This document shows, in pieces, positions 1 through 64,000 of a stretch of DNA of 64,000 nt. Source of the stretch: Candidatus Coatesiibacteriota bacterium (lineage in GTDB: Bacteria; RBG-13-66-14; B26-G2; JAUVZD01); NCBI GenBank assembly GCA_030602715.1, contig JAUVZD010000004.1, positions 124,001 through 188,000 on the forward strand, written 5' to 3'. The position numbers and the translations under genes were made by a program. Position 1 is the first letter of the stretch. Every line of letters begins with the position of its first letter. The notes beneath the pieces are model-generated. The model had not been told where the DNA came from and ran no database searches. It saw only the letters and a list, made by a program, of their open reading frames with translations.

Positions 1-765
1 GGGCTTCCCCGCATCGGAGGATGCATAATGGTTGACGGCTCCATCGGAGCACGCACCGCCGCCCTTTATAAGCCATACTCCGACCAGGCGGAGAACTGCG
101 GCGTCCTCTACTTCTCCGATGAGGAGCTATTCGCCTTCACCGGGGAGGCAAACCGCCGAGACTTACAGATAGCCCTGCACGCCATCGGGGACAGGGCAAT
201 TGCCCAGACCCTTGAAGCCTACCGCCGGGCGCTTGATGACCACCCCCGCAAGAATCACCGCCTGCGAATTGAGCACTTTGAGCTGGGCACCGACGAGCAG
301 ATAGAACAGTGCGCAGAGCTGGATATGGTCATCGCCATGCAGCCCAACTTTGAGAGGTTGTGGGGAGGAGCGCAGGGGATGTATGCAAAACGGCTTGGCC
401 AGCGCCCCACCAACCGCCTGGCAACTATTGTGCGAGCCGGCGTGGTGGTGGCTGGGGGCTCGGACTCCAACATCACCCTCCTGGACTCCCTTCTGGGCAT
501 TGCCAGCGCCCTAAGCCACCCTAATCCCCGGGAGCGGTTGAGCTTCTCCGAGGCGCTTGCCCTCTTCACCGAGAACTGCGCCTACGCCGGCTTCCAGGAA
601 GATATAATGGGCACTTTAGAGGTGGGAAAAAGGGCAAATATCACCATCCTGCACCAAGACCCACAGAAGATGACCCCCAAACAACTGGCGGAGGCTGGTG
701 TGGAGGCTACCGTCATCGGCGGGCGCACACTTTTCAAACCAGAGGGGAGCAACCTCAACATATAA
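1..765 (+). CDS. Amidohydrolase, YtcJ-like (3' part)
   Basis: The reading frame is open from base 1, so the N-terminal half lies outside the window; the ATG at 28 is probably internal. The visible 255 codons hold the C-terminal part of the metal-dependent amidohydrolase family 3 (YtcJ, formamide deformylase relatives). Seen: VDGSIGARTAAL near the start, the metal-ligand motif HAIGDRA, the IEH motif, and a GSDSN motif carrying the late catalytic Asp. The tail KRANITILHQDP is the typical closing beta-sandwich segment. Enzymes of this family hydrolyse C-N bonds of amides or cyclic amides; the substrate cannot be told. It is convergent with the leftward small-membrane-protein genes and its stop codon overlaps their terminator. 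Confidence 0.85.
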   Translation, partial: GLPRIGGCIMVDGSIGARTAALYKPYSDQAENCGVLYFSDEELFAFTGEANRRDLQIALHAIGDRAIAQTLEAYRRALDDHPRKNHRLRIEHFELGTDEQIEQCAELDMVIAMQPNFERLWGGAQGMYAKRLGQRPTNRLATIVRAGVVVAGGSDSNITLLDSLLGIASALSHPNPRERLSFSEALALFTENCAYAGFQEDIMGTLEVGKRANITILHQDPQKMTPKQLAEAGVEATVIGGRTLFKPEGSNLNI

Positions 766-787
766 AAAACCTGCCCGGTCGGGCAGG
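765..787 (-). terminator. Rho-independent terminator, leftward
   Basis: A 7-bp stem CCTGCCC/GGGCAGG with a four-base loop lies at 770-787. Read leftward it is followed by a run of six T, the standard intrinsic terminator form. It ends the small-membrane-protein group and touches the stop codon of the convergent amidohydrolase. The adjoining perfect palindrome GCAGGCTAGCCTGC (783-796) could form an alternative stem. Confidence 0.75.
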
Positions 788-831
788 CTAGCCTGCTTTC
801 AACAGGGCAGGGTAGAATAGAGCGGAGCCGA

Positions 832-1068
832 CTAACAGTAGCATCCCCAATGGTGCCGGGGGAAGCAGAATCCGCAGGGTCCCAGGCTACAGACCAGACC
901 ACCGGCGACAAACCCCAGAACTCCAAAAATCAGGCACATCTTACCGAACTCTTTCGCCGACTCATCCTTTCCGCTGTAATAGATCGCCCCCAGAATTATC
1001 CCCACCAGGGGGATGAAGAAGGAAAGCAGATAAAACAACACCCGGGGCTCCAAAGGTTTATCAGCCAT
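832..1068 (-). CDS. Small two-helix membrane protein
   Basis: A 78-residue protein with a short polar N-terminus, a hydrophobic helix (YLLSFFIPLVGIILGAIYY, about 13-31), a charged loop and a second hydrophobic stretch starting GKMCLIFGVLGF. A very strong ribosome site (TAAGGAGGGG) precedes the ATG. It belongs to a local family with the genes at 1153, 2536 and 56324, which share the pattern YLLSF..PLVG....Y and G..CLI.G. The end is odd: the second helix breaks into a Cys/Pro/His-rich tail. Another frame of the same strand continues as a clean hydrophobic segment (APLGMLLLVGSALFYPALL) and stops at 788, right at the terminator. A frameshift near 880 is therefore possible. Function unknown. Confidence 0.65.
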   Translation of the reverse strand: MADKPLEPRVLFYLLSFFIPLVGIILGAIYYSGKDESAKEFGKMCLIFGVLGFVAGGLVCSLGPCGFCFPRHHWGCYC

Positions 1069-1152
1069 CGCCCCTCCTTACGGTTAATAGAATCTCCTTC
1101 ATTCATTTCTCACAGAAAACGGTCAAGGAAATCTCAGACAAAAAACTATCGC

Positions 1153-1380
1153 TCACCTGCATATATACACTATCAGCAATACCGCCGCCAAAAGCACAAA
1201 GGGTTCAATGAAAGCCACAATCAGGCAGTTGCGGGTGATGCGCCGATACCGGGGCTGGGGTCGGCGCATATAAAAGATGGTCATGGCAAGCCCCATCAAG
1301 GGGACCATCAGAGCCAGGAGATAGAGCCAGAGGGATGGTCCCCTCTCCTCGCCGATAGGTCTGTGGTCAATCCCGGTCAT
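1153..1380 (-). CDS. Small two-helix membrane protein
   Basis: A 75-residue membrane protein of the same local family as the genes at 832 and 2536: polar head, helix 1 (SLWLYLLALMVPLMGLAM), a basic loop (RRPQPRYRRITRN), and helix 2 ending in VYICR. I chose the ATG at 1380 rather than the longer frame to 1419, because it lies two bases after the yidD stop codon (TGATTATG), which fits translational coupling, and because the shorter N-terminus matches the paralogues. Function unknown; it may belong with YidD-linked membrane insertion, but only position suggests that. Confidence 0.6.
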   Translation of the reverse strand: MTGIDHRPIGEERGPSLWLYLLALMVPLMGLAMTIFYMRRPQPRYRRITRNCLIVAFIEPFVLLAAVLLIVYICR

Positions 1381-1382
1381 AA

Positions 1383-1670
1383 TCAGTAACAGGTCAAGAT
1401 TCGCCTGAAAGCAAGCCAACCACCCTTGAGGGTGCCGAACTCCTCAAGCACCATAATTGCATACTGCATACAAGTGGGCTGGTATCGGCAGTGAACCCCC
1501 ATCTTTCCCAGAAGGGGGGATAGGGTCGCTTGATAGCCCTTTATGCCCCAGATCAACAGGCGGGCGGATATTTGTGAGGAAGGCGCCCTCCATAATGTAT
1601 CGTAAGCGAGAAGCATTATGAAGAGCGCCAGAATAACAATTGCAACCTTTTTCCCGAAAGCAGGTTTCAA
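1383..1670 (-). CDS. yidD: YidD-type membrane protein insertion factor
   Basis: A 95-residue YidD-family protein. The core signature is present: YQATLSPLLG, then CRYQPTCMQYA, then LEEFGTLKGGWLAFRRILTC. YidD is a small inner-membrane-associated protein thought to help YidC insert membrane proteins. Unusual points are an N-terminal hydrophobic helix (about residues 9-25) that many YidD proteins lack, and an abrupt end at RRILTCY, without the usual Pro/Gly-rich tail. It does not sit in the common rnpA-yidD-yidC group but among small membrane proteins. Confidence 0.85.
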   Translation of the reverse strand: MKPAFGKKVAIVILALFIMLLAYDTLWRAPSSQISARLLIWGIKGYQATLSPLLGKMGVHCRYQPTCMQYAIMVLEEFGTLKGGWLAFRRILTCY

Positions 1671-1713
1671 TTTCCGCTACTCTGGTTCAATTGACTGATT
1701 TACCTTAGATTGC

Positions 1714-2061
1714 TTAAGTGGTCGGTGGCGGACCTTCTCCCCCCTCAGGAAGCTTCTCCTTGGGACGCACCACCAGGTAGATGATAAGACCGATCAGCCC
1801 GGTAAAGATGACCAAGATGAGCCAGACCGCCGGATTGTCCACCCCTCTGGCTTTGGCGTCTTTATACACCCAGACCAGAATGATTATCTCCACCACAAGG
1901 CAGACGAATATAAAGATGACCAAGCCGATTATACAGCCGACACCCCAGGCTGCAGCCTCTTCAGGGTGCATGGTGCCCTCATAGGTATATGTCTGAGCCA
2001 AAACAAGAGCCGGCAGAGCCAAGAGCAATAGTGCCAATAAAGGCAGAATGAATCTCTTCAT
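1714..2061 (-). CDS. Exported PLDc_N-like membrane protein
   Basis: A 115-residue protein with a clear signal peptide (MKRFILPLLALLLLALPALVLA, cleaved near residue 22) and two later helices. The segment VWVYKDAKARGVDNPAVW followed by GLIGLIIYLVVRPK is the pattern of PLDc_N/phospholipase-D-nuclease N-terminal-like two-helix domains, a membrane module of unknown role. The tail is Pro/Gly-rich. The gene at 2214 carries the same module, so the group holds at least two copies. A strong AGGAGA ribosome site lies before the ATG. Confidence 0.65.
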   Translation of the reverse strand: MKRFILPLLALLLLALPALVLAQTYTYEGTMHPEEAAAWGVGCIIGLVIFIFVCLVVEIIILVWVYKDAKARGVDNPAVWLILVIFTGLIGLIIYLVVRPKEKLPEGGEGPPPTT

Positions 2062-2213
2062 TTTCAGTCTCCTTTCTTATTCTAGGGATGAGTTTATGAA
2101 GCGAATCTACAAAATCATAGTAACCGAAGGGGAATGATTTATCAAGATAAAAATGAAAATTGTTTAGATATTTCTATGAGCAAAGAAGAGAAAGCCTCAG
2201 TCCACCCTCCAAT

Positions 2214-2534
2214 TCACTTCCCGCAGTGGGGGCATCTTTTAAGAGAGGCGAGTCGCCTCCTCCCGCAGTGCTCACATGCCACCAGATTCCCCTGGGGACG
2301 AGTCAGTATGTAAACAATCAAGCCGACGATGCCGGCAAAGAATCCTATCAAAGCCCATACCACTACATCCTGCACCCCCCTATCCCTGGCGTCCTTCACT
2401 ATCCACACCACGATGACGATGTGAATTAGCAAGCTCAACAGTGCAAAGATAGCGCCTATCAGCAAAAAGACCCACACCAGGGCTGAAAATGAACCAAAGA
2501 ATTGCTCCAAAAACTCCTGTGGCAGAGTCTCCAT
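2214..2534 (-). CDS. PLDc_N-like membrane protein with zinc ribbon
   Basis: A 106-residue protein from the ATG at 2534, which follows the previous stop after one base (TAAAATG). A longer frame to 2591 would run into the upstream gene. Two helices surround WIVKDARDRGVQDVVVW and GIVGLIVYILTRPQ, the same module as in the gene at 1714. The C-terminus adds a short zinc ribbon, CEHCG...RCPHCGK. The mix of a two-helix membrane module with a cytosolic zinc ribbon is common in small bacterial membrane proteins of unknown role. Confidence 0.65.
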   Translation of the reverse strand: METLPQEFLEQFFGSFSALVWVFLLIGAIFALLSLLIHIVIVVWIVKDARDRGVQDVVVWALIGFFAGIVGLIVYILTRPQGNLVACEHCGRRRLASLKRCPHCGK

Positions 2535-2535
2535 T

Positions 2536-2754
2536 TTAGAAAATCTCAAAGAAGAAGAAAGCCAACCACACCAGCAGGGCGATGCAGGCAAAGATAATGG
2601 CTACAATTCCGATGATGAGGCATATCTTTCCAAAACGGCGGGGCTCCTCCTCCTGCCGAAGTGAATAGACCATTCCCACCACCAATCCCACCAACGGCAT
2701 TACAAAGGAGAGCAGATAGACCAGAAACCTGGCTTTGGGGGGTTTTTCGCTCAA
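2536..2754 (-). CDS. Small two-helix membrane protein
   Basis: A 72-residue protein starting at TTG (there is an in-frame stop two codons upstream, so no earlier start exists) with TGAGGTAA as ribosome site. Helix 1 is FLVYLLSFVMPLVGLVVGMVY, then a charged loop, then GKICLIIGIVAIIFACIALLVWLAFFFFEIF. It is the best-preserved member of the local family with 832 and 1153. It is coupled to the following gene by a one-base gap. Function unknown. Confidence 0.6.
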   Translation of the reverse strand: MSEKPPKARFLVYLLSFVMPLVGLVVGMVYSLRQEEEPRRFGKICLIIGIVAIIFACIALLVWLAFFFFEIF

Positions 2755-2788
2755 AGATTACCTCATCGTCTAATTCAGGAAACTTGGT

Positions 2789-3352
2789 TTACTTCTTATC
2801 ACTCGGGATTTTATCCGTTGTGGCTTTCTCTTCCGCCGACGCATCCTTCACAGCCTTTTCTGGAGTTCCATTCTCGGCCTTGGAATCCGGCTCCCCCTTG
2901 CCTTTCTCCCGGTGGGTGAAGATATACACCAGAATAAGCACCGCCCCCACCACCACCGAGGTATCAGCTATGTTGAAAGCCGGCCAGTAGAAGCGAGAGA
3001 GATAAAGCTGGATGAAATCTATCACATATCCCAATCTAATGCGATCTATAATGTTGCCCAGCGCCCCGGCAATAAGGAGTGCCAGCGACAGGCGCACAGT
3101 CTTGTCCTGGTAGCGAAAGCGCCGAAAGGCGACCATCAGCACTACAACCGCAACAATCCCTACAACCAAAAAAAGAGGAGCCATATTGGGAAAGAGACCG
3201 AAAGCCCCGCCGACGTTTCTAGTGTGGTATAGGTTAAAGAAACCGGGGATTATCTCAATCGGCACCCCCATAGGTAGTTTATGCTCCACAATTATCTTGG
3301 TCGCCTGATCAACGACCAGTATCAATATTCCCAGAAGATAATAAGCCATCAA
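2789..3352 (-). CDS. lspA: Lipoprotein signal peptidase (signal peptidase II)
   Basis: A 187-residue inner-membrane aspartic protease that removes signal peptides from prolipoproteins after Lgt modification. Four helices are visible. The two catalytic aspartates are Asp112 in GYVIDFI and Asp130 in PAFNIADTS; the conserved RNVGGAFG and GNIIDR segments are also present. The last 45 or so residues form a hydrophilic Lys/Glu-rich tail beyond the usual LspA end. Gene order ileS, DksA-like, lspA is the common arrangement. The lipoprotein at 48702 is a likely substrate in this window. Confidence 0.95.
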   Translation of the reverse strand: MMAYYLLGILILVVDQATKIIVEHKLPMGVPIEIIPGFFNLYHTRNVGGAFGLFPNMAPLFLVVGIVAVVVLMVAFRRFRYQDKTVRLSLALLIAGALGNIIDRIRLGYVIDFIQLYLSRFYWPAFNIADTSVVVGAVLILVYIFTHREKGKGEPDSKAENGTPEKAVKDASAEEKATTDKIPSDKK

Positions 3353-3373
3353 ACCTCCCCACTACCCACCAAA

Positions 3374-3736
3374 CTAGGTTCTTGATTTGCATTTGACGCA
3401 GGCCCGGCAATAGGGGATCGCTTCCAGGCGAGCCAAGGGTATATTACAACCGCACTCCTCGCAGACGCCGAATCTGCCCTCCCTTATGCGGGCTAAGGCA
3501 GACTCTATCTCCTTTAGCATCCCACTCTTGCTGGTGATGAGACCGGCTGCACGGTCCTGTTCGTAGTTATTGCTCCCGGCTTCCGCAGGATGGAAGAAAT
3601 ATCCAGAAAGGGCTTCAGAGGAACTATCCCCGGAGACGCGCAGGGTCTCGTCGTAGCACTCGCCGATCTCCTCCAGCAGTGCCCTTCGGGCACCGTGGAG
3701 CATCTTTTCAAATTGGGTAAGTTTTCTCTTCTTCAC
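3374..3736 (-). CDS. DksA/TraR-type zinc finger protein
   Basis: A 120-residue protein with an N-terminal coiled-coil-like region and a C-terminal four-cysteine zinc finger, CEECG...YCRACVKC (spacing C-x2-C-x17-C-x2-C). This is the DksA/TraR C4 finger family. DksA proteins bind the secondary channel of RNA polymerase and tune transcription, mainly of rRNA genes in the stringent response. The tip motif of canonical DksA is not clear here, so it may be a regulator of the related YteA/TraR type. It lies between ileS and lspA, where such genes are common. Confidence 0.8.
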   Translation of the reverse strand: MKKRKLTQFEKMLHGARRALLEEIGECYDETLRVSGDSSSEALSGYFFHPAEAGSNNYEQDRAAGLITSKSGMLKEIESALARIREGRFGVCEECGCNIPLARLEAIPYCRACVKCKSRT

Positions 3737-3820
3737 TTCCCCTCCCTCTCGTAATGTCCACCCAGACTACAAATGAGCGTTATAAATAATTAGCGACAGA
3801 ATACCAAAATATATTCACAC

Positions 3821-6643
3821 TTACTTGCCTATCTCGGAGAGCACCTCACTGCACCGCTCGCACACCTGAGGGTGATTCCGATCACTTCCCACCCGGCTGG
3901 ACCACATCCAACATCGGGCGCACTTCTCTCCGCCCGCTTTCTCAGCTGTGACCCGGACCGTACCATCGTCAAATTCCACCTGCCGGACAGGGGAGACCCC
4001 CTCCCCCTCCTCCACCAGCACATCGGAGACGACGGTGATATCTTTTATATGCTCCAGATTTTTCGTCAGAAACTCCTTCATCGGACCATCCGCATATAAT
4101 CTCAAGTGAGCATCCTGGGAGTTTCCCACCTCACCCGTCTGCCGAAGCTCCTCCAGAACGATGTTAGCCTCCTGTCGGACCCTCATCAGCTTCTCCCAGC
4201 GCACCCTCAATTCTTCATCCTCAAAGGTGTCCACCTGCACCATCTCCTCCAGGTGGATGGATTCCTTGCGGAGGAGCGCCTCTGGCAGGTGACCATAAGC
4301 CTCCTCGGTGGTGAAGACCAGGATGGGAGCAAGCATCCTCAACAGGTCAACCAGCATAAGCGCAATCGCACTCTGAGCCGAACGACGCCGTTCGTCGTCC
4401 GGGGCATAGATGTAGAGGCGGTCCTTGATGGTGTTGAGATAGAAGGCGGAGAGGTGCACCGCGCAGAAGTTGTGCACCGCATGGTAGATTTGATGGAATT
4501 CCATCCTCTCGTAGGCGGACAACACCTTCCTCTTCAGATCTTTGAAGAGCAGGAGTATGTAGCGGTCCAGCTCCTCCATCCGCTCAAAGGGCAATGCATC
4601 CTTTAGGGGGTCAAAATCGGAGAGATTCCCCAACATAAAGCGGATGGTATTGCGAATGCGCCGATAGGCCTCGGCAACCTGCTCCAGAAGGTCAAAGGAG
4701 AGGGAGATGTCCTCCCGGTAGTCCTCCGAGGTGACCCACAGGCGCAGGATGTCGGCTCCATACTTTTCCTCTATCTCCTCCGGGGAGATGACATTTCCCC
4801 GGCTCTTGCTCATCGCCCTCCCCTCCCCGTCCAACATAAAGCCGTGGGTCACCACCTTACGAAACGGCGCAGCATCCTTCACGCACAGGCTTACCAGCAG
4901 ACTCAGTTGAAACCAGCCCCGATGTTGGTCGCTTCCCTCAAGATAAAGGTCCGCCGGCCAGCGCAGGTGGTTTTCCTCGGTCAACACCGCCAGATGGCTG
5001 GAGCCGGATTCAAACCAGACATCCAGTATGTCCCCACCCTTGCTGAAAGCGCCACCCTTGCACTCCGGACACTTAAAACCTTCGGGAAGGAGCTCCTCCG
5101 CTTCCCGCTCATACCAGACATCCACTCCATGTCCCGCAACCAGCTCCTGGAAATGACCCACCGTCTGTTCACTCAACACCGCCCGACCACAGTCCTGGCA
5201 TATAAAGACCGGGATGGGAACCCCCCAGTGCCGCTGGCGGGAGATGCACCAGTCCGGGCGGGACTGAAGCATCCCCTCAATGCGGGCTTCCCCCCAGCGA
5301 GGAATCCATTCGGTCTCCCCCACCGCAGTAAGGGCTCGCTTGCGCAAATCCAGATTCTCCACGGAGATGAACCACTGTTCGGTAGCCCGGAAGATGATGG
5401 GGTTCTTACAACGCCAGCAGTGAGGATAGCTGTGGCTCACAGTTTCAGACGACAGCAGCCTCCCCTTCTCATCCAGCAACTTGACAATATCCGGGTCGGC
5501 ATCAAATACATAACGCCCCTCAAAGCCCTCGGCTTCAGCCGTGAAACATCCCCGATTATCCACAGGGGTAAGGATGGGAAGCCCGTAGCGCACACCGGTC
5601 AGATAATCCTCCTGACCATGCCCCGGGGCGGTGTGCACACAGCCGGTCCCCTGCTCCCGGGATACATGGTCGGCAAGAACCAGCGGCGAGGGACGGTCGT
5701 AGAAGGGATGGCGGGCGACCACCCCCTCAAGCTCACTTCCCTTGAAGGTCGCCACCTCCCCCTGCACAGAAAGCTCCATCTTGGGGAGGGGGTCCTCCAG
5801 CATCTCCATCGCCAGGATATATACCCCCTCCTGGCCTTTGAAACTGGCTCTGAGGGCGATATATTTGAAGTTGGGGTTTACCGCTATAGCCAGATTTGCC
5901 GGCAGGGTCCAGGGTGTGGTGGTCCACACGGTAAAGTAAATCGGAAGTCCGGTCTCTTTCCTTAACTCATCCAGCCCCTCAACCACCTCAAAACGGAGGA
6001 AGATGGAGTAGCTTTCCAGGTGGGCATATTCCACCTCGGCTTCAGCCAGGGCGGTCTCGCAGGAGGTGCACCAATAGACCGGTTTGAGGGTGCGATAGAC
6101 ATACCCCTTTTTCACCACCTCTTTGAAGGCGCTGATGACGGTAGCCTCATAGTCCTTGTTCATAGTCAGATAGGGCTCATCCCACTTACCGAATACGCCC
6201 AGACGGCGGAACTGCTCCTTTTGAATATCCACATATTTTTGAGCATGTTCCCGACAAAGACGGCGAATCTGGGGGGTGGACATCTCCTTCGCTTTCTCCC
6301 CCAGCTCGCTGACCACCTTATGTTCAATGGGTAAGCCGTGGCAGTCCCAACCGGGCAGATATGGAGCTCGCATCCCCTTCATGGTCTGATATTTGATGAC
6401 GAAGTCCTTGAGAACTTTGTTCATCGCCGTGCCGGCGTGGATGTATTCATTGGCGTAGGGCGGACCGTCGTGGAGGATGTAGGTGGGACGGTCGGCGGAT
6501 GACTCGCAAATCAAGCGGTAAATATCCATCTCTTCCCAGCGGCCTATAATCTGCGGTTCCCTCTCCGAGAGATTCGCCCGCATGGGGAAATCCGTCTTGG
6601 GCAGGTTCAATGTCCGGGAATACTTATCCTTCTGGGCACCCAT
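3821..6643 (-). CDS. ileS: Isoleucyl-tRNA synthetase
   Basis: A 940-residue class I synthetase that charges tRNA-Ile. Seen: the HIGH-region variant GPPYANEYIHAG (about 60-71), PGWDCHGLPIE, the editing-domain motif TTTPWTLPAN, GSDQHRGWFQ, the KMSKS-equivalent MSKSRGN, and a C-terminal zinc knuckle CARCWMW...CERC. I start at the ATG at 6643, behind AAGGAGGTG, rather than the longest frame (6784). The promoter found at 6711-6739 puts transcription start below 6710, so the longer N-terminus cannot be made from it, and the shorter one matches the family (KYSRTLNLPKTDFPMR). Confidence 0.97.
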   Translation of the reverse strand: MGAQKDKYSRTLNLPKTDFPMRANLSEREPQIIGRWEEMDIYRLICESSADRPTYILHDGPPYANEYIHAGTAMNKVLKDFVIKYQTMKGMRAPYLPGWDCHGLPIEHKVVSELGEKAKEMSTPQIRRLCREHAQKYVDIQKEQFRRLGVFGKWDEPYLTMNKDYEATVISAFKEVVKKGYVYRTLKPVYWCTSCETALAEAEVEYAHLESYSIFLRFEVVEGLDELRKETGLPIYFTVWTTTPWTLPANLAIAVNPNFKYIALRASFKGQEGVYILAMEMLEDPLPKMELSVQGEVATFKGSELEGVVARHPFYDRPSPLVLADHVSREQGTGCVHTAPGHGQEDYLTGVRYGLPILTPVDNRGCFTAEAEGFEGRYVFDADPDIVKLLDEKGRLLSSETVSHSYPHCWRCKNPIIFRATEQWFISVENLDLRKRALTAVGETEWIPRWGEARIEGMLQSRPDWCISRQRHWGVPIPVFICQDCGRAVLSEQTVGHFQELVAGHGVDVWYEREAEELLPEGFKCPECKGGAFSKGGDILDVWFESGSSHLAVLTEENHLRWPADLYLEGSDQHRGWFQLSLLVSLCVKDAAPFRKVVTHGFMLDGEGRAMSKSRGNVISPEEIEEKYGADILRLWVTSEDYREDISLSFDLLEQVAEAYRRIRNTIRFMLGNLSDFDPLKDALPFERMEELDRYILLLFKDLKRKVLSAYERMEFHQIYHAVHNFCAVHLSAFYLNTIKDRLYIYAPDDERRRSAQSAIALMLVDLLRMLAPILVFTTEEAYGHLPEALLRKESIHLEEMVQVDTFEDEELRVRWEKLMRVRQEANIVLEELRQTGEVGNSQDAHLRLYADGPMKEFLTKNLEHIKDITVVSDVLVEEGEGVSPVRQVEFDDGTVRVTAEKAGGEKCARCWMWSSRVGSDRNHPQVCERCSEVLSEIGK

Positions 6644-6710
6644 CTCACCCACACCTCCTTCTTTAGTTTTGGGGTTATAGCTTCCTTTCGGGGTTGAAAA
6701 TAGATTGCGA

Positions 6711-6739
6711 AATATAGCATGAAGGGGGAATGGTGTCAA
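6711..6739 (-). promoter_or_regulatory. Sigma-70-type promoter for ileS
   Basis: Read leftward: TTGACA at 6739-6734, a 17-base spacer, TATATT at 6716-6711. This is close to consensus. The predicted leader before the ileS ATG is only about 60 bases, too short for a T-box riboswitch. Confidence 0.75.
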
Positions 6740-6788
6740 GCTACAAAAGATTTTTCGTCCTATTTCTGAATATTTAGGTCCCAAAGGC

Positions 6789-6815
6789 TTGAATAACCTA
6801 AAGTGATGTTATAAT
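6789..6815 (+). promoter_or_regulatory. Sigma-70-type promoter for the 6855 gene
   Basis: TTGAAT at 6789-6794 and a perfect TATAAT at 6810-6815 with a 15-base spacer, followed 29 bases later by an AAAGGAGT ribosome site. It is divergent from the ileS promoter within the same intergenic space. Confidence 0.55.
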
Positions 6816-6854
6816 ATTTAATACAGAACATTTCCCACCCCAAAAGGAGTAACT

Positions 6855-8957
6855 ATGCATAAATTAATCACCATTACCAGCCTGATTATACTTCTCCCCG
6901 CTCTAGCCCTAGCCCTCAGCTGGCAGGAGCGCCCCGACCCGCTCAAACCGATACGCACTATGGAATTCACCGACTATGAGACGGGCACCATCGTCACCGT
7001 TACCATTGACGACTCCACCGCCACCTACAAGCTGGAAGTGCCGGAAGAGATCGTGGAGGAGAAGTATGAGGGCAAGGCGGAGACCATTACCGACCCGACT
7101 CTTTACCCCGACTTCGTAACCGCCTCCGAACACGCCGAGCATCAGGTCCTGCCCTCTCTGGAACTATGCGGTCAGCGGGGCAAGTTCACCGATGACGGCG
7201 CCTATGCCGCCGTGGAGCTTCAACTGGAGGCGGGCGCCGGTCCGCTTGAGGGGGGCAAGGTCGCCTTCCTGAAACGGTTATATCAGCTTACTGCGGACAA
7301 GGAGGCAGGATCGGTAAGCCCGGCAAAGGACGCCTATCACAACGCCATGGTCTTCATCACCGTAGCACTTCTCCTCACAAGCGAGGACGGCACACCCCCC
7401 TCCACCATAAACATCCCGGACGATGTGCTTGAGGAAGCAGGGGAGCAGATGAAGGTTTTCCTGGAAGAGGACCAGCTTCACTCCAAACCCCTGGGCTTCT
7501 ACACCTGGTCAAAGGAGCTTTCGCACATCTTCAGCCGAGACCGCTGGTTGATGTCCAAGCTGGACACCTCCGACACCGAAGAGCTGGGTTTAGCCCTGGC
7601 CCTCTGCGACATCATAACCTCCGACACCGCCCTCTCCGCCCAGCACACCTATGTTATAAATTTATACTCCCGCCTGACCAACCCGCCCTCGGTGATGAGC
7701 ATTGACGGCCTGATTGAGCTCGCCGGCGACCCGGCGGTAATATTGACTGATTCAGGGGCGCTGGAAGCGTTCAGAGAGAAGCTCAACCCCGACCCCGACA
7801 AACCTCCTGTGGAGTTCGCCCTCTTCCCCCCCTCTCGCTCCAAGGAGGTGGACCTGGTAAACAAACTGATGGGCTTGCCGGCTGTGGCAGGCAGCATAAT
7901 GGATGTCCTCATAGAGTATATCCGCAAAGGTGAAATATCCCTTGCCCCCACCAAGGACAGCGGGTGGTATGAGTATCAACAGTATGCCCTGGAATGTTTA
8001 CTCAAGGTCAAGGAGACCCCCGAGGGCGAGAAGCTTAAGATGAATGAGGGCTACATCAAACGGCTGGAGGAAGCCTTCCGCACCATGCTCACCCAGGCAC
8101 GGGAGACGCACATCAAACAACTGGACATGGTTATAGGAACGGTAGCCGCGCCGGAGATGGTCCTAGAGATTGATGTGAGCCCCAACTTTTTACTTGAGCC
8201 CCTGCCCACCTACTATCTACGGGTGGCGCGGGCATATACTTTCCTGTTGGATATGCTGGAGAGCTTTCTCGGCAAGGACCTGCTGGGGAGGATGCACGGC
8301 GTCCGCGAGGATGGAGAGTCGGAGATGAACCTGGCGGAGGAGCTGGTCAGCATGCAGGAGCTGTTCTACGGCTTCTATCTTGAGGCTTGCATGGACATCG
8401 GGCTTACCCCCCAGCCGAAGGTGATATTCGCCGACCCTGAAGACGCCATCAAACGCGCCCAGGACTGGCTGTTGGACTGGAAGAGCGACCCGCTTATGGG
8501 ACAGGACATTCGTGTGATAGTGCCCATGGGACCCACCGGTTTTGGTGACCTCAACTGCTGGTGCGTTATGGGCATCCGCCCGATTATGGTCACCGTCTCC
8601 TATGTGGACAAACCCACGGTCACGGTAAGCGACCCCAACGCGGTGGTGGATGTGGTCTATCCGAGCCAGACCTACTCCATCCTGATGCCGGTATTTTCCG
8701 AGGTCATCATCCCCGGCGAGGTGCCCCTTACCCGGGATGAATTCCGCGCCGTCTGCGACAAGTATCAGACCAAGGAGAAGATAATCTCCGCACTGGAGAA
8801 AGGAGAGGGCTCAAGCATAAACCCTACTAAAAGCTCGTCCGGCTGCTTCCCGGGCGGGCTACCCGGCTGGCTGTATATCGTCGTAGGTGTGGTGGTGGGG
8901 ACGGCGGTAGTGGTGATAGCGGTGGTGCTAGTGATGAGGCGTAGGAGGAGGAAGTAG
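6855..8957 (+). CDS. Exported protein with C-terminal membrane anchor, family unknown
   Basis: A 700-residue protein I do not recognise. It has a signal peptide (HKLITITSLIILLPALALAL, cleaved near residue 21) and a large, acidic, helix-rich body without obvious catalytic motifs. A stretch near 207-225 reads LGFYTWSKELSHIFSRDRWL, and many segments look like helical repeats. The C-terminus carries a low-complexity linker, SSSGCFPGGLPG, one hydrophobic helix and a RRRRRK tail. That tripartite end resembles CTERM sorting signals of the rhombosortase type (Cys/Gly motif, helix, Arg cluster), but no partner protease is seen here. It could also be a plain stop-transfer anchor. Own promoter and terminator suggest a single-gene unit. 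Confidence 0.75.
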   Translation: MHKLITITSLIILLPALALALSWQERPDPLKPIRTMEFTDYETGTIVTVTIDDSTATYKLEVPEEIVEEKYEGKAETITDPTLYPDFVTASEHAEHQVLPSLELCGQRGKFTDDGAYAAVELQLEAGAGPLEGGKVAFLKRLYQLTADKEAGSVSPAKDAYHNAMVFITVALLLTSEDGTPPSTINIPDDVLEEAGEQMKVFLEEDQLHSKPLGFYTWSKELSHIFSRDRWLMSKLDTSDTEELGLALALCDIITSDTALSAQHTYVINLYSRLTNPPSVMSIDGLIELAGDPAVILTDSGALEAFREKLNPDPDKPPVEFALFPPSRSKEVDLVNKLMGLPAVAGSIMDVLIEYIRKGEISLAPTKDSGWYEYQQYALECLLKVKETPEGEKLKMNEGYIKRLEEAFRTMLTQARETHIKQLDMVIGTVAAPEMVLEIDVSPNFLLEPLPTYYLRVARAYTFLLDMLESFLGKDLLGRMHGVREDGESEMNLAEELVSMQELFYGFYLEACMDIGLTPQPKVIFADPEDAIKRAQDWLLDWKSDPLMGQDIRVIVPMGPTGFGDLNCWCVMGIRPIMVTVSYVDKPTVTVSDPNAVVDVVYPSQTYSILMPVFSEVIIPGEVPLTRDEFRAVCDKYQTKEKIISALEKGEGSSINPTKSSSGCFPGGLPGWLYIVVGVVVGTAVVVIAVVLVMRRRRRK

Positions 8958-8996
8958 GGGGGAGATTAAGCTAGATACAGATTGGAGTGAAATGAC

Positions 8997-9023
8997 AAAG
9001 CCCCCCTGGGTGTGGGGGGCTTT
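8997..9023. terminator. Bidirectional intrinsic terminator
   Basis: A 10-bp stem AAAGCCCCCC/GGGGGGCTTT with a seven-base loop. It lies between the end of the rightward exported-protein gene and the 3' end of the leftward tRNA-Ser gene and could serve both. T-runs are short on both sides. Confidence 0.7.
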
Positions 9024-9038
9024 AGGTATATTAAAAAA

Positions 9039-9126
9039 TGGCGGAGAGGGAGGGATTCGAACCCCCGGAAGGCAAGCCTTCAACGGTTTTCGAGACCGCC
9101 CCGTTCAACCGCTCCGGCACCTCTCC
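9039..9126 (-). tRNA. tRNA-Ser (anticodon CGA)
   Basis: An 88-base type II tRNA read leftward. Acceptor strands GGAGAGG (9126-9120) and CCTCTCC (9049-9043) pair fully. Discriminator G and an encoded CCA follow (9042-9039). The anticodon arm is CGGT-CTCGAAA-ACCG, giving CGA for UCG codons. A long variable arm (GGCTTGCC type) and the T loop GGTTCGAATCC are present. The 5' end is fused without spacer to the end of a GIY-YIG reading frame that runs through the tRNA. Confidence 0.95.
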
Positions 9127-9386
9127 GGCATTGTTTATCTATCAGTTTCTTAAAAGCATTCCCACCCTTGTAACTCTTTATCTGTCTCTCTCTTCTATAC
9201 GCTTCCTTTCGGCTATTATATTCCTCGCTGTATATTACCACCCAGGGTATCCCCGATTTCGTAGATCTCGTCTTCCCACAATTATGCTGGGCTAATCTCA
9301 CTTCTATATCTTGACACATCCCGACATCCCCGCCAGGAGCGGGGTCTTCCTGTCTTCTCGCTCTGGATTATATATACTTTATATAC
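9080..9386 (-). pseudogene. GIY-YIG endonuclease, frameshifted, running into tRNA-Ser
   Basis: The C-terminal frame reads QDIEVRLAQHN, then GIPWVVIYSEEYNSRKEA, then RRERQIKSYKGGNAFKK, the pattern of the small YhbQ/UPF0213 GIY-YIG nuclease family. The N-terminal signature VYKVYIIQSEKTGR is present but in another frame. Exactly at the break lies a GC palindrome (9328-9344), and no normal start codon precedes the signature. The frame also lacks its own stop: it continues through the 5' half of tRNA-Ser to 9080. I read it as a dead copy of a small mobile-like nuclease gene abutting the tRNA. Confidence 0.7.
9328..9344. repeat. GC palindrome inside GIY-YIG remnant
   Basis: CCCCGC-CAGGA-GCGGGG. 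It belongs to the same family as the palindromes at 9468-9512, 9625-9641 and 53595-53611 (CCCCGCC-NNN-GGCGGGG) and sits where the GIY-YIG frame breaks. Confidence 0.6.
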
Positions 9387-9454
9387 CTCTCCTGCCAAAC
9401 CTATCCTTTCCTGGAAATTTTACCTTAAAGGTGAAAAAAGTTCTATCTGTATCC

Positions 9455-9566
9455 GCGGAGAGGGAGGCCCCGCCTTGGCCCCGCCTTTGGCCCCGCCTTT
9501 GGCGGGGCGGGGGCACCTCTCCGATATTGTTTATCTATCAGTTTCTTAAAAGCACTCCCGCCCTTT
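9455..9566 (-). pseudogene. Decayed second copy of tRNA-Ser / GIY-YIG junction
   Basis: 9455-9467 equals the 3' end of the intact tRNA-Ser (9041-9053). 9513-9566 matches 9117-9170 with only a few changes; that segment covers the tRNA 5' end and the last codons of the GIY-YIG gene (KGGSAFKKLIDKQ in this copy). The whole tRNA interior between them is replaced by a run of GC palindromes (9468-9512) containing CCCCGCC-TTT-GGCGGGG. It cannot fold as a tRNA. Confidence 0.65.
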
Positions 9567-9597
9567 TATATTGCCGAGTAACCCCTTGAGACACAAT

Positions 9598-9657
9598 GCC
9601 TCAACGGTTTTCTCCCGCCTTTGGCCCCGCCAAAGGCGGGGCGGGAGCACCTCTCCG
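9598..9657 (-). pseudogene. Decayed third tRNA-Ser fragment with palindrome
   Basis: 9598-9614 resembles the anticodon-arm region of tRNA-Ser, and 9647-9657 equals the tRNA 5' end (GCACCTCTCCG on this strand). The D-arm region between them is replaced by a nested palindrome: outer CCCGCC/GGCGGG at 614-619 and 640-645 of the 9-kb block, inner CCCCGCC-AAA-GGCGGGG at 9625-9641. No GIY-YIG sequence follows this copy. Confidence 0.55.
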
Positions 9658-9688
9658 ACTACGATTTTACAATATAATACCGTTTATG

Positions 9689-10237
9689 TCAATTATCATC
9701 CTCCCCGTCCTCCGCTCCCTCCTCCTTCCGCTTGAAAAGGCGAAATTTCTTCTTTAATCTGCCAATCAAACCAACCACGGGACCGACTAATACCCCCACC
9801 AGGGTAAATAAGAAAAAGACGCCCATATATACCCAATAGGACAGATTGCTAATCCGGTAATGCTCACCCAAGACATGCACGCAGATAAATGTATATCTTA
9901 TGTCAAAAAAGAAACCCACCATCACGACGATAAAGATAAACCCCAAGACAAGTTCATACCACTTTTTATCAAACAAGGGCAGGGTCAATATTACTGTTAA
10001 AGGGAGCACGACTATCAGGGCGATAATCCCCAATATTCCCAGGAAAAAACCCCACTTCGCCATGGTGGGCGTGGGGGTCTTGAAAATTTCCGGCGGTCCT
10101 TTCTTGCCGAAGAGTTCCTCGGAGAATTCGGGAATGATGTTGACTGCGAGTATTAGTATGAAAATAACCACTAATACCGCCTTGCCCAAAATTTTGGGCA
10201 GCCTTCCCTTCAAGCCAGGTTTTTCCCTCTTACACAT
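9689..10237 (-). CDS. Membrane protein of unknown function
   Basis: A 182-residue protein with about four hydrophobic helices: KAVLVVIFILILAVNII near 19-35, then two in the middle (GILGIIALIVVLPLTVIL; VLGFIFIVVMVGFFF) and VYMGVFFLFTLVGVLVGPVVG near the end. A basic stretch (RLKKKFRLFKRKEEG) and an acidic tail close it. No family motif is recognised. It starts six bases after the stop of the DUF3795-like gene and is probably co-transcribed with it. Confidence 0.6.
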   Translation of the reverse strand: MCKREKPGLKGRLPKILGKAVLVVIFILILAVNIIPEFSEELFGKKGPPEIFKTPTPTMAKWGFFLGILGIIALIVVLPLTVILTLPLFDKKWYELVLGFIFIVVMVGFFFDIRYTFICVHVLGEHYRISNLSYWVYMGVFFLFTLVGVLVGPVVGLIGRLKKKFRLFKRKEEGAEDGEDDN

Positions 10238-10243
10238 CTTAAG

Positions 10244-10597
10244 CTACATCTGTGCCCGAATCTCCTCCAGATTCTTCTTCGCCTCCGAGGCGAAGTCCAG
10301 GAACTGGGTCAACTGCTCACAGGCATAGTCCTCACAGTGGGCGCAGTTTTCCAGCCCCTTGCCCACAGAGCAAGCCCGTATGGGACACAGACCGCAGTAG
10401 ATACCCTTGCGCTCGCTCTCGCTCACGCAACCGTCGCACATGGTGTCCTCGGCGGAAAAAGTCTTCTCCCCCTCACCATACTGTTCGGTCCAAGCCTCCG
10501 CCACCTTCGCAGAAGCGGACATATCCCCCGCTTGGGTGGCTTTGTAAGCGGGACACTGCAGACAGTCCAGTCCGCAATAGGCAATCATCCTCTCCAT
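10244..10597 (-). CDS. DUF3795-type cysteine-rich protein
   Basis: A 117-residue protein rich in cysteine pairs: AYCGLDCLQCPAY at the start, MCDGCVSE in the middle, YCGLCPIRAC, and ENCAHCEDYACEQL at the end. This is the DUF3795 pattern, small proteins thought to bind zinc or an iron-sulfur centre; no activity is established. I use the ATG at 10597 behind AAGGAGGATTC; the longer frame to 10639 would overlap the alcohol dehydrogenase. Read leftward it follows the dehydrogenase gene. Confidence 0.8.
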   Translation of the reverse strand: MERMIAYCGLDCLQCPAYKATQAGDMSASAKVAEAWTEQYGEGEKTFSAEDTMCDGCVSESERKGIYCGLCPIRACSVGKGLENCAHCEDYACEQLTQFLDFASEAKKNLEEIRAQM

Positions 10598-10631
10598 CGG
10601 AATCCTCCTTGAATTTATGTTTCTGGATACT

Positions 10632-11636
10632 TTATTCACTCACCATAAGCACCGCGCCCCCCTGAACCTTCCCCTCCTTAAGCCTCATCAGCACCTCGTT
10701 CACCTCCGCCAACGGATACTCCTCCACTTCGGTCTTGATGGGTATCTCCTCGGCAAGGGCTAGCAACTCCTCGCCGTCCCTGCGCTCGGAGTTAGCCACC
10801 GACTGAATGGACTTCTCATAGTAGAGGTGCTTCTCGTAGTCAAGAGGTGGGGTGGGGCTCATATAGATGCCGGCCAGCACCAACTTTCCCCCCTTGTCCA
10901 GCGCCTCCATAGCCGGGGGAATCAGTTCCCCGGCCGGGGCGAAGATTATCGCTGAATCCAACATGCCGGGTTTTGCCTCCTCGGCTTTGCCGGTCCAGAC
11001 CGCCCCCAGCTCCCCTGCCAGTTTGCGGTGCGCATCCGTTCGGCTGAAGACATATACTTCACAGCCCCAGTGCACTGCCACCTGAATGGCTATGTGCGCC
11101 GAGTTTCCGAAGCCGTAGAGACCCAGCCGCCCCCCGGGCTTTATACCGGATATGCGCAAAGCCCGATAGCCGATGATGCCCCCGCAGAGCAGGGGGGAAA
11201 TTTCTGCCGGCTCAAACCCCTGCGGGATGCGGTAGGCGAACTCCTCATAGGCTACTACAAATTGGGCGAATCCGCCGTCTATGTCGTAGCCGGTGAAGAG
11301 GGCGTTCTGGCAGAGGTTCTCCCGTCCGCTTATACAGAAACGGCACCTCCCACAAGTATGCGCCAGCCAGGCAAGCCCCACCCGCTCACCGACCTCAAAC
11401 CGGCTCGCACCCTCGCTTAATCCCACCACCTCGCCCACCACCTGATGACCGGGGATGATGGGCTTCTTGTGCAGGGACAATTCGCCCTCCACTATGTGCA
11501 GGTCGGTGTGGCAGGCACCGCAGGCAAGCACCTTGGTAAGTATCTGTGCGGCTTGGGGCTCTGGGTCGGCTATCTCCTCACGAGTGAGCGATGATGCGTT
11601 TATCGGCGCTTGCTTATGGAGTCGGTAGGCGAGCAT
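10632..11636 (-). CDS. Zinc-dependent alcohol dehydrogenase
   Basis: A 334-residue medium-chain dehydrogenase/reductase. The N-terminal catalytic domain has GACHTDLHIVEGEL (catalytic zinc ligand Cys and the following Asp/His), PGHQVVGEV (zinc His) and the structural zinc cluster CGRCRFCISGRENLC. The Rossmann domain shows a GLYGFGNSAH loop rather than the usual GxGxxG. It matches the AdhA-like NAD(P)-dependent alcohol dehydrogenases. The variant nucleotide loop may affect cofactor choice. Substrate unknown. Confidence 0.88.
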   Translation of the reverse strand: MLAYRLHKQAPINASSLTREEIADPEPQAAQILTKVLACGACHTDLHIVEGELSLHKKPIIPGHQVVGEVVGLSEGASRFEVGERVGLAWLAHTCGRCRFCISGRENLCQNALFTGYDIDGGFAQFVVAYEEFAYRIPQGFEPAEISPLLCGGIIGYRALRISGIKPGGRLGLYGFGNSAHIAIQVAVHWGCEVYVFSRTDAHRKLAGELGAVWTGKAEEAKPGMLDSAIIFAPAGELIPPAMEALDKGGKLVLAGIYMSPTPPLDYEKHLYYEKSIQSVANSERRDGEELLALAEEIPIKTEVEEYPLAEVNEVLMRLKEGKVQGGAVLMVSE

Positions 11637-11672
11637 TAAACTATCTCATCTCGGAAGGAATTTGAAGTTATG

Positions 11673-11695
11673 GAAAAAGCGGAAGACACACTTCC
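11673..11695 (-). terminator. Weak terminator after the GHKL cassette
   Basis: Read leftward: GGAAG-TGTGT-CTTCC, then GCTTTTTCC. The stem is only 5 bp. A T-rich run lies on the other side too. With the promoter at 13807 it frames the two-gene AT-rich cassette as its own unit. Confidence 0.4.
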
Positions 11696-11737
11696 ACTTT
11701 TTTCGTAAACCTTTTTTGATTAATAAGTAGTAAGGTT

Positions 11738-12253
11738 TCACTCAATAGTTTCCATTAAACCTAGTTCTTTTCTCTTTTCTTTTCTTCTACTTGATATATA
11801 GCCACCTTCAAATTCTATAATATAACTTTCAAATGTCCTACTTTCATCAATCATTTCAAGATCATGATATATCTTAAAAAACCTTACGCACCTTCTTAAC
11901 ATCGTTTCGGAATACTGAGTATCACGCGAAAGATTTTCTAAAAACTTATGTATATAAAACTGGGAATTATCAACAATTTCGCTAAATCTAAGTATTTTTT
12001 CACCTATAACCCAATACAATAGAACATTATTATCTGTATTCCCTTTTCCTCTAATATCCTTAAGTGAACTTATTATATCATCCACCAAATCCAAATACAT
12101 ATTTTCAATAAACCTTATCTCTCCTTGAAATTCAGCTATATTCATTTCACTTTCCATAAAAATATTCATTGGAATAGATCCCTTTATAGAAGTAAACCCA
12201 TCGGGATTAGTAACAACTCTCATTACAATTGGTGTCTTATATTCAATATTCAT
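11738..12253 (-). CDS. Unknown partner protein of the GHKL ATPase cassette
   Basis: A 171-residue protein that I do not recognise. It begins with a beta-rich segment (NIEYKTPIVMRVVTNPDG), then a long acidic helical part (LDLVDDIISSLKDIRGKGN) and a basic end (SSRRKEKRKELGLMETIE). Its ATG follows the ATPase stop directly (TAAATG), so the two are translationally coupled. Base composition is much more AT-rich than the flanking genes, as in the ATPase gene. Function is unknown; the tight coupling suggests a subunit or regulator of the ATPase. Confidence 0.7.
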   Translation of the reverse strand: MNIEYKTPIVMRVVTNPDGFTSIKGSIPMNIFMESEMNIAEFQGEIRFIENMYLDLVDDIISSLKDIRGKGNTDNNVLLYWVIGEKILRFSEIVDNSQFYIHKFLENLSRDTQYSETMLRRCVRFFKIYHDLEMIDESRTFESYIIEFEGGYISSRRKEKRKELGLMETIE

Positions 12254-13759
12254 TTAATGTTTCCCCCAGTAACTAAAAAACCTCTCTTGAAGTTGAAAGA
12301 TTTCTCCAAATTCCTTAAATCTCTCCCTTGAGAAACCAAATTCTAAAATACTAATAATAATACATTTTCTTACATGGTAATTTATCAAATTTTTTCTTCT
12401 CGATTTTAAATATGCAGGATGAGCCGAATTTATGCAAACTAATTCTCCATCAAACCAAGATTCTTTATCGACGTCAGGCTTTTCAACATCAGTTACAAAA
12501 ATACTACCTTTTGACCTTTTTCGTCTTACTATTGCTTTTTCATCATCCCCTCCCTTTAATGTTGGAGCTACACCTTCTTCACTCCCAGGATGTACTTCTA
12601 TTCCACCACTTGTTCCACTGCCCCCTTCTCCAATATGTATTATTTGAATTCCCCTACCCATTTCTCTTGGAAAACCATGCTCACTTTTTACAGCAACATC
12701 CTTATCAGTAAAATTTGCGAAAAATGACAGTTCCGGTATTTCCTTAATTATTTTGTTTATTTCCTCCTCTATTTCACTGTAATCAATATCTTTTCTTTCA
12801 TATTTTTCAATTAAGCCAATACCTTCTAACCACCTTTTGAATTCATCCCTCGTTTTCCTATAAATATTATTCCAAAATATGTCATCTGTTTTGAATTTAC
12901 ACTTATTTGTAGTCACAGCCTCTATTAAAAATGGAGCTTCAATCCAACCAAAAATTTTTTCCTTTTCTCGGGGTTCCTGCCTGAAAAATTCTCTTTCAAT
13001 AACCTTTCCAAAAGTACAAACCATTATTCCTGGTTCTATATTATTACCTTCTTTAATTTTGCAGAAGAAACCTTTTGCCTCTTTTCGTTTATACTTAACT
13101 TCTATTTCTTCTATACCATCTTCATCTGTCAAATCAGACAAACTTTTTTCAACTAGAAAAACATTCCCATTAATTACAAAATTCACCCCTCTTTCATATA
13201 CTCCTTCTTGTTCATAATGCTTTCTAATTCCAGGATCAACTAATGGATAATAATGTTCTATTATTATCTCCTTGATTAGGTCCTCATTATAATAATTAAT
13301 ATATTTCTTCTTTAAATAAAAAGTAACTTTAGTTCCTATTTCATCTAATGTACGATTTTTTCCATCAATTATTTCATAAGGTGCATCCTTTCCCTTCAAT
13401 TCCCATAAAGAATACCCTCTATAATTACTACTCCAAGTCTCTGTTAAAATACTTTCACAAAAATTTAGCCCAAGCTTTGCGCCTTGTCCAGCAAATCCTA
13501 TACCTGTCCCTTTTTTCTTTGGTGTTTCTAAGTTATGATAAAGTGAAAACAATTTCTTATCCATTCCAAATCCATTATCTTTCAAACTAATATAACCTAC
13601 CTCTTTTCTTATATCAATTTCAATTACTGATGCTTTAGCATCTAATGAATTAGCGATCAATTCAATTATTGCAGCTTTTTGAGGTTCGAAGGGATACTGA
13701 TCCGAGATATTTCTTATAACCGTCTTTATATTAGCACTGGTTTTCCCTTTTCTTCCCAT
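12254..13759 (-). CDS. GHKL (Hsp90/MutL-type) ATPase
   Basis: A 501-residue protein from the ATG at 13759, behind GGAGG; two upstream in-frame starts lack a ribosome site. The N-terminus is a Bergerat ATP-binding fold: ELIANSLDA (N-box, Glu33 and Asn37), KDNGFGM (G1 box, Asp61), GTGIGFAGQGAKLG (G2/lid, 84-97). The middle is a beta-rich transducer-like region; after 350 come a Gly/Ser-rich linker (GEGGSGTSGG) and a conserved-looking end. The layout resembles stand-alone GHKL ATPases found in phage-defence islands and MORC-like proteins, but I can assign no known system. Strong AT bias marks it as acquired. Confidence 0.8.
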   Translation of the reverse strand: MGRKGKTSANIKTVIRNISDQYPFEPQKAAIIELIANSLDAKASVIEIDIRKEVGYISLKDNGFGMDKKLFSLYHNLETPKKKGTGIGFAGQGAKLGLNFCESILTETWSSNYRGYSLWELKGKDAPYEIIDGKNRTLDEIGTKVTFYLKKKYINYYNEDLIKEIIIEHYYPLVDPGIRKHYEQEGVYERGVNFVINGNVFLVEKSLSDLTDEDGIEEIEVKYKRKEAKGFFCKIKEGNNIEPGIMVCTFGKVIEREFFRQEPREKEKIFGWIEAPFLIEAVTTNKCKFKTDDIFWNNIYRKTRDEFKRWLEGIGLIEKYERKDIDYSEIEEEINKIIKEIPELSFFANFTDKDVAVKSEHGFPREMGRGIQIIHIGEGGSGTSGGIEVHPGSEEGVAPTLKGGDDEKAIVRRKRSKGSIFVTDVEKPDVDKESWFDGELVCINSAHPAYLKSRRKNLINYHVRKCIIISILEFGFSRERFKEFGEIFQLQERFFSYWGKH

Positions 13760-13806
13760 TAATGCCTCCATTGTCAAAAAAATCATTAAATTTCTTTATT
13801 ATCCTA

Positions 13807-13835
13807 ATTATACAAAAAATTTTATCTTAATTCAA
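13807..13835 (-). promoter_or_regulatory. Promoter of the GHKL cassette
   Basis: Read leftward: TTGAAT at 13835-13830, 17-base spacer, perfect TATAAT at 13812-13807. It lies in the 90-base AT-rich gap upstream of the ATPase gene, so the cassette has its own expression signal. Confidence 0.7.
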
Positions 13836-13852
13836 GTATAATTTATTATTCA

Positions 13853-14722
13853 TCACACCCCCTCCAGCCTCTCCCCCATCACCGAAAGCGCCCGCTCATA
13901 CAAATCCCGGAAGCGACCCAAAGCCAGGGTGCCCACATCGTAGGAGCCGGGGGAAAGCACCACCACCTCCGCCCCCCGCCCCCGGGCAAGCTCCACCTGG
14001 GCATTGAAGGCTCGGCTCTGCAAAACCTCCTTGAACTGATTCGCCCGCCCAAGCAATCCGAAGTGGCTTCTCTTCAAACGGTGATAAGCCTCGTCCCACC
14101 CGTTATATATCGCCAGTATCAACGGCTTTCGTCCATCCTTCCCCCTCAAGTGATATTCCATCAGGCTCTTTATGGGGGTCTTCTCAGCCATGGTCCCGTC
14201 CAGATATGTAATCCCCCCAATCCTTTTGGGAAGAAAGACCCACTGCATGGAGACGCTGGCCCGGATGGCGGGCGCCAGGGGACCGCTGTCAAAGATATGG
14301 ACGGTATCGCTCCCGTCGTCGGCGTAGGCGATACAGCGGAAGGGCACCGCACACCCCTCAAAGGTCTTTACCGGCAGATGGCGCTCCACCAGCCGTTCCA
14401 GTTTATCGCCCTTGAGTATGCCGTCAATGGCGTTGGGGCTTCCCGGGCGCCTAAGAATCCCGCCAATGATATGGCTCAGGGCGACATCCCGCACCATACT
14501 CACCTTTAAGCGGGACATCACCTGCACCAGCTCTTCCGCCGACATCCCCGCAGACCACAGCCCGCCCACTATAGCCCCGCTGGAGTTGCCCCACACCTCC
14601 TCCACCCGCTCGGCGAGACCGGCTTCCTCCAGGAGGGAGAGAAGTGCGCATCCGCTGGCAAAGGAGAGAATTGAACCGCTCCCCAGGGAAAGATAGAGTT
14701 TATACCTCCCGCTTCCAAGCAT
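13853..14722 (-). CDS. Patatin-like phospholipase
   Basis: A 289-residue serine lipid hydrolase. Seen: the oxyanion-hole region SLGSGSILSFASG (about 12-24), the nucleophile elbow GNSSG (Ser47) and the second catalytic Asp in YLDGTMAEKTP. These are the Ser-Asp dyad marks of patatin phospholipases. The start is uncertain: the ATG at 14755 would read through the terminator hairpin at 14728-14750, so I take the ATG at 14722, although its ribosome site is poor. It follows the radical SAM gene in the same direction and may act on the same lipid pathway. Confidence 0.82.
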   Translation of the reverse strand: MLGSGRYKLYLSLGSGSILSFASGCALLSLLEEAGLAERVEEVWGNSSGAIVGGLWSAGMSAEELVQVMSRLKVSMVRDVALSHIIGGILRRPGSPNAIDGILKGDKLERLVERHLPVKTFEGCAVPFRCIAYADDGSDTVHIFDSGPLAPAIRASVSMQWVFLPKRIGGITYLDGTMAEKTPIKSLMEYHLRGKDGRKPLILAIYNGWDEAYHRLKRSHFGLLGRANQFKEVLQSRAFNAQVELARGRGAEVVVLSPGSYDVGTLALGRFRDLYERALSVMGERLEGV

Positions 14723-14727
14723 ACTAG

Positions 14728-14750
14728 AAAGCCCCGCAAACCGGGGCTTT
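14728..14750 (-). terminator. Intrinsic terminator or attenuator before patatin gene
   Basis: A 9-bp stem AAAGCCCCG/CGGGGCTTT with a five-base loop, 22 bases after the radical SAM stop codon when read leftward. The T-run is only three bases, so partial read-through into the patatin gene is likely. Confidence 0.55.
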
Positions 14751-14771
14751 CCCATATCCTTTTGGGCTTGA

Positions 14772-15935
14772 TTATCCCTTTTCCGGTCGGATGAGGTCAT
14801 TGGGGTCATAGCCCCCCTTTTCAAAGAAGATTCTCTCCGGGTCGGCGAAGAAGCAGGCAAGCTCCTGCTCGGTGGGAAAAATTTCCACGGGCAGGCGGTT
14901 TCTCATGCGCAGGTGGTGCTCCAGGATCATATTTGCCGGATACTCCAGATAGTTAGTGGGCTCCATATAGCAAGTCATATGACAGCCCTTGTCACATTCG
15001 GGCATGGGATACTTGCGGAAGGCTTTCTGCATCAGATAATGGAGGGAGGGAACATCCAGCAGGTTGCCGATGATGCGCTTCAGCTTGATGCAGGGGTAGA
15101 AGACATCGCCGTTGGGCAGTATTTTGGGCACCAGGGTGGGGTAGCACTTATGGGGCAGAAAATCCAGGATGTCCTCCAAGAAGAGCATGGTGGAGATTAT
15201 CGGTCGCTTGTCCTTCTTGAGACTGATTAAGTCCTTAATCAATCGGCGATATTTGTCGCTTTCCTTCAAGACCACATTGGGCAGAGTGCCGTCAATCTGT
15301 GGAGCCGGGCTGAAGCTGGCACCCACCCTTTCGCAGAAGTCAAGAACCCGGGGTACACCCTCCAGGGTGTCCGGGGTGATGACGCAGTTGACATTGAGCT
15401 CAAACTTTAACTCATCCTGGCGAGTGGCATAGTGGGCTACTATCTTTTTGACCTCCCGGGTGGCACCGTCAACCCCCAGAACCTTATCCCAGTGCTCCTC
15501 GTTCAGACTGTCCAGGCTCACAATTATGTAATCAACATATTTGAGCACCTCCTCCTTCTCCGGCAGAAGGAGGGAGTTGGTATTGAGCACCACCGGGGCA
15601 AAGCCCATCCGCCGCACCTCTTTCATTATCTCCACGATGTCGTCTCGGGTCAGCGGCTCCCCGCCGGTGATATTCAGAGCCGGGTTGTGCGGACGGATGC
15701 GGGAGATTATCTCCAGCACTGTGGCGGTGTCCACCTCCTCAAACTTCTGGTGGATATAACCGCAGTAAGAGCATTTCAGGTTGCAGATGTGGGTGATGTT
15801 ATAGCTGGGAAGCATGGGAAAGAGCTGGGTGGTCCTCTTAATCTTCAGCCGATAGATATTGCGCAGGAGGTTTATCACCCACTCCAGCGATACCCGATGG
15901 AATTTATTCTTCGGTTCCCTGTCGTCTCTAATCAT
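14772..15935 (-). CDS. Radical SAM enzyme
   Basis: A 387-residue radical S-adenosylmethionine enzyme. The cluster motif CNLKCSYC (C-x3-C-x2-C, Cys51/55/58) is followed by NITGGEPLTR (SAM-binding GGE) and VSLDSLNEEHWD. The C-terminal half has extra cysteines (HKCYPTL, FYPCIK, ECDKGCHMTC) that may hold an auxiliary cluster as in SPASM/twitch enzymes. Start ATG at 15935 lies eight bases after GGAG. It sits with a ferredoxin (electron donor), a UbiA prenyltransferase, a polysaccharide deacetylase and a patatin, so a membrane lipid or lipid-linked substrate is likely. HpnH-type enzymes have a similar build, but I cannot assign a reaction. Confidence 0.85.
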   Translation of the reverse strand: MIRDDREPKNKFHRVSLEWVINLLRNIYRLKIKRTTQLFPMLPSYNITHICNLKCSYCGYIHQKFEEVDTATVLEIISRIRPHNPALNITGGEPLTRDDIVEIMKEVRRMGFAPVVLNTNSLLLPEKEEVLKYVDYIIVSLDSLNEEHWDKVLGVDGATREVKKIVAHYATRQDELKFELNVNCVITPDTLEGVPRVLDFCERVGASFSPAPQIDGTLPNVVLKESDKYRRLIKDLISLKKDKRPIISTMLFLEDILDFLPHKCYPTLVPKILPNGDVFYPCIKLKRIIGNLLDVPSLHYLMQKAFRKYPMPECDKGCHMTCYMEPTNYLEYPANMILEHHLRMRNRLPVEIFPTEQELACFFADPERIFFEKGGYDPNDLIRPEKG

Positions 15936-16023
15936 TAGCAATACTCCAAATTACATTTCTCCCGACCGTTCATCCCCTCTTGCTTCCGCCCATCAGCAAG
16001 AATTCCTCATTTCCAAGCCTTCA

Positions 16024-16230
16024 TCACTCCCCGGTGCTGTCAAGAGATATACACCCCATGGGACATACTTTTACGCAATAGCCGCAGTGGTTACAACGCT
16101 CCTCGTAGAATATAAGATATTGTGCGGCAAGCTCCAGAGCCAACCGGGGACAGACCGCAACGCAACCGCCACAGATGCCACAGAGGGTGCGGTCAATAAA
16201 GAGAGTTTTTTCTAAACTCTTCTCAGCCAT
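16024..16230 (-). CDS. 2x[4Fe-4S] ferredoxin
   Basis: A 68-residue protein with two full cluster motifs, CGICGGCVAVCP and CNHCGYCVKVCP (each C-x2-C-x2-C-x3-CP). Such ferredoxins carry low-potential electrons in the cytosol. Its place directly before the radical SAM gene in reading order suggests that it supplies the electron for SAM cleavage. The ORF begins ATGGCTGAG; a clear ribosome site is not seen. Confidence 0.9.
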   Translation of the reverse strand: MAEKSLEKTLFIDRTLCGICGGCVAVCPRLALELAAQYLIFYEERCNHCGYCVKVCPMGCISLDSTGE

Positions 16231-16324
16231 TATAACACAGATATTTCATCTTCGGGGAAAAAGCGAACATATTGGGGAATTTTAACAAAAGTGGATTAAA
16301 TATCCACAGAAAAATTTACCACCC

Positions 16325-17347
16325 TCAAAACGGATATTTCAGATTAAAGCGCAGGCGATAATACCACTTGGTTAGTAATATACTACCGATTAGTATCGGC
16401 ACAAACCACCAGAATAGCACTCCCGCCGCCAGAGCAAATATGAATGTGGTCAGCTTATAGGAGACCATATACCACTTAACCCTATCACTAATCAAGGCGA
16501 CGGCGAACAGGGGCAGGGACAGACCAGCTGCGGAGAGACAGAACCAGTCCGACACAATGTATGCCACTGCCACCGAGGCGGTCATAAACAGCAGGGCAAG
16601 AACCCCGCTCGCCCTTCTGCCCATAAACAGGGCCGTGGTCCTCTCCCCGGCGACCAGGTCGCCCTCCATGTCCGCCACCGTGGTGTTGGTGAAGACCCCG
16701 GCAACCGCAAGCATATAGGGAACGGCGTGAATGTATGCCCCCTCCCCGGCGGATAGGGGCGCAATCGCCGCCCAGCCGATGGCGAAGTTCAACATGCCGT
16801 TGCCCACCGCATTGGAGGCGATGTCCAGGAAAGCCCTCCCCTTAAAATGGAAGGGACGCATATTGTAGAGATAACCGAGCAGGATGCTGGCCACGATCAG
16901 GATGCGATATTCCCAACCGAAGAAGGAGGAGACCGCCAGTGCGGCGAGGTAGAGGAGAACAATATAGAGCCACGCCCGGCGCAGGGAGATGATGCCGTCG
17001 GCGATGAAGAAGCACTTGCGGTTCCTGGCATCCGAGACCCTGTCGGCTATCTGGTTCATTATATAGATTCCGCCGACCAGACCGGTGAAAGCCAGGAAGG
17101 TAGCCCCCAGCTTCAGACTGGGCAGAAAGGGAGAGTAGCTAAGTCCAGCAGACCGGGCACCGAAATGATAGCCCAGAAGCAGAAAGAGCCAGACCGGGAT
17201 GAGGATCATCGGTCGCAGGACGAAGAGGTAGTCCAGGGCGGAGAGGAATTTCCCCGCAAAGCCGGGGTAGTCTCTCGCCCTCCCCACCTCTCTTTCCGAA
17301 TCCACAGCTTTGTAGGTCTCCTCGGCTCCGGTCATCCTCCCAGCCAT
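16325..17347 (-). CDS. UbiA-family prenyltransferase
   Basis: A 340-residue integral membrane protein with about eight or nine helices. Both Asp-rich motifs of the UbiA family are present: NQIADRVSDARN (about 97-108, NxxxDxxxD) and DMEGDLVAGERT (about 224-235, DxxxD). These bind prenyl diphosphate through magnesium. Family members make quinones, hemes, chlorophylls or archaeal-type ether lipids. The acceptor is unknown. Start ATG overlaps the deacetylase stop (TAGATG), so the two are coupled. A hydrophilic head of about 35 residues precedes the first helix. Confidence 0.88.
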   Translation of the reverse strand: MAGRMTGAEETYKAVDSEREVGRARDYPGFAGKFLSALDYLFVLRPMILIPVWLFLLLGYHFGARSAGLSYSPFLPSLKLGATFLAFTGLVGGIYIMNQIADRVSDARNRKCFFIADGIISLRRAWLYIVLLYLAALAVSSFFGWEYRILIVASILLGYLYNMRPFHFKGRAFLDIASNAVGNGMLNFAIGWAAIAPLSAGEGAYIHAVPYMLAVAGVFTNTTVADMEGDLVAGERTTALFMGRRASGVLALLFMTASVAVAYIVSDWFCLSAAGLSLPLFAVALISDRVKWYMVSYKLTTFIFALAAGVLFWWFVPILIGSILLTKWYYRLRFNLKYPF

Positions 17348-18262
17348 CTATCCCCCCTCCTTTCCCCGGCTGATAAAATCCTTGGTGGACTGAAAGGCGA
17401 CGGTCAGCGAGGTGAAGAAATTTATCGCCCTGCTCGCCAAGTCTAAAGCACAGAATCCCAGATGAGAGCGCACCATCACCTTGCCCTTGAAAGTGTAGAG
17501 GTTATCTATGATATACACCCCCCGTCGGGTCAGGGCGTAAGCGTCCTGCAGGGCATTCCGCCTCTTAGGGTAGCTTGCCACCGCCCCGTCAAAGCCAGCC
17601 TCCACCACCAACTGCCGCACCCGTTGGTTATATCGCCCAAAGGGGTAGGAGAAGAAGCGCACCTCCTCCCCCAAAAGGTCCTCCAGTGCTCTCTTGGAGC
17701 TTTCTATCTCCTCCCTCACCCGGGGGATGCTCATCCGGGTCAGGTCCCGGTGGGTGCGGGTGTGGGCGCCTACGGTGTGACCCAGCCGGGCGAACTCCCG
17801 AATCTGGTTGGCGTCCAGGTGGCGGAAACCATCCCCTCCCAGGGAGAGGTCCCATCTGTTGACCTTGCCGATGTAATCGGTGATGACGAAGATGGCGCAT
17901 TTGTAGGAAAGCTCCTCCATCGTGGGCAGAGCATGATGATAGAGCGACTGGTAGGCATCGTCAAAGGTGATGAGGAAGCTTTTGGGGCGAGTTTTGTCGT
18001 CACTTAGCAGACCGACCATCTCCGCCAGGGTTATGGTCTCCCACCCCTGCTCCTTAAGGGCGATGAGCTGGGCGCGGAACCACCGCGGTAGGGTGCGGGT
18101 GCCTCCCCATTCAAAATGGGGGTCCACCTTATGATAGAGCAGGATGGGGGGACAGTCCTTCCGGGGCATACCATAACGCAGCCGCCAGTAGAGATAGGCG
18201 GCGGCGAAAAGCAGGATTAAAGCGAGGGGGATGGAAAGCCAGAGCATAAACTCAAACTTCAC
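17348..18262 (-). CDS. Polysaccharide deacetylase (NodB-type), membrane-anchored
   Basis: A 304-residue protein with an N-terminal helix (LWLSIPLALILLFAAAYLYW) as signal anchor and a NodB-homology domain: PPILLYHKVD, the metal/catalytic motif TFDDAYQS, HTRTHRDLT (zinc His pair) and SYPFGRYN. Family enzymes remove N- or O-acetyl groups from sugars, outside the cytoplasmic membrane here. It starts at GTG (18262); the ATG at 18247 is an alternative. Being coupled to the UbiA gene, it may act on a prenyl-linked sugar rather than on a wall polymer; that is inference. Confidence 0.88.
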   Translation of the reverse strand: MKFEFMLWLSIPLALILLFAAAYLYWRLRYGMPRKDCPPILLYHKVDPHFEWGGTRTLPRWFRAQLIALKEQGWETITLAEMVGLLSDDKTRPKSFLITFDDAYQSLYHHALPTMEELSYKCAIFVITDYIGKVNRWDLSLGGDGFRHLDANQIREFARLGHTVGAHTRTHRDLTRMSIPRVREEIESSKRALEDLLGEEVRFFSYPFGRYNQRVRQLVVEAGFDGAVASYPKRRNALQDAYALTRRGVYIIDNLYTFKGKVMVRSHLGFCALDLASRAINFFTSLTVAFQSTKDFISRGKEGG

Positions 18263-18281
18263 CTAGACCGGTTCTGCATCC

Positions 18282-18425
18282 CTAATGCTCGTGGTCTGGC
18301 TCTTGGTTGTGGTCATGCTCATGGTCATCTCCCTGGGCTTGCTTGCGAGCAAGCTCCTCGGTAACCTCCCGTGGGTCCCGCTCCATATCCTTCCCGCAAG
18401 GACAGTCTTCTCCTCCATCACACAT
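18282..18425 (-). CDS. 47-residue His/Cys/Asp-rich peptide
   Basis: A short frame with a good ribosome site (AGGAG, seven bases before ATG). The start reads MCDGGEDCPCGKDMER and the end is histidine-rich, DDHEHDHNQEPDHEH. Three cysteines near the N-terminus and seven residues of alternating His/Asp/Glu at the end suggest metal binding (nickel, zinc or cobalt). No family is recognised. It lies in the same direction between the M16 peptidase and the deacetylase genes, and fills an otherwise empty 207-base gap. Confidence 0.6.
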   Translation of the reverse strand: MCDGGEDCPCGKDMERDPREVTEELARKQAQGDDHEHDHNQEPDHEH

Positions 18426-18470
18426 TTTCATTCTCCTATTGAATCTATCTTCCCAAATTTTACGAACGGA

Positions 18471-19739
18471 TTAGAACAGCTTACCGGCATCCTTGCCCAA
18501 AGCTACCATAGGGATGGCATCGGTGTCAAATAGCTCCTCGGCAAGCTCACCCACCTCCTGCCGGGTCACCGCATCTATAAGTTCCATAGTCTCCTCCATC
18601 TGCAGCTGATAGCCCAGATAGAACTCCTGATTTGCCAGCCGGAAGGCGCGGGTGGGGGTGTGCTCCAGGGATAGGGCAAGTGAACCTTTGAGATATTCCT
18701 TGGAGCGGTGCAGTTCATCATCACTTATCCCCCCTCCGACCAGGTGGGACAGCTCCTCTCGTACGGCGTCTATCGCCTTCTTTGCCCCCTTAGGGTGGGT
18801 GGCGCAGTAAATCACCAGAATCCCGCACTCGGAGAAGAATTTCAAGAGGGACTGCACATGATAGACCAGACCCAGCTCCTCCCTGAGCTTCTGGAAGAGG
18901 CGGGAGCTCATAGTCCCCCCCAGGACAGCGTCCATTACCAGAAGCACATAACGGCGCTTATCGCTGAAGGCGACGGTGGGACATCCCAGGCAGAGATGGG
19001 TCATCTCTAAAGGTCGCTCCTCAAAGCGGAGAGGGACCCTCGGCTCAGCGGGGTCCGGCTCATTTTCATCCCCCTGCCAGCTCAATTTCGGCTCAAGATA
19101 GGTCTCCACCAGACCGACCAGCTTGCGGTGTTCCACGGAACCGCTTGCGGAGACGATGACATTGGGCAGGGTATAATGTTCGGCTAAGAAAGCAAGAAGC
19201 GCCCCCCTGCTGACATCGGAGACGGTGTCTTTATACCCCACCACCTGATGAAAAAATTGGGGGTTATTCACAGTCGCCCCCAATATCATCTCCTGCACCT
19301 TCTCCTCCGGAGTATCCTCATAGGAGCCAATCTCCTCTATTATTACCCGCTTCTCCTTGGCAAGCTCCGACTCCTCCAGGAGGGAAGAGGTGAGCATATC
19401 GGAGATTAGCTCAAAGGCGGTCTCCAGATGAAGGTCTATGACCTGAGCAAAGTAGCAGGTCATCTCCTTTCCGGTGAAACCGTTCAGTCTTCCCCCGACC
19501 TCCTCCAGGGTTTGGGCAATCTGCCGGACATTGCGCTTCTCGGTCCCCTTGAAGAACATGTGTTCTACTAAATGGGAGATTCCTGCCCAGGCGACCGGCT
19601 CATTCCGAGAACCGCAACCCACACAAATGTTGACCGCCGCAGACCTGGCAGAGGGAACATACTCGCTTACCACCCTAATCCCGCCTGTTGTGGTCCTTCT
19701 TTCTATGGTCTTCTTGCCGCTGCCTACTCTGTCGGTCAC
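18471..19739 (-). CDS. M16 family zinc peptidase (processing-peptidase-like)
   Basis: A 422-residue M16 peptidase. The inverted zinc motif HLVEHMFFKGT (HxxEH) is at about 56-60 and is preceded by the typical GSRNEP segment; the downstream acidic zinc ligand falls in the KEKRVIIEEI region. The C-terminal M16 domain follows (PTRAFRLANQEFYLG). Such enzymes, often called YmxG or PqqL-like, degrade small peptides in the cytosol or periplasm; no signal peptide is seen. It starts at GTG with GGAGG upstream, 65 bases inside the end of pnp, so the two are coupled. pnp followed by an M16 gene is a widespread order. Confidence 0.92.
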   Translation of the reverse strand: MTDRVGSGKKTIERRTTTGGIRVVSEYVPSARSAAVNICVGCGSRNEPVAWAGISHLVEHMFFKGTEKRNVRQIAQTLEEVGGRLNGFTGKEMTCYFAQVIDLHLETAFELISDMLTSSLLEESELAKEKRVIIEEIGSYEDTPEEKVQEMILGATVNNPQFFHQVVGYKDTVSDVSRGALLAFLAEHYTLPNVIVSASGSVEHRKLVGLVETYLEPKLSWQGDENEPDPAEPRVPLRFEERPLEMTHLCLGCPTVAFSDKRRYVLLVMDAVLGGTMSSRLFQKLREELGLVYHVQSLLKFFSECGILVIYCATHPKGAKKAIDAVREELSHLVGGGISDDELHRSKEYLKGSLALSLEHTPTRAFRLANQEFYLGYQLQMEETMELIDAVTRQEVGELAEELFDTDAIPMVALGKDAGKLF

Positions 19740-21855
19740 CGCCGCTTCCTCCCTGTTGTTCCAGCAACACCGCCTTACGGCTCAGGTTGACCCTGTCCAT
19801 ATTGTCAATCTCCACCACCTTCACAGTTATCTCATCCCCCACCTTGACCACATCCTCAACCCGGTTCACCCGCTTGGTATCCAACTTGGAGATGTGCACC
19901 AGTCCCTCCTGACCGGGCATTATCTCCACGAAGGCTCCGAAATTCATCAGGCGGGTTACTTTACCGGTGTAGGTCTTTCCCACCTCGGGTTCGGCGGTCA
20001 GCTCCTCTATAATCTTCTGTGCTTTAGCCGACGACTCCGGCTCGGTGGAGGCGATTAGAACGCCGCCGTCGTCATCTATCTCTATCTTACAGCCGGTCTC
20101 CTCAACAATTTTGCGAATCATCTTCCCTCCGGGACCGATGACATCCCCTATCTTATCCACAGGAATCTGTATGAGGGTGATGCGCGGCGCATACTGCGAT
20201 AACTCCTCTCGGGGCGCAGCAATCACCCGGTTCATCGCCTCCAATATCTCCAATCGCGCTTGACGAGCCTTCTCCAGCCCCTCCTCTATCACCTGGGAGG
20301 ATATACCGCTGACCTTGAGGTCCATCTGAATGGCGGTTATCCCTTCGGCGGTGCCAGCCACCTTCAAGTCCATCTGACCGATGTGGTCCTCCAATCCTTG
20401 AATGTCGGAGAGCAGTTGATAACGACCGCCCTCGTCACTTATCAAGCCCATAGCCACGCCGGCTACCGCCGCTTTAACCGGAACCCCGGCGTCCATAAGC
20501 GCCAGACTACCCCCGCAGACCGTTGCCATGGAGGAAGAGCCGTTGGACTCCAGGATGTCGGAGACCAGGCGGATGGTGTAGGGAAATTCTTCCTTATCCG
20601 GCACCACTGAGAGCAAAGCCCGCTCGGCGAGGGCTCCATGTCCTATCTCCCTGCGCCCCACGCCGCGAATCATGCGCACCTCGCCCACGGAGAAAGGCGG
20701 GAAGTTGTAGTGCAGCATAAATTTTTTGCGATAATCCCTCTCCAGGGCGTCTATAATCTGCTCGTCACCGGTGGTGCCCAATGTTGTAACCACCAAAGCC
20801 TGCGTCTGCCCCCGGGTGAACAAGCCCGAACCGTGCGTTCTCGGGAGAATCCCCACCTGAACATCCAGGGGGCGTATCTCATCCACACCTCGTCCGTCGG
20901 AGCGACGCCCCTCGTCCAGGACCAGTTTGGTCAGAGTTTCCTTCTCTAAAATTCCGACCATTGTGCCAACATCCTCCTCGGTGACAGCCCCCTCCTCACC
21001 CAATTTCTCCGGGTCCACCAGGGTGGAGACCAACTCCTCAAGAAGCTCCCTGCGGACTTTACAGTTCTCCTCCTTCTCCTTGATCTGGATATTGGCGTAG
21101 ATGCGGTCAAAATATTGACTGCGCACCCGTGCAAGCAGTTCCTCATCAACGGCAAAAGAGGAATATTCCATCTTCGGCTTGCCCAGCTTCTCCACCATCT
21201 CCAATTGGACGGCGATCAACTTCTTTATCTGTTGGTGAGCCACCTCTATCGCCTCCACTACCACCCCCTCGGCGACGAAACGGGCGTTGCCCTCCAGCAT
21301 GACCACCGCTTGCTCGGTCCCGACGATCACCAAATTCAGGTCGCTCTCCTCCAACTGCTGAAAGGTGGGATTGACCAACAGCTTACCGTCCACCCGCCCG
21401 ATACGCACCGCTCCTATCGGTCCTGCAAATGGAATAGCGGAGATGGAGAGAGCCGCTGAGGCGCCGTTTATGGCTAAAATATCGGTGTCGTTCTCCATGT
21501 CGGCGGAGAGGGTATAAACAATGATCTGTACCTCGTTGCGGAAACCTTCGGGGAAAAGGGGACGACAGGGACGGTCAATGCGCCGACAGGTCAATATCTC
21601 CTTCTCCGAGGGTCGTCCCTCACGCTTAAAGAACCCACCGGGGATCTTCCCTGCGGCATAGGTCTTTTCTCTATACTCCACCATGAGCGGGAGGAAGTCC
21701 AGTCCTTCTCGTGGCTCTTCAGTGGCGCAAGCGGTCGCTAAAATTATAGAATCCCCAAAGCGGACTTCAACCGCACCATCAGCCAGCTTGGCAAGCTCTC
21801 CGGTGGAAAAGATAAACTTTCGCCCACTGATATCAACTTCAAATATCTCTTTCAA
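19675..21855 (-). CDS. pnp: Polyribonucleotide nucleotidyltransferase (PNPase)
   Basis: A phosphorolytic 3'-5' exoribonuclease of about 726 residues. Two RNase PH domains (AAGKIPGGFFKREGRPSE in the first; RTHGSGLFTRGQTQAL and GDEQIIDALERDYRKKF in the second) are followed by a KH domain (IGDVIGPGGKMIRKI) and an S1 domain (YTGKVTRLMNFGAFVEI). I place the start at the TTG at 21855, seven bases after AAGGAG, giving (M)KEIFEV; the TTG two codons earlier lies too close to the ribosome site. It follows rpsO, the classical order. The end overlaps the M16 peptidase gene. Confidence 0.97.
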   Translation of the reverse strand: MKEIFEVDISGRKFIFSTGELAKLADGAVEVRFGDSIILATACATEEPREGLDFLPLMVEYREKTYAAGKIPGGFFKREGRPSEKEILTCRRIDRPCRPLFPEGFRNEVQIIVYTLSADMENDTDILAINGASAALSISAIPFAGPIGAVRIGRVDGKLLVNPTFQQLEESDLNLVIVGTEQAVVMLEGNARFVAEGVVVEAIEVAHQQIKKLIAVQLEMVEKLGKPKMEYSSFAVDEELLARVRSQYFDRIYANIQIKEKEENCKVRRELLEELVSTLVDPEKLGEEGAVTEEDVGTMVGILEKETLTKLVLDEGRRSDGRGVDEIRPLDVQVGILPRTHGSGLFTRGQTQALVVTTLGTTGDEQIIDALERDYRKKFMLHYNFPPFSVGEVRMIRGVGRREIGHGALAERALLSVVPDKEEFPYTIRLVSDILESNGSSSMATVCGGSLALMDAGVPVKAAVAGVAMGLISDEGGRYQLLSDIQGLEDHIGQMDLKVAGTAEGITAIQMDLKVSGISSQVIEEGLEKARQARLEILEAMNRVIAAPREELSQYAPRITLIQIPVDKIGDVIGPGGKMIRKIVEETGCKIEIDDDGGVLIASTEPESSAKAQKIIEELTAEPEVGKTYTGKVTRLMNFGAFVEIMPGQEGLVHISKLDTKRVNRVEDVVKVGDEITVKVVEIDNMDRVNLSRKAVLLEQQGGSGGDRQSRQRQEDHRKKDHNRRD

Positions 21856-21902
21856 AATCAATCTCCTTATTTATCCGCCATATTTCCTTAGAAAATCCCG
21901 GG

Positions 21903-22172
21903 TTAACGTCGGATTTCCAATTCAGCGATTATCTTGCGATAACGATTGATGTCTTTAGCCTTCAGATAGTCAAGCAACCGACGCCTCTTACCCACCAGGC
22001 GCAGAAGACCCATACGAGAATGTAAATCCTTTTTGTGGGTGGAAAGATGCTCGGTCAGATAGTCTATCCTCTTGGTAAATATCCCGATCTGAACCTCCGG
22101 TGAACCGGTATCGGTCGCATGTTGGCGGTGGCTGGCAATCAGCTCCTCTTTGGCTTCTTTTCCCAGAGCCAT
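21903..22172 (-). CDS. rpsO: Ribosomal protein uS15
   Basis: An 89-residue 30S protein that binds 16S rRNA early in assembly. The full family pattern is present: [44 protein letters not shown]. Length is standard. It lies between ribF and pnp, the common truB-ribF-rpsO-pnp order. Start is ATG with GGAGGTGAATC upstream. Confidence 0.98.
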
Positions 22173-22276
22173 AATTTCTATGATTCACCTCCCTGCTTAT
22201 TCAAGCCGAAAAAGTCCTTGCTTCATATTCTAACAAAATTTAATCACCACTTCAATAGCGTTCAAATCATCGACGC

Positions 22277-23215
22277 TCAACTGATGGACTGCGCCTGCCC
22301 CTGCATTATTTCCAGAGTGGTGGATATATCCCTCCGTATCTGCTTTTTCAATTTGTCGGGGTGGGAGAAATACCTCTCCGCCCTTATCTTAGCCAGAAGG
22401 TCCAGAGTGATCTTCTGACCGTAGAAATTGCCCTCAAAATCCAGCAGGTGAACTTCCACCAATCTATCCCCCCGTCCAAAAGAGGGACGGTTGCCGATGT
22501 TGACCACCCCCGCTCTCCTTCCGAAATCCCCTCTACACCAGGCGGCGAATACCCCCGACGGAGAGATCACCCCCCGAGGAACGGCTACATTTGCGGTGGG
22601 AATCTGCAGTTGCTCCTCCCCACGCCCGGAACCGCTCACCACCACCCCTTCCAGGCTGAAAGGCTTTCCGAGAAACTCCCTTGCCAGCTGCATCTCGCCT
22701 TTCAGAATCATCCGACGCAGTTCGGTGGAGCTTATGTTCACCCCGTTGTGGCTCAGAGTGGGTATGACCAATATCTCCAATCCCACCTTGCGGGCTATCC
22801 GGCAAAGTTTTTCGGGGGTTCCCTTCCTGCCACGACCCAGACCGTGGCTCTCTCCCATCACCAGAAGGTGGGCTTTGAGCCGACCGACCAACTCAGTGGT
22901 TACGAACTCCTCCGCCTCCATATCCGCCATCCGTTCATCAAAGTGGCTAAGGACCACACCACCTACATTCCAGAAGGAGATTCCCCGCAGGCGAGAGGAG
23001 AAGGACATCAACAACGGTGGAGCCTCGCCTCTCAGATGCTCGGCCGGATGACGGAAGAAGGTATAGACCAGGGGAAAGAGCCCTCTGCACTCCGCCTCCT
23101 GCACCAACCTATCCAATACCAACTGATGACCACGATGCAAGCCGTCAAAGTTGCCGATAGCCACCGCACTGGCTTCTATACTTCCATCAAAACTGTGCCG
23201 AAAGACTCTCATCAT
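22277..23215 (-). CDS. ribF: Riboflavin kinase / FAD synthetase
   Basis: A 312-residue bifunctional enzyme turning riboflavin into FMN and then FAD. The N-terminal adenylyltransferase domain shows AIGNFDGLHRGHQ (HxGH nucleotidyl-transfer motif) and ISSTELRRMI. The C-terminal flavokinase domain shows GRGEEQLQIPTANV and GVVNIGNRPSFG. In many relatives the flavokinase motif is GxxxGxPTAN, so GEEQLQIPTAN is slightly divergent. It overlaps truB by four bases (ATGA). No FMN riboswitch is seen upstream. Confidence 0.95.
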   Translation of the reverse strand: MMRVFRHSFDGSIEASAVAIGNFDGLHRGHQLVLDRLVQEAECRGLFPLVYTFFRHPAEHLRGEAPPLLMSFSSRLRGISFWNVGGVVLSHFDERMADMEAEEFVTTELVGRLKAHLLVMGESHGLGRGRKGTPEKLCRIARKVGLEILVIPTLSHNGVNISSTELRRMILKGEMQLAREFLGKPFSLEGVVVSGSGRGEEQLQIPTANVAVPRGVISPSGVFAAWCRGDFGRRAGVVNIGNRPSFGRGDRLVEVHLLDFEGNFYGQKITLDLLAKIRAERYFSHPDKLKKQIRRDISTTLEIMQGQAQSIS

Positions 23216-24144
23216 CCCTCAACCCTTCGCCTGAACACCACCTTTGGGGTCAATACGCTCCCTTGAACGAGCTCAGCGAGGGCATACAACCGTCCCCGCC
23301 GGTCCTTCACTCTCACCACCCGCCCCCCCTCCGGGTCTAAATTTACCTCAACGACCTGACCGTCAATCAGTTGCTTCAGCTCGTTTCCCTCAAGCTCCAC
23401 CTCTTCAAGCCAGGGGAGAGCGGAATCCAGGGGGGTAAACCAACTCCGCTCGTCCGCCTCTCGCTCAAGCTCCTCTCCCAGGGCATCCGGGGAGATGGCA
23501 TCATCCAGGGTATAATCACCCTCAGCCAATCTCACCAGCGCCGACAGGTGACCGCCGCAACCGAGCGCCCGACCCAGGTCCCGAGCGAGGGAACGGATGT
23601 ATGTGCCGGCACCACATATAACCTCCATGGTCAGCAACTCATCCTTCCGCTCAATCAGGACGATGTCCTCAACGAATACAGCACGAACCGGCGGCGGTTT
23701 CAAGTCCCCCTTCCTGGCTCTCAGATAGGAACGCCTGCCAGCTACCTTGACTGCGGAAAAGGCAGGCGGAGCCTGCTCTATCTCCCCAATGAAACCGCAA
23801 AGAATCCCCTTGATTTCCTCATCGGAGAGAGGGGGAACTTCGCCTCTCTCAATCACAGTTCCCTGGGCGTCGTCGCTGTCGGTGCTCCTCCCCAGGGTAA
23901 CCTGAGCACGATACCGCTTCAGTCCACCGGGAAGATAGGGCGCCAGGCGGGTAGCCCTGCCGGTAACCACAAGAAGGACTCCTCCAGCCATTGGGTCCAG
24001 GGTCCCCGCATGACCGCTCTTCACTCCCCCCAGCAAGCGGCGCACTCCGGCAACTATATCAAAGGAAGTCGGTCCCGGGGGCTTGTTTATGTTCAATATC
24101 CCCTCAAAGGGGAAAAAATTATCGGGTTCAGGATTTGAGGTCAT
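23212..24144 (-). CDS. truB: tRNA pseudouridine-55 synthase
   Basis: A 310-residue enzyme making pseudouridine 55 in the T loop of tRNAs. Seen: GILNINKPPGPTS, GHAGTLDPMAGGVL with the catalytic Asp, GRSTDSDDAQG, and CGAGTYIRSLARDLG. A C-terminal PUA-like part (LIDGQVVEVNLDPEGG) follows. In most relatives truB follows rbfA and nrnA directly; here an AT-rich three-gene cassette separates them. Confidence 0.96.
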   Translation of the reverse strand: MTSNPEPDNFFPFEGILNINKPPGPTSFDIVAGVRRLLGGVKSGHAGTLDPMAGGVLLVVTGRATRLAPYLPGGLKRYRAQVTLGRSTDSDDAQGTVIERGEVPPLSDEEIKGILCGFIGEIEQAPPAFSAVKVAGRRSYLRARKGDLKPPPVRAVFVEDIVLIERKDELLTMEVICGAGTYIRSLARDLGRALGCGGHLSALVRLAEGDYTLDDAISPDALGEELEREADERSWFTPLDSALPWLEEVELEGNELKQLIDGQVVEVNLDPEGGRVVRVKDRRGRLYALAELVQGSVLTPKVVFRRRVEG

Positions 24145-24166
24145 CTAAGACTTTCTTCATATTCAA

Positions 24167-24712
24167 TTACATAAGTTTAGTTTTACTAAGGAATTCGACC
24201 CAATCATCTTTTTTGTACTTTAGTTTATTAATTGTAACGAGATATCTTTCTTCCCTTACTTCACCCATGAAGTCTAGATCTTCTCCTAATTTCTTGATTT
24301 TCTTTTTAGATGTTTTAAAATATCCACAAACAAAACCCTTTAGTTTTGACTGTATCTCTCCACATTTATAATCCTTGATCCTCATTCTCATTGTTCCGAG
24401 ATAGTTACGAAAACGGTTATCCTCATAAGGTATATTTTTCTCGGCAAAATCTAAAAGCCTTGAAAAACCACAAACTTCAATAAAGAATTGTATTAAAATC
24501 GGTTGTGGCACAGAACACTTAACACAAATCCCGTAATCATATCCAATGTCAGCTTCTGCCCAAATACCAGCTAAAGCTGGTGATGATTTTATACTAACTT
24601 TCTTTTTAGCATTAATGATGTCATTTCTATATTTCTCAATTTGTCTCGATATCTCCCAATCAAACTCAATTTTTGTGCGGGGAAAATTATCTTCAAGAAA
24701 TTTCTTGTCAAT
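24167..24712 (-). CDS. Unknown protein of AT-rich cassette (third gene)
   Basis: The frame is open from the TAG stop of the preceding gene (24719-24721) to 24167, about 181 residues. It has no ATG, GTG or TTG in its first two thirds-codon block: the first usual start is GTG at 24511, deep inside a region that looks coding (KFLEDNFPRTKIEFDWEIS, IKSSPALAGIWAEADIG). ATT at 24712, with TTAGGA upstream, may be a rare start. Otherwise the two frames, which share phase, were once one protein or are joined by read-through. A Cys pair (ICVKCSVPQP) and a basic middle (YFKTSKKKIKKL) are visible. No family recognised. AT-rich like its two neighbours. Confidence 0.5.
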   Translation of the reverse strand: MDKKFLEDNFPRTKIEFDWEISRQIEKYRNDIINAKKKVSIKSSPALAGIWAEADIGYDYGICVKCSVPQPILIQFFIEVCGFSRLLDFAEKNIPYEDNRFRNYLGTMRMRIKDYKCGEIQSKLKGFVCGYFKTSKKKIKKLGEDLDFMGEVREERYLVTINKLKYKKDDWVEFLSKTKLM

Positions 24713-24718
24713 GATTTC

Positions 24719-25507
24719 CTAATGCTCAATTATGATTTTCTCTTTCAATTCAAAATGCTTAACGGCAGTTTTATAGAGCGAAAAAATGTCTTCATATGAG
24801 CGAAATAAAATTCTTTCTCTAATGTCATTATACGGGTCTGTAGATAACTTTCTTTTAAATTGTTTGCTTTTCCTTTTGGGTGCTATTGCATAAAAAGTAA
24901 TTTTGAAATCTCTAAGTTGATATGCTCTATGTAAAGCTTTAGAGAAATCAGTGGTTATCTCAACATCAAAAGTAAGTTTGGGCATAGTCTCCAAGGCTCG
25001 TTTTTTAAACCAGATAACATCAATAGTTTTTGCCACACGCAACAATGAAGGCGATGTAAAATCTGGAAATTCTTCTATGGTTTCGAGTTTTTCAAGTTGT
25101 TTATTATTGAATATTTTTGATGGATCTGCTGTATAGGTCAGATAGCCATAAATATTGCCTAATTCTATTAGCATCCCTTCTACATAAGAATGTAGGTCAC
25201 TTTCTCTAACCCCCCTAAATATTTCTTCTTTACTTTTACCTTTCTTTATATCTTCAAATAAAGATTTTTCTAATTCCACATCATGTAATGCATATATTCC
25301 TAATCCTGCTCTTTTTAGCTTCCCTGAAACTCGCGTCATTCTGTGTAAAAATGCTCTAATATTGTGATTGGTTTTTTTGTTTGAGGAAACCTTTTTAACT
25401 TGAGGTACAAGTTGATATAGTTCCTTGAGCGTTGCTACGCCACCGTATTCTGCTATTGCTATTAAAATTGCTTCTTCCCAAGTAATTTTATTGATGAATT
25501 TAGTCAT
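24719..25507 (-). CDS. Winged-helix protein with PD-(D/E)XK nuclease-like domain
   Basis: A 262-residue protein. The first 80 or so residues look like a winged helix (WEEAILIAIAEYGG, LKELYQLVP, IRAFLHRMTRVSGKLKRAGLGIYAL). The second half has IDVIWFKKR and, about 17 residues on, LTFDVEITTDFSKALHRAYQLRDF. That D...(D/E)xE spacing with the helical ALHR part resembles PD-(D/E)XK restriction-like nucleases, though the lysine of the canonical motif is not evident. The end, RERILFRSYEDIFSLYKTA, looks conserved. It is the centre of an AT-rich three-gene cassette between truB and nrnA. A defence or restriction role is possible but unproven. Confidence 0.65.
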   Translation of the reverse strand: MTKFINKITWEEAILIAIAEYGGVATLKELYQLVPQVKKVSSNKKTNHNIRAFLHRMTRVSGKLKRAGLGIYALHDVELEKSLFEDIKKGKSKEEIFRGVRESDLHSYVEGMLIELGNIYGYLTYTADPSKIFNNKQLEKLETIEEFPDFTSPSLLRVAKTIDVIWFKKRALETMPKLTFDVEITTDFSKALHRAYQLRDFKITFYAIAPKRKSKQFKRKLSTDPYNDIRERILFRSYEDIFSLYKTAVKHFELKEKIIIEH

Positions 25508-25517
25508 AACTCATACC

Positions 25518-25739
25518 TCACTTGGTAAAGATATAATCTTTCCACGTTCCTTCAGTAATCTGCGAGATAATTTTTCTCTTGTCCAACTCTTTTTTTGCAT
25601 AATTGAGTTTAAAGAACCATTTGTCATTCAACATAAAGCAGTTTGGGCAAACTAAATATTTATTGTAGATACCTTCAACATTCCGATAGTCTTTTACTTG
25701 TGCTTGATTGATACAACATGTGTCGCACTTTATTCCCAT
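25518..25739 (-). CDS. Small zinc-ribbon protein of AT-rich cassette
   Basis: A 73-residue protein with two cysteine pairs, KCDTCC near residue 4 and VCPNC near residue 30, the layout of a zinc ribbon. A Lys-rich helix follows (NYAKKELDKRKI). The start ATG has AGGTGA upstream. It precedes the nuclease-like gene by 10 bases in the same direction and shares its AT-rich composition, so the three genes probably moved together. Confidence 0.65.
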   Translation of the reverse strand: MGIKCDTCCINQAQVKDYRNVEGIYNKYLVCPNCFMLNDKWFFKLNYAKKELDKRKIISQITEGTWKDYIFTK

Positions 25740-25764
25740 TTTTCACCTGAAACCTCTTCTGGGT

Positions 25765-26772
25765 CTAACTACTAAGGTCATCTAAATACGATTTTACCAC
25801 TCTGAGTAACTGCTCTTCAGCTGAGGGGATGTCTCCATCAATGATACACCCGGATGCGGCTTCGTGCCCTCCCCCACCGAAGTAACGGGCGATGAAATCA
25901 ACATCAACATTCCCCTTGGAGCGCATGCTGACTTTGGTCCTGCCGTCATCCAACTCCCGGAAGAGCAATGCCACCTCCACCCCCCCAAGAGACCGCCCAT
26001 AGTCCACATACCCGTTAATCTCGTTCCAATTTGCCCCGGTAGAAGCCAACATCTCCTCGGTAACGGTCATAGCCGCCACCCGACCTCCAAAGTGCAGTTT
26101 TATGGTGGAGAGGGCTTTGGAAAGGAGCTTCAGATTGGCGAGTTCCTTGCTTTCGTGGAGATGCTTGTTGACCACATAAGGTTCAACCCCCAAAGAGATC
26201 AAGCGGGCGGCATTGCGATGGCTCTTCTCGCTGGTGTTGGAATGGGTGAAGTTTCCGGTATCGGTGGAGATAGCCACATAAAGAGGATAAGCCACATCCA
26301 GGGTGATCTCCACCCCCATCTCGTCAAATATCTCCAGAAGCATCTCCGCCACGGAGGATGCTTGGGGGTCCACAAAATTTACGGTGCCGAAGTACGTATT
26401 TGACTTATGGTGGTCTATGTTGATAATCGGCTTGGAACGATCCAAGTTGTTCATTATTTTATCCCCCACCCGCACTAAATCCCCGCTGTCCAGCACTACC
26501 GCAATCTCATAATCGGCATCCAACTTATCCACAAAATTCACCTCATCAGGATGGATTAGGAAATCAAACACATGCGGAAGCTCACCGAAAGAGATTATCT
26601 TTGCCTTTTTCCCCATCCCCTTCAAAGCCCTGAGCAGAGCCAGTTGGCTTCCCAGGCAGTCTCCATCGGGGTCAATATGAGCGGTGATTACGATACTCTT
26701 CGCATTTTGCAGACAGTTACAGACCTGTATCTTGGGGGAGATTTCCACAGACTCTCTATCCACTCTTCTCAC
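25765..26772 (-). CDS. nrnA: DHH phosphoesterase, NrnA-type
   Basis: A 335-residue bifunctional oligoribonuclease / 3'-phosphoadenosine 5'-phosphate phosphatase. The DHH domain shows TAHIDPDGDCLGS, VVLDSGD, and the name-giving NIDHHKSN; the DHHA1 domain ends with GGGGHEAASG, which contacts the substrate. NrnA degrades very short RNAs left by PNPase and other RNases. It overlaps the end of rbfA by 17 bases, and the order rbfA-nrnA-truB is common. Confidence 0.93.
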   Translation of the reverse strand: MRRVDRESVEISPKIQVCNCLQNAKSIVITAHIDPDGDCLGSQLALLRALKGMGKKAKIISFGELPHVFDFLIHPDEVNFVDKLDADYEIAVVLDSGDLVRVGDKIMNNLDRSKPIINIDHHKSNTYFGTVNFVDPQASSVAEMLLEIFDEMGVEITLDVAYPLYVAISTDTGNFTHSNTSEKSHRNAARLISLGVEPYVVNKHLHESKELANLKLLSKALSTIKLHFGGRVAAMTVTEEMLASTGANWNEINGYVDYGRSLGGVEVALLFRELDDGRTKVSMRSKGNVDVDFIARYFGGGGHEAASGCIIDGDIPSAEEQLLRVVKSYLDDLSS

Positions 26773-27118
26773 CCCGATTCAGCCTGTCAATAATCTCCAA
26801 CACCCGGAAACTGCGCTCCGCTCCTTTATCACGGCGGAAGTAGATTCGGGGTGTATAGCGCATCTCCACCCGCTCACCCAAAAGAGCAGCCACCTTGGGA
26901 CGCACCTGTTCCAGTGCCTGCATGGTCTTTTCCCGTTCGCTATCGTCGCCGAAGATACTCACATATACAGCGGCATGGCGCAGGTCCGAAGAGACCTTGA
27001 CCGACGTAATGGTGGTCATCGCCAGCCGAGGGTCATTTATTTCCTGCTCCAGAATCTCCCCCACCAACTGCTGCAACAGAGAAGCTACCCTCTTCAATCT
27101 TCTAGACACCTTTTCCAC
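26756..27118 (-). CDS. rbfA: Ribosome-binding factor A
   Basis: A 120-residue 30S maturation factor with a single KH-like fold. Seen: SRRLKRVASLLQQLVGEIL, INDPRL, SVKVSSDLRHAAVYVSIFG and MRYTPRIYFRRD. It binds the 16S 5' region and is needed for growth in the cold in E. coli. It starts at GTG. It lies between ylxP and nrnA, in the nusA-infB operon. Confidence 0.95.
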   Translation of the reverse strand: MEKVSRRLKRVASLLQQLVGEILEQEINDPRLAMTTITSVKVSSDLRHAAVYVSIFGDDSEREKTMQALEQVRPKVAALLGERVEMRYTPRIYFRRDKGAERSFRVLEIIDRLNRGEKSG

Positions 27119-27140
27119 AATCTATCCCTATTTTTAATTA

Positions 27141-27422
27141 CTAAATTATCTCTTTCTCCAAGCCGAAGACCTCCACCGGATAGTTCTCCTCTATGAACCT
27201 CAATATGGTTTCCAGTTGCCCATTGAGATAACCCCTGCTGTCCCCCACCAAAGCCATGCCCAATTTCGCCCCATTCCAGTGCCCGGAATCATCTATCTGG
27301 GCTACGGAGACATTAAACCTGGAGCGTAATCTGCCCTTGATGCTCGCCACCACCTGCCGCCGTTCCTTAAGTGAACCGCTTCCAGGTATCCTCAGGCTGA
27401 GACGCATCAAACCCACAAACAT
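27141..27422 (-). CDS. ylxP: YlxP-type DUF503 protein
   Basis: A 93-residue DUF503 protein: GLMRLSLRIPGSGSLKERRQV is the family hallmark, followed by RSRFNVSVAQIDDSGHWN. YlxP homologues sit between infB and rbfA and have been linked to ribosome maturation. Here the gene keeps that position, 15 bases after infB. Start is ATG. Confidence 0.9.
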   Translation of the reverse strand: MFVGLMRLSLRIPGSGSLKERRQVVASIKGRLRSRFNVSVAQIDDSGHWNGAKLGMALVGDSRGYLNGQLETILRFIEENYPVEVFGLEKEII

Positions 27423-27437
27423 AATTGGACCTCAAAA

Positions 27438-30146
27438 CTATTCCAGACGGCGGGAGACCAGCTCCTCCCCAATGAACTCCAGAACATCCCCCTCCTGGGC
27501 ATCATTGAATCCAGCGATAACCACCCCGCACTCAAAGCCGGAGGCCACCTCTTTGACATTCTCCTTAAAGCGTCTCAGAGATTCCACCTTCCCCTCAAAA
27601 ATCATCTCACCGTCCCGATACACATTCGCTTTACAGCCCCTCTGCACCTTTCCTTCGGTCACCATACAACCCGCCACCACACCCCCTCTGGGGATGGAGA
27701 AGAGCTGACGCACCTCCGCCTTTCCCAGCTCCACCTCCCTTATCTCAGGAGCCAGGAGCCCCTCCAAGGCGGCGCGAATATCCTCCAGCACCTCATAGAT
27801 GATCTCATAAAAACGAACATCCACCCCCTTTACCTCTGCGGTAGCCTTGGCTCGGGAGTCAATGCCCACATCAAAAGCGATGATGACCGCACCCGAGGTT
27901 GAGGCAAGAAGGACATCGCTCTCGTTTACATTACCCACTCCTGTGTGAATTATCTTGGAACGAGCTTCCTCGTTTCCCAGATTTTTTATGGAATCGGAGA
28001 GGGCTTCGGCGGTGCCATATACATCGCTTTTGATAATCAGGTTGAGCTCGTTTGCTTTTCCTTCGGCGAGCTGAGCGAACCAGTCATCCAATGACATCCG
28101 GTCGGTAGGCACCTGGGTGACATGTTTCTCTATGGAGAGTTGCTCGGCGAGCTCCTTGGCAAGGTCCTCATCCAACGCCACCAGGGTGTCACCTGCTTGC
28201 GGAACTGTGGAAAGCCCCAGAACCTTCACCGGCGTGGATGGGATCGCTTCCTTAACCGTCTTGCCCAGATGGTCATACATAATCCGAACTTTGCCGTAGC
28301 TGGTCCCCAAAATAAAGTGGTCGCCGACCCTGAGTGTCCCGTCGGTTACCAACACACTGCCTACGGGACCTTTACTGCGGTCCAATTCCGCCTCCAGAGC
28401 CACACCGCAAGCCCGACGATTGGGGTTGGCTTTCAGGTCAAGCATATCCGACGCCAAGACGACCATATCCAGAAGGGTATCAATCCCCTCCTTGGTTACC
28501 GCTGAAGTTTGAGCGAAAAATGTATCTCCTCCCCAGTCCTCAGGGGAAAGCCCCAACTTGGAAAGCTCCTGTTTTATCGCCTCGGGGTTGATGCCGGCTT
28601 TGTCAATTTTGTTTATGGCTACGATTATGCTCACACCGGCGGCTTTGGCATGATTTATGGCCTCAATGGTCTGGGGCATCACTCCATCGTCTGCAGCTAC
28701 CACCAGCACCACAATATCGGTCGCCTGCGCTCCCCGGGCTCGCATGGCGGTAAAAGCCTCATGACCTGGAGTATCTAAAAAGACCAGACGATTGCCGTCA
28801 TAATCCACCACCGAGGCACCGATGTGCTGGGTAATACCTCCCGCCTCAGACTCGGTCACCTTGGTCTTGCGGATTACATCCAAGAGACTCGTCTTGCCAT
28901 GGTCAACATGACCCAGCATGGTGATTACCGGCGGTCTTGACTGAAGTCCCACCTCGGCGGATTCGGCGCTCTCATCATAAGAGACCTCAAAGCCCATATC
29001 CGAAGCCAGGGAGAGCATCGCTTCCGCAGAGAGGATGCTGGCGATATTCTCCACCACCTCCCCTATCCCCCGGGACTTTTCCAAAATCGTTTCGGGATGC
29101 TCCTTGATCAAACCAGCAAACTCAGCCACCGTCAACCCATCCCTCAAGTCCAGCATCCTTATCTTCTCTCGCTCTCGGGCTCGCTTCTTCTTAAGTTGAG
29201 TCTTGGAGACCTCCCCCTTCCTCTTCGGCTTCACAGGCTTAGCCCAGGTATCACCGGCGGGCTTCCTCTTCTTGCGGCGGCGCCTTCGCCGACGGACTGG
29301 TTGCTCAATCTCCTCCTCCAGTCCCTTCAATCCCCCCCGCAGACGGTCCGCCCGAGGAACCGTCTCATCCTCCTGTATAGTGAGCTTGAGCCGGGTCCGC
29401 CGAGAGGCAGCACGCTCCTTCTTTCCCGCCTCCACCTCCTGCAACCAACTCTTTTTATCCTCCCGTGCAGCCGGACGACGCACCCGAACCTCCTCCTCGG
29501 AAACCGCAACCTCCGATTCAGGCTTCTTCTTAGCCTTTTCGGGCTTTTCCTTTTCTTCCGCAGGCTTTGAAACCTTAGCCTTTGAAGGAGCAGATACCGT
29601 CTTGGGCTTGGCCTTCGCCTTACCCTTAGGTTTGGGTTTGCCGGCATCCAAGCTCTCTTGCAGCCGTCTGAGCTCATCCGGTGTAGCCTTCCTGACCACA
29701 GGTCCCTTGGGCTTTGCCGCTACGGGTTCCTCTTCTTCGGCTTTCTCCTCCAAAACCTCCTCTTCTGCTTCCTTGACGGCGGCTTTCCCCTTCTTTTTCT
29801 TCGGTTTTGCTCTCTTCCGCTTAACAGCTTCCTTCTCCGGTTCCTTCTCGGTTTCCTCCTCCTCTTCTTCCTCCCCCAACTCCCGCTCCTCCAATAAGAC
29901 TTCATCCCCCTCCTCGCCCTTGCGCACCTTCACTATTCGCAGGGGTTGTTCCTTCTCATCCTCCACGCTCTCCGCCTTTATGCGGCGATGGGGCTTCAGA
30001 TGTTGACGGATCAATGCCGCCTCAGCATCGCTGAGCTCAGCGGTGTGGTCCTCGGCTACGATGCCCAGTTCGTAAGCCACATCCATCAGCTCCCTGTTGG
30101 TCAATCCCAGCTCGCTCGCCAGGTCAGAAAATATTACTTTAGCCAC
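27438..30146 (-). CDS. infB: Translation initiation factor IF-2
   Basis: A 902-residue GTPase that brings initiator tRNA to the 30S subunit. The first 50 residues form an IF2_N domain ([23 protein letters not shown]). About 60-340 is a long charged region of Lys/Glu repeats, a low-complexity linker. The G domain begins near 409 (GHVDHGKTS), with DTPGHEAF and INKID. Domains II-IV follow ([34 protein letters not shown]). It starts at GTG. The ylxR and L7Ae genes that often separate nusA from infB are missing; 128 bases lie in between, with no feature I can see. Confidence 0.97.
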
Positions 30147-30274
30147 AGGTTCACACCTCCCTGCGTCCCAGATTATCGTTACCCTTCCAGGTCAACACCT
30201 TAATCACCATCAATTCTTTTCCCCATCTTTCTCTCTACTGTAAAAAAGCTCCAAAAACTAATCAGCGAATATTT

Positions 30275-31885
30275 CTACTCCTCATCGCTTTTCGCTTCAT
30301 CATCCTTCTCTGCGGATACACCGCTTTCAACTTCCGGGGTTTCCTCCTCAGTCCTCTCCTTGGCGCTGTCCTCTTCCTCACTTACCTCCGCCGGGGCGGC
30401 ACCTTCATCCTTCAAAGAAGCCTCTCCTTTGCCTTCCTCATCCTCGCCGACGAACAGCTCAAAGCCCTCCTCCATTCCCTCACCTTCTACAACCTCCGGT
30501 TCGGCGGAAGTTGCTTCTGCCGGCTCATCAGTAAAGATGTCGTCTATTTTCTTCTCATAGACCTTCTCCGAAAGCCTTTCCGCCGCCTCTCGTTTTATCT
30601 CCTCTTCAAGGGCTTGTTGATCTATCTCTCCAGCCAGCTTGCCGGCGGAGGTTATTATCTTCTCTGCGGTCTTAGGACCAACACCTTTTATCTCCAAAAG
30701 CTCCTCCGCCTCGGCTTCCGCCAGAGCCTGGATGGAGTCAAAGCCCAAATCCAGAATCTCCTCGGCGATGACCTCCCCCACTCCCGGCAGTCTCAGCAGT
30801 AAGTCCACCATCTTTTCCCACAAGACCTCGCTGGCGACCTTCTGCTGTTCCACCTCCGAGCTGGAGTGAATGTCTATTCTACATCCGAGAAGCCGAGCCG
30901 CCAGGCGCACATTCTGCCCGCGTTTTCCGATTGCCAGCGACAACTGGTCGTCGGGAACCACAACCTCCACACCCTCGCTCTCCTCATCAATGCTCACCCG
31001 GTCTATCTTGGCCGGAGATAAAGCCGAGGCGACCATCTTGCGGACATCATCGCTCCATTCAATGATGTCTATCTTCTCTCCCCCCAGTTCCCGAACCACC
31101 GACTGAACCCTATAACCACGCATGCCCACACAGGTGCCTACGGGGTCAATATTAACGTCGGAGGAATAAACCGCTATCTTGGTGCGCTCCCCGGGCTCCC
31201 GGGCGGTGGCTACGATCTGGACGATACCGTCATAAATCTCCGGCACCTCCATCTCAAAAAGCCGTTTCACCAGGTCGGGATGGGTGCGGGAAAGGACAAT
31301 CTGGGGACCACGGTTGGTCATACGCACCTTAACTATCATAGCCCTGATCCGCTGACCGATGCGATAGTCCTCGTTGTGCATCCGTTCCTTATAGGGAATG
31401 ATGCCCTCGGTCTTGCCCAGGTTTACTATCAGGGTGCCTTTGTTCTCGTGCTGGATGATGCCGTGCACCAACTCACCGACCCGGTCCTGATATTCCTCAA
31501 ATATAATCTCCCGCTCCGCCTCCCGGATGCGCTGGATGACCACCTGTTTGGCTATCTGGGCGGCGTTTCTGCCAAAAGTCTCCGGGTCAACATCATATTC
31601 CAGGTAATCGCCCACCTCCAGATCGGAATGGATCTTCTTCGCCTCCTCCAAGGAGAGCTGGATGCCGGGGTTCTCCACCTCCTCCACCACACTACGCACC
31701 CTCACAATCTCAATTCCCTCCTCGGTCTCTTTAAGGCGAATGTCCATCTCCTCTACATCCAAGTGACTACGCTTGGATGCTGAGGACAATGCCGCCTCTA
31801 TAGCCCTTAGCAATACCTCCCGATCTATGTTCTTCGTGCGGGCTACCTGGTCCAACATATCCAGAAACTCTACCTTCAGCTTCAT
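30275..31885 (-). CDS. nusA: Transcription termination/antitermination factor NusA
   Basis: A 536-residue NusA. The N-terminal polymerase-binding domain (FLDMLDQVARTKNIDREVL), S1 domain (VHGIIQHENKGTLIVNLGK), and two KH domains (VDPVGTCVGMRGYRVQSVV; LSLAIGKRGQNVRLAARL) are in order. A helix-hairpin-helix region (LPGVGEVIAEEIL, IKGVGPKTAEKI) follows, then an acidic tail of about 110 residues, longer than usual. It is three bases after rimP and binds RNA polymerase and nascent RNA. Confidence 0.96.
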   Translation of the reverse strand: MKLKVEFLDMLDQVARTKNIDREVLLRAIEAALSSASKRSHLDVEEMDIRLKETEEGIEIVRVRSVVEEVENPGIQLSLEEAKKIHSDLEVGDYLEYDVDPETFGRNAAQIAKQVVIQRIREAEREIIFEEYQDRVGELVHGIIQHENKGTLIVNLGKTEGIIPYKERMHNEDYRIGQRIRAMIVKVRMTNRGPQIVLSRTHPDLVKRLFEMEVPEIYDGIVQIVATAREPGERTKIAVYSSDVNIDPVGTCVGMRGYRVQSVVRELGGEKIDIIEWSDDVRKMVASALSPAKIDRVSIDEESEGVEVVVPDDQLSLAIGKRGQNVRLAARLLGCRIDIHSSSEVEQQKVASEVLWEKMVDLLLRLPGVGEVIAEEILDLGFDSIQALAEAEAEELLEIKGVGPKTAEKIITSAGKLAGEIDQQALEEEIKREAAERLSEKVYEKKIDDIFTDEPAEATSAEPEVVEGEGMEEGFELFVGEDEEGKGEASLKDEGAAPAEVSEEEDSAKERTEEETPEVESGVSAEKDDEAKSDEE

Positions 31886-31888
31886 AAG

Positions 31889-32386
31889 TTACTTCTCTTT
31901 CTTTTTGAGGGCGGAAGCCAAATCCAACTTCAGGTGGGCATCGCGCCACTCTCCGAAGTTCAACTCCACCGGCTCGCCATCCTGGGGAGTAACCAGAACT
32001 TTTCTGCCCTCCACCCCGGTTATTTTTCCGATAACAGTGCTACCATCCTCAAAACTGAATATCGCCAGCCGACCGATAAAACGACAGCACTCCTCCAGAC
32101 TACGCAGAGAACGCTCCACGCCTGGGGTGGAGACCTCCAAAAAGTATCTATTTTGTATCGGCTCCTCAATATCCAGGGCTGCGCTCAACTGTCGGCTCAC
32201 CCCCTCGCAGTGCGCCACGGCCAGTTCCCCTTCCATACGGTCAAGGGTAAGGCGAATTATGACATTTCTTTTATTCCTTCGGCAGGTGAGGTCATAGATC
32301 ATCAAGCCCGCCTCCTGCACTATGGGCTCGGCAATGCCCCGAATGACCTCCGACAGCCGTTTCAGCTCCTCACTCTGGGTTACCAT
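31889..32386 (-). CDS. rimP: Ribosome maturation factor RimP
   Basis: A 165-residue RimP. Family motifs seen: IVQEAGLMIYDL, VIIRLTLDR, VAHCEGVSRQLSAALD, EVSTPGVERSLRS. RimP is needed for 30S assembly, around S12. It leads the rimP-nusA-infB group, 58 bases after ispG, so the MEP/envelope and translation genes are probably one transcript. Confidence 0.94.
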   Translation of the reverse strand: MVTQSEELKRLSEVIRGIAEPIVQEAGLMIYDLTCRRNKRNVIIRLTLDRMEGELAVAHCEGVSRQLSAALDIEEPIQNRYFLEVSTPGVERSLRSLEECCRFIGRLAIFSFEDGSTVIGKITGVEGRKVLVTPQDGEPVELNFGEWRDAHLKLDLASALKKKEK

Positions 32387-32444
32387 AACCTCATCTCCTC
32401 TGTGGGTAATGAAACCACCCGCCCATCACCACTTGCGCCACCGT

Positions 32445-33545
32445 TTATTGCCCCTTGCTTTGGGTAAGCTCCTTTACCAGGCGGACCAACGCACCGATCA
32501 GCTCGTGGTTGGGCAGCTTCTCCACCACTTCACCACCGGTAAATAACAGACCCATCTTAACTCCGCAAGCGATGCCCGCATCCGCCTCCCGAGCCTCACC
32601 GGGACCGTTGACCTCACAGCCCATCACCGCCACCCGCAGGGGAGCCTGGATTTCGGAGAGCGCCTCCTGCGCCTGGCTGGCGAAAGCCAATATATCCACC
32701 TGACAACGACCACAGGTAGGACAACTTATCAGGTCAACACCGTGCTCCCGAAGCCCAAGCGCCCGAAGTATATCATAACCCGCCCGCACTTCCTCCTCCG
32801 GCGGACCGGTCAGGGAGACACGCACCGAATCGCCCAATCCCTCGGCAAGAAGCAGGGCAAGCCCCACCGCCGAGCGCACCACCCCCGCCCTCCCAAAACC
32901 GGCCTCGGTAATGCCTATGTGCAGGGGATAATCAAACTCCCTGCGGAAGAGCCCATTGGCGGACAAGGTGGTGGAAACTTGGGTGGATTTGATGGACACG
33001 ATAATATCACCAAAGTCCATATCCTCCACAAGGAACAACCTCTGCCGAACGCTCTCCACTAAAGCTTCCGCCGTCGGACCACCGAAGCGGGAGAGAAGCT
33101 CCCTGGAGACGGAGCCGGAGTTTGCCCCCACACGAATATGACAACGGTTATCCTTCGCCGCCCGCACCACCTCCCGCAGGTTCTCGTCGCTTCCGATGTT
33201 GCCGGGATTTATGCGCACCCCACAACAGCCGGCTTTACAAGCCGCTACCGCCAACTTGTGGTGAAAATGCACATCGGCGACTACGGGCAGAGGACTCTTT
33301 GCCACAATCTGCTCAAAGGGCAATAAATCCTCCTGCGAGGGCAGAGCCACCCGCACCAGTTCGCATCCCACGGAAGCCAGCGATTCCAGCTGGGCCAGGG
33401 TTGCGGGAACATCAGCGGTCGCGGTCTTGGTCATTGACTCCACCCAGACCGGCGCTCCGCCGCCCATCTTTCGCCCGGCGACATCTATCTCCCTGCTCTT
33501 GGGCGATTTTTCCAACACAATCTTAGGTGGCATATCTGATGACAT
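32445..33545 (-). CDS. ispG: 4-hydroxy-3-methylbut-2-enyl diphosphate synthase
   Basis: A 366-residue [4Fe-4S] enzyme of the MEP pathway that turns MEcPP into HMBPP. Seen: GGGAPVWVESMTKT near the start, VADVHFHHKLA, GVRINPGNIG, and the cluster cysteines in SCPTCGRCQVD and MGCEVNGPGEA. The start lies 23 bases inside rseP; the ATG at 33533 is an alternative. Electrons usually come from ferredoxin or flavodoxin. Together with dxr it shows that isoprenoids, including those for the UbiA enzyme and UppS, come from the MEP pathway. Confidence 0.95.
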   Translation of the reverse strand: MSSDMPPKIVLEKSPKSREIDVAGRKMGGGAPVWVESMTKTATADVPATLAQLESLASVGCELVRVALPSQEDLLPFEQIVAKSPLPVVADVHFHHKLAVAACKAGCCGVRINPGNIGSDENLREVVRAAKDNRCHIRVGANSGSVSRELLSRFGGPTAEALVESVRQRLFLVEDMDFGDIIVSIKSTQVSTTLSANGLFRREFDYPLHIGITEAGFGRAGVVRSAVGLALLLAEGLGDSVRVSLTGPPEEEVRAGYDILRALGLREHGVDLISCPTCGRCQVDILAFASQAQEALSEIQAPLRVAVMGCEVNGPGEAREADAGIACGVKMGLLFTGGEVVEKLPNHELIGALVRLVKELTQSKGQ

Positions 33546-34866
33546 CCATTATGATGGCAAAACCCATAATTCCCAGCACGATGAACAACCCCACCTGCTG
33601 GAAAACCACACGAAAACTAAAGCTGACCGGACTGCCCTTGATAAGTTCAACAATTGAAAGGAGAATATTTCCACCGTCCAGGACCGGGATGGGCAGTAGA
33701 TTGAGGATGAACAGGAAGATTGAAAGCAGAGCCACATAGCGCAGAAGTGTCTGCCATCCAGCCATAGCCGTCTGCCCGGCGAAATCAGCCATGGTTATGG
33801 GTCCTCCTATGGCCTCCCTTACCGGAATCCTGCCGGTTACAATTTGGTATATACCCACTGCTGTCAGAACCACCACCGCAGTGGTCACCTTTGCGGAAGA
33901 TAACATCACCTGTGGAAAAGGCTCGCTCGCATGTCGCTCCTTCAGCCCGCAGACAAACCCAAAAGAGACAGTCCCACCCTCGCCGGGCGCCTCCATGGTC
34001 AGGGTAAGCTCCTCTGCTCCACGTTGAACGGTCAGTTCCATCTCCCCGGTCTGCCGGGAGAGCAGTTCGCTCATCACCAGATAGTCGGGAGTGGGTTCTC
34101 CGTTGACCGCACTGATGATATCCCCCTTCTCCAGACCGGCTCTATACGCCGCTGAGCCCGGAACCACCATACTGACCACATTACCCTGATAGCCGACGAT
34201 GCCGATTATGGCCACATCGCTTCCATCCACCACCACAGGAGTCACCTGAAAATCCAGCTCCTCTCCGTCCCGTTCCATTGTCAGAGCTATCTCCTCGCCT
34301 GCTGAGGGATATATCTGCGCAACCACATCCACCCAATCATTGATGGGGACGCCGTCCACCTCCACAAAACGGTCCTGGGGCATAAGACCTATCTGACTTG
34401 CCGGCGAGGGCACCTCCTGACCGTCCACGGTAAGGGTCTGGCGCACCTCCCCGACCAACGGTTCGAGGAAATATTCCGTATAGCCCACCAAGCCGACCAC
34501 CACGAAGATTATGTAAGCCAGTATCAGACTCATTAACGGTCCGGCCAATATTACCAGTATGCGCTTCAGTGGACCGACCGAGTAGTAGTCTCCGGGCTTG
34601 GGATTCTTTATCTCCTCCGGGGTGTCCCCCGCCATCTTCACATATCCGCCCAGGGGCACTACGGAGAGCGCATACTCCGTCTCCTTGGGCTTGAACTTTA
34701 GCAAGCGCTTGCCGAAGCCGAGCGAGAAGCGAACCACCCGAATACGCACCAGTTTTGCCACCACCAGGTGACCGAACTCATGGAAGAGTATCAGTATGGT
34801 GATGGTGAATAGAAAAGCCACCAGACTGATCACCAAACGCAGAACTGAGTCCCAAGCAATCGCCAT
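33523..34866 (-). CDS. rseP: RIP metalloprotease, RseP/S2P family
   Basis: A 447-residue inner-membrane zinc protease. The catalytic HEFGH is at 29-33 in the first helix and the second metal motif is NLLPIPVLDGG in a late helix. Two PDZ domains lie between (SQIGLMPQDRFVEVDGVPI; SAAYRAGLEKGDIISAVNG). RseP cuts anti-sigma factors and leftover signal peptides within the membrane. No anti-sigma factor gene is in the window. The order dxr-rseP-ispG is common. Confidence 0.95.
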   Translation of the reverse strand: MAIAWDSVLRLVISLVAFLFTITILILFHEFGHLVVAKLVRIRVVRFSLGFGKRLLKFKPKETEYALSVVPLGGYVKMAGDTPEEIKNPKPGDYYSVGPLKRILVILAGPLMSLILAYIIFVVVGLVGYTEYFLEPLVGEVRQTLTVDGQEVPSPASQIGLMPQDRFVEVDGVPINDWVDVVAQIYPSAGEEIALTMERDGEELDFQVTPVVVDGSDVAIIGIVGYQGNVVSMVVPGSAAYRAGLEKGDIISAVNGEPTPDYLVMSELLSRQTGEMELTVQRGAEELTLTMEAPGEGGTVSFGFVCGLKERHASEPFPQVMLSSAKVTTAVVVLTAVGIYQIVTGRIPVREAIGGPITMADFAGQTAMAGWQTLLRYVALLSIFLFILNLLPIPVLDGGNILLSIVELIKGSPVSFSFRVVFQQVGLFIVLGIMGFAIIMDVIRYAT

Positions 34867-34899
34867 CTATCCCTATCTCCAATCAATCTTCAAGCTCGT

Positions 34900-36072
34900 T
34901 TATACCTTCTCGCGTTCCAACACCCCGACCGCACCCCGGGCTACCTCTCTGGCCTCAAAATCAGCCGCCAACACCTCATCTATGTTCTCTGCGGAGCCGG
35001 CATCCAGGATGCCCAGGGTATCCTCCACCGCCTGGCTGATGGCGTTAAAGGAAATCTTGCCCGCCAAGAAGGCTTCCACCGCCACCTCGTTAGCCCCATT
35101 GAGCACCACCGGTGCGGTCCCCCCAGTCTCCACCGCCCGACGAGCCAGACCCAGAGCCGGGAAAGCCACCTCATCGGGGGGGAAGAACTGAAGACTACTT
35201 ACCTCCAGCAGATTGAGCGGCTCTATCGGCGAGGTGGTCCTCTGGGGATAGGTAAGCGCATACTGCACCGGCAGAGCCATATCCGGCACCGCCAGCTGGG
35301 CGAGAAGCGAGCCGTCGGCGAACTCCACCAGGGAATGAACCAGGCTCTGGGGGTGGACCACCACATCAATCCTATCTTGGGGAAGTCCAAAGAGCCAGCA
35401 GGCTTCTATCACCTCTAAACCCTTATTCATCAGGGTGGCGGAATCTACGGTAATCTTATCCCCCATGTTCCATTTGGGGTGCTTCAGGGCTTCTTCGGGG
35501 GTAACCTTCTCCAGCTGTGCCCGGCTGTAGCCCAGGAAGGGTCCTCCCGAAGCGGTCAGCACTATCCGTTCAACCTCCTCCCGGCGGTGTCCTGCAAGGC
35601 ATTGAGCTATCGCCGAATGCTCGGAATCCACCGGGATGATCTCCGCTCCACTCTTCTTTGCCTCCTCCATCACCAACCCCCCAGCCATCACCAGGGTCTC
35701 CTTGTTTGCCAGGGCAATCCGCTTACCGCACTTGATTGCAGTCATTGTGGGCAGAAGCCCGGCGGAGCCGACGATGGCGCTGACCACGATATCCGCCTGA
35801 GGATGGCTCGCCACCTCATCCAGCCCCTCTCCACCGACAGCCACTTTAATATCAGTGTCTTCCAGGGCGTGGGTCAGCTTCTCAACGACTTCCGGATAAG
35901 CGGTTGCCACCAAGCGGGGCTTCACCTGTTGCGCTTGCTTGGCAAGCTCCTCCCAGTTGCGACCTCCAGACAGAGCCACCACCCGGTATTCTTCTCCCAA
36001 CCAGGATACCACTCGCAGGGTGGTGCGACCGATGGAGCCGGTAGAGCCTAATATAGCAATCCCGCAAGCCAT
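34900..36072 (-). CDS. dxr: 1-deoxy-D-xylulose 5-phosphate reductoisomerase
   Basis: A 390-residue NADPH enzyme making MEP, the second step of the MEP pathway. Seen: NADPH loop AILGSTGSIGRTTL, ALANKETLVMAGG, PVDSEHSAIAQCL with metal ligand Asp, GGPFLGYSRAQL and TVDSATLMNKGLEVIEACWLF (split here). Start ATG lies 25 bases inside the end of cdsA. Confidence 0.97.
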   Translation of the reverse strand: MACGIAILGSTGSIGRTTLRVVSWLGEEYRVVALSGGRNWEELAKQAQQVKPRLVATAYPEVVEKLTHALEDTDIKVAVGGEGLDEVASHPQADIVVSAIVGSAGLLPTMTAIKCGKRIALANKETLVMAGGLVMEEAKKSGAEIIPVDSEHSAIAQCLAGHRREEVERIVLTASGGPFLGYSRAQLEKVTPEEALKHPKWNMGDKITVDSATLMNKGLEVIEACWLFGLPQDRIDVVVHPQSLVHSLVEFADGSLLAQLAVPDMALPVQYALTYPQRTTSPIEPLNLLEVSSLQFFPPDEVAFPALGLARRAVETGGTAPVVLNGANEVAVEAFLAGKISFNAISQAVEDTLGILDAGSAENIDEVLAADFEAREVARGAVGVLEREKV

Positions 36073-36896
36073 GACGGTGGATGTTTATAGAGTAACATCA
36101 AATAGAAGAATATCGGCGCAGCGACCATTATTGAATCAAAGCGGTCCAGGAGACCCCCATGCCCGGGCAGAAATGTGCCGCTGTCCTTGACCTGAGCGTC
36201 TCTTTTAATCGCCGACTCAATAAAATCACCGAACATACCCCCGACAGTGACCAGCGACCCGATAGCCAAAGACCAGAGCAAACCGGGCCACCGCTCCACA
36301 CCCATAAAGAAGTAGAAGGAACCCACGCTTGCCCACATCCCTCCCAAAAGACCTCCCAGTGCGCCCTCCCACGATTTCTTCGGGCTGACGGAGGGGGCTA
36401 TCTTATGCTTTCCCAGAAAACGACCCACACCATAGGCGGCTACATCCGAAGCCCAGACGGTCAGGAAGAGCACCACCAGCAGACGATTTCCATACTCCAG
36501 ATTGCGGATGAGCACCAGGTGACTGAAGAACCAGGCGACATAGAAGATGCACAAGATGGTGGCTCCGCTTGAGCCGATGAAGTCCTTGGGACCGTCACGG
36601 AACAGGTGCCAGACCACTGTAAACATAAATATGAAACCCAATATATATAGAATAATCCCTTTATCGCTGTGGACGCCGGTCAGATAAATAGTTATGAGCA
36701 GAATTATAGAAGCTGTGATGGTTACATACTCCGAAGGTTTAATTCCCCGTTTGACCATCATATTGTTGAACTCCATAACTCCGACGACGACCATCAACAA
36801 CACCAGAGCCAGGGTGTGGATGGGCTCGCCGAAGGCGATTATAGCCACAATAATAGGCACCCAGAGGATGGATATTATCAAGCGGGTGCGGAACAA
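36048..36896 (-). CDS. cdsA: Phosphatidate cytidylyltransferase
   Basis: A 282-residue membrane enzyme forming CDP-diacylglycerol. Eight or so helices are visible. The C-terminal signature is intact: GDFIESAIKRDAQVKDSG followed by PGHGGLLDRFDS. SPKKSWEGALGG is also typical. It probably starts at TTG (36896). It lies between uppS and dxr as in many bacteria. Confidence 0.95.
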   Translation of the reverse strand: MFRTRLIISILWVPIIVAIIAFGEPIHTLALVLLMVVVGVMEFNNMMVKRGIKPSEYVTITASIILLITIYLTGVHSDKGIILYILGFIFMFTVVWHLFRDGPKDFIGSSGATILCIFYVAWFFSHLVLIRNLEYGNRLLVVLFLTVWASDVAAYGVGRFLGKHKIAPSVSPKKSWEGALGGLLGGMWASVGSFYFFMGVERWPGLLWSLAIGSLVTVGGMFGDFIESAIKRDAQVKDSGTFLPGHGGLLDRFDSIMVAAPIFFYLMLLYKHPPSWLAGLLY

Positions 36897-36913
36897 TTGT
36901 ATCCTCCTACCTC

Positions 36914-37678
36914 TCAGTCCTTTCCCAGCCCGCCGAAACGGCGTTCTCGGCTCTGAAACTCAATGACCGCCTCATAAAGGTCCCTCCGGGCGAAGTCCGG
37001 CCACAGGGTGGGGGTGATATATATCTCGCTGTAAGCCACCTGCCATATGAGGAAATTGCTGATGCGCATCTCCCCGCTGGTGCGGATGAGCAGATCCGGG
37101 TCGGGAATGCCGTCGGTGTAAAGATACCTGTGGAAATTCTCCTCATTGACCTCTTTCGGTTCTACCCCCGCATCCATCATTCGCCTCACCGCTTCCAATA
37201 TCTCCGTCCGTCCTCCGTAGGAGAGAGCCATGGTGAGCAGTAGTTCGTCTCCGTCCTTGGTGGCTTCTTTGGTTTGGGCTACCTCCTCCTGAGTAGAGGT
37301 GGGAAGGTCCTCCAGCCGACCGATGGCATTAAGGCGGATTCCCTCGGCGATCATCTCCTTTTTCTCCTTGCGCAGAAAACCCTCCAGAAGCTTCATCAGC
37401 GCACTTATCTCCTCTTTCGGTCGGCTCCAATTCTCCACCGAGAAGGCGTAGAGAGTGAGGTAGCGGATATCCAGCTCCCGGCAGGCTTTCACCGCATTGC
37501 GCACCGCATCAGCGCCCTGGCGATGCCCGAATATGCGGCGCAGGTTACGCTTGCGAGCCCAACGCCCGTTTCCATCCATAATAATAGCTACATGGTTGGG
37601 CACATAATCCCTATCCACCAGCTCAAGAAGCTGAGCCTCGCTCAAGCGCTCCAATTCCTCTTTTGATGGAGTCACCAC
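36914..37678 (-). CDS. uppS: Undecaprenyl diphosphate synthase (cis-prenyltransferase)
   Basis: A 254-residue cytosolic enzyme that builds the C55 carrier lipid. Seen: VAIIMDGNGRWARKRN, GHRQGADAVRNAV, LTLYAFSVENWSRP, and the C-terminal PDLLIRTSGEMRISNFL and RRFGGLG. It starts at GTG; two GTG codons stand side by side, and either may be used. The 103 bases upstream, to frr, are AT-rich; I see no clear promoter there. Confidence 0.96.
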   Translation of the reverse strand: MVTPSKEELERLSEAQLLELVDRDYVPNHVAIIMDGNGRWARKRNLRRIFGHRQGADAVRNAVKACRELDIRYLTLYAFSVENWSRPKEEISALMKLLEGFLRKEKKEMIAEGIRLNAIGRLEDLPTSTQEEVAQTKEATKDGDELLLTMALSYGGRTEILEAVRRMMDAGVEPKEVNEENFHRYLYTDGIPDPDLLIRTSGEMRISNFLIWQVAYSEIYITPTLWPDFARRDLYEAVIEFQSRERRFGGLGKD

Positions 37679-37781
37679 TTTCCCTCACTCAATCTTTCTT
37701 TCCAACAATAAATCCAAATGCCAGCAAAAATGAAATGACTAAAACATAAAATTATCGCTCAATGCAAACAAAAAATTCCAG

Positions 37782-38345
37782 CTACACATTCATTATCTCC
37801 TCGGTCTTCTCCTTTGCCATCTCATCCAGAATCTGGATGTATTTATCGGTCAGCTTCTGAACATCATCCTGACCCCCCCTCCACTGGTCCTCGGAGATGA
37901 CCTTATCCTTCTCCAAAGCCTTGATCTTCTTGTTAGCCTCCCCCCGATTGCGGCGGATGGAGACCCTCCCCTCCTCGGTCAGCTTTGCCACCAGCTTGGA
38001 GAGCTCCTTCCGTCTCTCCTCGGTCAGGCGGGGTATGGGAATGCGGATGAAGGTGCCGTCGTTTGCGGGGTTCAAACCTAAATCGGACTTGAGAATAGCC
38101 TTCTCCACATTGCCGATAAGGGAGCGGTCCCAGGGCTGAACCACCAGAAGGCGCGGCTCAGGAGCGGTGACGGAGGCTATCTGGTTAAGGGGACTGGTGG
38201 AGCCGTAACACTCCACATAGATATTATCCAACAGGGCAACGGAAGCAATCCCGGTGCGCAGAGACGTAAACTCCCGCTGGGTAGCGTTAACCGCCTTCTT
38301 CATGTCCTCCTCAGCCTCATCCAAAATTTTCTTTATCTCTTCCAT
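37782..38345 (-). CDS. frr: Ribosome recycling factor
   Basis: A 187-residue RRF that splits post-termination ribosomes with EF-G. Family motifs: SLRTGIASVALLDNIYVECYG, LNQIASVTAPEPRLLVVQPWD, DLGLNPANDGTFIRIPIP, LTEERRKEL. Its ATG comes one base after the pyrH stop (TGAGATG). Order rpsB-tsf-pyrH-frr is the classical one. Confidence 0.97.
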   Translation of the reverse strand: MEEIKKILDEAEEDMKKAVNATQREFTSLRTGIASVALLDNIYVECYGSTSPLNQIASVTAPEPRLLVVQPWDRSLIGNVEKAILKSDLGLNPANDGTFIRIPIPRLTEERRKELSKLVAKLTEEGRVSIRRNRGEANKKIKALEKDKVISEDQWRGGQDDVQKLTDKYIQILDEMAKEKTEEIMNV

Positions 38346-38346
38346 C

Positions 38347-39072
38347 TCACTCCTCCCTGATAATGGAGCCCACCTCCTCTCCTTTTGCTATGTTCAACAT
38401 CGCATCCTCAACAACCGATTTGAAGATGATGATGGGCAGGTTACCCTCCCTGGCCAGGCTGACTGCTGTTATGTCCATAACTCCCAGGTTGCGGGCAATT
38501 ACCTCCTCATAACCGATGTGGGCAAAAAACTCCGCCTCCGGGTCTTTTTGGGGATCTGCCGAGTATATCCCGTCAACTTTGGTCCCCTTCAGCAGGGCGC
38601 CTGCGGAGAGCTCCCGGGCTCGGAGGACGGCGGCGGTGTCGGTGGTGAAGTAGGGACTGCCGGTCCCACCGCTCATTATCACCACCCGCCCCTCCTCCAG
38701 GGCTTCCCTTGCAGTCATAGGGTAATATTCGGCGACCACCCCTCCGACGGGAACTGCGCTGTAAAGGACTGCGCAAATTCCCTCACGCCTCAGAGCTTCC
38801 CGGAAGACCAAGCCGTTTATCACCGTGGCTATCATCCCCGCCTGGTCCGCCGCCACCCGCTCCATGCCAAAAGGCGTCATCTGCCGTCCACGGAGGATAT
38901 TTCCCCCTCCCAATACCAGCCCCAGACCGACCCCGGATGAGACCAGCTTGCCTATCTCGGCGACTATGAAATCCACGGCTTGGGCATCAAAGCCCACACC
39001 ATCCTCCCCGCCCAGCACCTCTCCGGAGAGCTTCAATATCAAGCGTTCGTAGCGTAGTTTTTTTGAGGACAC
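38347..39072 (-). CDS. pyrH: UMP kinase
   Basis: A 241-residue amino-acid-kinase-fold enzyme phosphorylating UMP. Seen: RLILKLSGEVLGG at the start, VLGGGNILRGRQ, AVVMSGGTG-like VVIMSGGTGSPYFTTDTAAVLRA (split), and KGTKVDGIYSADPQKDP. It probably starts at GTG. It lies 20 bases after tsf. Confidence 0.96.
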   Translation of the reverse strand: MSSKKLRYERLILKLSGEVLGGEDGVGFDAQAVDFIVAEIGKLVSSGVGLGLVLGGGNILRGRQMTPFGMERVAADQAGMIATVINGLVFREALRREGICAVLYSAVPVGGVVAEYYPMTAREALEEGRVVIMSGGTGSPYFTTDTAAVLRARELSAGALLKGTKVDGIYSADPQKDPEAEFFAHIGYEEVIARNLGVMDITAVSLAREGNLPIIIFKSVVEDAMLNIAKGEEVGSIIREE

Positions 39073-39092
39073 CTCTCCCTGCGTCTTCCCAT

Positions 39093-39689
39093 CTACTCCT
39101 CACCCATTTTGTAGCGGGTGAAGCGGTTAATGACGATATTCTCACCAAATTTTATAATGTATTCCTTCGTGTGTTCTTCAACCGTTTTATCGTTGTCTTT
39201 GATAAACGGCTGTTCCAGAAGGCATAAACCCGCCAGATGCTTGTCCAGCTTGCCCTGGACTATCTTCTCAACGATGTTGTCCGGCTTTCCGGAGGAGCGA
39301 GCCTGCTCTAAAAATATGCGCCGCTCATCCTCAATGAACTGCTCAGGAATATCCTCTCTGCGGACGAAAAGCGGAGCGGATGCAGCCACCTGCATGGCGA
39401 TGTCCTTTGCCAGCTCTCTAAACTCCGGGGTGCGAGCTACAAAGTCCGTCTCGCAGTTGACCTCAACCATAACGCCCAGTTTACTCCCCGGATGAATATA
39501 AGAGATTATCAAACCCTCGCCGGTTGCCTTTCCCTCACGCTTGGTGGCGGCGGCCAATCCCTTCACCCGCAGATACTCAATTGCCGCCTCCATATCCCCG
39601 CCGTTCTCCTGCAGGGCTCTCTTGCAGTCCATCATTCCCACGCCGGTCTTCTTACGCAGTTCCTGAACCATCTGTGCGGTAATTTCCAT
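39093..39689 (-). CDS. tsf: Elongation factor Ts
   Basis: A 198-residue nucleotide exchange factor for EF-Tu. Seen: LRKKTGVGMMDCKRAL, YLRVKGLAAATKR, YIHPGSKLGVMVEVNCETDFVART (key TDFVART) and FIKDNDKTVEE. It is short compared with E. coli EF-Ts (283) and lacks part of the second core domain, as in many other bacteria. Start at the ATG at 39689, not at the TTG just before it. Confidence 0.96.
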   Translation of the reverse strand: MEITAQMVQELRKKTGVGMMDCKRALQENGGDMEAAIEYLRVKGLAAATKREGKATGEGLIISYIHPGSKLGVMVEVNCETDFVARTPEFRELAKDIAMQVAASAPLFVRREDIPEQFIEDERRIFLEQARSSGKPDNIVEKIVQGKLDKHLAGLCLLEQPFIKDNDKTVEEHTKEYIIKFGENIVINRFTRYKMGEE

Positions 39690-39751
39690 CAAAAACCCTT
39701 TCTATCACCAATAAGCAAAATTCTTCAGCAGAAAATCCGGCTTTCGCCGTT

Positions 39752-40534
39752 CTAAGCGCCGGCTTCCGCTTCCTCTTTCTCCACCGGGACTTCAGATGCC
39801 GCCTCCTCGGGACTCATAGCCACCTTGGCACCTGCAGAAATTCCCTCATCCACCATCCCCTTTCCCTCAAGGACCGCATCGGCGATGTATTCGGTAATTA
39901 TGCGAATAGCACGAATTGCGTCGTCATTGCCGGGTATGATGTAGTCAATATTGTCCGGGTCGCAGTTGGTGTCCACTATTGCCACAATGGGGATACCCAA
40001 TTTGGACGCCTCCCGGGCGGCGATCCTCTCCTTTTTGGGGTCAATGATGAAGGCAATCTGTGGAATCTGCCGCATATCCTGTATTCCGGTCAGGGTGCGT
40101 TTTAGCTTAGCCAGATCCTTGCGCATCTGCATCACTTCCTTGCGGGGAAACTCCTCCATCTTCCCCTCCTCCTCCATCTCCATCAACTCCTCCATACGGG
40201 TCACATTCTTACGGATGGTGAAGAAGTTGGTCAGCATACCTCCCAGCCAGCGGAAGTTGACGTGGAACATGCCACAACGTTCAGCCTCCTCCAAAACCGT
40301 CTGCTGAGCCTGTTTTTTGGTGCCCACAAAGAGCACCCGACCTCCGTCAGCCACCGTATCCCGGACGAAGCCGTAAGCCTCCTCCAGAAGCCGTATGGTC
40401 TTGGAGAGGTCAATGATGTAGATGCCATTGCTCTCCCCGAAGATATAGGGCTTCATCTTGGGATTCCAGCGCCGAGTTTGATGACCGAAGTGCACCCCGG
40501 CCTCAAGCAACTGTTTCATGGTGATACCTGACAA
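39752..40534 (-). CDS. rpsB: Ribosomal protein uS2
   Basis: A 260-residue 30S protein. The start [22 protein letters not shown]-type signature is clear ([18 protein letters not shown]). I place the start at the TTG at 40534, eight bases after GGAGG, giving (M)SGITMKQLL as in other bacteria; the GTG three codons earlier would overlap the ribosome site. Other motifs: [43 protein letters not shown] short acidic tail follows. Confidence 0.97.
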
Positions 40535-40562
40535 ACGATTCACCTCCTGCTTTCAGAAACAT

Positions 40563-40643
40563 TCACCAGGTGAGTTGCCACATTAACAAGTGCTTCTCAC
40601 CTTCGTCCTGAAAGCCGATATTGGTTGAGAAGGAAATAAGCAT
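40563..40643 (-). CDS. Candidate 26-codon leader peptide of rpsB
   Basis: Within the 160-base leader between the rpsB promoter and gene lies an ATG with TAGGAG six bases upstream. It opens a frame MLISFSTNIGF... of 26 codons that ends in TGA 28 bases before the rpsB start. It is too short to judge by composition. It may be a regulatory leader peptide or chance. Confidence 0.4.
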   Translation of the reverse strand: MLISFSTNIGFQDEGEKHLLMWQLTW

Positions 40644-40703
40644 AAACAACTCCTATTCTTCCCCACTGAACTTTTTTCGGTAGGGAAGCAGGCAAATCTT
40701 GCG

Positions 40704-40732
40704 ATTGTAATCCAAATGCGCCCACAAGTCAA
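40704..40732 (-). promoter_or_regulatory. Sigma-70-type promoter of rpsB-tsf-pyrH operon
   Basis: Read leftward: TTGACT at 40732-40727, 17-base spacer, TACAAT at 40709-40704; five of six matches in each box. It gives an rpsB leader of about 160 bases. Confidence 0.8.
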
Positions 40733-40771
40733 GCCAATTCCCCAACCGAATTTATCTCCCGCTTCTTCCAT

Positions 40772-40805
40772 AAAAAACTTTGAAAGGAGGAGCTTTCGCT
40801 CCTCC
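40772..40805 (-). terminator. Intrinsic terminator of rplM-rpsI operon
   Basis: Read leftward: GGAGGAGC-GAAA-GCTCCTCC (8-bp stem, GNRA-type loop), then TTTCAAAG and a run of six T. It stands 40 bases after the rpsI stop and before the rpsB promoter. Confidence 0.8.
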
Positions 40806-40844
40806 CTGATGCAAACCATCAGCGCCCAAGCGCCAGGCTTCTGC

Positions 40845-41240
40845 CTAACGCTTGGAGAACTGGAAGCGAGCTCGCGCCCCCCGCTGTCCATATTTCTTGC
40901 GTTCCTTCATCCGGGGGTCGCGGGTTAGAAGACCGCCTTTGCGTAATATCCCTTTGAACTCCTCCTTGACCGATACTAATGCCCGGGCAATACCCAGGCG
41001 GGCAGCTTCAGCCTGTCCCAAGACTCCCCCACCGCGCACATTCACAATCACATCAAACTGCCCCGCGGTCCCGGTGACCTCAAAGGGCTGGAGGACGTTA
41101 CGCCGCAGATAGACATCGGTGAAGTAACTTTCAAAGGGGCGCTTGTTAACCACCACCTTGCTTCCATCACCCGGCTTAAGCCACACCCGGGCTACTGCGG
41201 TCTTGCGCCTTCCCGTCGCCCTATATATAGTTGTTGCCAC
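40845..41240 (-). CDS. rpsI: Ribosomal protein uS9
   Basis: A 131-residue 30S protein whose C-terminal arm reaches the P site. Seen: [19 protein letters not shown] near the start, [14 protein letters not shown], and the arm [20 protein letters not shown] ending in KR. It starts at GTG with AAGGAGGG upstream. It is normally next to rplM; here a membrane protein gene lies between. Confidence 0.97.
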
Positions 41241-41296
41241 CGATTACCCTCCTTAAAAAACAATCTACAAGACTTTGCCAATCCTCCACCGCTCAC

Positions 41297-41908
41297 TCAA
41301 TGAGGCTTGGGTTTGGCGAGAACCAGCACATTGAGCGAGTAAAGTGACAATCCCAGAAGTATATAGTCCAGATAGACCTTCAAATATACGATACCAATTA
41401 TGGAGTAGAAAAACCCTGCCAGAACCAGAAGCCAATGCCAGACTCTGTTGGTTTGGGGCATTGCCACTAGGAAGAACGACAACACCACCAGCAAAGTGGG
41501 GCAGGGGATGAAGCCCATAGGAGAGGACCACAGCGCCGAAATATACGAACCCACAAAATAGGGATAGTAGAAGCCGGCTAAGCCCCCAACTATGGCGATG
41601 ATTATATTATATTTTGGTCTCCCTTGTAAAGAAAGTTCCATCTTGCGGGCGAAAAGCTCGTATACGCCCACAACCGCCAGCAGAGCAAACACAATTCCGT
41701 TGAAGAGGTTTGCGTGCAGCCAAGCGGAGAGGGAAACCCCAGCCAGAAGGAGGAGCAAATAGAGCCGGATCACATAACCGATGCGCTCCCGCAGAATTGC
41801 CCAGGCGATGACCACCGCCAACAGCAAGCCGTGCTGAATGGGCGCAATGTGGGCATAATCATCGGCTATCTGGGCAAGATTACAATATATCCACTGAAAA
41901 TCCAACAT
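41297..41908 (-). CDS. Membrane protein, DUF6064-like, inserted between rplM and rpsI
   Basis: A 203-residue protein with about seven hydrophobic helices. The segment GFIPCPTLLVVLSFFLVAM and the end SLYSLNVLVLAKPKPH recall DUF6064 membrane proteins, whose function is unknown. It lies 12 bases after rplM and 56 bases before rpsI in the same direction, so it must be co-transcribed with both. These two ribosomal genes are adjacent in most bacteria. Confidence 0.7.
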   Translation of the reverse strand: MLDFQWIYCNLAQIADDYAHIAPIQHGLLLAVVIAWAILRERIGYVIRLYLLLLLAGVSLSAWLHANLFNGIVFALLAVVGVYELFARKMELSLQGRPKYNIIIAIVGGLAGFYYPYFVGSYISALWSSPMGFIPCPTLLVVLSFFLVAMPQTNRVWHWLLVLAGFFYSIIGIVYLKVYLDYILLGLSLYSLNVLVLAKPKPH

Positions 41909-41920
41909 CCGCTGTCTTCT

Positions 41921-42640
41921 CTACTTCTTCTCTGCCTTGGGCTTCTTCTTATCCTCCGCCCTGGGCTTGGTCTTCTTCTTCGCCCCGGGTTTCTTCTCTT
42001 TATCCGCCGTCTTTGGTTTGGTCTCTCTCTTCGCTTCGGGCTTCTTCTCTCTATCCTCTGCCTTGGGTTTAGTCTTACCCTTGGGCTTCTCCTCCATTTC
42101 AGGCTCTGCTTTAACCCTGGGTTTTGGCTTGGTCTTCCGCTTCTCCTCCACCTCCACCTTTGCCGCCACCTCCGGTCGCACAATAAACGGCGAGGGGTTC
42201 TCCAGCAGGTCCTCAAACTTGAGGGTGATGGGTCGCTGGGCTTCGTGGGGATGGTCTGAACCGGCGTAAACCTTCAACTTGCGATAGATATCCTGCCCCA
42301 GCTTGTTTTTGGGGAGCATTCTCTTTACCGCCAGGCGTATCACCCTCTCCGGATTGCGCTCCAGCATCCGCCACAGAGGAATCTCCTTCAGACCGCCGGG
42401 ATAGCCGGAATGGCGGTAATACATCTTCTGCTTCAGCTTTCTGCCGGTCACCCGCACCTTGCCAGCGTTGGTGATGATGACGAAATCGCCGACATCTATA
42501 TGCGGGGTGAACTGGGGCTTATATTTGCCCCGCAGCAGATTTGCCACCTCACTAGCCAGCCGACCTAAAATAAGACCAGTGGCGTCTATGTGATACCAGC
42601 GCTGCTGGACTTCCTTCGGTTTGGCGGTATAGGTCTTCAA
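41921..42640 (-). CDS. rplM: Ribosomal protein uL13 with long Lys-rich tail
   Basis: A 239-residue protein. Residues 1-140 are standard uL13: [71 protein letters not shown] use the TTG at 42640, which gives the usual (M)KTYTAKP start behind GAGGTG; the TTG at 42655 has no ribosome site. The last 95 or so residues are a charged extension of repeats like [18 protein letters not shown], absent from ordinary uL13. Similar Lys/Ala/Pro tails occur on some ribosomal proteins and may bind rRNA. Confidence 0.95.
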
Positions 42641-42685
42641 TTCCTGACACCTCAAAAAAACCTAAACATACAAGACGGAAACGGT

Positions 42686-42714
42686 AGACTAGCATTAAAG
42701 GAGGGTTCTGTCAA
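42686..42714 (-). promoter_or_regulatory. Promoter of rplM operon
   Basis: Read leftward: perfect TTGACA at 42714-42709, 17-base spacer, weak TAGTCT at 42691-42686. It precedes the rplM start by about 45 bases. Confidence 0.6.
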
Positions 42715-42912
42715 GGATTTATTGGGAAAATTTCAGCTTATATTTCGTATATATAACGATATGGACTTTAGCAAGACCTTAAAATAATAAAATTTCACTC
42801 TAAATAAATTATGTTAACAATTCTTTTTTGCTTGTAGAAAATCCATTTTTATTGTTTAATTATTGCAAGTTAACACAATAAAAGCAAAACAATAACCCTT
42901 CCTATACTTTAA

Positions 42913-43176
42913 AAGAAGGGGTGCAGGCTGTATTTCAGTTTTGATCTGGAAATCCACCATCATAATTATGGAGGCGAATATTCCTCCACTAGATATTTCC
43001 CTTCCTTGTTAGGCGGCTGGAAGTGGAACTTAGAAATGAAAGAAAACTTGGAATTTGTAAAGAGACTTGGTTGGGGGTTCGACTATATCGGCGGCGTTGA
43101 GGGAGAAGGCGCCGAGGGGGTCGCCTACGAAGGTGCTATGTATGCTATAGAAATAACCACCGGCGTCGCCTTCTAA
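42913..43176 (+). pseudogene. 5'-truncated remnant of a beta-barrel protein gene
   Basis: The frame has no usable start after its upstream stop. From 42922 it reads CRLYFSFDLEIHHHN, then FPSLLGGWKWNLEM, then LGWGFDYIGGV, and ends ITTGVAF. The intact gene at 43369 has the same pattern (SLDMEYYRF, PAGLVGWKWIAGD, FGVGGGYLTA, LTVGVAF), so this is the last third of a diverged paralogue whose front is lost. The rest of the 42715-43275 gap holds only AT-rich sequence with an 8-bp inverted repeat (TTTTATTG/CAATAAAA at 42847-42883). Confidence 0.65.
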
Positions 43177-43275
43177 TACATAATAGAATATTGAAGGGGG
43201 AAAATAGAATTTTCACCTACTGACCTGAAAATAGTATCTTTCCTAAAAAACTAAAATAATGCAGCTGATATTTTC

Positions 43276-43302
43276 TTGACAAGTTGGTGTATTTTTTACA
43301 CT
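43276..43302 (+). promoter_or_regulatory. Promoter of the 43369 gene
   Basis: Perfect TTGACA at 43276-43281 and TACACT at 43297-43302, 15-base spacer. A strong AGGAGGT ribosome site follows just before the ATG. Confidence 0.55.
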
Positions 43303-43368
43303 TTTTAACGCACTTTCGCAGATTGTTGCTATCGTAAAATCTCTCGACTACCAATAGGAGGTATAATC

Positions 43369-43932
43369 ATGGGCAAGGCAATCTTAATCCTCTTAACAAT
43401 CCTGGTGGCACTATCTTTGGCGGTTTCGGCATCCGCTTACAAGAAGAACTCGTTTGAGTTCCATCCCGTAGCTTTAGCCATGTCCGCATATGGCTTCGGA
43501 TTAATCCAGGTAAAATATGAGCGGTCGCTTGAGGAACACATCAGTCCCTTCGTGGAGTTCGGCTGGGGTGGATTTTCGCCATACTCACCATTCATTAAGG
43601 GAGACGAGAATTATGACTGGAGTGAGCTGTTCTTCGGCGGTGGGATTAACCTCTATCCCAAAGGTGATAATCGCGGACCCTATGTCAGCCTTGATATGGA
43701 ATATTATCGTTTCAAAGCGTCCAGCACTACTACCAGCGCAGAGGCAATCTCCAATGTATTTTTCCCCGCCGGTCTCGTCGGTTGGAAGTGGATAGCCGGA
43801 GATTTCCTGGTGATAAGATTTGGAGTAGGCGGTGGTTATCTAACCGCCAATCTCAAGGACGCCGGCGGAACTGAATTGAAGGGTTCCGGCGCTTGGCTGG
43901 CGACCGAACTCACCGTAGGAGTTGCGTTTTAA
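43369..43932 (+). CDS. Outer-membrane beta-barrel-like protein
   Basis: A 187-residue exported protein. The signal peptide is clear (KAILILLTILVALSLAVSASA, cleavage near residue 23). The mature part alternates short amphipathic strands with turns (VKYERSLEEHISPFVEFGWGG-type; GGGINLYPKGDNRGPYVSLD) and ends in Phe, as barrel proteins inserted by BamA do. Length fits an eight-stranded barrel. No specific function. A decayed paralogue lies directly upstream, and a strong terminator follows. Confidence 0.75.
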   Translation: MGKAILILLTILVALSLAVSASAYKKNSFEFHPVALAMSAYGFGLIQVKYERSLEEHISPFVEFGWGGFSPYSPFIKGDENYDWSELFFGGGINLYPKGDNRGPYVSLDMEYYRFKASSTTTSAEAISNVFFPAGLVGWKWIAGDFLVIRFGVGGGYLTANLKDAGGTELKGSGAWLATELTVGVAF

Positions 43933-43985
43933 GTTAATGTAGTTCAAAATCAACAAATAAACCTAATTTATACTGCGTTCATTAT

Positions 43986-44010
43986 GCCCCAGCCAGTGCT
44001 GGGGCTTTTT
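43986..44010 (+). terminator. Intrinsic terminator of the barrel protein gene
   Basis: An 8-bp stem GCCCCAGC/GCTGGGGC with CAGT loop, followed by TTTTTG. It is a textbook terminator 54 bases after the stop codon. Confidence 0.88.
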
Positions 44011-44164
44011 GTTTGATTTTCTTATTTTCCTGGCTATACTTCAAAATATAATGCTAAATATTGTATAACACTATATTTCTAATACCTAAAAAGGAGGAGA
44101 GGAAAAATGAAAATGAGTGGGACTAAACCCACCCACTCTATTTAGCAAATATACAAATGACCCC

Positions 44165-47100
44165 CTATCTCACCCCCACCTTCTCCTTCTTCCGCTTCCT
44201 GCGCTCCATAAACTGCTTCGCTTGATAGATGAAGGCTTCCAGACGAGCCAAATCCTTGGACTCCTCCAAGCCGTCGTAAGCCATGTTCAGCACCGGGATG
44301 TTATCGTGCTCCGCCTTGAACTTCTTCATTAAAGCCGAAACGATGGTCCCCGGCATACAGGTGAAGGGCATGACATTTATTACCCCGTCCAGCTCATTCT
44401 GCACAAAGTCTATGGACTTGCCGATGGAGAGTATAGCCTCCCCCTCAAATGCGGGATTGACATAAGCCGATGCACAATCAATAGTATCCTGTATCGGCGG
44501 TTCGTGGAAGTTGTCCAATACATCCTTGAAGGGCTCGGCTATGTGATGCTCATCCTTCATCTGTATTCGCTCGGTGAGCACATTCTTCAGCAAAGTGCGG
44601 AAGTCGTGGCGCACTCTGGCGTCCAGCTTGCGGGTGTGGTTGGTGTAGAGGAACCATTCGGATATCGGGGGCATCCACACCTCCCCACCCAACCGCTCCA
44701 CCTCCCAGACTATATTGTTGTTGGCGTAGCGGTTGGAGCGCACATATATCTCCCCCACGATGCCTATTCTCGGTCTCTCCTCATCATGGTTGATGGGCAC
44801 AGCCATAAGTTCCTCAACACCCTGCCGGCAGACCTCAACGACATCCTCAATTCCCTTACGCTCGGCGATGGTGTCGTGCACCTCCATCACATACTTCCAA
44901 TAGACCTCCCAGGTGGAGTTCTCCTCCACCTCGTAGGGGCGGATCTGGCGCATCAGTTTCTCCAGATAGTCAATAGCCACTATCCCCCACCAGGCACGCC
45001 GGGTGAACTCGGTGCCGGCGACGCCCAAATCGTCGTAGAGGCTTCTTCCCTGATTGGGTGAGTATATGGGCACATTCTCCAGACCCATCTCCTTCAGCAC
45101 CAATCGCTGTAGCGTGTTATACTGCCCGAATCTGCAGGGACCGGTGCCTGAAGGCATGAAGAAAGCCGCCCGGTCGGCGTCAAACCTGGGGCTCTTGAGC
45201 AGTTTGACCATGTCTCCGGTGGTCAGAATTGCCGGGTAGCACTCCTTGCCGGTGGTGAACTGCCTTCCCAACTCCAGACTCTCGTCATCCGGTTCGGGGA
45301 TGACCTCGGCGTTGATGCCGTTTGCTAAAAACGCGGCTCTTACGGCATAAGCCTGGGCAGCCATATTAGGAATCCAGATAGTCCGCTTATCCTCGGCGCC
45401 CCCGATGGTAACTATCTCCACCGCATCCACCTCAAACTCCCTCATACGGTCAACATTTTCCAGGCTGTCCAGGAAGGCTTCACAGCGGGTGATAGCCCCC
45501 ACATCGGCGGCGTGTTCGTCAACCTCAATCTGCAGATAGGGTTTCCCCGCCATGCGATAACGGAAGAATTTGGTGATGAAGGAATCCGGACCACAGCCGA
45601 AGTTGGTAATATAGAGGGCGTAAAGATTGGGATTGTCGCGAATAATCTCCACCGCCGAGAGAATCCTCTGCCCGTATTTCCAATACATATTATCCCACTC
45701 CTCCGCCAGTTCCACATCGGTAATCGGCAGATAATCCATGGGAATTGACATCACCCCCAAATCCATCAGCTTCTTGGGCAGGTCAAGGTTGACGCCGGGG
45801 TCACAGCCGTTGTAGGGGCGGGAGACGATGACCACAGCCCTATCCTCGGGACCGAGTAGAGATAAAGCCTTCTCTCCCAGCTTAGGCAATTCGCCAAAGA
45901 AGCTCTGTTGATATTCCATAGCCACGTCCACCGCCTTCTTCACCGCCGTCCTGGACACCTTCAGTTTTTTGGCAAAGCGCCCCAGCTCCCGATAGAGATA
46001 CTTCTTTCCCCGCTCAAAGAATATGATGGGGGTGAGCACATCTATGCCCCTCTCCTTCAAGCCCAGGGCACTGTCTATTACAAAGGGCGCGGTCTGAATA
46101 TAGGGGCAGACAAAGGATTTGGTGGTGGGGGCGTTGTCCTGGAACATGGTGATGTGGCTGGGCATGAACAGAAAGTCTATATCCTTGTCCATCAGGTCCA
46201 TAATATGACCGTGAGCTACCTTGACCGGGAAACAGGTCTCCGCAACCACCGACTCCACCCCGTTATGGATAATTGCCTTGTTGGTGGCTTTGGAGCGGAC
46301 TATCTGGTAGCCCAACTCGGTGAAGAAAGCCTTCCAGAAGGGATACAGCTCGTAATACCATAACATCCGGGGTATTCCAATCTTGCCCTTGGATTTTTCC
46401 GGCTCAACCTTCTTATCGTATATATTATGCAGGAGCCTCTCCCGCTCCTTGAAAAGATCGGGCCACTTGCTCTCCTCCTTCTCCCTGACCTCATACTTCT
46501 CACAGCGACTGCCGTAATAAAGCTCGCTCTTGCTTCCGTCCTTGTTCTCCACCACCACCTTACGAATCTCGCAGTTGTTGGCGCAGTCGTTACACTCAAA
46601 ACTGGATATCTCATATTTCAGTTTGGAGATGTCAAATCCCCTGAAGCTTGATGGCTTGCCGTCGTATTCGTCACGGGCGATGAGAGCCATACCTATCGCC
46701 CCGGTTACATCGTGGTGCGGAGGAACGGTGATCTTCTTGCCGGTAACCGCCTCAAAGGCGGCGACTACCGCCTTGTTGAATGCGGTCCCACCCTGGAAGA
46801 AGATGTTGTGCCCCACCCGCTTGGTCTGCACCACCCGGTTGAGATAGTTCTGGACGATGGAGTAAGCCAGCCCGGAGACCAGGTTGTCCTTGCTCGCTCC
46901 CTGCTGTTGATGGTGGAACAGGTCGGATTCCATAAAGACGGTGCAGCGCTCCCCCAGCCGACAGGGATTCTTCGCAGACAATGCTATGTCGGCAAACTCC
47001 TCCTTTATATTCAGGGAAAGTTTCTCCGCCTGCTCCTCCAAAAACGAGCCGGTGCCGGCGGCGCAGACCTTGTTCATCTCAAAATCCACCACCGCACCGT

Positions 47101-48412
47101 TCTCCAGGCTGATAAACTTGGAGTCCTGCCCGCCGATCTCAAAGACGGTATCCACCGTGGGGTCAAAGTATAGCGCCCCCGTAGCCTGGGCGGTGATCTC
47201 ATTTCGCACCACATCGGCGCCCACGAAATCCCCGCTCAGATACCGACCGGAGCCGGTGGTGCCCACCCCCAGTATATTCACATATTCAGCTATCTCCTTG
47301 CCCACCTCATCTATTCCCTGGCGAACCGCTTCTATGGGCCGTCCTGCGGTCATCAGATAGCGCTTGGACAGCACCCGACCTTCCTTATCTACGACCACCA
47401 CATTGGTGGAGATGGAGCCGACATCAATGCCCATGAAGGCCTCCACCACCTCGCCCTCCTTAAAGTCCTGATACACCTCCCCCCGGTTGTATGATTCCGG
47501 ACGAAATACCAGAGGTTCTTGCCCCGCCTCAGGTTTGCGGGGCGAGGAGAGATACTCCGCAAGCCCTCTGATTCCCTGGAAATTTCCAACCGCCCCCCGT
47601 TCTAAATCATATAACACCGCACCGATGGCGCCCATATTGGCATAGTGTTCGGGGACGACGAAATTATCGTCGTCCAGCCCCAGGACCTCCCTGAAAGCCC
47701 AGCGCATACCCTGGTTTGCCGCCACTCCGCCCTGAAAGGAGATGGGCGGGCGCAAGCCCTTGCCCTTGGCAATGGTGGATTTGAAGTTGCGAGCCATGGC
47801 AAAGCAGAGACCGGCGACTATGTCGTAATCCGGGGTAGCCTCCTGCTGAAGGTGGATCATATCCGTCTTGGCGAAGACCGAACACCGCCCGGCGATTCTC
47901 GGCGGATGCTTTGAGCGCATGGCCAGCTCGCCGAACTCGCCTTCTATGGAGACTCCCAACCGGGAAGCCTGCTGGTCCAGGAAGGAGCCGGTGCCGGCGG
48001 CGCAGATGGTATTCATGGCGAAGTCCTCAATAGTGCGCACACCCTCCTCATCGGGGTCGGAGAGGAGGATCAGCTTGGAGTCCTCACCGCCAATCTCAAT
48101 TATGCTGTTGACCCGGGGAGTGAGCCGTTCGGTGGCTTTTGCCTGGGAGATAATCTCATTGACATACTCCAGTCCCAGAATCTCCGCCAGACGCTTTCCC
48201 ACCGTCCCGGTTATGGATAGGGTTTTCACCTCATTATCGGAGAACCTCTCCAGTCCCTCGGTAAGCAGGTCGTGGGCGCACTGCATGGGCTGACCCTTAT
48301 GCCGACGGTATTCGGTATAGAGGATGTTGCCCTCGTCGTCAAGCGCCGCCAGATTGACGCTTACCGAACCCACATCCAAGCCGAGGTGAACCCGACGCTT
48401 ATCCTCACTCAT
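44165..48412 (-). CDS. Double 2-hydroxyacyl-CoA dehydratase activase fused to dehydratase-like region
   Basis: A 1415-residue protein. Residues 1-300 and about 325-590 are two BcrA/BadF-type ASKHA ATPase domains; each has the phosphate loop (GLDVGSVSVNLAAL; GIDVGSISTNVVVV) and the cluster-binding CAAGTGSFL (near 135 and 445). A Cys group (ECNDCANNCEIR) follows, then a DUF2229-like part (PRMLWYYELYPFWKAFFTELG) and an HgdB-like C-terminal part (INVMPFTCMPGTIVSALMKKF). The family (COG1924/3580/3581 fusion) is widespread in anaerobes. Activases use ATP to push one electron onto dehydratases or benzoyl-CoA-type reductases; the function of the giant fusion is not known. Oxygen-sensitive chemistry is implied. 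A palindrome at 47521-47543 lies within the coding part that joins the two activases. Confidence 0.88.
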   Translation of the reverse strand: MSEDKRRVHLGLDVGSVSVNLAALDDEGNILYTEYRRHKGQPMQCAHDLLTEGLERFSDNEVKTLSITGTVGKRLAEILGLEYVNEIISQAKATERLTPRVNSIIEIGGEDSKLILLSDPDEEGVRTIEDFAMNTICAAGTGSFLDQQASRLGVSIEGEFGELAMRSKHPPRIAGRCSVFAKTDMIHLQQEATPDYDIVAGLCFAMARNFKSTIAKGKGLRPPISFQGGVAANQGMRWAFREVLGLDDDNFVVPEHYANMGAIGAVLYDLERGAVGNFQGIRGLAEYLSSPRKPEAGQEPLVFRPESYNRGEVYQDFKEGEVVEAFMGIDVGSISTNVVVVDKEGRVLSKRYLMTAGRPIEAVRQGIDEVGKEIAEYVNILGVGTTGSGRYLSGDFVGADVVRNEITAQATGALYFDPTVDTVFEIGGQDSKFISLENGAVVDFEMNKVCAAGTGSFLEEQAEKLSLNIKEEFADIALSAKNPCRLGERCTVFMESDLFHHQQQGASKDNLVSGLAYSIVQNYLNRVVQTKRVGHNIFFQGGTAFNKAVVAAFEAVTGKKITVPPHHDVTGAIGMALIARDEYDGKPSSFRGFDISKLKYEISSFECNDCANNCEIRKVVVENKDGSKSELYYGSRCEKYEVREKEESKWPDLFKERERLLHNIYDKKVEPEKSKGKIGIPRMLWYYELYPFWKAFFTELGYQIVRSKATNKAIIHNGVESVVAETCFPVKVAHGHIMDLMDKDIDFLFMPSHITMFQDNAPTTKSFVCPYIQTAPFVIDSALGLKERGIDVLTPIIFFERGKKYLYRELGRFAKKLKVSRTAVKKAVDVAMEYQQSFFGELPKLGEKALSLLGPEDRAVVIVSRPYNGCDPGVNLDLPKKLMDLGVMSIPMDYLPITDVELAEEWDNMYWKYGQRILSAVEIIRDNPNLYALYITNFGCGPDSFITKFFRYRMAGKPYLQIEVDEHAADVGAITRCEAFLDSLENVDRMREFEVDAVEIVTIGGAEDKRTIWIPNMAAQAYAVRAAFLANGINAEVIPEPDDESLELGRQFTTGKECYPAILTTGDMVKLLKSPRFDADRAAFFMPSGTGPCRFGQYNTLQRLVLKEMGLENVPIYSPNQGRSLYDDLGVAGTEFTRRAWWGIVAIDYLEKLMRQIRPYEVEENSTWEVYWKYVMEVHDTIAERKGIEDVVEVCRQGVEELMAVPINHDEERPRIGIVGEIYVRSNRYANNNIVWEVERLGGEVWMPPISEWFLYTNHTRKLDARVRHDFRTLLKNVLTERIQMKDEHHIAEPFKDVLDNFHEPPIQDTIDCASAYVNPAFEGEAILSIGKSIDFVQNELDGVINVMPFTCMPGTIVSALMKKFKAEHDNIPVLNMAYDGLEESKDLARLEAFIYQAKQFMERRKRKKEKVGVR

Positions 48413-48502
48413 CAGTGCGGACCTCTTTATGGTTAATTAGAGTAAAAAAGCGAATTTGAATTAGGCTCCATCCCTCGCAAAATGGAGCCGAAATAGCTTA
48501 TT

Positions 48503-48532
48503 ATGCTATCACAAAGAATCAGCACAAGTCAA
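48503..48532 (-). promoter_or_regulatory. Promoter of the giant activase gene
   Basis: Read leftward: TTGACT at 48532-48527, 18-base spacer, TAGCAT at 48508-48503. The leader then holds an 8-bp hairpin GGCTCCAT/ATGGAGCC (48464-48489) before the ATG. The rest of the 48413-48701 gap shows nothing I can name. Confidence 0.5.
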
Positions 48533-48701
48533 GGCTTTTTGGCACATTGGGGCGGAGCGCATAAAACATAGGGGAAAAAGCATACAAAGATAAACAAGGG
48601 AGCACTGGAAAATACTCCCGGGAAAGGGAGACGAAAGCCCATTTCAGCCAATGCAATAAAAATTTTCAGCGGAGGTTCAGAACCTGCGCCACAGATTAAC
48701 C

Positions 48702-49781
48702 CTACTGCACCTCATCCCTCAGAGCCACAGAATGTGGGTCGTTGAAGCCGGTCAGGGTAACCAAGATTTCACTGCCGTCGGCTTTCACAATGCTGACCTC
48801 GTTGCTCCCCTTATCCGCCACCCAGGCATCGCCGTTATTGCGGTTGACGGCGAGGTCGCTTATCTCAAAGAAACCAGCCAGCTCGCTCAAGGCTAAATTT
48901 TCTATCGTCTCCATTCCGGAGAGGTCGCTTTCTATGCGATACAGCTTTCCGGTGGAGTTGTCGCTGATCCATAAAATTCCTTCCCCCTCATCCAGGGCTA
49001 ATGCAGACGGTCCGCCAAGCTCGCCAACCCCGCCCACCAGGTTACCCGATGAATTGTATCTTCCCACCAGATAATCATCACCCGTCAGAAGCGAGACCCA
49101 TACCCCACCGCTCGCCTCCTCCGGCACGCAGAAGAAGACCCCGTCAGCTTCAAAATAGACCGTCTGCACACCCCCTCGGGCAACCGTTCCGGTAAGCCCT
49201 GCGGGAAGTTTGCAGACGAAGCTGGTGGGATAGCCCTCGTCAGCCACCCAGCAACCGCCGTCATTTTGGTCCACCATCAGATGGAAGGGAAAATTGAAGC
49301 CGGTTATGGTACAGAGCAGTTCGGCGTCCTCGTCAAAGATGAGCACCTGACTTCGGTCCTTGTCCGTAGCCCATACATTGCCGTTGGAGTTGTCCACCGA
49401 GACCGAGCTGGGGCGGAAATGTTCCATAGGCTCGGTCCATACATCAATTAATCCATCAGCGGTAACCCTGACCAGACGGTTGTTGTAGCGGTCAGCCACC
49501 CAGACGGCGCCGTCTCTCATGTCAACGGCTATGTCCCGGGGGAAGAAGAAACGGTCGCCATCCACTCGCAGAAGCTCCTCGCTCCCGTTAATGGTGAACT
49601 TCACGACTTCATCCGTATTGGTGCTGCAGACCCAGCCGGCCTGGTTGGGGTCCGGTGCAGGGGTGGTGCCGTTACCCGCCCCATCCTCATCACATCCGCC
49701 CAGAAGGACAAACGCAAGGATTACGCACACCATCCAAGCCCCCCATAATCTTGGAGACATTCCTCTAAAATCCCTTTTCAT
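48702..49781 (-). CDS. Beta-propeller lipoprotein (NHL-like)
   Basis: A 359-residue lipoprotein. The lipobox is LGGC after a helix (MVCVILAFVLLGGC, Cys about 29), so signal peptidase II would process it. The body has six blade-like repeats: FPRDIAVDMRDGAVWVAD, RPSSVSVDNSNGNVWATD, FPFHLMVDQNDGGCWVAD and so on, ending FNDPHSVALRDE. This is an NHL/six-bladed propeller, often a binding module at the cell surface. Ligand unknown. It stands alone between the giant activase and a small membrane protein. Confidence 0.82.
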   Translation of the reverse strand: MKRDFRGMSPRLWGAWMVCVILAFVLLGGCDEDGAGNGTTPAPDPNQAGWVCSTNTDEVVKFTINGSEELLRVDGDRFFFPRDIAVDMRDGAVWVADRYNNRLVRVTADGLIDVWTEPMEHFRPSSVSVDNSNGNVWATDKDRSQVLIFDEDAELLCTITGFNFPFHLMVDQNDGGCWVADEGYPTSFVCKLPAGLTGTVARGGVQTVYFEADGVFFCVPEEASGGVWVSLLTGDDYLVGRYNSSGNLVGGVGELGGPSALALDEGEGILWISDNSTGKLYRIESDLSGMETIENLALSELAGFFEISDLAVNRNNGDAWVADKGSNEVSIVKADGSEILVTLTGFNDPHSVALRDEVQ

Positions 49782-49856
49782 TTATCTCCCTCCCAATCTT
49801 ACCCGATTACAGTTTTTTACTTACCAGTTCAACCCTCTATTATAAGCCCACACAGC

Positions 49857-50252
49857 TTATCTATACTTTCCGCAAGCCACCATCTCGGCTTCCTTATCCA
49901 GTAGTTTATCATACCTTTCCTGCGGATACTCACTGTATTTGGGAATATTGTAATTGAAACGAATATTTGCCTCATTCTCCTCCCAGTTTTCAAAGGGCTT
50001 TCCCAGCACCTCGTCCTGGAACACCTGGGAGTAGAAGGCGCTCACCTCGTAGCTCAGGCGCACCATGGAGAGCAGGCGGTCGCACTGCATCTCCAGGATA
50101 AATACCCGGCCTTTAACCTGACTTAAAGCAAACTGCAGATAGACATTCCACACAATCATAGCCAAAAGCAGGCACAGCAGCACCGCCACAAACCAGCCTA
50201 TCAGCCTCCCCAGCCAAGGCTGGGTGACCTCTCCACTGTCGTTCTTTATCAT
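49857..50252 (-). CDS. Single-pass membrane protein of unknown function
   Basis: A 131-residue protein with one helix (LIGWFVAVLLCLLLAMIVWNVYLQFAL, about 16-42) and a hydrophilic, helical C-terminal domain (QCDRLLSMVRLSYEVSAFYSQ; YPQERYDKLLDKEAEM). I take the ATG at 50252 behind GGGAGGGAG; the longer frame to 50285 is also possible. No family recognised. The 100 or so bases on each side hold no other frame. Confidence 0.55.
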   Translation of the reverse strand: MIKNDSGEVTQPWLGRLIGWFVAVLLCLLLAMIVWNVYLQFALSQVKGRVFILEMQCDRLLSMVRLSYEVSAFYSQVFQDEVLGKPFENWEENEANIRFNYNIPKYSEYPQERYDKLLDKEAEMVACGKYR

Positions 50253-50394
50253 ACTCCCTCCCATCTCTCGGCGACGGCTCATCACTAACCCATACTAATC
50301 ATAGTAAGGGAAAAAACAACTCCAGACAACACCCAAATCAAATCGTTCCCCCTCCCCTCCAAACCCCGAGCCAATAATTCCCCCTCCAACTAAT

Positions 50395-51651
50395 CTATCC
50401 CCCACCCCTCTCCCCGGGGTTGCTCGCTGCCGGCGCCGGCTCCATCGCCTCCTGCACCGATTCCCGCCTGATCACCTCCCGGATGTCAAAAGCCCACACC
50501 ATGACTACAAAAGCAGTGGTGCCCAACAAGACCAGCCCCCCGGCGGCGAAGAAGGTGACATCCAAGTTCCAGTAGGACATCACCGCACCCATCAGCAGAG
50601 GTCCCAGAGCCAGCCCTGCGGACATGGCGGTGTTGAACAGCCCCATAACCGCACCCATCCCCCTTTTTCTTCCCAGAATGGCGTTTATAGCGGTGCCGGA
50701 GGGGATAGATATGGCTCCGCCCAAGCCACTTGCCGCCATCACCGCAAAGAGTATGTAAATATTATTGCAGAAGGGAATCAGGAACAGCCCCGCCGCCCCG
50801 ACGAAGTTTCCCATAATTATCAGGTTTATCTTATCCCAGCGGTCGGCTAACCTGCCGAAGGGAGCCTGCAGGAGGGCGGTTACCAAAATATTGACGGTGA
50901 TGACCCCGCCGATCTGGGTGAGGGTGTAGCCGTTCTGCAACGCCAGAAGGGGGATAAAAACCATTATCACCGAGCGACCCATAGCGTTGGTCATGCGGAA
51001 GATGACAATTGCCAGGATGGGCTTCTCGCGGATGAGTTGGGTCAGGGGTAACAACGCGCTCCTCTTCCTCTGCGGGGTTATATCGGGCAGAAAGAAGAAG
51101 ACCAGTCCGGAATTCAACAGCGCCAATCCACCGAGGGTGATGAAGACCATGTCCATTCCATCCAGGGTGATGAAAGCGGTCTCTATACTCAAATGGTCAA
51201 AAATTGAGCCGCCGAGGAGGGGACCCATACCCATCCCGATGAACATAGCCATGGTGAAGGTGCCCATATAAACGCCCTCACGGCGGGGAGGGGCTAAATC
51301 CCCGGCATAAGCCATGGCGATAGGGATGATCATAGCGCTCATAACCCCGTGAAGGAGACGGACCAGAGTCAAAGACCACACCTGCTTGGCGACCAGATAT
51401 ACCAGGGAGATAGCCACCGTGCCCAGAATGCCGGTCAGCAGGTAACGCTTCCGCCCCTGCTTGTCCGACAATCTGCCGAAGAGGGGGTTAAATATCGCTC
51501 TGGCGGCGGCGTAGGCGGAGAATATCAGCCCCAGATAGAAACCGGTAGCCCCCAGGCTGGTAGCCCAGACAGCCATCAGGGGAGCGATGATGGCAAGACC
51601 GAGGATGGCGGTGAAGACGGAAATTAGTAGGACGAAAAAAGCGCTGCGCAA
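50395..51651 (-). CDS. Major facilitator superfamily transporter
   Basis: A 418-residue permease with 12 helices. The MFS loop motif between helices 2 and 3 reads NPLFGRLSDKQGRKRYL, and its repeat in the second half reads QAPFGRLADRWDKINLI. AMAYAGDLAPPRREGVYMG in helix 4-5 recalls drug/sugar antiporters (MFS_1, DHA1-like). Substrate unknown. It starts at TTG, seven bases after AGGAG. A Pro/Glu-rich cytoplasmic tail ends it. Divergent from the zinc-ribbon gene at 51832. Confidence 0.88.
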   Translation of the reverse strand: MRSAFFVLLISVFTAILGLAIIAPLMAVWATSLGATGFYLGLIFSAYAAARAIFNPLFGRLSDKQGRKRYLLTGILGTVAISLVYLVAKQVWSLTLVRLLHGVMSAMIIPIAMAYAGDLAPPRREGVYMGTFTMAMFIGMGMGPLLGGSIFDHLSIETAFITLDGMDMVFITLGGLALLNSGLVFFFLPDITPQRKRSALLPLTQLIREKPILAIVIFRMTNAMGRSVIMVFIPLLALQNGYTLTQIGGVITVNILVTALLQAPFGRLADRWDKINLIIMGNFVGAAGLFLIPFCNNIYILFAVMAASGLGGAISIPSGTAINAILGRKRGMGAVMGLFNTAMSAGLALGPLLMGAVMSYWNLDVTFFAAGGLVLLGTTAFVVMVWAFDIREVIRRESVQEAMEPAPAASNPGERGGG

Positions 51652-51831
51652 AACAGGTCTCCTGTTGAAAGACGGTAAAATTAGATTTTAACAGAAATCC
51701 CATTAAATGAAAAGGGAGAATATGAAAAATTGGCGCAATTATCACCAACGGCGCCAAAAGCCCTTCCCCAACGCACCGGGAAGTGTTATATTGGGCAAAG
51801 TTCGGGATAAAATTCGGCAAGCGGGCAGAAT

Positions 51832-52686
51832 ATGAGCGATAATCAAAACGGACTCAAACTTTCGGTCATACTCACGGTAAGCGACGGGCAGGTGCTTGAG
51901 TTTCCCGCCGGCACCAAGCTTACCACACGAAAGGATATGACAGTAAAGCCCACCGCCAAGGGGGAGGTGGCTTGGGCATTGGAGCTATGCGACCAGGCGG
52001 GGCGCATCTGGGGAAGACCCTTCACCCTGCTCGTGGATGGAGAGCGGTTGGTTGAAGATGACCGGGTTTTGAGCGCAGTTATCCTCCACGAGAGTGGCTT
52101 CCTCTTCCTGGACTGCATCGTTGAAGGGCGAGAGGAGGACTACCGCTTTGACCCCACCAGCCTGGAGCCCAAGCCCACACAGGGCAGACCCAACCTGGAC
52201 GCCGGTCTGTCCCTGTTTGAGCGGGGCTTCGCCCGGCCGGGCACCGTCACCCCGGGCAACATAAGGATGATAACCCTCTGCGGTGGCTGTAGTGAGGAGT
52301 TCAAGTTCCGCACCTACCACGCCGGCTTATCGGATATCTTCTATTACTACTGCGACTCCTGCCCCAATGTGGTCAGCGTCTCCCACAATGAAGACCTGGT
52401 ATATGAAAAATTGAAGAGGATAAATAAAGTGATAACCCCTCCGGCAAGATACGACGACTTCAGCACCGATGAGGTGGCTGAAAATGTGGACCTGCACAAC
52501 GAGATCACCTCTCTACTTCGCCCCTGCCCCTGCGGGGGGAGCTTCGCCCTCTTCAATCCCCCCACCTGTCCCCATTGCGGAACGCCCTACATAGACTTCC
52601 GCGAGGACATCTTCCGCAGAATAAATGAGTATTACCTGATGCATGTGCAAGGTGCGGAGTCCCTGCACAGCCACTGGGTGGAGTGA
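51832..52686 (+). CDS. Zinc-ribbon protein paired with activase, family unknown
   Basis: A 284-residue protein. The first 150 residues are beta-rich and without known motif (FLFLDCIVEGREEDYRF). Two metal sites follow: CGGCSEEF...YYYCDSCPN near 161-190 and CPCGG...CPHCGTPY near 226-251, both rubredoxin/zinc-ribbon-like. The end is helical (EDIFRRINEYYLMH). The stop codon lies seven bases before the activase ATG, so the two make an operon. It may serve as an electron or metal partner for the activase; that is inference from position. Confidence 0.65.
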   Translation: MSDNQNGLKLSVILTVSDGQVLEFPAGTKLTTRKDMTVKPTAKGEVAWALELCDQAGRIWGRPFTLLVDGERLVEDDRVLSAVILHESGFLFLDCIVEGREEDYRFDPTSLEPKPTQGRPNLDAGLSLFERGFARPGTVTPGNIRMITLCGGCSEEFKFRTYHAGLSDIFYYYCDSCPNVVSVSHNEDLVYEKLKRINKVITPPARYDDFSTDEVAENVDLHNEITSLLRPCPCGGSFALFNPPTCPHCGTPYIDFREDIFRRINEYYLMHVQGAESLHSHWVE

Positions 52687-52693
52687 GGCTATT

Positions 52694-53467
52694 ATGTCCA
52701 AAAAACCCAAAGCCGAAAAAAGCAAGAGAGCCGCCGGAATTGACATCGGCTCCCGCACCATAAAACTGGTCATAATTGAGGGAGATAAAGTCGTCCTTTC
52801 CCTGCTAAGCGACACTACCCACGACCCCAGAAGCAGGGCAAAGGAACTGCTCCAGGGGCGGGAGTATGACGCCCTTCTTGCCACCGGCTACGGTCGGGGT
52901 TTGATGGAAGCCGAGCTTGAGGTGCCCACGGTAACCGAGTTGAAGGCTTACTCTGCAGGCGCCCTCCACCTCTACCCGCAATGTCGCACGGTGCTGGACA
53001 TCGGCGGGCAGGACACCAAGGTCATCTCCCTTGACGACACCGGTCGCATCGTCACCTTTGAGATAAACGACCGCTGTGCCGCCGGCACCGGCAAGTTCCT
53101 GGAGGTGATGGCTGAGGCCCTGGGCTTCACCATAGACCAATTCGGCGAGGTGGCTCTCAGCGCAAAGGAGGGCGTGGAGATCTCCAACACCTGCACCGTC
53201 TTCGCCGAAAGCGAGGTGGTGGGGCTGCTTGCCCGAGGCGCCCGACCAGCGGAGGTCGCCCTGGGCTTGCACCGGGCGGTCGCTAGCAGGGCGTTTGCCA
53301 TGCTAAAGCGCCTGCCCACGACCGAGGGGCTGGTCTTCGCCGGCGGGGGGGCGAAAAACCCCGCCCTTATAAAGCTACTGCGAGATGAGCTGGGGGATGT
53401 CTCAATCCCCCCCGAGCCCCAATCGGTGGGCGCCCTGGGGGCGGCACTCCTGGCGAGGGGAAAATGA
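52694..53467 (+). CDS. 2-hydroxyacyl-CoA dehydratase-type activase (BcrA/BadF/HgdC family)
   Basis: A 257-residue single-domain activase. Seen: GIDIGSRTIKLVII (ATP loop), TGYGRGLME, VLDIGGQDTKVIS, NDRCAAGTGKFLEVMAEAL (cluster Cys near 128), FAESEVVGLLARG and FAGGGAKNPAL. The homodimer holds one [4Fe-4S] cluster and sends an electron to a partner at the cost of ATP. I use the ATG at 52694; the longer frame begins inside the upstream gene. No dehydratase subunits lie nearby, so the target must be elsewhere or is the giant fusion protein at 44165. Confidence 0.9.
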   Translation: MSKKPKAEKSKRAAGIDIGSRTIKLVIIEGDKVVLSLLSDTTHDPRSRAKELLQGREYDALLATGYGRGLMEAELEVPTVTELKAYSAGALHLYPQCRTVLDIGGQDTKVISLDDTGRIVTFEINDRCAAGTGKFLEVMAEALGFTIDQFGEVALSAKEGVEISNTCTVFAESEVVGLLARGARPAEVALGLHRAVASRAFAMLKRLPTTEGLVFAGGGAKNPALIKLLRDELGDVSIPPEPQSVGALGAALLARGK

Positions 53468-53513
53468 GAGCGGGAATCCCTTCTCACCCGCAGAATATTC
53501 TCTTTTTGCATTA

Positions 53514-53749
53514 GGGCGGCATAAGAATGCCGCCCCTACAATTTTTTGGAATTAATTCTTCTGTATGTAATGTCCTATCTTACCACCACCGCCACCCCGC
53601 CACAGGCGGGGCTCACCTCCACCCCGCCTGATGACGCCTGAACCGCATAAACCCCGGTCGGCGGTCCGGAGACCGCCGCTACCCGCTTTTCTATTTAATA
53701 TATTTAATAAACCAACTACTTCAAAGTGGCCGCACCTGAAGGTACGGCC
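53514..53749. repeat. Cluster of REP-like GC hairpins
   Basis: Four dyads in 236 bases: GGGCGGCAT-AAGA-ATGCCGCCC (53514-53535), CCCCGCC-ACA-GGCGGGG (53595-53611), CGGCGGTC-CGGA-GACCGCCG (53659-53678) and GGCCG...CGGCC (53728-53749). Three of them are followed by CTAC. The first, with ATTTTTTGG downstream, may also end the activase transcript. The second belongs to the palindrome family of the 9-kb tRNA locus. Apart from these the 53468-53749 stretch holds no gene. Confidence 0.6.
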
Positions 53750-55223
53750 CTACTGTATTACCATCTTCTTGGCCGATGTGAAGCTCCCCGCGTCCAATTT
53801 ATATACGTAAACTCCAGTCGCCAACCCCGCGACGATCCGCTCGTGGGTACCGATAGCCAGCGTCTCGTCAACAACGGTCGCGACCTTCCGCCCGCTGACG
53901 TCGTACACGATTAACGTAACGGGCGAGGTTTATAGGTAAAGCCGACTTCGAGGACGCCCGCTTCACCGTCGAGCCGGATATAGAAAGAACTAGTTTCACC
54001 GGCGATAAAGATTCGCCTGTATCTCGGTCGGAGGAATAAAGTTTATAGGGTCGACCTAATCAACCTTCAAAACGTTACCTGACCGAATAAAGCGCTTATT
54101 TAACCGCGGCTTTTTGTTAGTTACTCGTATTCGGAAATCGGGTACCGCCGATGTCCTCGATTCCCTCGACGTCTATTACCCCGGTCACCTCCAGGAAATC
54201 CGGCACGAACGGCTTATACGGACTTTCTTCAAAAGCCTTCTTTTTCCCGGTTACTTCGACGAAACGCCTGGAAAAGTATTCGATATTCCAATCCCAATCC
54301 CAGGGATGTTGTTTAGCCTCGGACCGAAGTATAAAAAACTCCTTACCGGAGACTTGCAACAGGTATTGAGGACCTTCGGATCTTGTCCCTATCGCAGCGT
54401 ATACGACGAATATCAAACCCTTAAATTTATCGTGCCGGGCGGTACCGTCGTAGTAGGCGTACTTGAGGTCGTGGTTCGTATTATCGAAGTAAGAGATGTA
54501 CGGAGTATCCGAGGCGTCCAGCGCTATTGAGGTATGAAAACCTGTACGTTCCGCAGTATCGACGGATTCTACCTGCCAGGCGGTACCGTCGTAGTAGGCG
54601 TACTTGAGGTCGCCGTTCGTCCAATCATAGTAAGAGATGTGAGGGTTATCCGAGCCGTCCAGCGCTATGGAGGTGAAATAGCCTACTACATCTCCCCCAG
54701 TATCGACATATTCTATCTGCCAGTCGGAGCCGTCGTAGTAGGCGTATTTGAGGTCGTAGTTCGGGTAATCTTGGTAAGAAATGTGAGGGTTATCCGAGGC
54801 GTCCAGCGCTATGGAGGTGTAATAGCCTACAGCCCCCTCAGTATCGACGGCTTCTATCTGCCAGTCGGCGCCGTCGTAGTAGGCATATTTGAGGTCGCCG
54901 TTCGTGCCATCAAAGTAAGAGATGTGAGGGTTATCCGAGCCGTCCAGCGCTATGGAGATATAATAGCCTACTACATCTCCCCCAGTATCGACATATTCTA
55001 TCTGCCAGTCGGAACCGTCGTAATAGGCGTACTTGAGGTCGTAGTTCGGGTAATCCATGTAAGAAATGTGAGGGTTATCCGAGGCGTCCAGCGCTATGGA
55101 GGTAGTCTTACCTACATTTCCCGCGGTATCGACGGATTCGATATGCCAAGCGTCGGCAAACGCCCCCGCCGCCAGTACGATATAAACGGCCGAAATCGCT
55201 ACTAACCCTTTTAAGTAACGCAT
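53750..55223 (-). pseudogene. Secreted repeat protein with type IX-like sorting domain, frameshifted
   Basis: The front (55223-54450) is intact: a signal peptide (LKGLVAISAVYIVLAAGAFA), then about five repeats of some 45 residues with SDNPHISY.D..N.DLKYAYYDG..WQIE and SIALD, a propeller-like pattern. After GTARHDK the frame runs on to a stop at 54117 with unrelated-looking sequence. Beyond it, broken pieces in different frames read INFIPPTEIQANLYRR, SSFYIRLDGEAGVLEVGFTY, and finally SPVTLIVYDVSGRKVATVV...GVYVYKLDAGSFTSAKKMVIQ with a stop at 53750. That last part is a clear C-terminal sorting domain (por secretion/FlgD-Ig-like). Several frameshifts and probably deletions separate it from the repeats, so the gene is likely dead, or the assembly is faulty here. 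Confidence 0.7.
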
Positions 55224-55356
55224 TCTTGAACCTCCCTTTGTTCGTTTCTCCCCGTAGATAATTAAACCCTCCCCGCAACTGACGGAGAGGAAATACCTTT
55301 ACTAGGGATATTCTATTTTACTCACCCCCTTTTAATACCGTTCGTTTACTTAAGCC

Positions 55357-55385
55357 ATATTACGAACCTCCCGATTTATTGTCAA
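55357..55385 (-). promoter_or_regulatory. Promoter of the repeat-protein gene
   Basis: Read leftward: perfect TTGACA at 55385-55380, 17-base spacer, TAATAT at 55362-55357. The leader of about 130 bases ends in GGAGGTTCAAGA before the ATG. Nothing else is seen in the 55224-55544 gap. Confidence 0.72.
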
Positions 55386-55544
55386 GTAAAAAATTCATCA
55401 AAAGAACTAGGATAATCACCTCACCCGTAGATGACCAGAATACATATCCTCGCTCACCTGGAATAAATTACCCCTCATCCCCCCTTGCACTCCCACCCAA
55501 AATCTGCTAAATTTACCGCAATTAAGCCCCACCGAGGATATATC

Positions 55545-56225
55545 TTGAGCTTTCACGACATCATCACCGCCCTGGGCTATGCGGTCTGCCACCAACTGCC
55601 CGAACGCTGTCCCCAGATGGACGGTCAGATATTCCCCATCTGCGCCCGCTGTCTGGGGATATATCTGGGGGCTTTCCTGGGCTATCTCTACATCCCCATC
55701 ACCAAGCATATTAAGGCGAACGACCTGCCCACGCCCCGCTATGCGGTAGTATTATTGTGCTTTTTGGCGCTGATGTTCATAGACGTGCTCACCATATGGA
55801 TAGGGCTGCGCCCGGAGTCTGCCCTCATACGCACGGCGACCGGGCTCACCGGGGGGTCGGCGCTGGTGATGCTCGCCTTCCCCCTGGCAAGCGACGAGCT
55901 GTTCGGTGGCAGACCACGGACGGCGATAATGGAGCGAGCCTGGCACCTGGCGGTCCTCTGCCTCCTGTTAGCCCTCGGCGCCTGCGCCGTCTATCTCGGT
56001 CCCGCCTGGCTCTTCTACCCGCTGGTAATAATCTCCAGCCTGGGGATTCTTCTCATCTTCTTCAACACCGCCTATGTTATTCTCCTGCTCATCTTTCAGC
56101 CCAAAAGGGGTGGGGTGAAGATTCTCCTGGCATTATGTGCGGTTATATTGATGGCGTTTCTGCTGGCGGTTCTGCACCTTCTCCATCAGAAAGCAGACCA
56201 GATACTTATGGAGCACATTGAGTAA
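55545..56225 (+). CDS. DUF2085 membrane protein
   Basis: A 226-residue protein with about six helices. The hallmark CHQLPERC...GQIFPICARCLGIYLGA is the DUF2085 motif; its cysteines suggest metal binding at the membrane face. Function unknown. I start at the TTG at 55545 (behind GAGGATATATC); an earlier in-frame TTG at 55485 lacks a ribosome site. The last part has several helices and a soluble end (LHQKADQILMEHIE). Confidence 0.78.
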   Translation: MSFHDIITALGYAVCHQLPERCPQMDGQIFPICARCLGIYLGAFLGYLYIPITKHIKANDLPTPRYAVVLLCFLALMFIDVLTIWIGLRPESALIRTATGLTGGSALVMLAFPLASDELFGGRPRTAIMERAWHLAVLCLLLALGACAVYLGPAWLFYPLVIISSLGILLIFFNTAYVILLLIFQPKRGGVKILLALCAVILMAFLLAVLHLLHQKADQILMEHIE

Positions 56226-56323
56226 CTGCACCAGCCGAAAAGCCCTTGAGTGGCGGGGGAGATTATGTTACTCTGGAGGAAATTTCCCGCCTTATTCAAA
56301 AACAGTTAAAAAGGAGAAGAAAG

Positions 56324-56653
56324 ATGGCAGAGGAAAAACCCATAGTGGATATGTCCGATAAGAGCGACCCCATTGTCAACCAGTTTCGTCAGTTGGTGGA
56401 GCTCGGGCGTTGGCTGATAATGTTCTATGTGGTCTATCTGTCAATTATAATTCCCCTGTTCGGAATCATCATAGGCTACTTGCTGAAGAAGAACGCCATC
56501 ATCCCCGGCAACCAGAGGCTGGGCAACGCCTGCATGATTCTCGGCATCATATTCACCATCGGCATCTGTATATGCATCATACTCTACTTCGTGGTCATAA
56601 TCGCTTCCATCGGCACCATGGGCGGGCTCTTTAACACCATGCAGACCTACTAA
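56324..56653 (+). CDS. Small two-helix membrane protein
   Basis: A 109-residue protein from the ATG at 56324, right after AAGGAGAAGAAAG. A hydrophilic head is followed by YVVYLSIIIPLFGIIIGYLL, a loop with NQRLGNACMILGIIF and a second long helix. The P.FG...GY and G.ACMI.G pattern relates it to the small proteins at 832, 1153 and 2536. It lies 34 bases before sucC. Function unknown. Confidence 0.6.
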   Translation: MAEEKPIVDMSDKSDPIVNQFRQLVELGRWLIMFYVVYLSIIIPLFGIIIGYLLKKNAIIPGNQRLGNACMILGIIFTIGICICIILYFVVIIASIGTMGGLFNTMQTY

Positions 56654-56687
56654 GTCGGTCTTCCAAAACATACAGGAGCGGGCCTGA

Positions 56688-57824
56688 ATGAAAATTCACG
56701 AGTATCAGGCGAAGGAGATTTTTGTCTCCTTCGGAGTAACCATCCCCCGTGGAAAGATGGTCACCACCGTGCAGGAGGCAGTAGCTATAGCCGAGGAGTT
56801 CGGTTATCCGGTGGCGGTCAAATCCCAGGTGCTGGTCGGGGGACGGGGCAAAGCCGGGGGCATCAAGCTGGCGAAAAACAAGAATGAAGCAGAGCAACAC
56901 GCCGAAAGCATCCTGGGCATGGACATCAAGGGGCTCACCGTGGAGAGGCTGTTGATAGAGGAGGGGGTGGATATAGCCCAGGAGTTCTATGTGGGGGTCA
57001 TCGTTGACCGCACCACCCGCAAGCCCACCTTCATGGTCTCCGCCGAGGGTGGAGTGGAGATAGAGGAGGTGGCACGCCAGACCCCGGAGAGGATAAAGAA
57101 GCTCTCCATAGACCCGTTTTCGGGCATCTTTGACTTTCAAGCCCGGGAGCTTGCCTCCTTCCTGACCGACGACTTCCAGCTGGCGGGCAGGATAGCGGAC
57201 TTCATCAAGAACCTGTATCGCTCTTTCACCGCCTGCGATGCCTCGCTTGCGGAGATAAACCCTCTGGTGGTGACCAAAGATGGTCAGGTCATCGCTCTGG
57301 ACGCCAAGATCAACCTTGACGACAACGGCCTTTACCGCCACCAGGACCATGAGCAACTGAGGGACAAATCCGAGGAGGGTCCCTCCGCCGCCGATGCTCG
57401 CCAGATGGGTCTCTCCTACATTCCCCTGGAGGGGAACATCGCCTGCGTGGTAAACGGGGCCGGCCTGGCTATGTGCACCATGGATCTGATTAAATATTAC
57501 GGCGGAGAGCCGGCGAACTTCCTGGACATCGGCGGAAGCTCAAGTCCGGCAAAGGTAACTACAGCGATGAAGATAGTCCGTGCCCAGGGAAATGCCGACG
57601 CACTGCTGTTCAACATCTTCGGCGGGATCACCCGTTGTGATGATGTCGCCAACGGCATCAAGGAAGCCTTCGCAGGAAAGGCACCGGAGTTGCCCATCGT
57701 CTGCAGACTTACCGGCACCAACGAGGAGAAAGCTAAGGAGATTATGGCGTCCATCAACATCCCCACCCTGACCGATATGGACCAGGCGGTGCAGAAGGTG
57801 GTGGCTGTGGCAAAGGGTGGATAG
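56688..57824 (+). CDS. sucC: Succinyl-CoA ligase (ADP/GDP-forming), beta subunit
   Basis: A 378-residue ATP-grasp subunit. Seen: MKIHEYQAKEIFVSFGV, VKSQVLVGGRGKAGGIKLA (split), EINPLVVTKDGQVIALDAK, FLDIGGSS and FNIFGGITRCDDVANGI. The enzyme links succinyl-CoA cleavage to nucleotide triphosphate formation in the citric acid cycle. AGGAG lies nine bases upstream of the ATG. The alpha subunit gene does not follow directly; an 890-base toxin-antitoxin insert stands between. Confidence 0.96.
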   Translation: MKIHEYQAKEIFVSFGVTIPRGKMVTTVQEAVAIAEEFGYPVAVKSQVLVGGRGKAGGIKLAKNKNEAEQHAESILGMDIKGLTVERLLIEEGVDIAQEFYVGVIVDRTTRKPTFMVSAEGGVEIEEVARQTPERIKKLSIDPFSGIFDFQARELASFLTDDFQLAGRIADFIKNLYRSFTACDASLAEINPLVVTKDGQVIALDAKINLDDNGLYRHQDHEQLRDKSEEGPSAADARQMGLSYIPLEGNIACVVNGAGLAMCTMDLIKYYGGEPANFLDIGGSSSPAKVTTAMKIVRAQGNADALLFNIFGGITRCDDVANGIKEAFAGKAPELPIVCRLTGTNEEKAKEIMASINIPTLTDMDQAVQKVVAVAKGG

Positions 57825-57895
57825 AGCTATTCGGGAAGGCAGAGGAAGCCTGCGGGAAGCAGGTTGGAAGATGAAAACCGCAGACTCCACCATCA

Positions 57896-58246
57896 ATGAA
57901 GATTGAGAGCAAAAGAAAAAGGGAGAAAAAGACCAAAGAGTGGCTTGCGGGCGTGGTCGCTTACTTGCAGGAAACCCTCAAGGATTACGGCGCCGAACGG
58001 GCTTATCTGGTGGGTTCTTTCGCCCGAGGTGACTGGGATGACGAGAGCGACATAGACCTGATAGTGGTGAAGAAGACCGGGGCTAATTTTATAGACCGTC
58101 TTTTGGAATTTGTTAAACTGCTAAAGCCATATTTCGCCATTGATGTATTGGTATATACGCCGCAGGAGTTTGACCACATGCCCAACATCTCCGGTTTCTT
58201 CCGCCACGCCATGGAGGATGCGGTGAAGATATATGAGAAGAAGTAA
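57896..58246 (+). CDS. MNT-type nucleotidyltransferase (antitoxin-like)
   Basis: A 116-residue minimal nucleotidyltransferase: AYLVGSFARGDWDDESDIDLIVV carries the GS-x10-DxD polymerase-beta motif, followed by FAIDVLVYTPQEF with the third Asp. Such proteins pair with HEPN proteins as type VII toxin-antitoxin units; MNT modifies (AMPylates) the HEPN partner to silence it. A charged head (KRKREKKTKEW) precedes the fold. Its stop overlaps the HEPN start by 14 bases. Confidence 0.88.
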   Translation: MKIESKRKREKKTKEWLAGVVAYLQETLKDYGAERAYLVGSFARGDWDDESDIDLIVVKKTGANFIDRLLEFVKLLKPYFAIDVLVYTPQEFDHMPNISGFFRHAMEDAVKIYEKK

Positions 58247-58655
58247 CCAGGAAGAGGCATCCCGTTGGCTTAAGACGGCAAAGTACGAGCTTGAGTCCAC
58301 TCTTGACTTGATAAAAGCCGAAAGATACCCCCTAGCCTGCTTCATCGCCCAGCAATCAGGGGAGAAAGCGCTTAAAGCTTTCCTCTATTTTGTTGGCGAA
58401 GGGTTGGTAAAAGGACATTCAGCACATGAATTATGTAAATCTGCGGAAGCACATGACCCCTCGTTCAGTGAAATCCAATCCTCCTCCAGCAGTTTAGATG
58501 CTTTTTATATTACCACAAGGTATCCGGATAGTTTACCCGGTGGAACTCCAGCCGATATTTACAACTTAAAACAAGCCCAGGAAGCCTATAATATGGCAAA
58601 AGGGGTCTTGGATTTTGTCCTTGAAAGAATTAAATTTAAAAATTCATCAGATTGA
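58233..58655 (+). CDS. HEPN-domain protein (toxin-like)
   Basis: A 140-residue all-helical HEPN protein of the PF05168 type: EASRWLKTAKYELESTLDL, CFIAQQSGEKALKAFLYF, KGHSAHELCK, ITTRYPD. HEPN toxins act as RNases through an R-x4-6-H motif. The clear RNxxxH of HepT is not seen here; the conserved H and RYPD are, so nuclease activity is uncertain. It is coupled to the MNT gene and lies between sucC and sucD. Confidence 0.85.
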   Translation: MRRSNQEEASRWLKTAKYELESTLDLIKAERYPLACFIAQQSGEKALKAFLYFVGEGLVKGHSAHELCKSAEAHDPSFSEIQSSSSSLDAFYITTRYPDSLPGGTPADIYNLKQAQEAYNMAKGVLDFVLERIKFKNSSD

Positions 58656-58711
58656 GAATGACCTTTCAAAATCTATAATCTCAACTTTTTCACCCCAGGA
58701 GGTCTCTTCCC

Positions 58712-59584
58712 TTGTCCATATTCGTGGATAAGAACACCAAGGTCATCGTCCAGGGCATCACCGGTCGGGACGGCTCCTTCCACACCCAGCAGATGATTGA
58801 CTATGGCACCCAGGTGGTCGGGGGGGTTACCCCCGGCAAGGGTGGTAGCGAGGTTTCCGGCATCCCGGTCTTCAACTCCGTCGCCGAGGCAAAATCCGCC
58901 AGCGGTGCAGACTGCTCGGTCATCTATGTCCCCATCCGCTTCGTGGTAGATGCCATCTATGAGGCAATATACGCCGGTATAGAATTAGTCGTGGTCATAA
59001 CCGAGGGGATTCCCACCCTGGAGATGACCAAACTCTATCCCTTCATCAAATCCAGGGGGTCACGCATGATCGGCCCCAACTGCCCGGGCATCATCACTCC
59101 CGGTGAGTGCAAGGTGGGAATCCTGCCCGGTCATATCCATACCCCCGGACCTATCGGTGTGGTCTCCCGCTCCGGCACCCTGACCTACGAAGTAGTACAC
59201 AACCTGAGCAAAGAGGGATTGGGTCAGTCCACCTGTTTAGGCATCGGCGGAGACCCCATTGCGGGCACCAACTTCATAGACTGCCTGGACGCCTTCCAGA
59301 AGGATGCGCAGACCGAGGCGGTGGTCCTGGTGGGGGAGATCGGCGGGACCGATGAGGAACAAGCTGCGGAGTTCATCAAGAAAAACATGGATAAACCGGT
59401 GGTGGGCTTAATCGTCGGCAGAACCGCCCCTCCCGGCAAACGCATGGGGCATGCGGGAGCGATCATCTCCGGCGGAAAGGGCACCGCTGAGGAAAAAATA
59501 GCCGCCCTTACCTCCGCCGGCGTTCCGGTAGCCGACATCCCCAGCCAGATACCGGGTCTGGTGAAGGAGGCGTTGGAGGAGTAA
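58712..59584 (+). CDS. sucD: Succinyl-CoA ligase, alpha subunit
   Basis: A 290-residue subunit with a CoA-binding Rossmann domain ([20 protein letters not shown]) and the phospho-histidine loop [26 protein letters not shown] and [17 protein letters not shown] are typical. It starts at TTG with a perfect AGGAGGT eight bases upstream, so it can be translated on its own despite the insert after sucC. Confidence 0.96.
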
Positions 59585-59606
59585 GCCGACCCACCCGAAA
59601 AGATAG

Positions 59607-59637
59607 AAGTGTCGCCTCTAACTTCAGGCGGCACTTT
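59607..59637 (+). terminator. Terminator after sucD
   Basis: An 11-bp stem AAGTGTCGCCT/AGGCGGCACTT with one G-T pair and an eight-base loop, then TTAATTATGTT. It stands between the convergent sucD and sulfatase genes. Confidence 0.6.
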
Positions 59638-59682
59638 AATTATGTTCTCCTTCAGAATCTTTCAAAAATCATTAAATCCACA

Positions 59683-61629
59683 TCAATAAATATACCCCAG
59701 CCCCCGCATCATCTCCTTCTCCTCCTCGTCCATCTCTATCCCTATATGGGGAGCGAGCTCTTCCACAATTTTAATGTTTACCCCATACCACTCAATCAAC
59801 TCGGAGTATAACCTCCCCGTAGTTTCCTCATCTTCTTCGGATATATCCAAAAACTCGCCGGGGTCGCTTTTTAGTTCATATAATTCCTTCTCCCCTGACG
59901 CAATAGTATATATCAGATGGTAGCCATCCTTGTAGACTCCCTTCTTCTCTCCATCCAACCCTTCCACCACGAACCTACCTTGAATGAACTCCGAGAAGAC
60001 GGTATAATCTGAAACGCTCCCACCTCCATCAGGACTGCTCCCACAAGATTCAATAAATTTTAACATGCTTCTACCCCCCATTCCCTCGCCCCCGGGCAAT
60101 CCAAGAAGGTCCAGAATTGTGGGGGCTATATCAACCAGACTTACATAATCATAGATGCGCCCGCAGACGCTTCCCATCGGCGGCGGTAGATATATCATCA
60201 GCGGAATGCGAATTACCTCCGGATACAGACAGTGTCCATGTCCAAAAGCATCATGCTCCCAGAACTCCTCCCCGTGGTCCGCGGTGAGGACAATAATTGT
60301 GTCATTAAATAACCCCAACTCCTCAATCCTTCTGAATAGGTCCCCCAGGGTGTTGTCCACATACTGAATCTCTCCATCATATAATTTAACTATGTCCAAA
60401 ACCTCACTTTTTTGATATCCGCCCTCTTCCACTTTGTATTTTATTGAGCCAAGCCTCCTTTGCTCATCTTCCTTTGCAGGAATGAAATGTTGTGGTGGAA
60501 GATATACTGCATGAGGGTCTAGAAAGTGAAACCAAAGGAAGAATGGTGAATAATTACTTAACTTCTTAAGACAAGGTGTGACTTTTCCCCTTAACCACTC
60601 AGTTGTATCAGAATATTTCACTCTGGTCTCAACCCTCTTAAACAACAGCATTTTATTTACAATAACAAATACCCTTTGCGGGAGATAGTAACTAAGGTCT
60701 CCCGTGAAGGACCAGGATTGGTAATAGTCAAATCCTCTCTTAAACCCACGAGTTGGATTGAGGGCTGGATTTGCGGTATAAAACTCGGTTTGGTATCCAT
60801 AAGGTTTGAGGATTTGAGAGAGGACTTTGATATCCTCATTAATTGGGATTAACGGAAAGTGGCGACAACCATGGACAGTTGGATAAACCCCGGTCAATAA
60901 AGACGCCATAGACGGAACCGTGTGGGGAGAGGGCGCTATGCAGTTCTCAAAGACCACGCTCTTTTCCGAAAATTCATCTATATTGGGGGTATTACACCCT
61001 TCATATCCATAACACGAGAGATGGTCTTTGCGCAAAGTGTCTACGCTTATTATAATCACATTGGGTCTTTGGTCATCTCCCCCCCAAAGAGGTCCCAGCT
61101 CATATGCCACCCTCACCCCATAACCCGTAGCCACCATAACCAATCCCAAAGTCATTATTACCGAGCCTAAAACCACCTTTAGCCTTGCACCAAGTCTCTC
61201 CGACGCCCACCTGACAAGTATAACCATTACAACATATCCCGCCAACGAAAGTAAAATAAGGAGAATCATCAGAAGTATCCCCATCATTGAAAGTAGATAC
61301 GGCATTACACTATTAACCGGAAGGGTCAGATATATCAGTATTGAGAGGATTATGTTGAAAGCGACCAAACTCCGAACCACCCCTCCCTTGAAGATAAACC
61401 TCAAGCCCCTGACCCTAGTGAGAAGATAGACCAGCCCAAAAGGAACAAGCCCCAGGAGAAAACATATGAAGTATCCGTCCGTGAGCAACAGAAACCTGGC
61501 CAGGGGATGGAGATTGACCACGGGACTGGCAATGGCCTCGGGGAGCGTAAACGCATCTATGACCGACAACCCCACCGCAAAGGCGGACTGGATGCCCACT
61601 ATCACCAGCGCTCTCTTGATGTATCTCAT
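59683..61629 (-). CDS. Membrane-anchored sulfatase/phosphotransferase-superfamily protein, copy 1
   Basis: A 648-residue protein. The first 190 residues hold about five helices (IVGIQSAFAVGLSVIDAF; FLLLTDGYFICFLLG...). A sulfatase-fold domain follows: NVIIISVDTLRKDHLSCYGY (metal ligands), then SPHTVPSMASLLTGVYPTVHGC, then HFLDPHAVYLPP and VLTADHGEEFWEHDAFGHG. The position of the CxPSR formylglycine motif reads TVPSM, so Thr may be the nucleophile, as in phosphoglycerol or phosphoethanolamine transferases. It is the first of three tandem paralogues and could modify surface polymers. Confidence 0.85.
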   Translation of the reverse strand: MRYIKRALVIVGIQSAFAVGLSVIDAFTLPEAIASPVVNLHPLARFLLLTDGYFICFLLGLVPFGLVYLLTRVRGLRFIFKGGVVRSLVAFNIILSILIYLTLPVNSVMPYLLSMMGILLMILLILLSLAGYVVMVILVRWASERLGARLKVVLGSVIMTLGLVMVATGYGVRVAYELGPLWGGDDQRPNVIIISVDTLRKDHLSCYGYEGCNTPNIDEFSEKSVVFENCIAPSPHTVPSMASLLTGVYPTVHGCRHFPLIPINEDIKVLSQILKPYGYQTEFYTANPALNPTRGFKRGFDYYQSWSFTGDLSYYLPQRVFVIVNKMLLFKRVETRVKYSDTTEWLRGKVTPCLKKLSNYSPFFLWFHFLDPHAVYLPPQHFIPAKEDEQRRLGSIKYKVEEGGYQKSEVLDIVKLYDGEIQYVDNTLGDLFRRIEELGLFNDTIIVLTADHGEEFWEHDAFGHGHCLYPEVIRIPLMIYLPPPMGSVCGRIYDYVSLVDIAPTILDLLGLPGGEGMGGRSMLKFIESCGSSPDGGGSVSDYTVFSEFIQGRFVVEGLDGEKKGVYKDGYHLIYTIASGEKELYELKSDPGEFLDISEEDEETTGRLYSELIEWYGVNIKIVEELAPHIGIEMDEEEKEMMRGLGYIY

Positions 61630-61709
61630 AAAAGCTTCCTCTCCAACTGAAGGTTTTAAAATGTCTCAGAAAATCGCAAGTTATACGGACTCAAAACCTT
61701 TTGGAAAGA

Positions 61710-63668
61710 TCACTCGCCCACATCAATAACATATCCCATCCCCCGCATCATCTCCTTCTCCTCCTCGCTCATCTCCATCTCTCTTTGGGGAGCGAGTTCT
61801 TCCACTATTTGGAGATTGGTCTCATACCACTCCATCAACTCGGAGTATAACCTATCCGTTGTATCCTCATCCTCCTTGGATATATCCATCAACTCACCGG
61901 GGTCACTATCAAGGTCATATAGCTCCTTCTCACCCGAATTAAAGTCATATATCAGATGGTAATTACCCTCATAGATTCCCTTCTTCTCTCCATCCAACCC
62001 CTCCCCTCTGAAAGGGTACAGCAGGAACTCCGAGAAGAGGGCATAATCTGAAACTCCAGTATTATCATCATCAGGACCGCTCTCACAAGATTCCATAAGT
62101 TTTAATATGCTTCTGCCCTCCATTCCCTCCCCCCCGGGCAATCCAAGAAGGTCCAGAATTGTGGGGGCTATATCAACCAGGCTTACATAATCATAGATGC
62201 GCCCACTTACGCAACCCAGCGACGGCGGTAGATATATCATCAGCGGAATGCGAATTACCTCCGGATACAGGCAGTGTCCATGTCCAAAAGCATTATGTTC
62301 CCAGAACTCCTCCCCGTGGTCCGCAGTGAGGACAACGATAGTATTTTCAAAGAATCCCTCCTCCTCCATCACTTGCAACAACTCCCCAAGAGCATGGTCA
62401 ACATACTGAATCTCGCCATCATACAGTTTGACTATATCCCCTCTCTCGCTCTCGCAGTTCATATATCCCTTTTTTTTTAGCTCATATTTGACTGAGTCAA
62501 CCCTCATCCGCTCGTCTTTATCGGCGGGAATGAACTCCTGGGGTGGGAAGTATGGCGCGTGGGGGTCAAAGAAATGAAACCAGAGGAAGAACGGAGCATA
62601 TCTATCCAACTTCACCAGGCGACCTGCGACCTTATCCCTCAGCCAATCCGTTCTAGCCGTGTCTCCCAGCACATTAATTAATCCCAGAAAGTTTAGCACT
62701 ATGTTATCAACCCTGCGGGGGAGGAGGTTCTGAAGCTCTCCGGTGAAAGGATAGGCTTCGTAAAAGTCAAACCCCCGGCTGAACCCGCGCGTGATGTCCA
62801 GGACCGGATGTGCGGTGTAAAACTCCGTATGGTATCCATAAGGTTTGAGGATTTGAGAGAGGATTTTGATATCCTCATTAATTGGGATTAACGGAAAGTG
62901 GCGACAACCATGGACCGTTGGATAAGACCCGGTCAACATAGATGCCATTGAGGGGGTGGTGCCAGGAGCAGGTGCTATGCAGTTCTCAAAGACCACGCTC
63001 TTCCCCGCAAACTCATCTATATTGGGGGTCTTGCAACCCTCATATCCGTAACACGAGAGATGGTCCTTCCGCAAAGTGTCTACGCTTATTATAATCACAT
63101 TAGGACTCAGGTCATCTCCCCTCTGTAGAGGTACTAACTCATAAACTCCCCTCATAACAAAACCCATTGCCACCATAAATAATCCCAAAGTCATTATCAC
63201 CGATCCCAAAACCACCTTCAGCCTCCCGCCGAGTCTGTCAGCTACCCACCCGACGAAAATCGCCAGACCAACATATCCCACCAGCAATAACATTAGAATG
63301 AGTATGGTCAGCAATACCCCCAAGACCGAACGCTGTGAAGGCAATATCCTGTCTATGGGAACGATGAGATATATCAGTATTGATAAAACTATGTTGAAAG
63401 CGACCAAACTCCGAACCACCCCTCCCTTGAAGATAAACCTCAAGCCCCTGACCCTAGTGAGAAGATAGACCAGCCCAAAAGGAATAAGCCCCAAAAGGAA
63501 ACATATGAAGTATCCGTCTATTAGGAACAGAAACCTGGCCAGGGGATGGAGATTGACCACGGGACTGGCAATGGGCTCGGGGAGCGTGAACGCATCTATC
63601 ACCGACAGCCCCACTGCGAAGGCGGATTGGATACCGATTATCACCAGCGCTCTCTTAATGTATCTCAT
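61710..63668 (-). CDS. Membrane-anchored sulfatase/phosphotransferase-superfamily protein, copy 2
   Basis: A 652-residue paralogue of the gene at 59683 with the same layout: about five N-terminal helices, NVIIISVDTLRKDHLSCYGY, PGTTPSMASMLTGSYPTVHGC with Thr at the nucleophile place, HFFDPHAPYFPP, and VLTADHGEEFWEHNAFGHG. The N-terminal part and several stretches are almost identical to copy 1 at base level, while the middle (res. 300-400) differs. That mosaic points to recent duplication or gene conversion. Spacing to copy 1 is 80 bases. Confidence 0.85.
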   Translation of the reverse strand: MRYIKRALVIIGIQSAFAVGLSVIDAFTLPEPIASPVVNLHPLARFLFLIDGYFICFLLGLIPFGLVYLLTRVRGLRFIFKGGVVRSLVAFNIVLSILIYLIVPIDRILPSQRSVLGVLLTILILMLLLVGYVGLAIFVGWVADRLGGRLKVVLGSVIMTLGLFMVAMGFVMRGVYELVPLQRGDDLSPNVIIISVDTLRKDHLSCYGYEGCKTPNIDEFAGKSVVFENCIAPAPGTTPSMASMLTGSYPTVHGCRHFPLIPINEDIKILSQILKPYGYHTEFYTAHPVLDITRGFSRGFDFYEAYPFTGELQNLLPRRVDNIVLNFLGLINVLGDTARTDWLRDKVAGRLVKLDRYAPFFLWFHFFDPHAPYFPPQEFIPADKDERMRVDSVKYELKKKGYMNCESERGDIVKLYDGEIQYVDHALGELLQVMEEEGFFENTIVVLTADHGEEFWEHNAFGHGHCLYPEVIRIPLMIYLPPSLGCVSGRIYDYVSLVDIAPTILDLLGLPGGEGMEGRSILKLMESCESGPDDDNTGVSDYALFSEFLLYPFRGEGLDGEKKGIYEGNYHLIYDFNSGEKELYDLDSDPGELMDISKEDEDTTDRLYSELMEWYETNLQIVEELAPQREMEMSEEEKEMMRGMGYVIDVGE

Positions 63669-63810
63669 AAAAAGCCAGCTTTACAGAAGTAATTTAAAAA
63701 ATATATAAGGGAACTCACAGGGACTGAGGTCTCCAAAAATCCCGAGGACTTGACTATACACTATCTAATATCACTCCAATCAAAATCTTGTAAAAGGTCA
63801 CTCCCCCACA

Positions 63811-64000
63811 TCAATAAATATACCCCAGCCCCCGCATCATCTCCCTCTCCTCATCGTCCATCTCTATCTCTCTTTGAGGAGCGAGTTCTTCCACTATTTG
63901 GAGATTGGTCTCATACCACTCCATCAACTCGGAGTATAACCTCTCAGTTGTATCCTCATTCTCAGCGGATATATCCATCAACTCACCGGGGTCACTATCA
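63811..64000 (-). CDS. Third sulfatase-superfamily paralogue (C-terminal end only)
   Basis: The frame enters from the right window edge and ends at the TGA at 63811. The visible 62 codons (SDPGELMDISAENEDTT, RLYSELMEWYETNLQIVEEL, EREMMRGLGYIY) match the C-termini of both upstream-listed copies. The front is outside the window. The 63669-63810 gap holds no gene. Confidence 0.85.
   Translation of the reverse strand, partial: DSDPGELMDISAENEDTTERLYSELMEWYETNLQIVEELAPQREIEMDDEEREMMRGLGYIY

Follow-up and report, generated by a model that had tools for sequence, protein, structure and literature searches.

A broken GIY-YIG gene between tRNA-Ser(CGA) and relics of that tRNA: a probable decayed tRNA-homing unit with a separate hairpin parasite

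Within a 64,000-nucleotide stretch of DNA from Candidatus Coatesiibacteriota bacterium (the window), an intact serine tRNA gene is joined to a broken GIY-YIG gene and to pieces of the same tRNA which are filled with GC palindromes. The question raised by this locus is whether tRNA, nuclease gene and palindromes belong to one mobile unit, to more than one, or to none. The explanation considered best, and probable, is that a widespread SegB-like tRNA-homing GIY-YIG unit is present here as a copy which has decayed and been repeated in tandem, and to which an independent hairpin parasite was added.

The tRNA-Ser(CGA) locus of the window

Read along the minus strand from 9656 to 9039, the locus comprises relic B, a second GIY-YIG 3' tail, relic A, the broken GIY-YIG gene and the intact tRNA-Ser(CGA). 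In the order of their coordinates its parts are:

9039..9126, minus strand: intact tRNA-Ser(CGA) (ARAGORN; Rfam RF00005, 53.8 bits, gathering score 29)
9134..9316, minus strand: GIY-YIG pseudogene, C-terminal 61 codons (CQDIEVRL...NAFKKLIDK; PF01541 E=6e-9; profile match)
9328..9344, no strand: GC hairpin CCCCGC-TCCTG-GCGGGG, in place of the YIG half of the active-site motif (sequence)
9345..9386, minus strand: GIY-YIG N-terminal remnant VYKVYIIQSEKTGR, in a different reading frame (hand reading; fits the N-terminal consensus of alignment A1)
9455..9467, minus strand: relic A, tRNA-Ser 3' end CCTCCCTCTCCGC (13/13 identical to 9041-9053)
9468..9512, no strand: nested CCCCGCC palindromes within relic A (sequence and repeat analysis)
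9513..9522, minus strand: relic A, tRNA-Ser nt 1-10 (part of repeat D1)
9523..9568, minus strand: second GIY-YIG 3' tail, joined to relic A (91% identity to 9116-9172)
9598..9612, minus strand: relic B, tRNA-Ser anticodon loop and stem GAAAACCGTTGAGGC (repeat D5; alignment)
9613..9646, no strand: nested palindrome within relic B, which stops at the boundary of the anticodon, 34|35 or 35|36 (repeat analysis; alignment)
9647..9656, minus strand: relic B, tRNA-Ser nt 1-10 (sequence and repeat D2)

The first-pass annotation had described an intact tRNA-Ser(CGA) joined to a broken GIY-YIG frame, a reading which ARAGORN, Rfam and PF01541 bear out: the C-terminal piece matches the family profile with 97 bits (model positions 17-80), and its frame has its 3' end 7 nt ahead of tRNA-Ser nucleotide 1, reading on into the tRNA. 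As the N-terminus lies in another frame and the hairpin at 9328-9344 occupies the position of the YIG, which is lost in the window copy, this copy is a pseudogene, in agreement with the earlier statement that the frame breaks at a further palindrome. Likewise, the two partial tRNA-Ser copies said to have GC palindromes as their interiors were recovered as relic A, which extends from 9455 to 9522 and keeps tRNA-Ser nt 1-10 plus the 3' end, and as relic B (9598-9656), which keeps nt 1-10 together with an anticodon-loop and stem piece, GAAAACCGTTGA; in both, nested CCCCGCC..GGCGGGG palindromes fill the interior. The repeated junction, previously given as 9117-9170 and 9513-9566 and including the GIY-YIG 3' end, could be extended to 57 nt (9116-9172 versus 9512-9568, 91% identical), and the second GIY-YIG tail reaches a score of 63, compared with shuffled flanks that never reach 36.

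A single good match to tRNA-Ser(CGA) exists in the genome of the window, the sole copy detected there, and the surviving intact tRNA is therefore probably needed by the host. In most relatives from the same phylum (L297-L308), tRNA-Ser(GGA) trails tRNA-Ser(CGA) on the same strand at a distance of ~30-560 nt; the tRNA-Ser(CGA) of the window stands alone, as if an ancestral Ser(CGA)-Ser(GGA) pair had been broken. A group I intron with a GIY-YIG ORF was considered and rejected, as the Rfam scan of the window matched tRNA alone and no intron RNA core.

GIY-YIG genes, tRNA relics and empty sites in other bacteria

A first contig scan, for which the 61-residue GIY-YIG piece served as query and tRNA sequence was excluded, turned up 25 relatives in Patescibacteria, Omnitrophota, Ignavibacteria, Bacteroidales, Marinimicrobia and others, most of them with a tRNA directly behind the gene. 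Profile searches covered the 25 source genomes, 380 Patescibacteria and 384 Omnitrophota (the phyla of L053 and L061, respectively), and 145 small GIY-YIG ORFs (Patescibacteria, Omnitrophota, Bacteroidota and others) were gathered on protein similarity alone. With tRNAs and relics defined by ARAGORN and alignment thresholds, genomes that are mostly metagenome-assembled and host relatedness partly controlled, 83 of the 145 were found to lie directly before a same-strand tRNA (start at -25 to +130 nt from the projected GIY-YIG 3' end), which is the arrangement of a stand-alone homing nuclease and its target gene, the tRNA being the presumed target here. The tRNA starts within 60 nt in 78 of these 83, and an opposite-strand tRNA in the range of -25 to +130 nt was found for 0/145 ORFs; the chance level, roughly estimated from ~45 tRNAs per Mb, is well under 1%. 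Linkage amounts to 40/48 among the closest ORFs (score of 95 or more), comprises 17 tRNA species and reaches past the KSYKGG group into more divergent small GIY-YIG proteins. Two groups count against the best explanation: 26/145 ORFs follow closely behind a tRNA of the same strand and tend to cluster on the tree (8 changes versus at least 14 when shuffled), and 36/145 have no tRNA nearby. A plasmid search for the family gave no match, a phage search gave only distant GIY-YIG proteins of Rhizobium phages, and the literature, subscription papers aside, yielded no account of GIY-YIG units that abut tRNAs on the chromosomes of bacteria.

Membership of the family in the GIY-YIG superfamily (PF01541) is documented by an E-value of 2.5e-17 for its members and by the invariant residues R26, H30 and E50. 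The protein is a free-standing single domain of ~80 aa, and its predicted fold (pLDDT 95.7) is closest to UPF0213 (BH0048, PDB 1zg2, E=2e-4) and Slx1 (TM about 0.70-0.75), rather than to I-TevI; 1zg2 was matched by sequence as well. As there is no separate DNA-binding domain and the fold is nearest to UPF0213 and Slx1, sequence-specific homing is not obvious, which again counts against the best explanation, and the nuclease may recognise DNA shape rather than sequence.

Ahead of the GIY-YIG gene, a relic of the same tRNA was identified at 58/82 distinct loci, compared with 0/82 when flanks were shuffled, and 46/58 relics start at tRNA nt 1; the filled site therefore consists of a tRNA 5' part, the GIY-YIG gene and a whole tRNA. 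The mirror layout, in which the intact tRNA precedes the GIY-YIG gene and the relic follows it, occurs in L052/L091 and L117. Interrupted relics make up 49 of the 58, the insertion almost always being a GC hairpin or double hairpin, whereby in the alignment tRNA letters are almost always not lost and the flanks are usually contiguous; at L052, L062 and L076 the anticodon arm itself is replaced. The acceptor 5' strands of relic and intact tRNA are alike (at most one mismatch) at 47/56 loci, hence the intact tRNA need not be foreign in most loci, another point against the best explanation, and they differ by at least two letters at 9/56. One example is L266, where the relic carries the GTCCCCA allele and the intact tRNA the GACCCCG allele, the latter native in relatives, L273 among them. 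Differences of this kind indicate that a tRNA is sometimes imported with the unit, though not as a rule, and the idea of a unit that always imports a foreign tRNA was rejected on this count.

Exact repetition of the tail and tRNA junction is uncommon, being found in the window and L053/L078 among the 83 loci (2/83) and by inspection also in L289, and it was rejected as a general hallmark. The tRNA-linked copies with conserved junctions, named on first reading as what would support a mobile unit, are many and cross phyla; the exact 54-base repeat is uncommon among them. In L289 (genome G742), an intact tRNA-Glu is preceded by two consecutive units, each starting with a GIY-YIG tail and continuing with tRNA sequence that a double hairpin splits into nt 1-13 and nt 14 onward.

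Presence and absence at a conserved site, as known from homing endonucleases, were observed behind gyrA, which in Omnitrophota commonly has tRNA-Glu as its next gene. Among 30 gyrA-tRNAGlu loci, 10 are plainly empty, their tRNA starting 5-12 nt past the stop codon of gyrA, and another 5 hold relic, GIY-YIG gene and intact tRNA-Glu; L277 is decayed, and L278 holds a short relic piece and a hairpin without GIY-YIG. The stop-codon rule assigned no class to the other loci and failed to register L289, which on inspection is filled. Together with the many linked copies across phyla, the empty sites make the initial proposal of a small mobile unit that brings a GIY-YIG gene to the 5' end of a tRNA a good description. 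A GIY-YIG gene beside tRNA-Ser(CGA) was found in 0/12 phylum relatives of the window, the synteny of these loci being unproven. No near-identical strain pair with and without the unit was found, which counts against the best explanation in that neither the precise ends of the unit nor its arrival by one insertion are proven. From host to host, GIY-YIG lineages remain faithful to their tRNA species (46 changes versus at least 53 in 200 within-host shuffles); the tree comprises 79 columns only, hence most of its forks are unresolved. The window gene groups (weak support) with the Patescibacteria tRNA-Ser units L105 and L089, which suggests that the window unit arrived laterally.

GC hairpins inside and outside tRNA relics

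Three palindromes are present in the window versus 0.01 expected, and 97 in its genome versus 7 for the reversed pattern. Those inspected genome-wide lie mostly in ordinary intergenic, terminator-like or coding contexts away from tRNAs, which corrects the first reading. One 32-kb stretch (contig C4:136977-168673) holds a large share of the listed CCCCGCC palindromes.

The palindromes of the window are simpler nested forms, and the strict double-hairpin pattern, YCCCGCC..GGCGGGR followed by YCCCGC..GCGGGR, has 0 matches in the genome of the window (G000). It was identified in 14/20 genomes versus 0/20 for the reversed control, and within the Omnitrophota in 84/384 genomes versus a single reversed-control match. 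Consisting of two adjacent GC-rich hairpins and being dispersed and sporadic, these sequences have the features of double-hairpin elements, the window palindromes lying outside the strict pattern. Insertion sites within tRNAs (canonical numbering) are 35|36 (19 cases), 12|13 (11, plus 6 one base off), 56|57 (9, plus 2 at 55|56) and about 21|22, in a tally which pools relic insertions with pattern-found double hairpins, most of them away from GIY-YIG, and in which a one-base ambiguity is possible. In the relics of L103, L178, L183 and L097, the 20-nt palindrome CCTGCCTGCCGGCAGGCAGG, or one near to it, replaces the CCCGCC hairpins at about 21|22.

The survey of double hairpins comprised 66 copies, taken from 12 genomes and from the first places of further genomes. 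An intact tRNA lies no more than 700 nt away in 26/66, and the copies at most 90 nt away are mostly inside a tRNA fragment; a GIY-YIG gene within 700 nt was found for only 6/66. Copies outside tRNAs show a target preference TTK|MAA (T 0.68, T 0.76 and T/G 0.57/0.27 at -3, -2 and -1), which resembles the T-loop TTC|RAA and many anticodon loops, and the double hairpins insert cleanly, with neither loss nor duplication of the target. As hairpins without GIY-YIG or tRNA are found at the same TTK|MAA-like targets, they are best seen as an independent element with tRNA loops among its targets, that is, as an independent parasite decorating dead tRNA copies. Of the two roles proposed for the palindromes at the outset, that of a second parasite is accordingly supported by clean insertion and shared targets away from GIY-YIG genes and tRNAs, but that of an end structure of the GIY-YIG unit was rejected, given that the relic tRNA resumes after the hairpin, ahead of the GIY-YIG start, and that hairpins occur alone. 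Entry into the centre of any hairpin was rejected as a rule of insertion, as flank complementarity of non-tRNA copies scarcely exceeds that of shuffled sequence (3.3 versus 2.9) and the TTK|MAA preference explains the sites better. At L216, L217, L226, L229, L232 and similar loci, tRNA fragments with a T-loop double hairpin (GTTC|RA) have an intact tRNA 13-63 nt away and no GIY-YIG gene; such fragments are possibly non-autonomous relatives of the GIY-YIG unit.

Explanations for the locus and its relation to known systems

According to the preferred explanation, the unit would be a free-standing single-domain GIY-YIG gene, located inside or directly before a tRNA gene and expressed from the tRNA transcript. 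We infer that its nuclease cuts tRNA genes in SegB-like homing, whereupon repair would copy the GIY-YIG gene across the break with the tRNA sequence on both sides serving as homology arms. The filled site would thereby come to hold a dead relic of the tRNA 5' part, the GIY-YIG gene and an intact tRNA of the same species, the host keeping one working tRNA. Separate GC double hairpins would enter TTK|MAA-like sites, which by chance are present in tRNA loops, and would persist in the relic, which is redundant; the GIY-YIG gene of the window was itself killed by a palindrome.

A different division of roles is that GIY-YIG gene and GC hairpins form one system like RAYT/REP, in which the nuclease mobilises the hairpins and the gene travels along. 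Hairpins do adjoin most tRNA-linked GIY-YIG genes having a relic, and in Omnitrophota double hairpins occur in 22/28 genomes with a strong GIY-YIG versus 62/356 others (p=3e-11, host relatedness uncorrected), an association still at p=2e-4 after subtracting two hairpins per GIY genome; in addition, a Y1 (HUH) transposase (PF01797), as REP/RAYT systems have, is absent from the window's genome, the genome to which this finding refers and for which RAYT/REP was rejected. The scarcity of GIY-YIG genes near the 66 surveyed double hairpins, the presence of double hairpins also in genomes without a strong GIY-YIG, and the genome of the window, which combines its many simple palindromes with one broken tRNA-linked GIY-YIG, render this single system unlikely. 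Rather unlikely, too, is a tRNA gene drive, in which the nuclease would cut at 12|13, 35|36 and 56|57, the hairpins would be scars or riders at these cuts, and the native tRNA would be replaced such that the host depends on the tRNA of the unit.

Mobility might also be dispensed with altogether, by assuming a resident and inherited GIY-YIG gene beside tRNAs, relics formed by slippage or tandem duplication, and hairpins gathering in useless DNA. The usual likeness of relic and intact tRNA fits this assumption, as do tandem arrays of tail and tRNA pieces (L289), but the empty and filled gyrA-tRNAGlu sites inside one phylum, the 17 tRNA species and the fidelity to tRNA species across hosts of distant phyla make it improbable. 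Finally, an assembly artefact is conceivable in that the window's genome comes in 18 contigs and short repeats can misassemble; as the same architecture recurs with different sequences in dozens of independent assemblies, some contigs exceeding 1 Mb, it is regarded as highly improbable. Should the explanation by tRNA homing hold true, small GIY-YIG genes in many uncultured bacteria would be tRNA-homing selfish genes for which conserved tRNA sequence provides universal homology arms, and this use of tRNA sequence would explain both the cross-phylum spread and the tRNA-derived tails ending such reading frames.

The closest known counterpart in behaviour is phage T6 SegB, a GIY-YIG enzyme of the free-standing kind which cuts inside tRNA genes at the motif RAWTSGAAC, corresponding to the T-loop on the other strand; segB adjoins tRNAs in many phages and drives tandem amplification of tRNA and segB via microhomology between segB 3' end and tRNA 5' end (PMC13096335). 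With SegB and related GIY-YIG proteins of T-even and other phages, the bacterial unit shares the free-standing gene beside tRNAs of many isotypes, the microhomology of nuclease 3' end and tRNA 5' end, and the tandem repetition of tail and tRNA 5' end (window, L053/L078 and L289). In contrast to SegB, whose cleavage motif is known, it is chromosomal and encodes a single domain of 80 residues; its gene lies right against one tRNA or overlaps it, and a hairpin-bearing relic of that tRNA accompanies it. UPF0213 and other small GIY-YIG proteins (BH0048, PDB 1zg2) and Slx1 have the same fold, but the records consulted for them hold no tRNA linkage, and Slx1 is a structure-selective nuclease with extra domains. 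The hairpins resemble REP/BIME sequences with their RAYT transposases in being dispersed paired palindromes. They also resemble the double-hairpin elements and GC clusters of fungal and yeast mitochondria, which are short, dispersed, GC-rich palindromes without ORF whose presence/absence pattern suggests mobility, the yeast GC clusters being flanked by AG or ACT repeats (PMC4478555); no sequence homology is claimed. Unlike these, the bacterial hairpins lack target duplication, prefer TTK|MAA and often reside in tRNA relics, and they offer a comparative system for the long-unexplained mobility of the mitochondrial GC hairpin elements.
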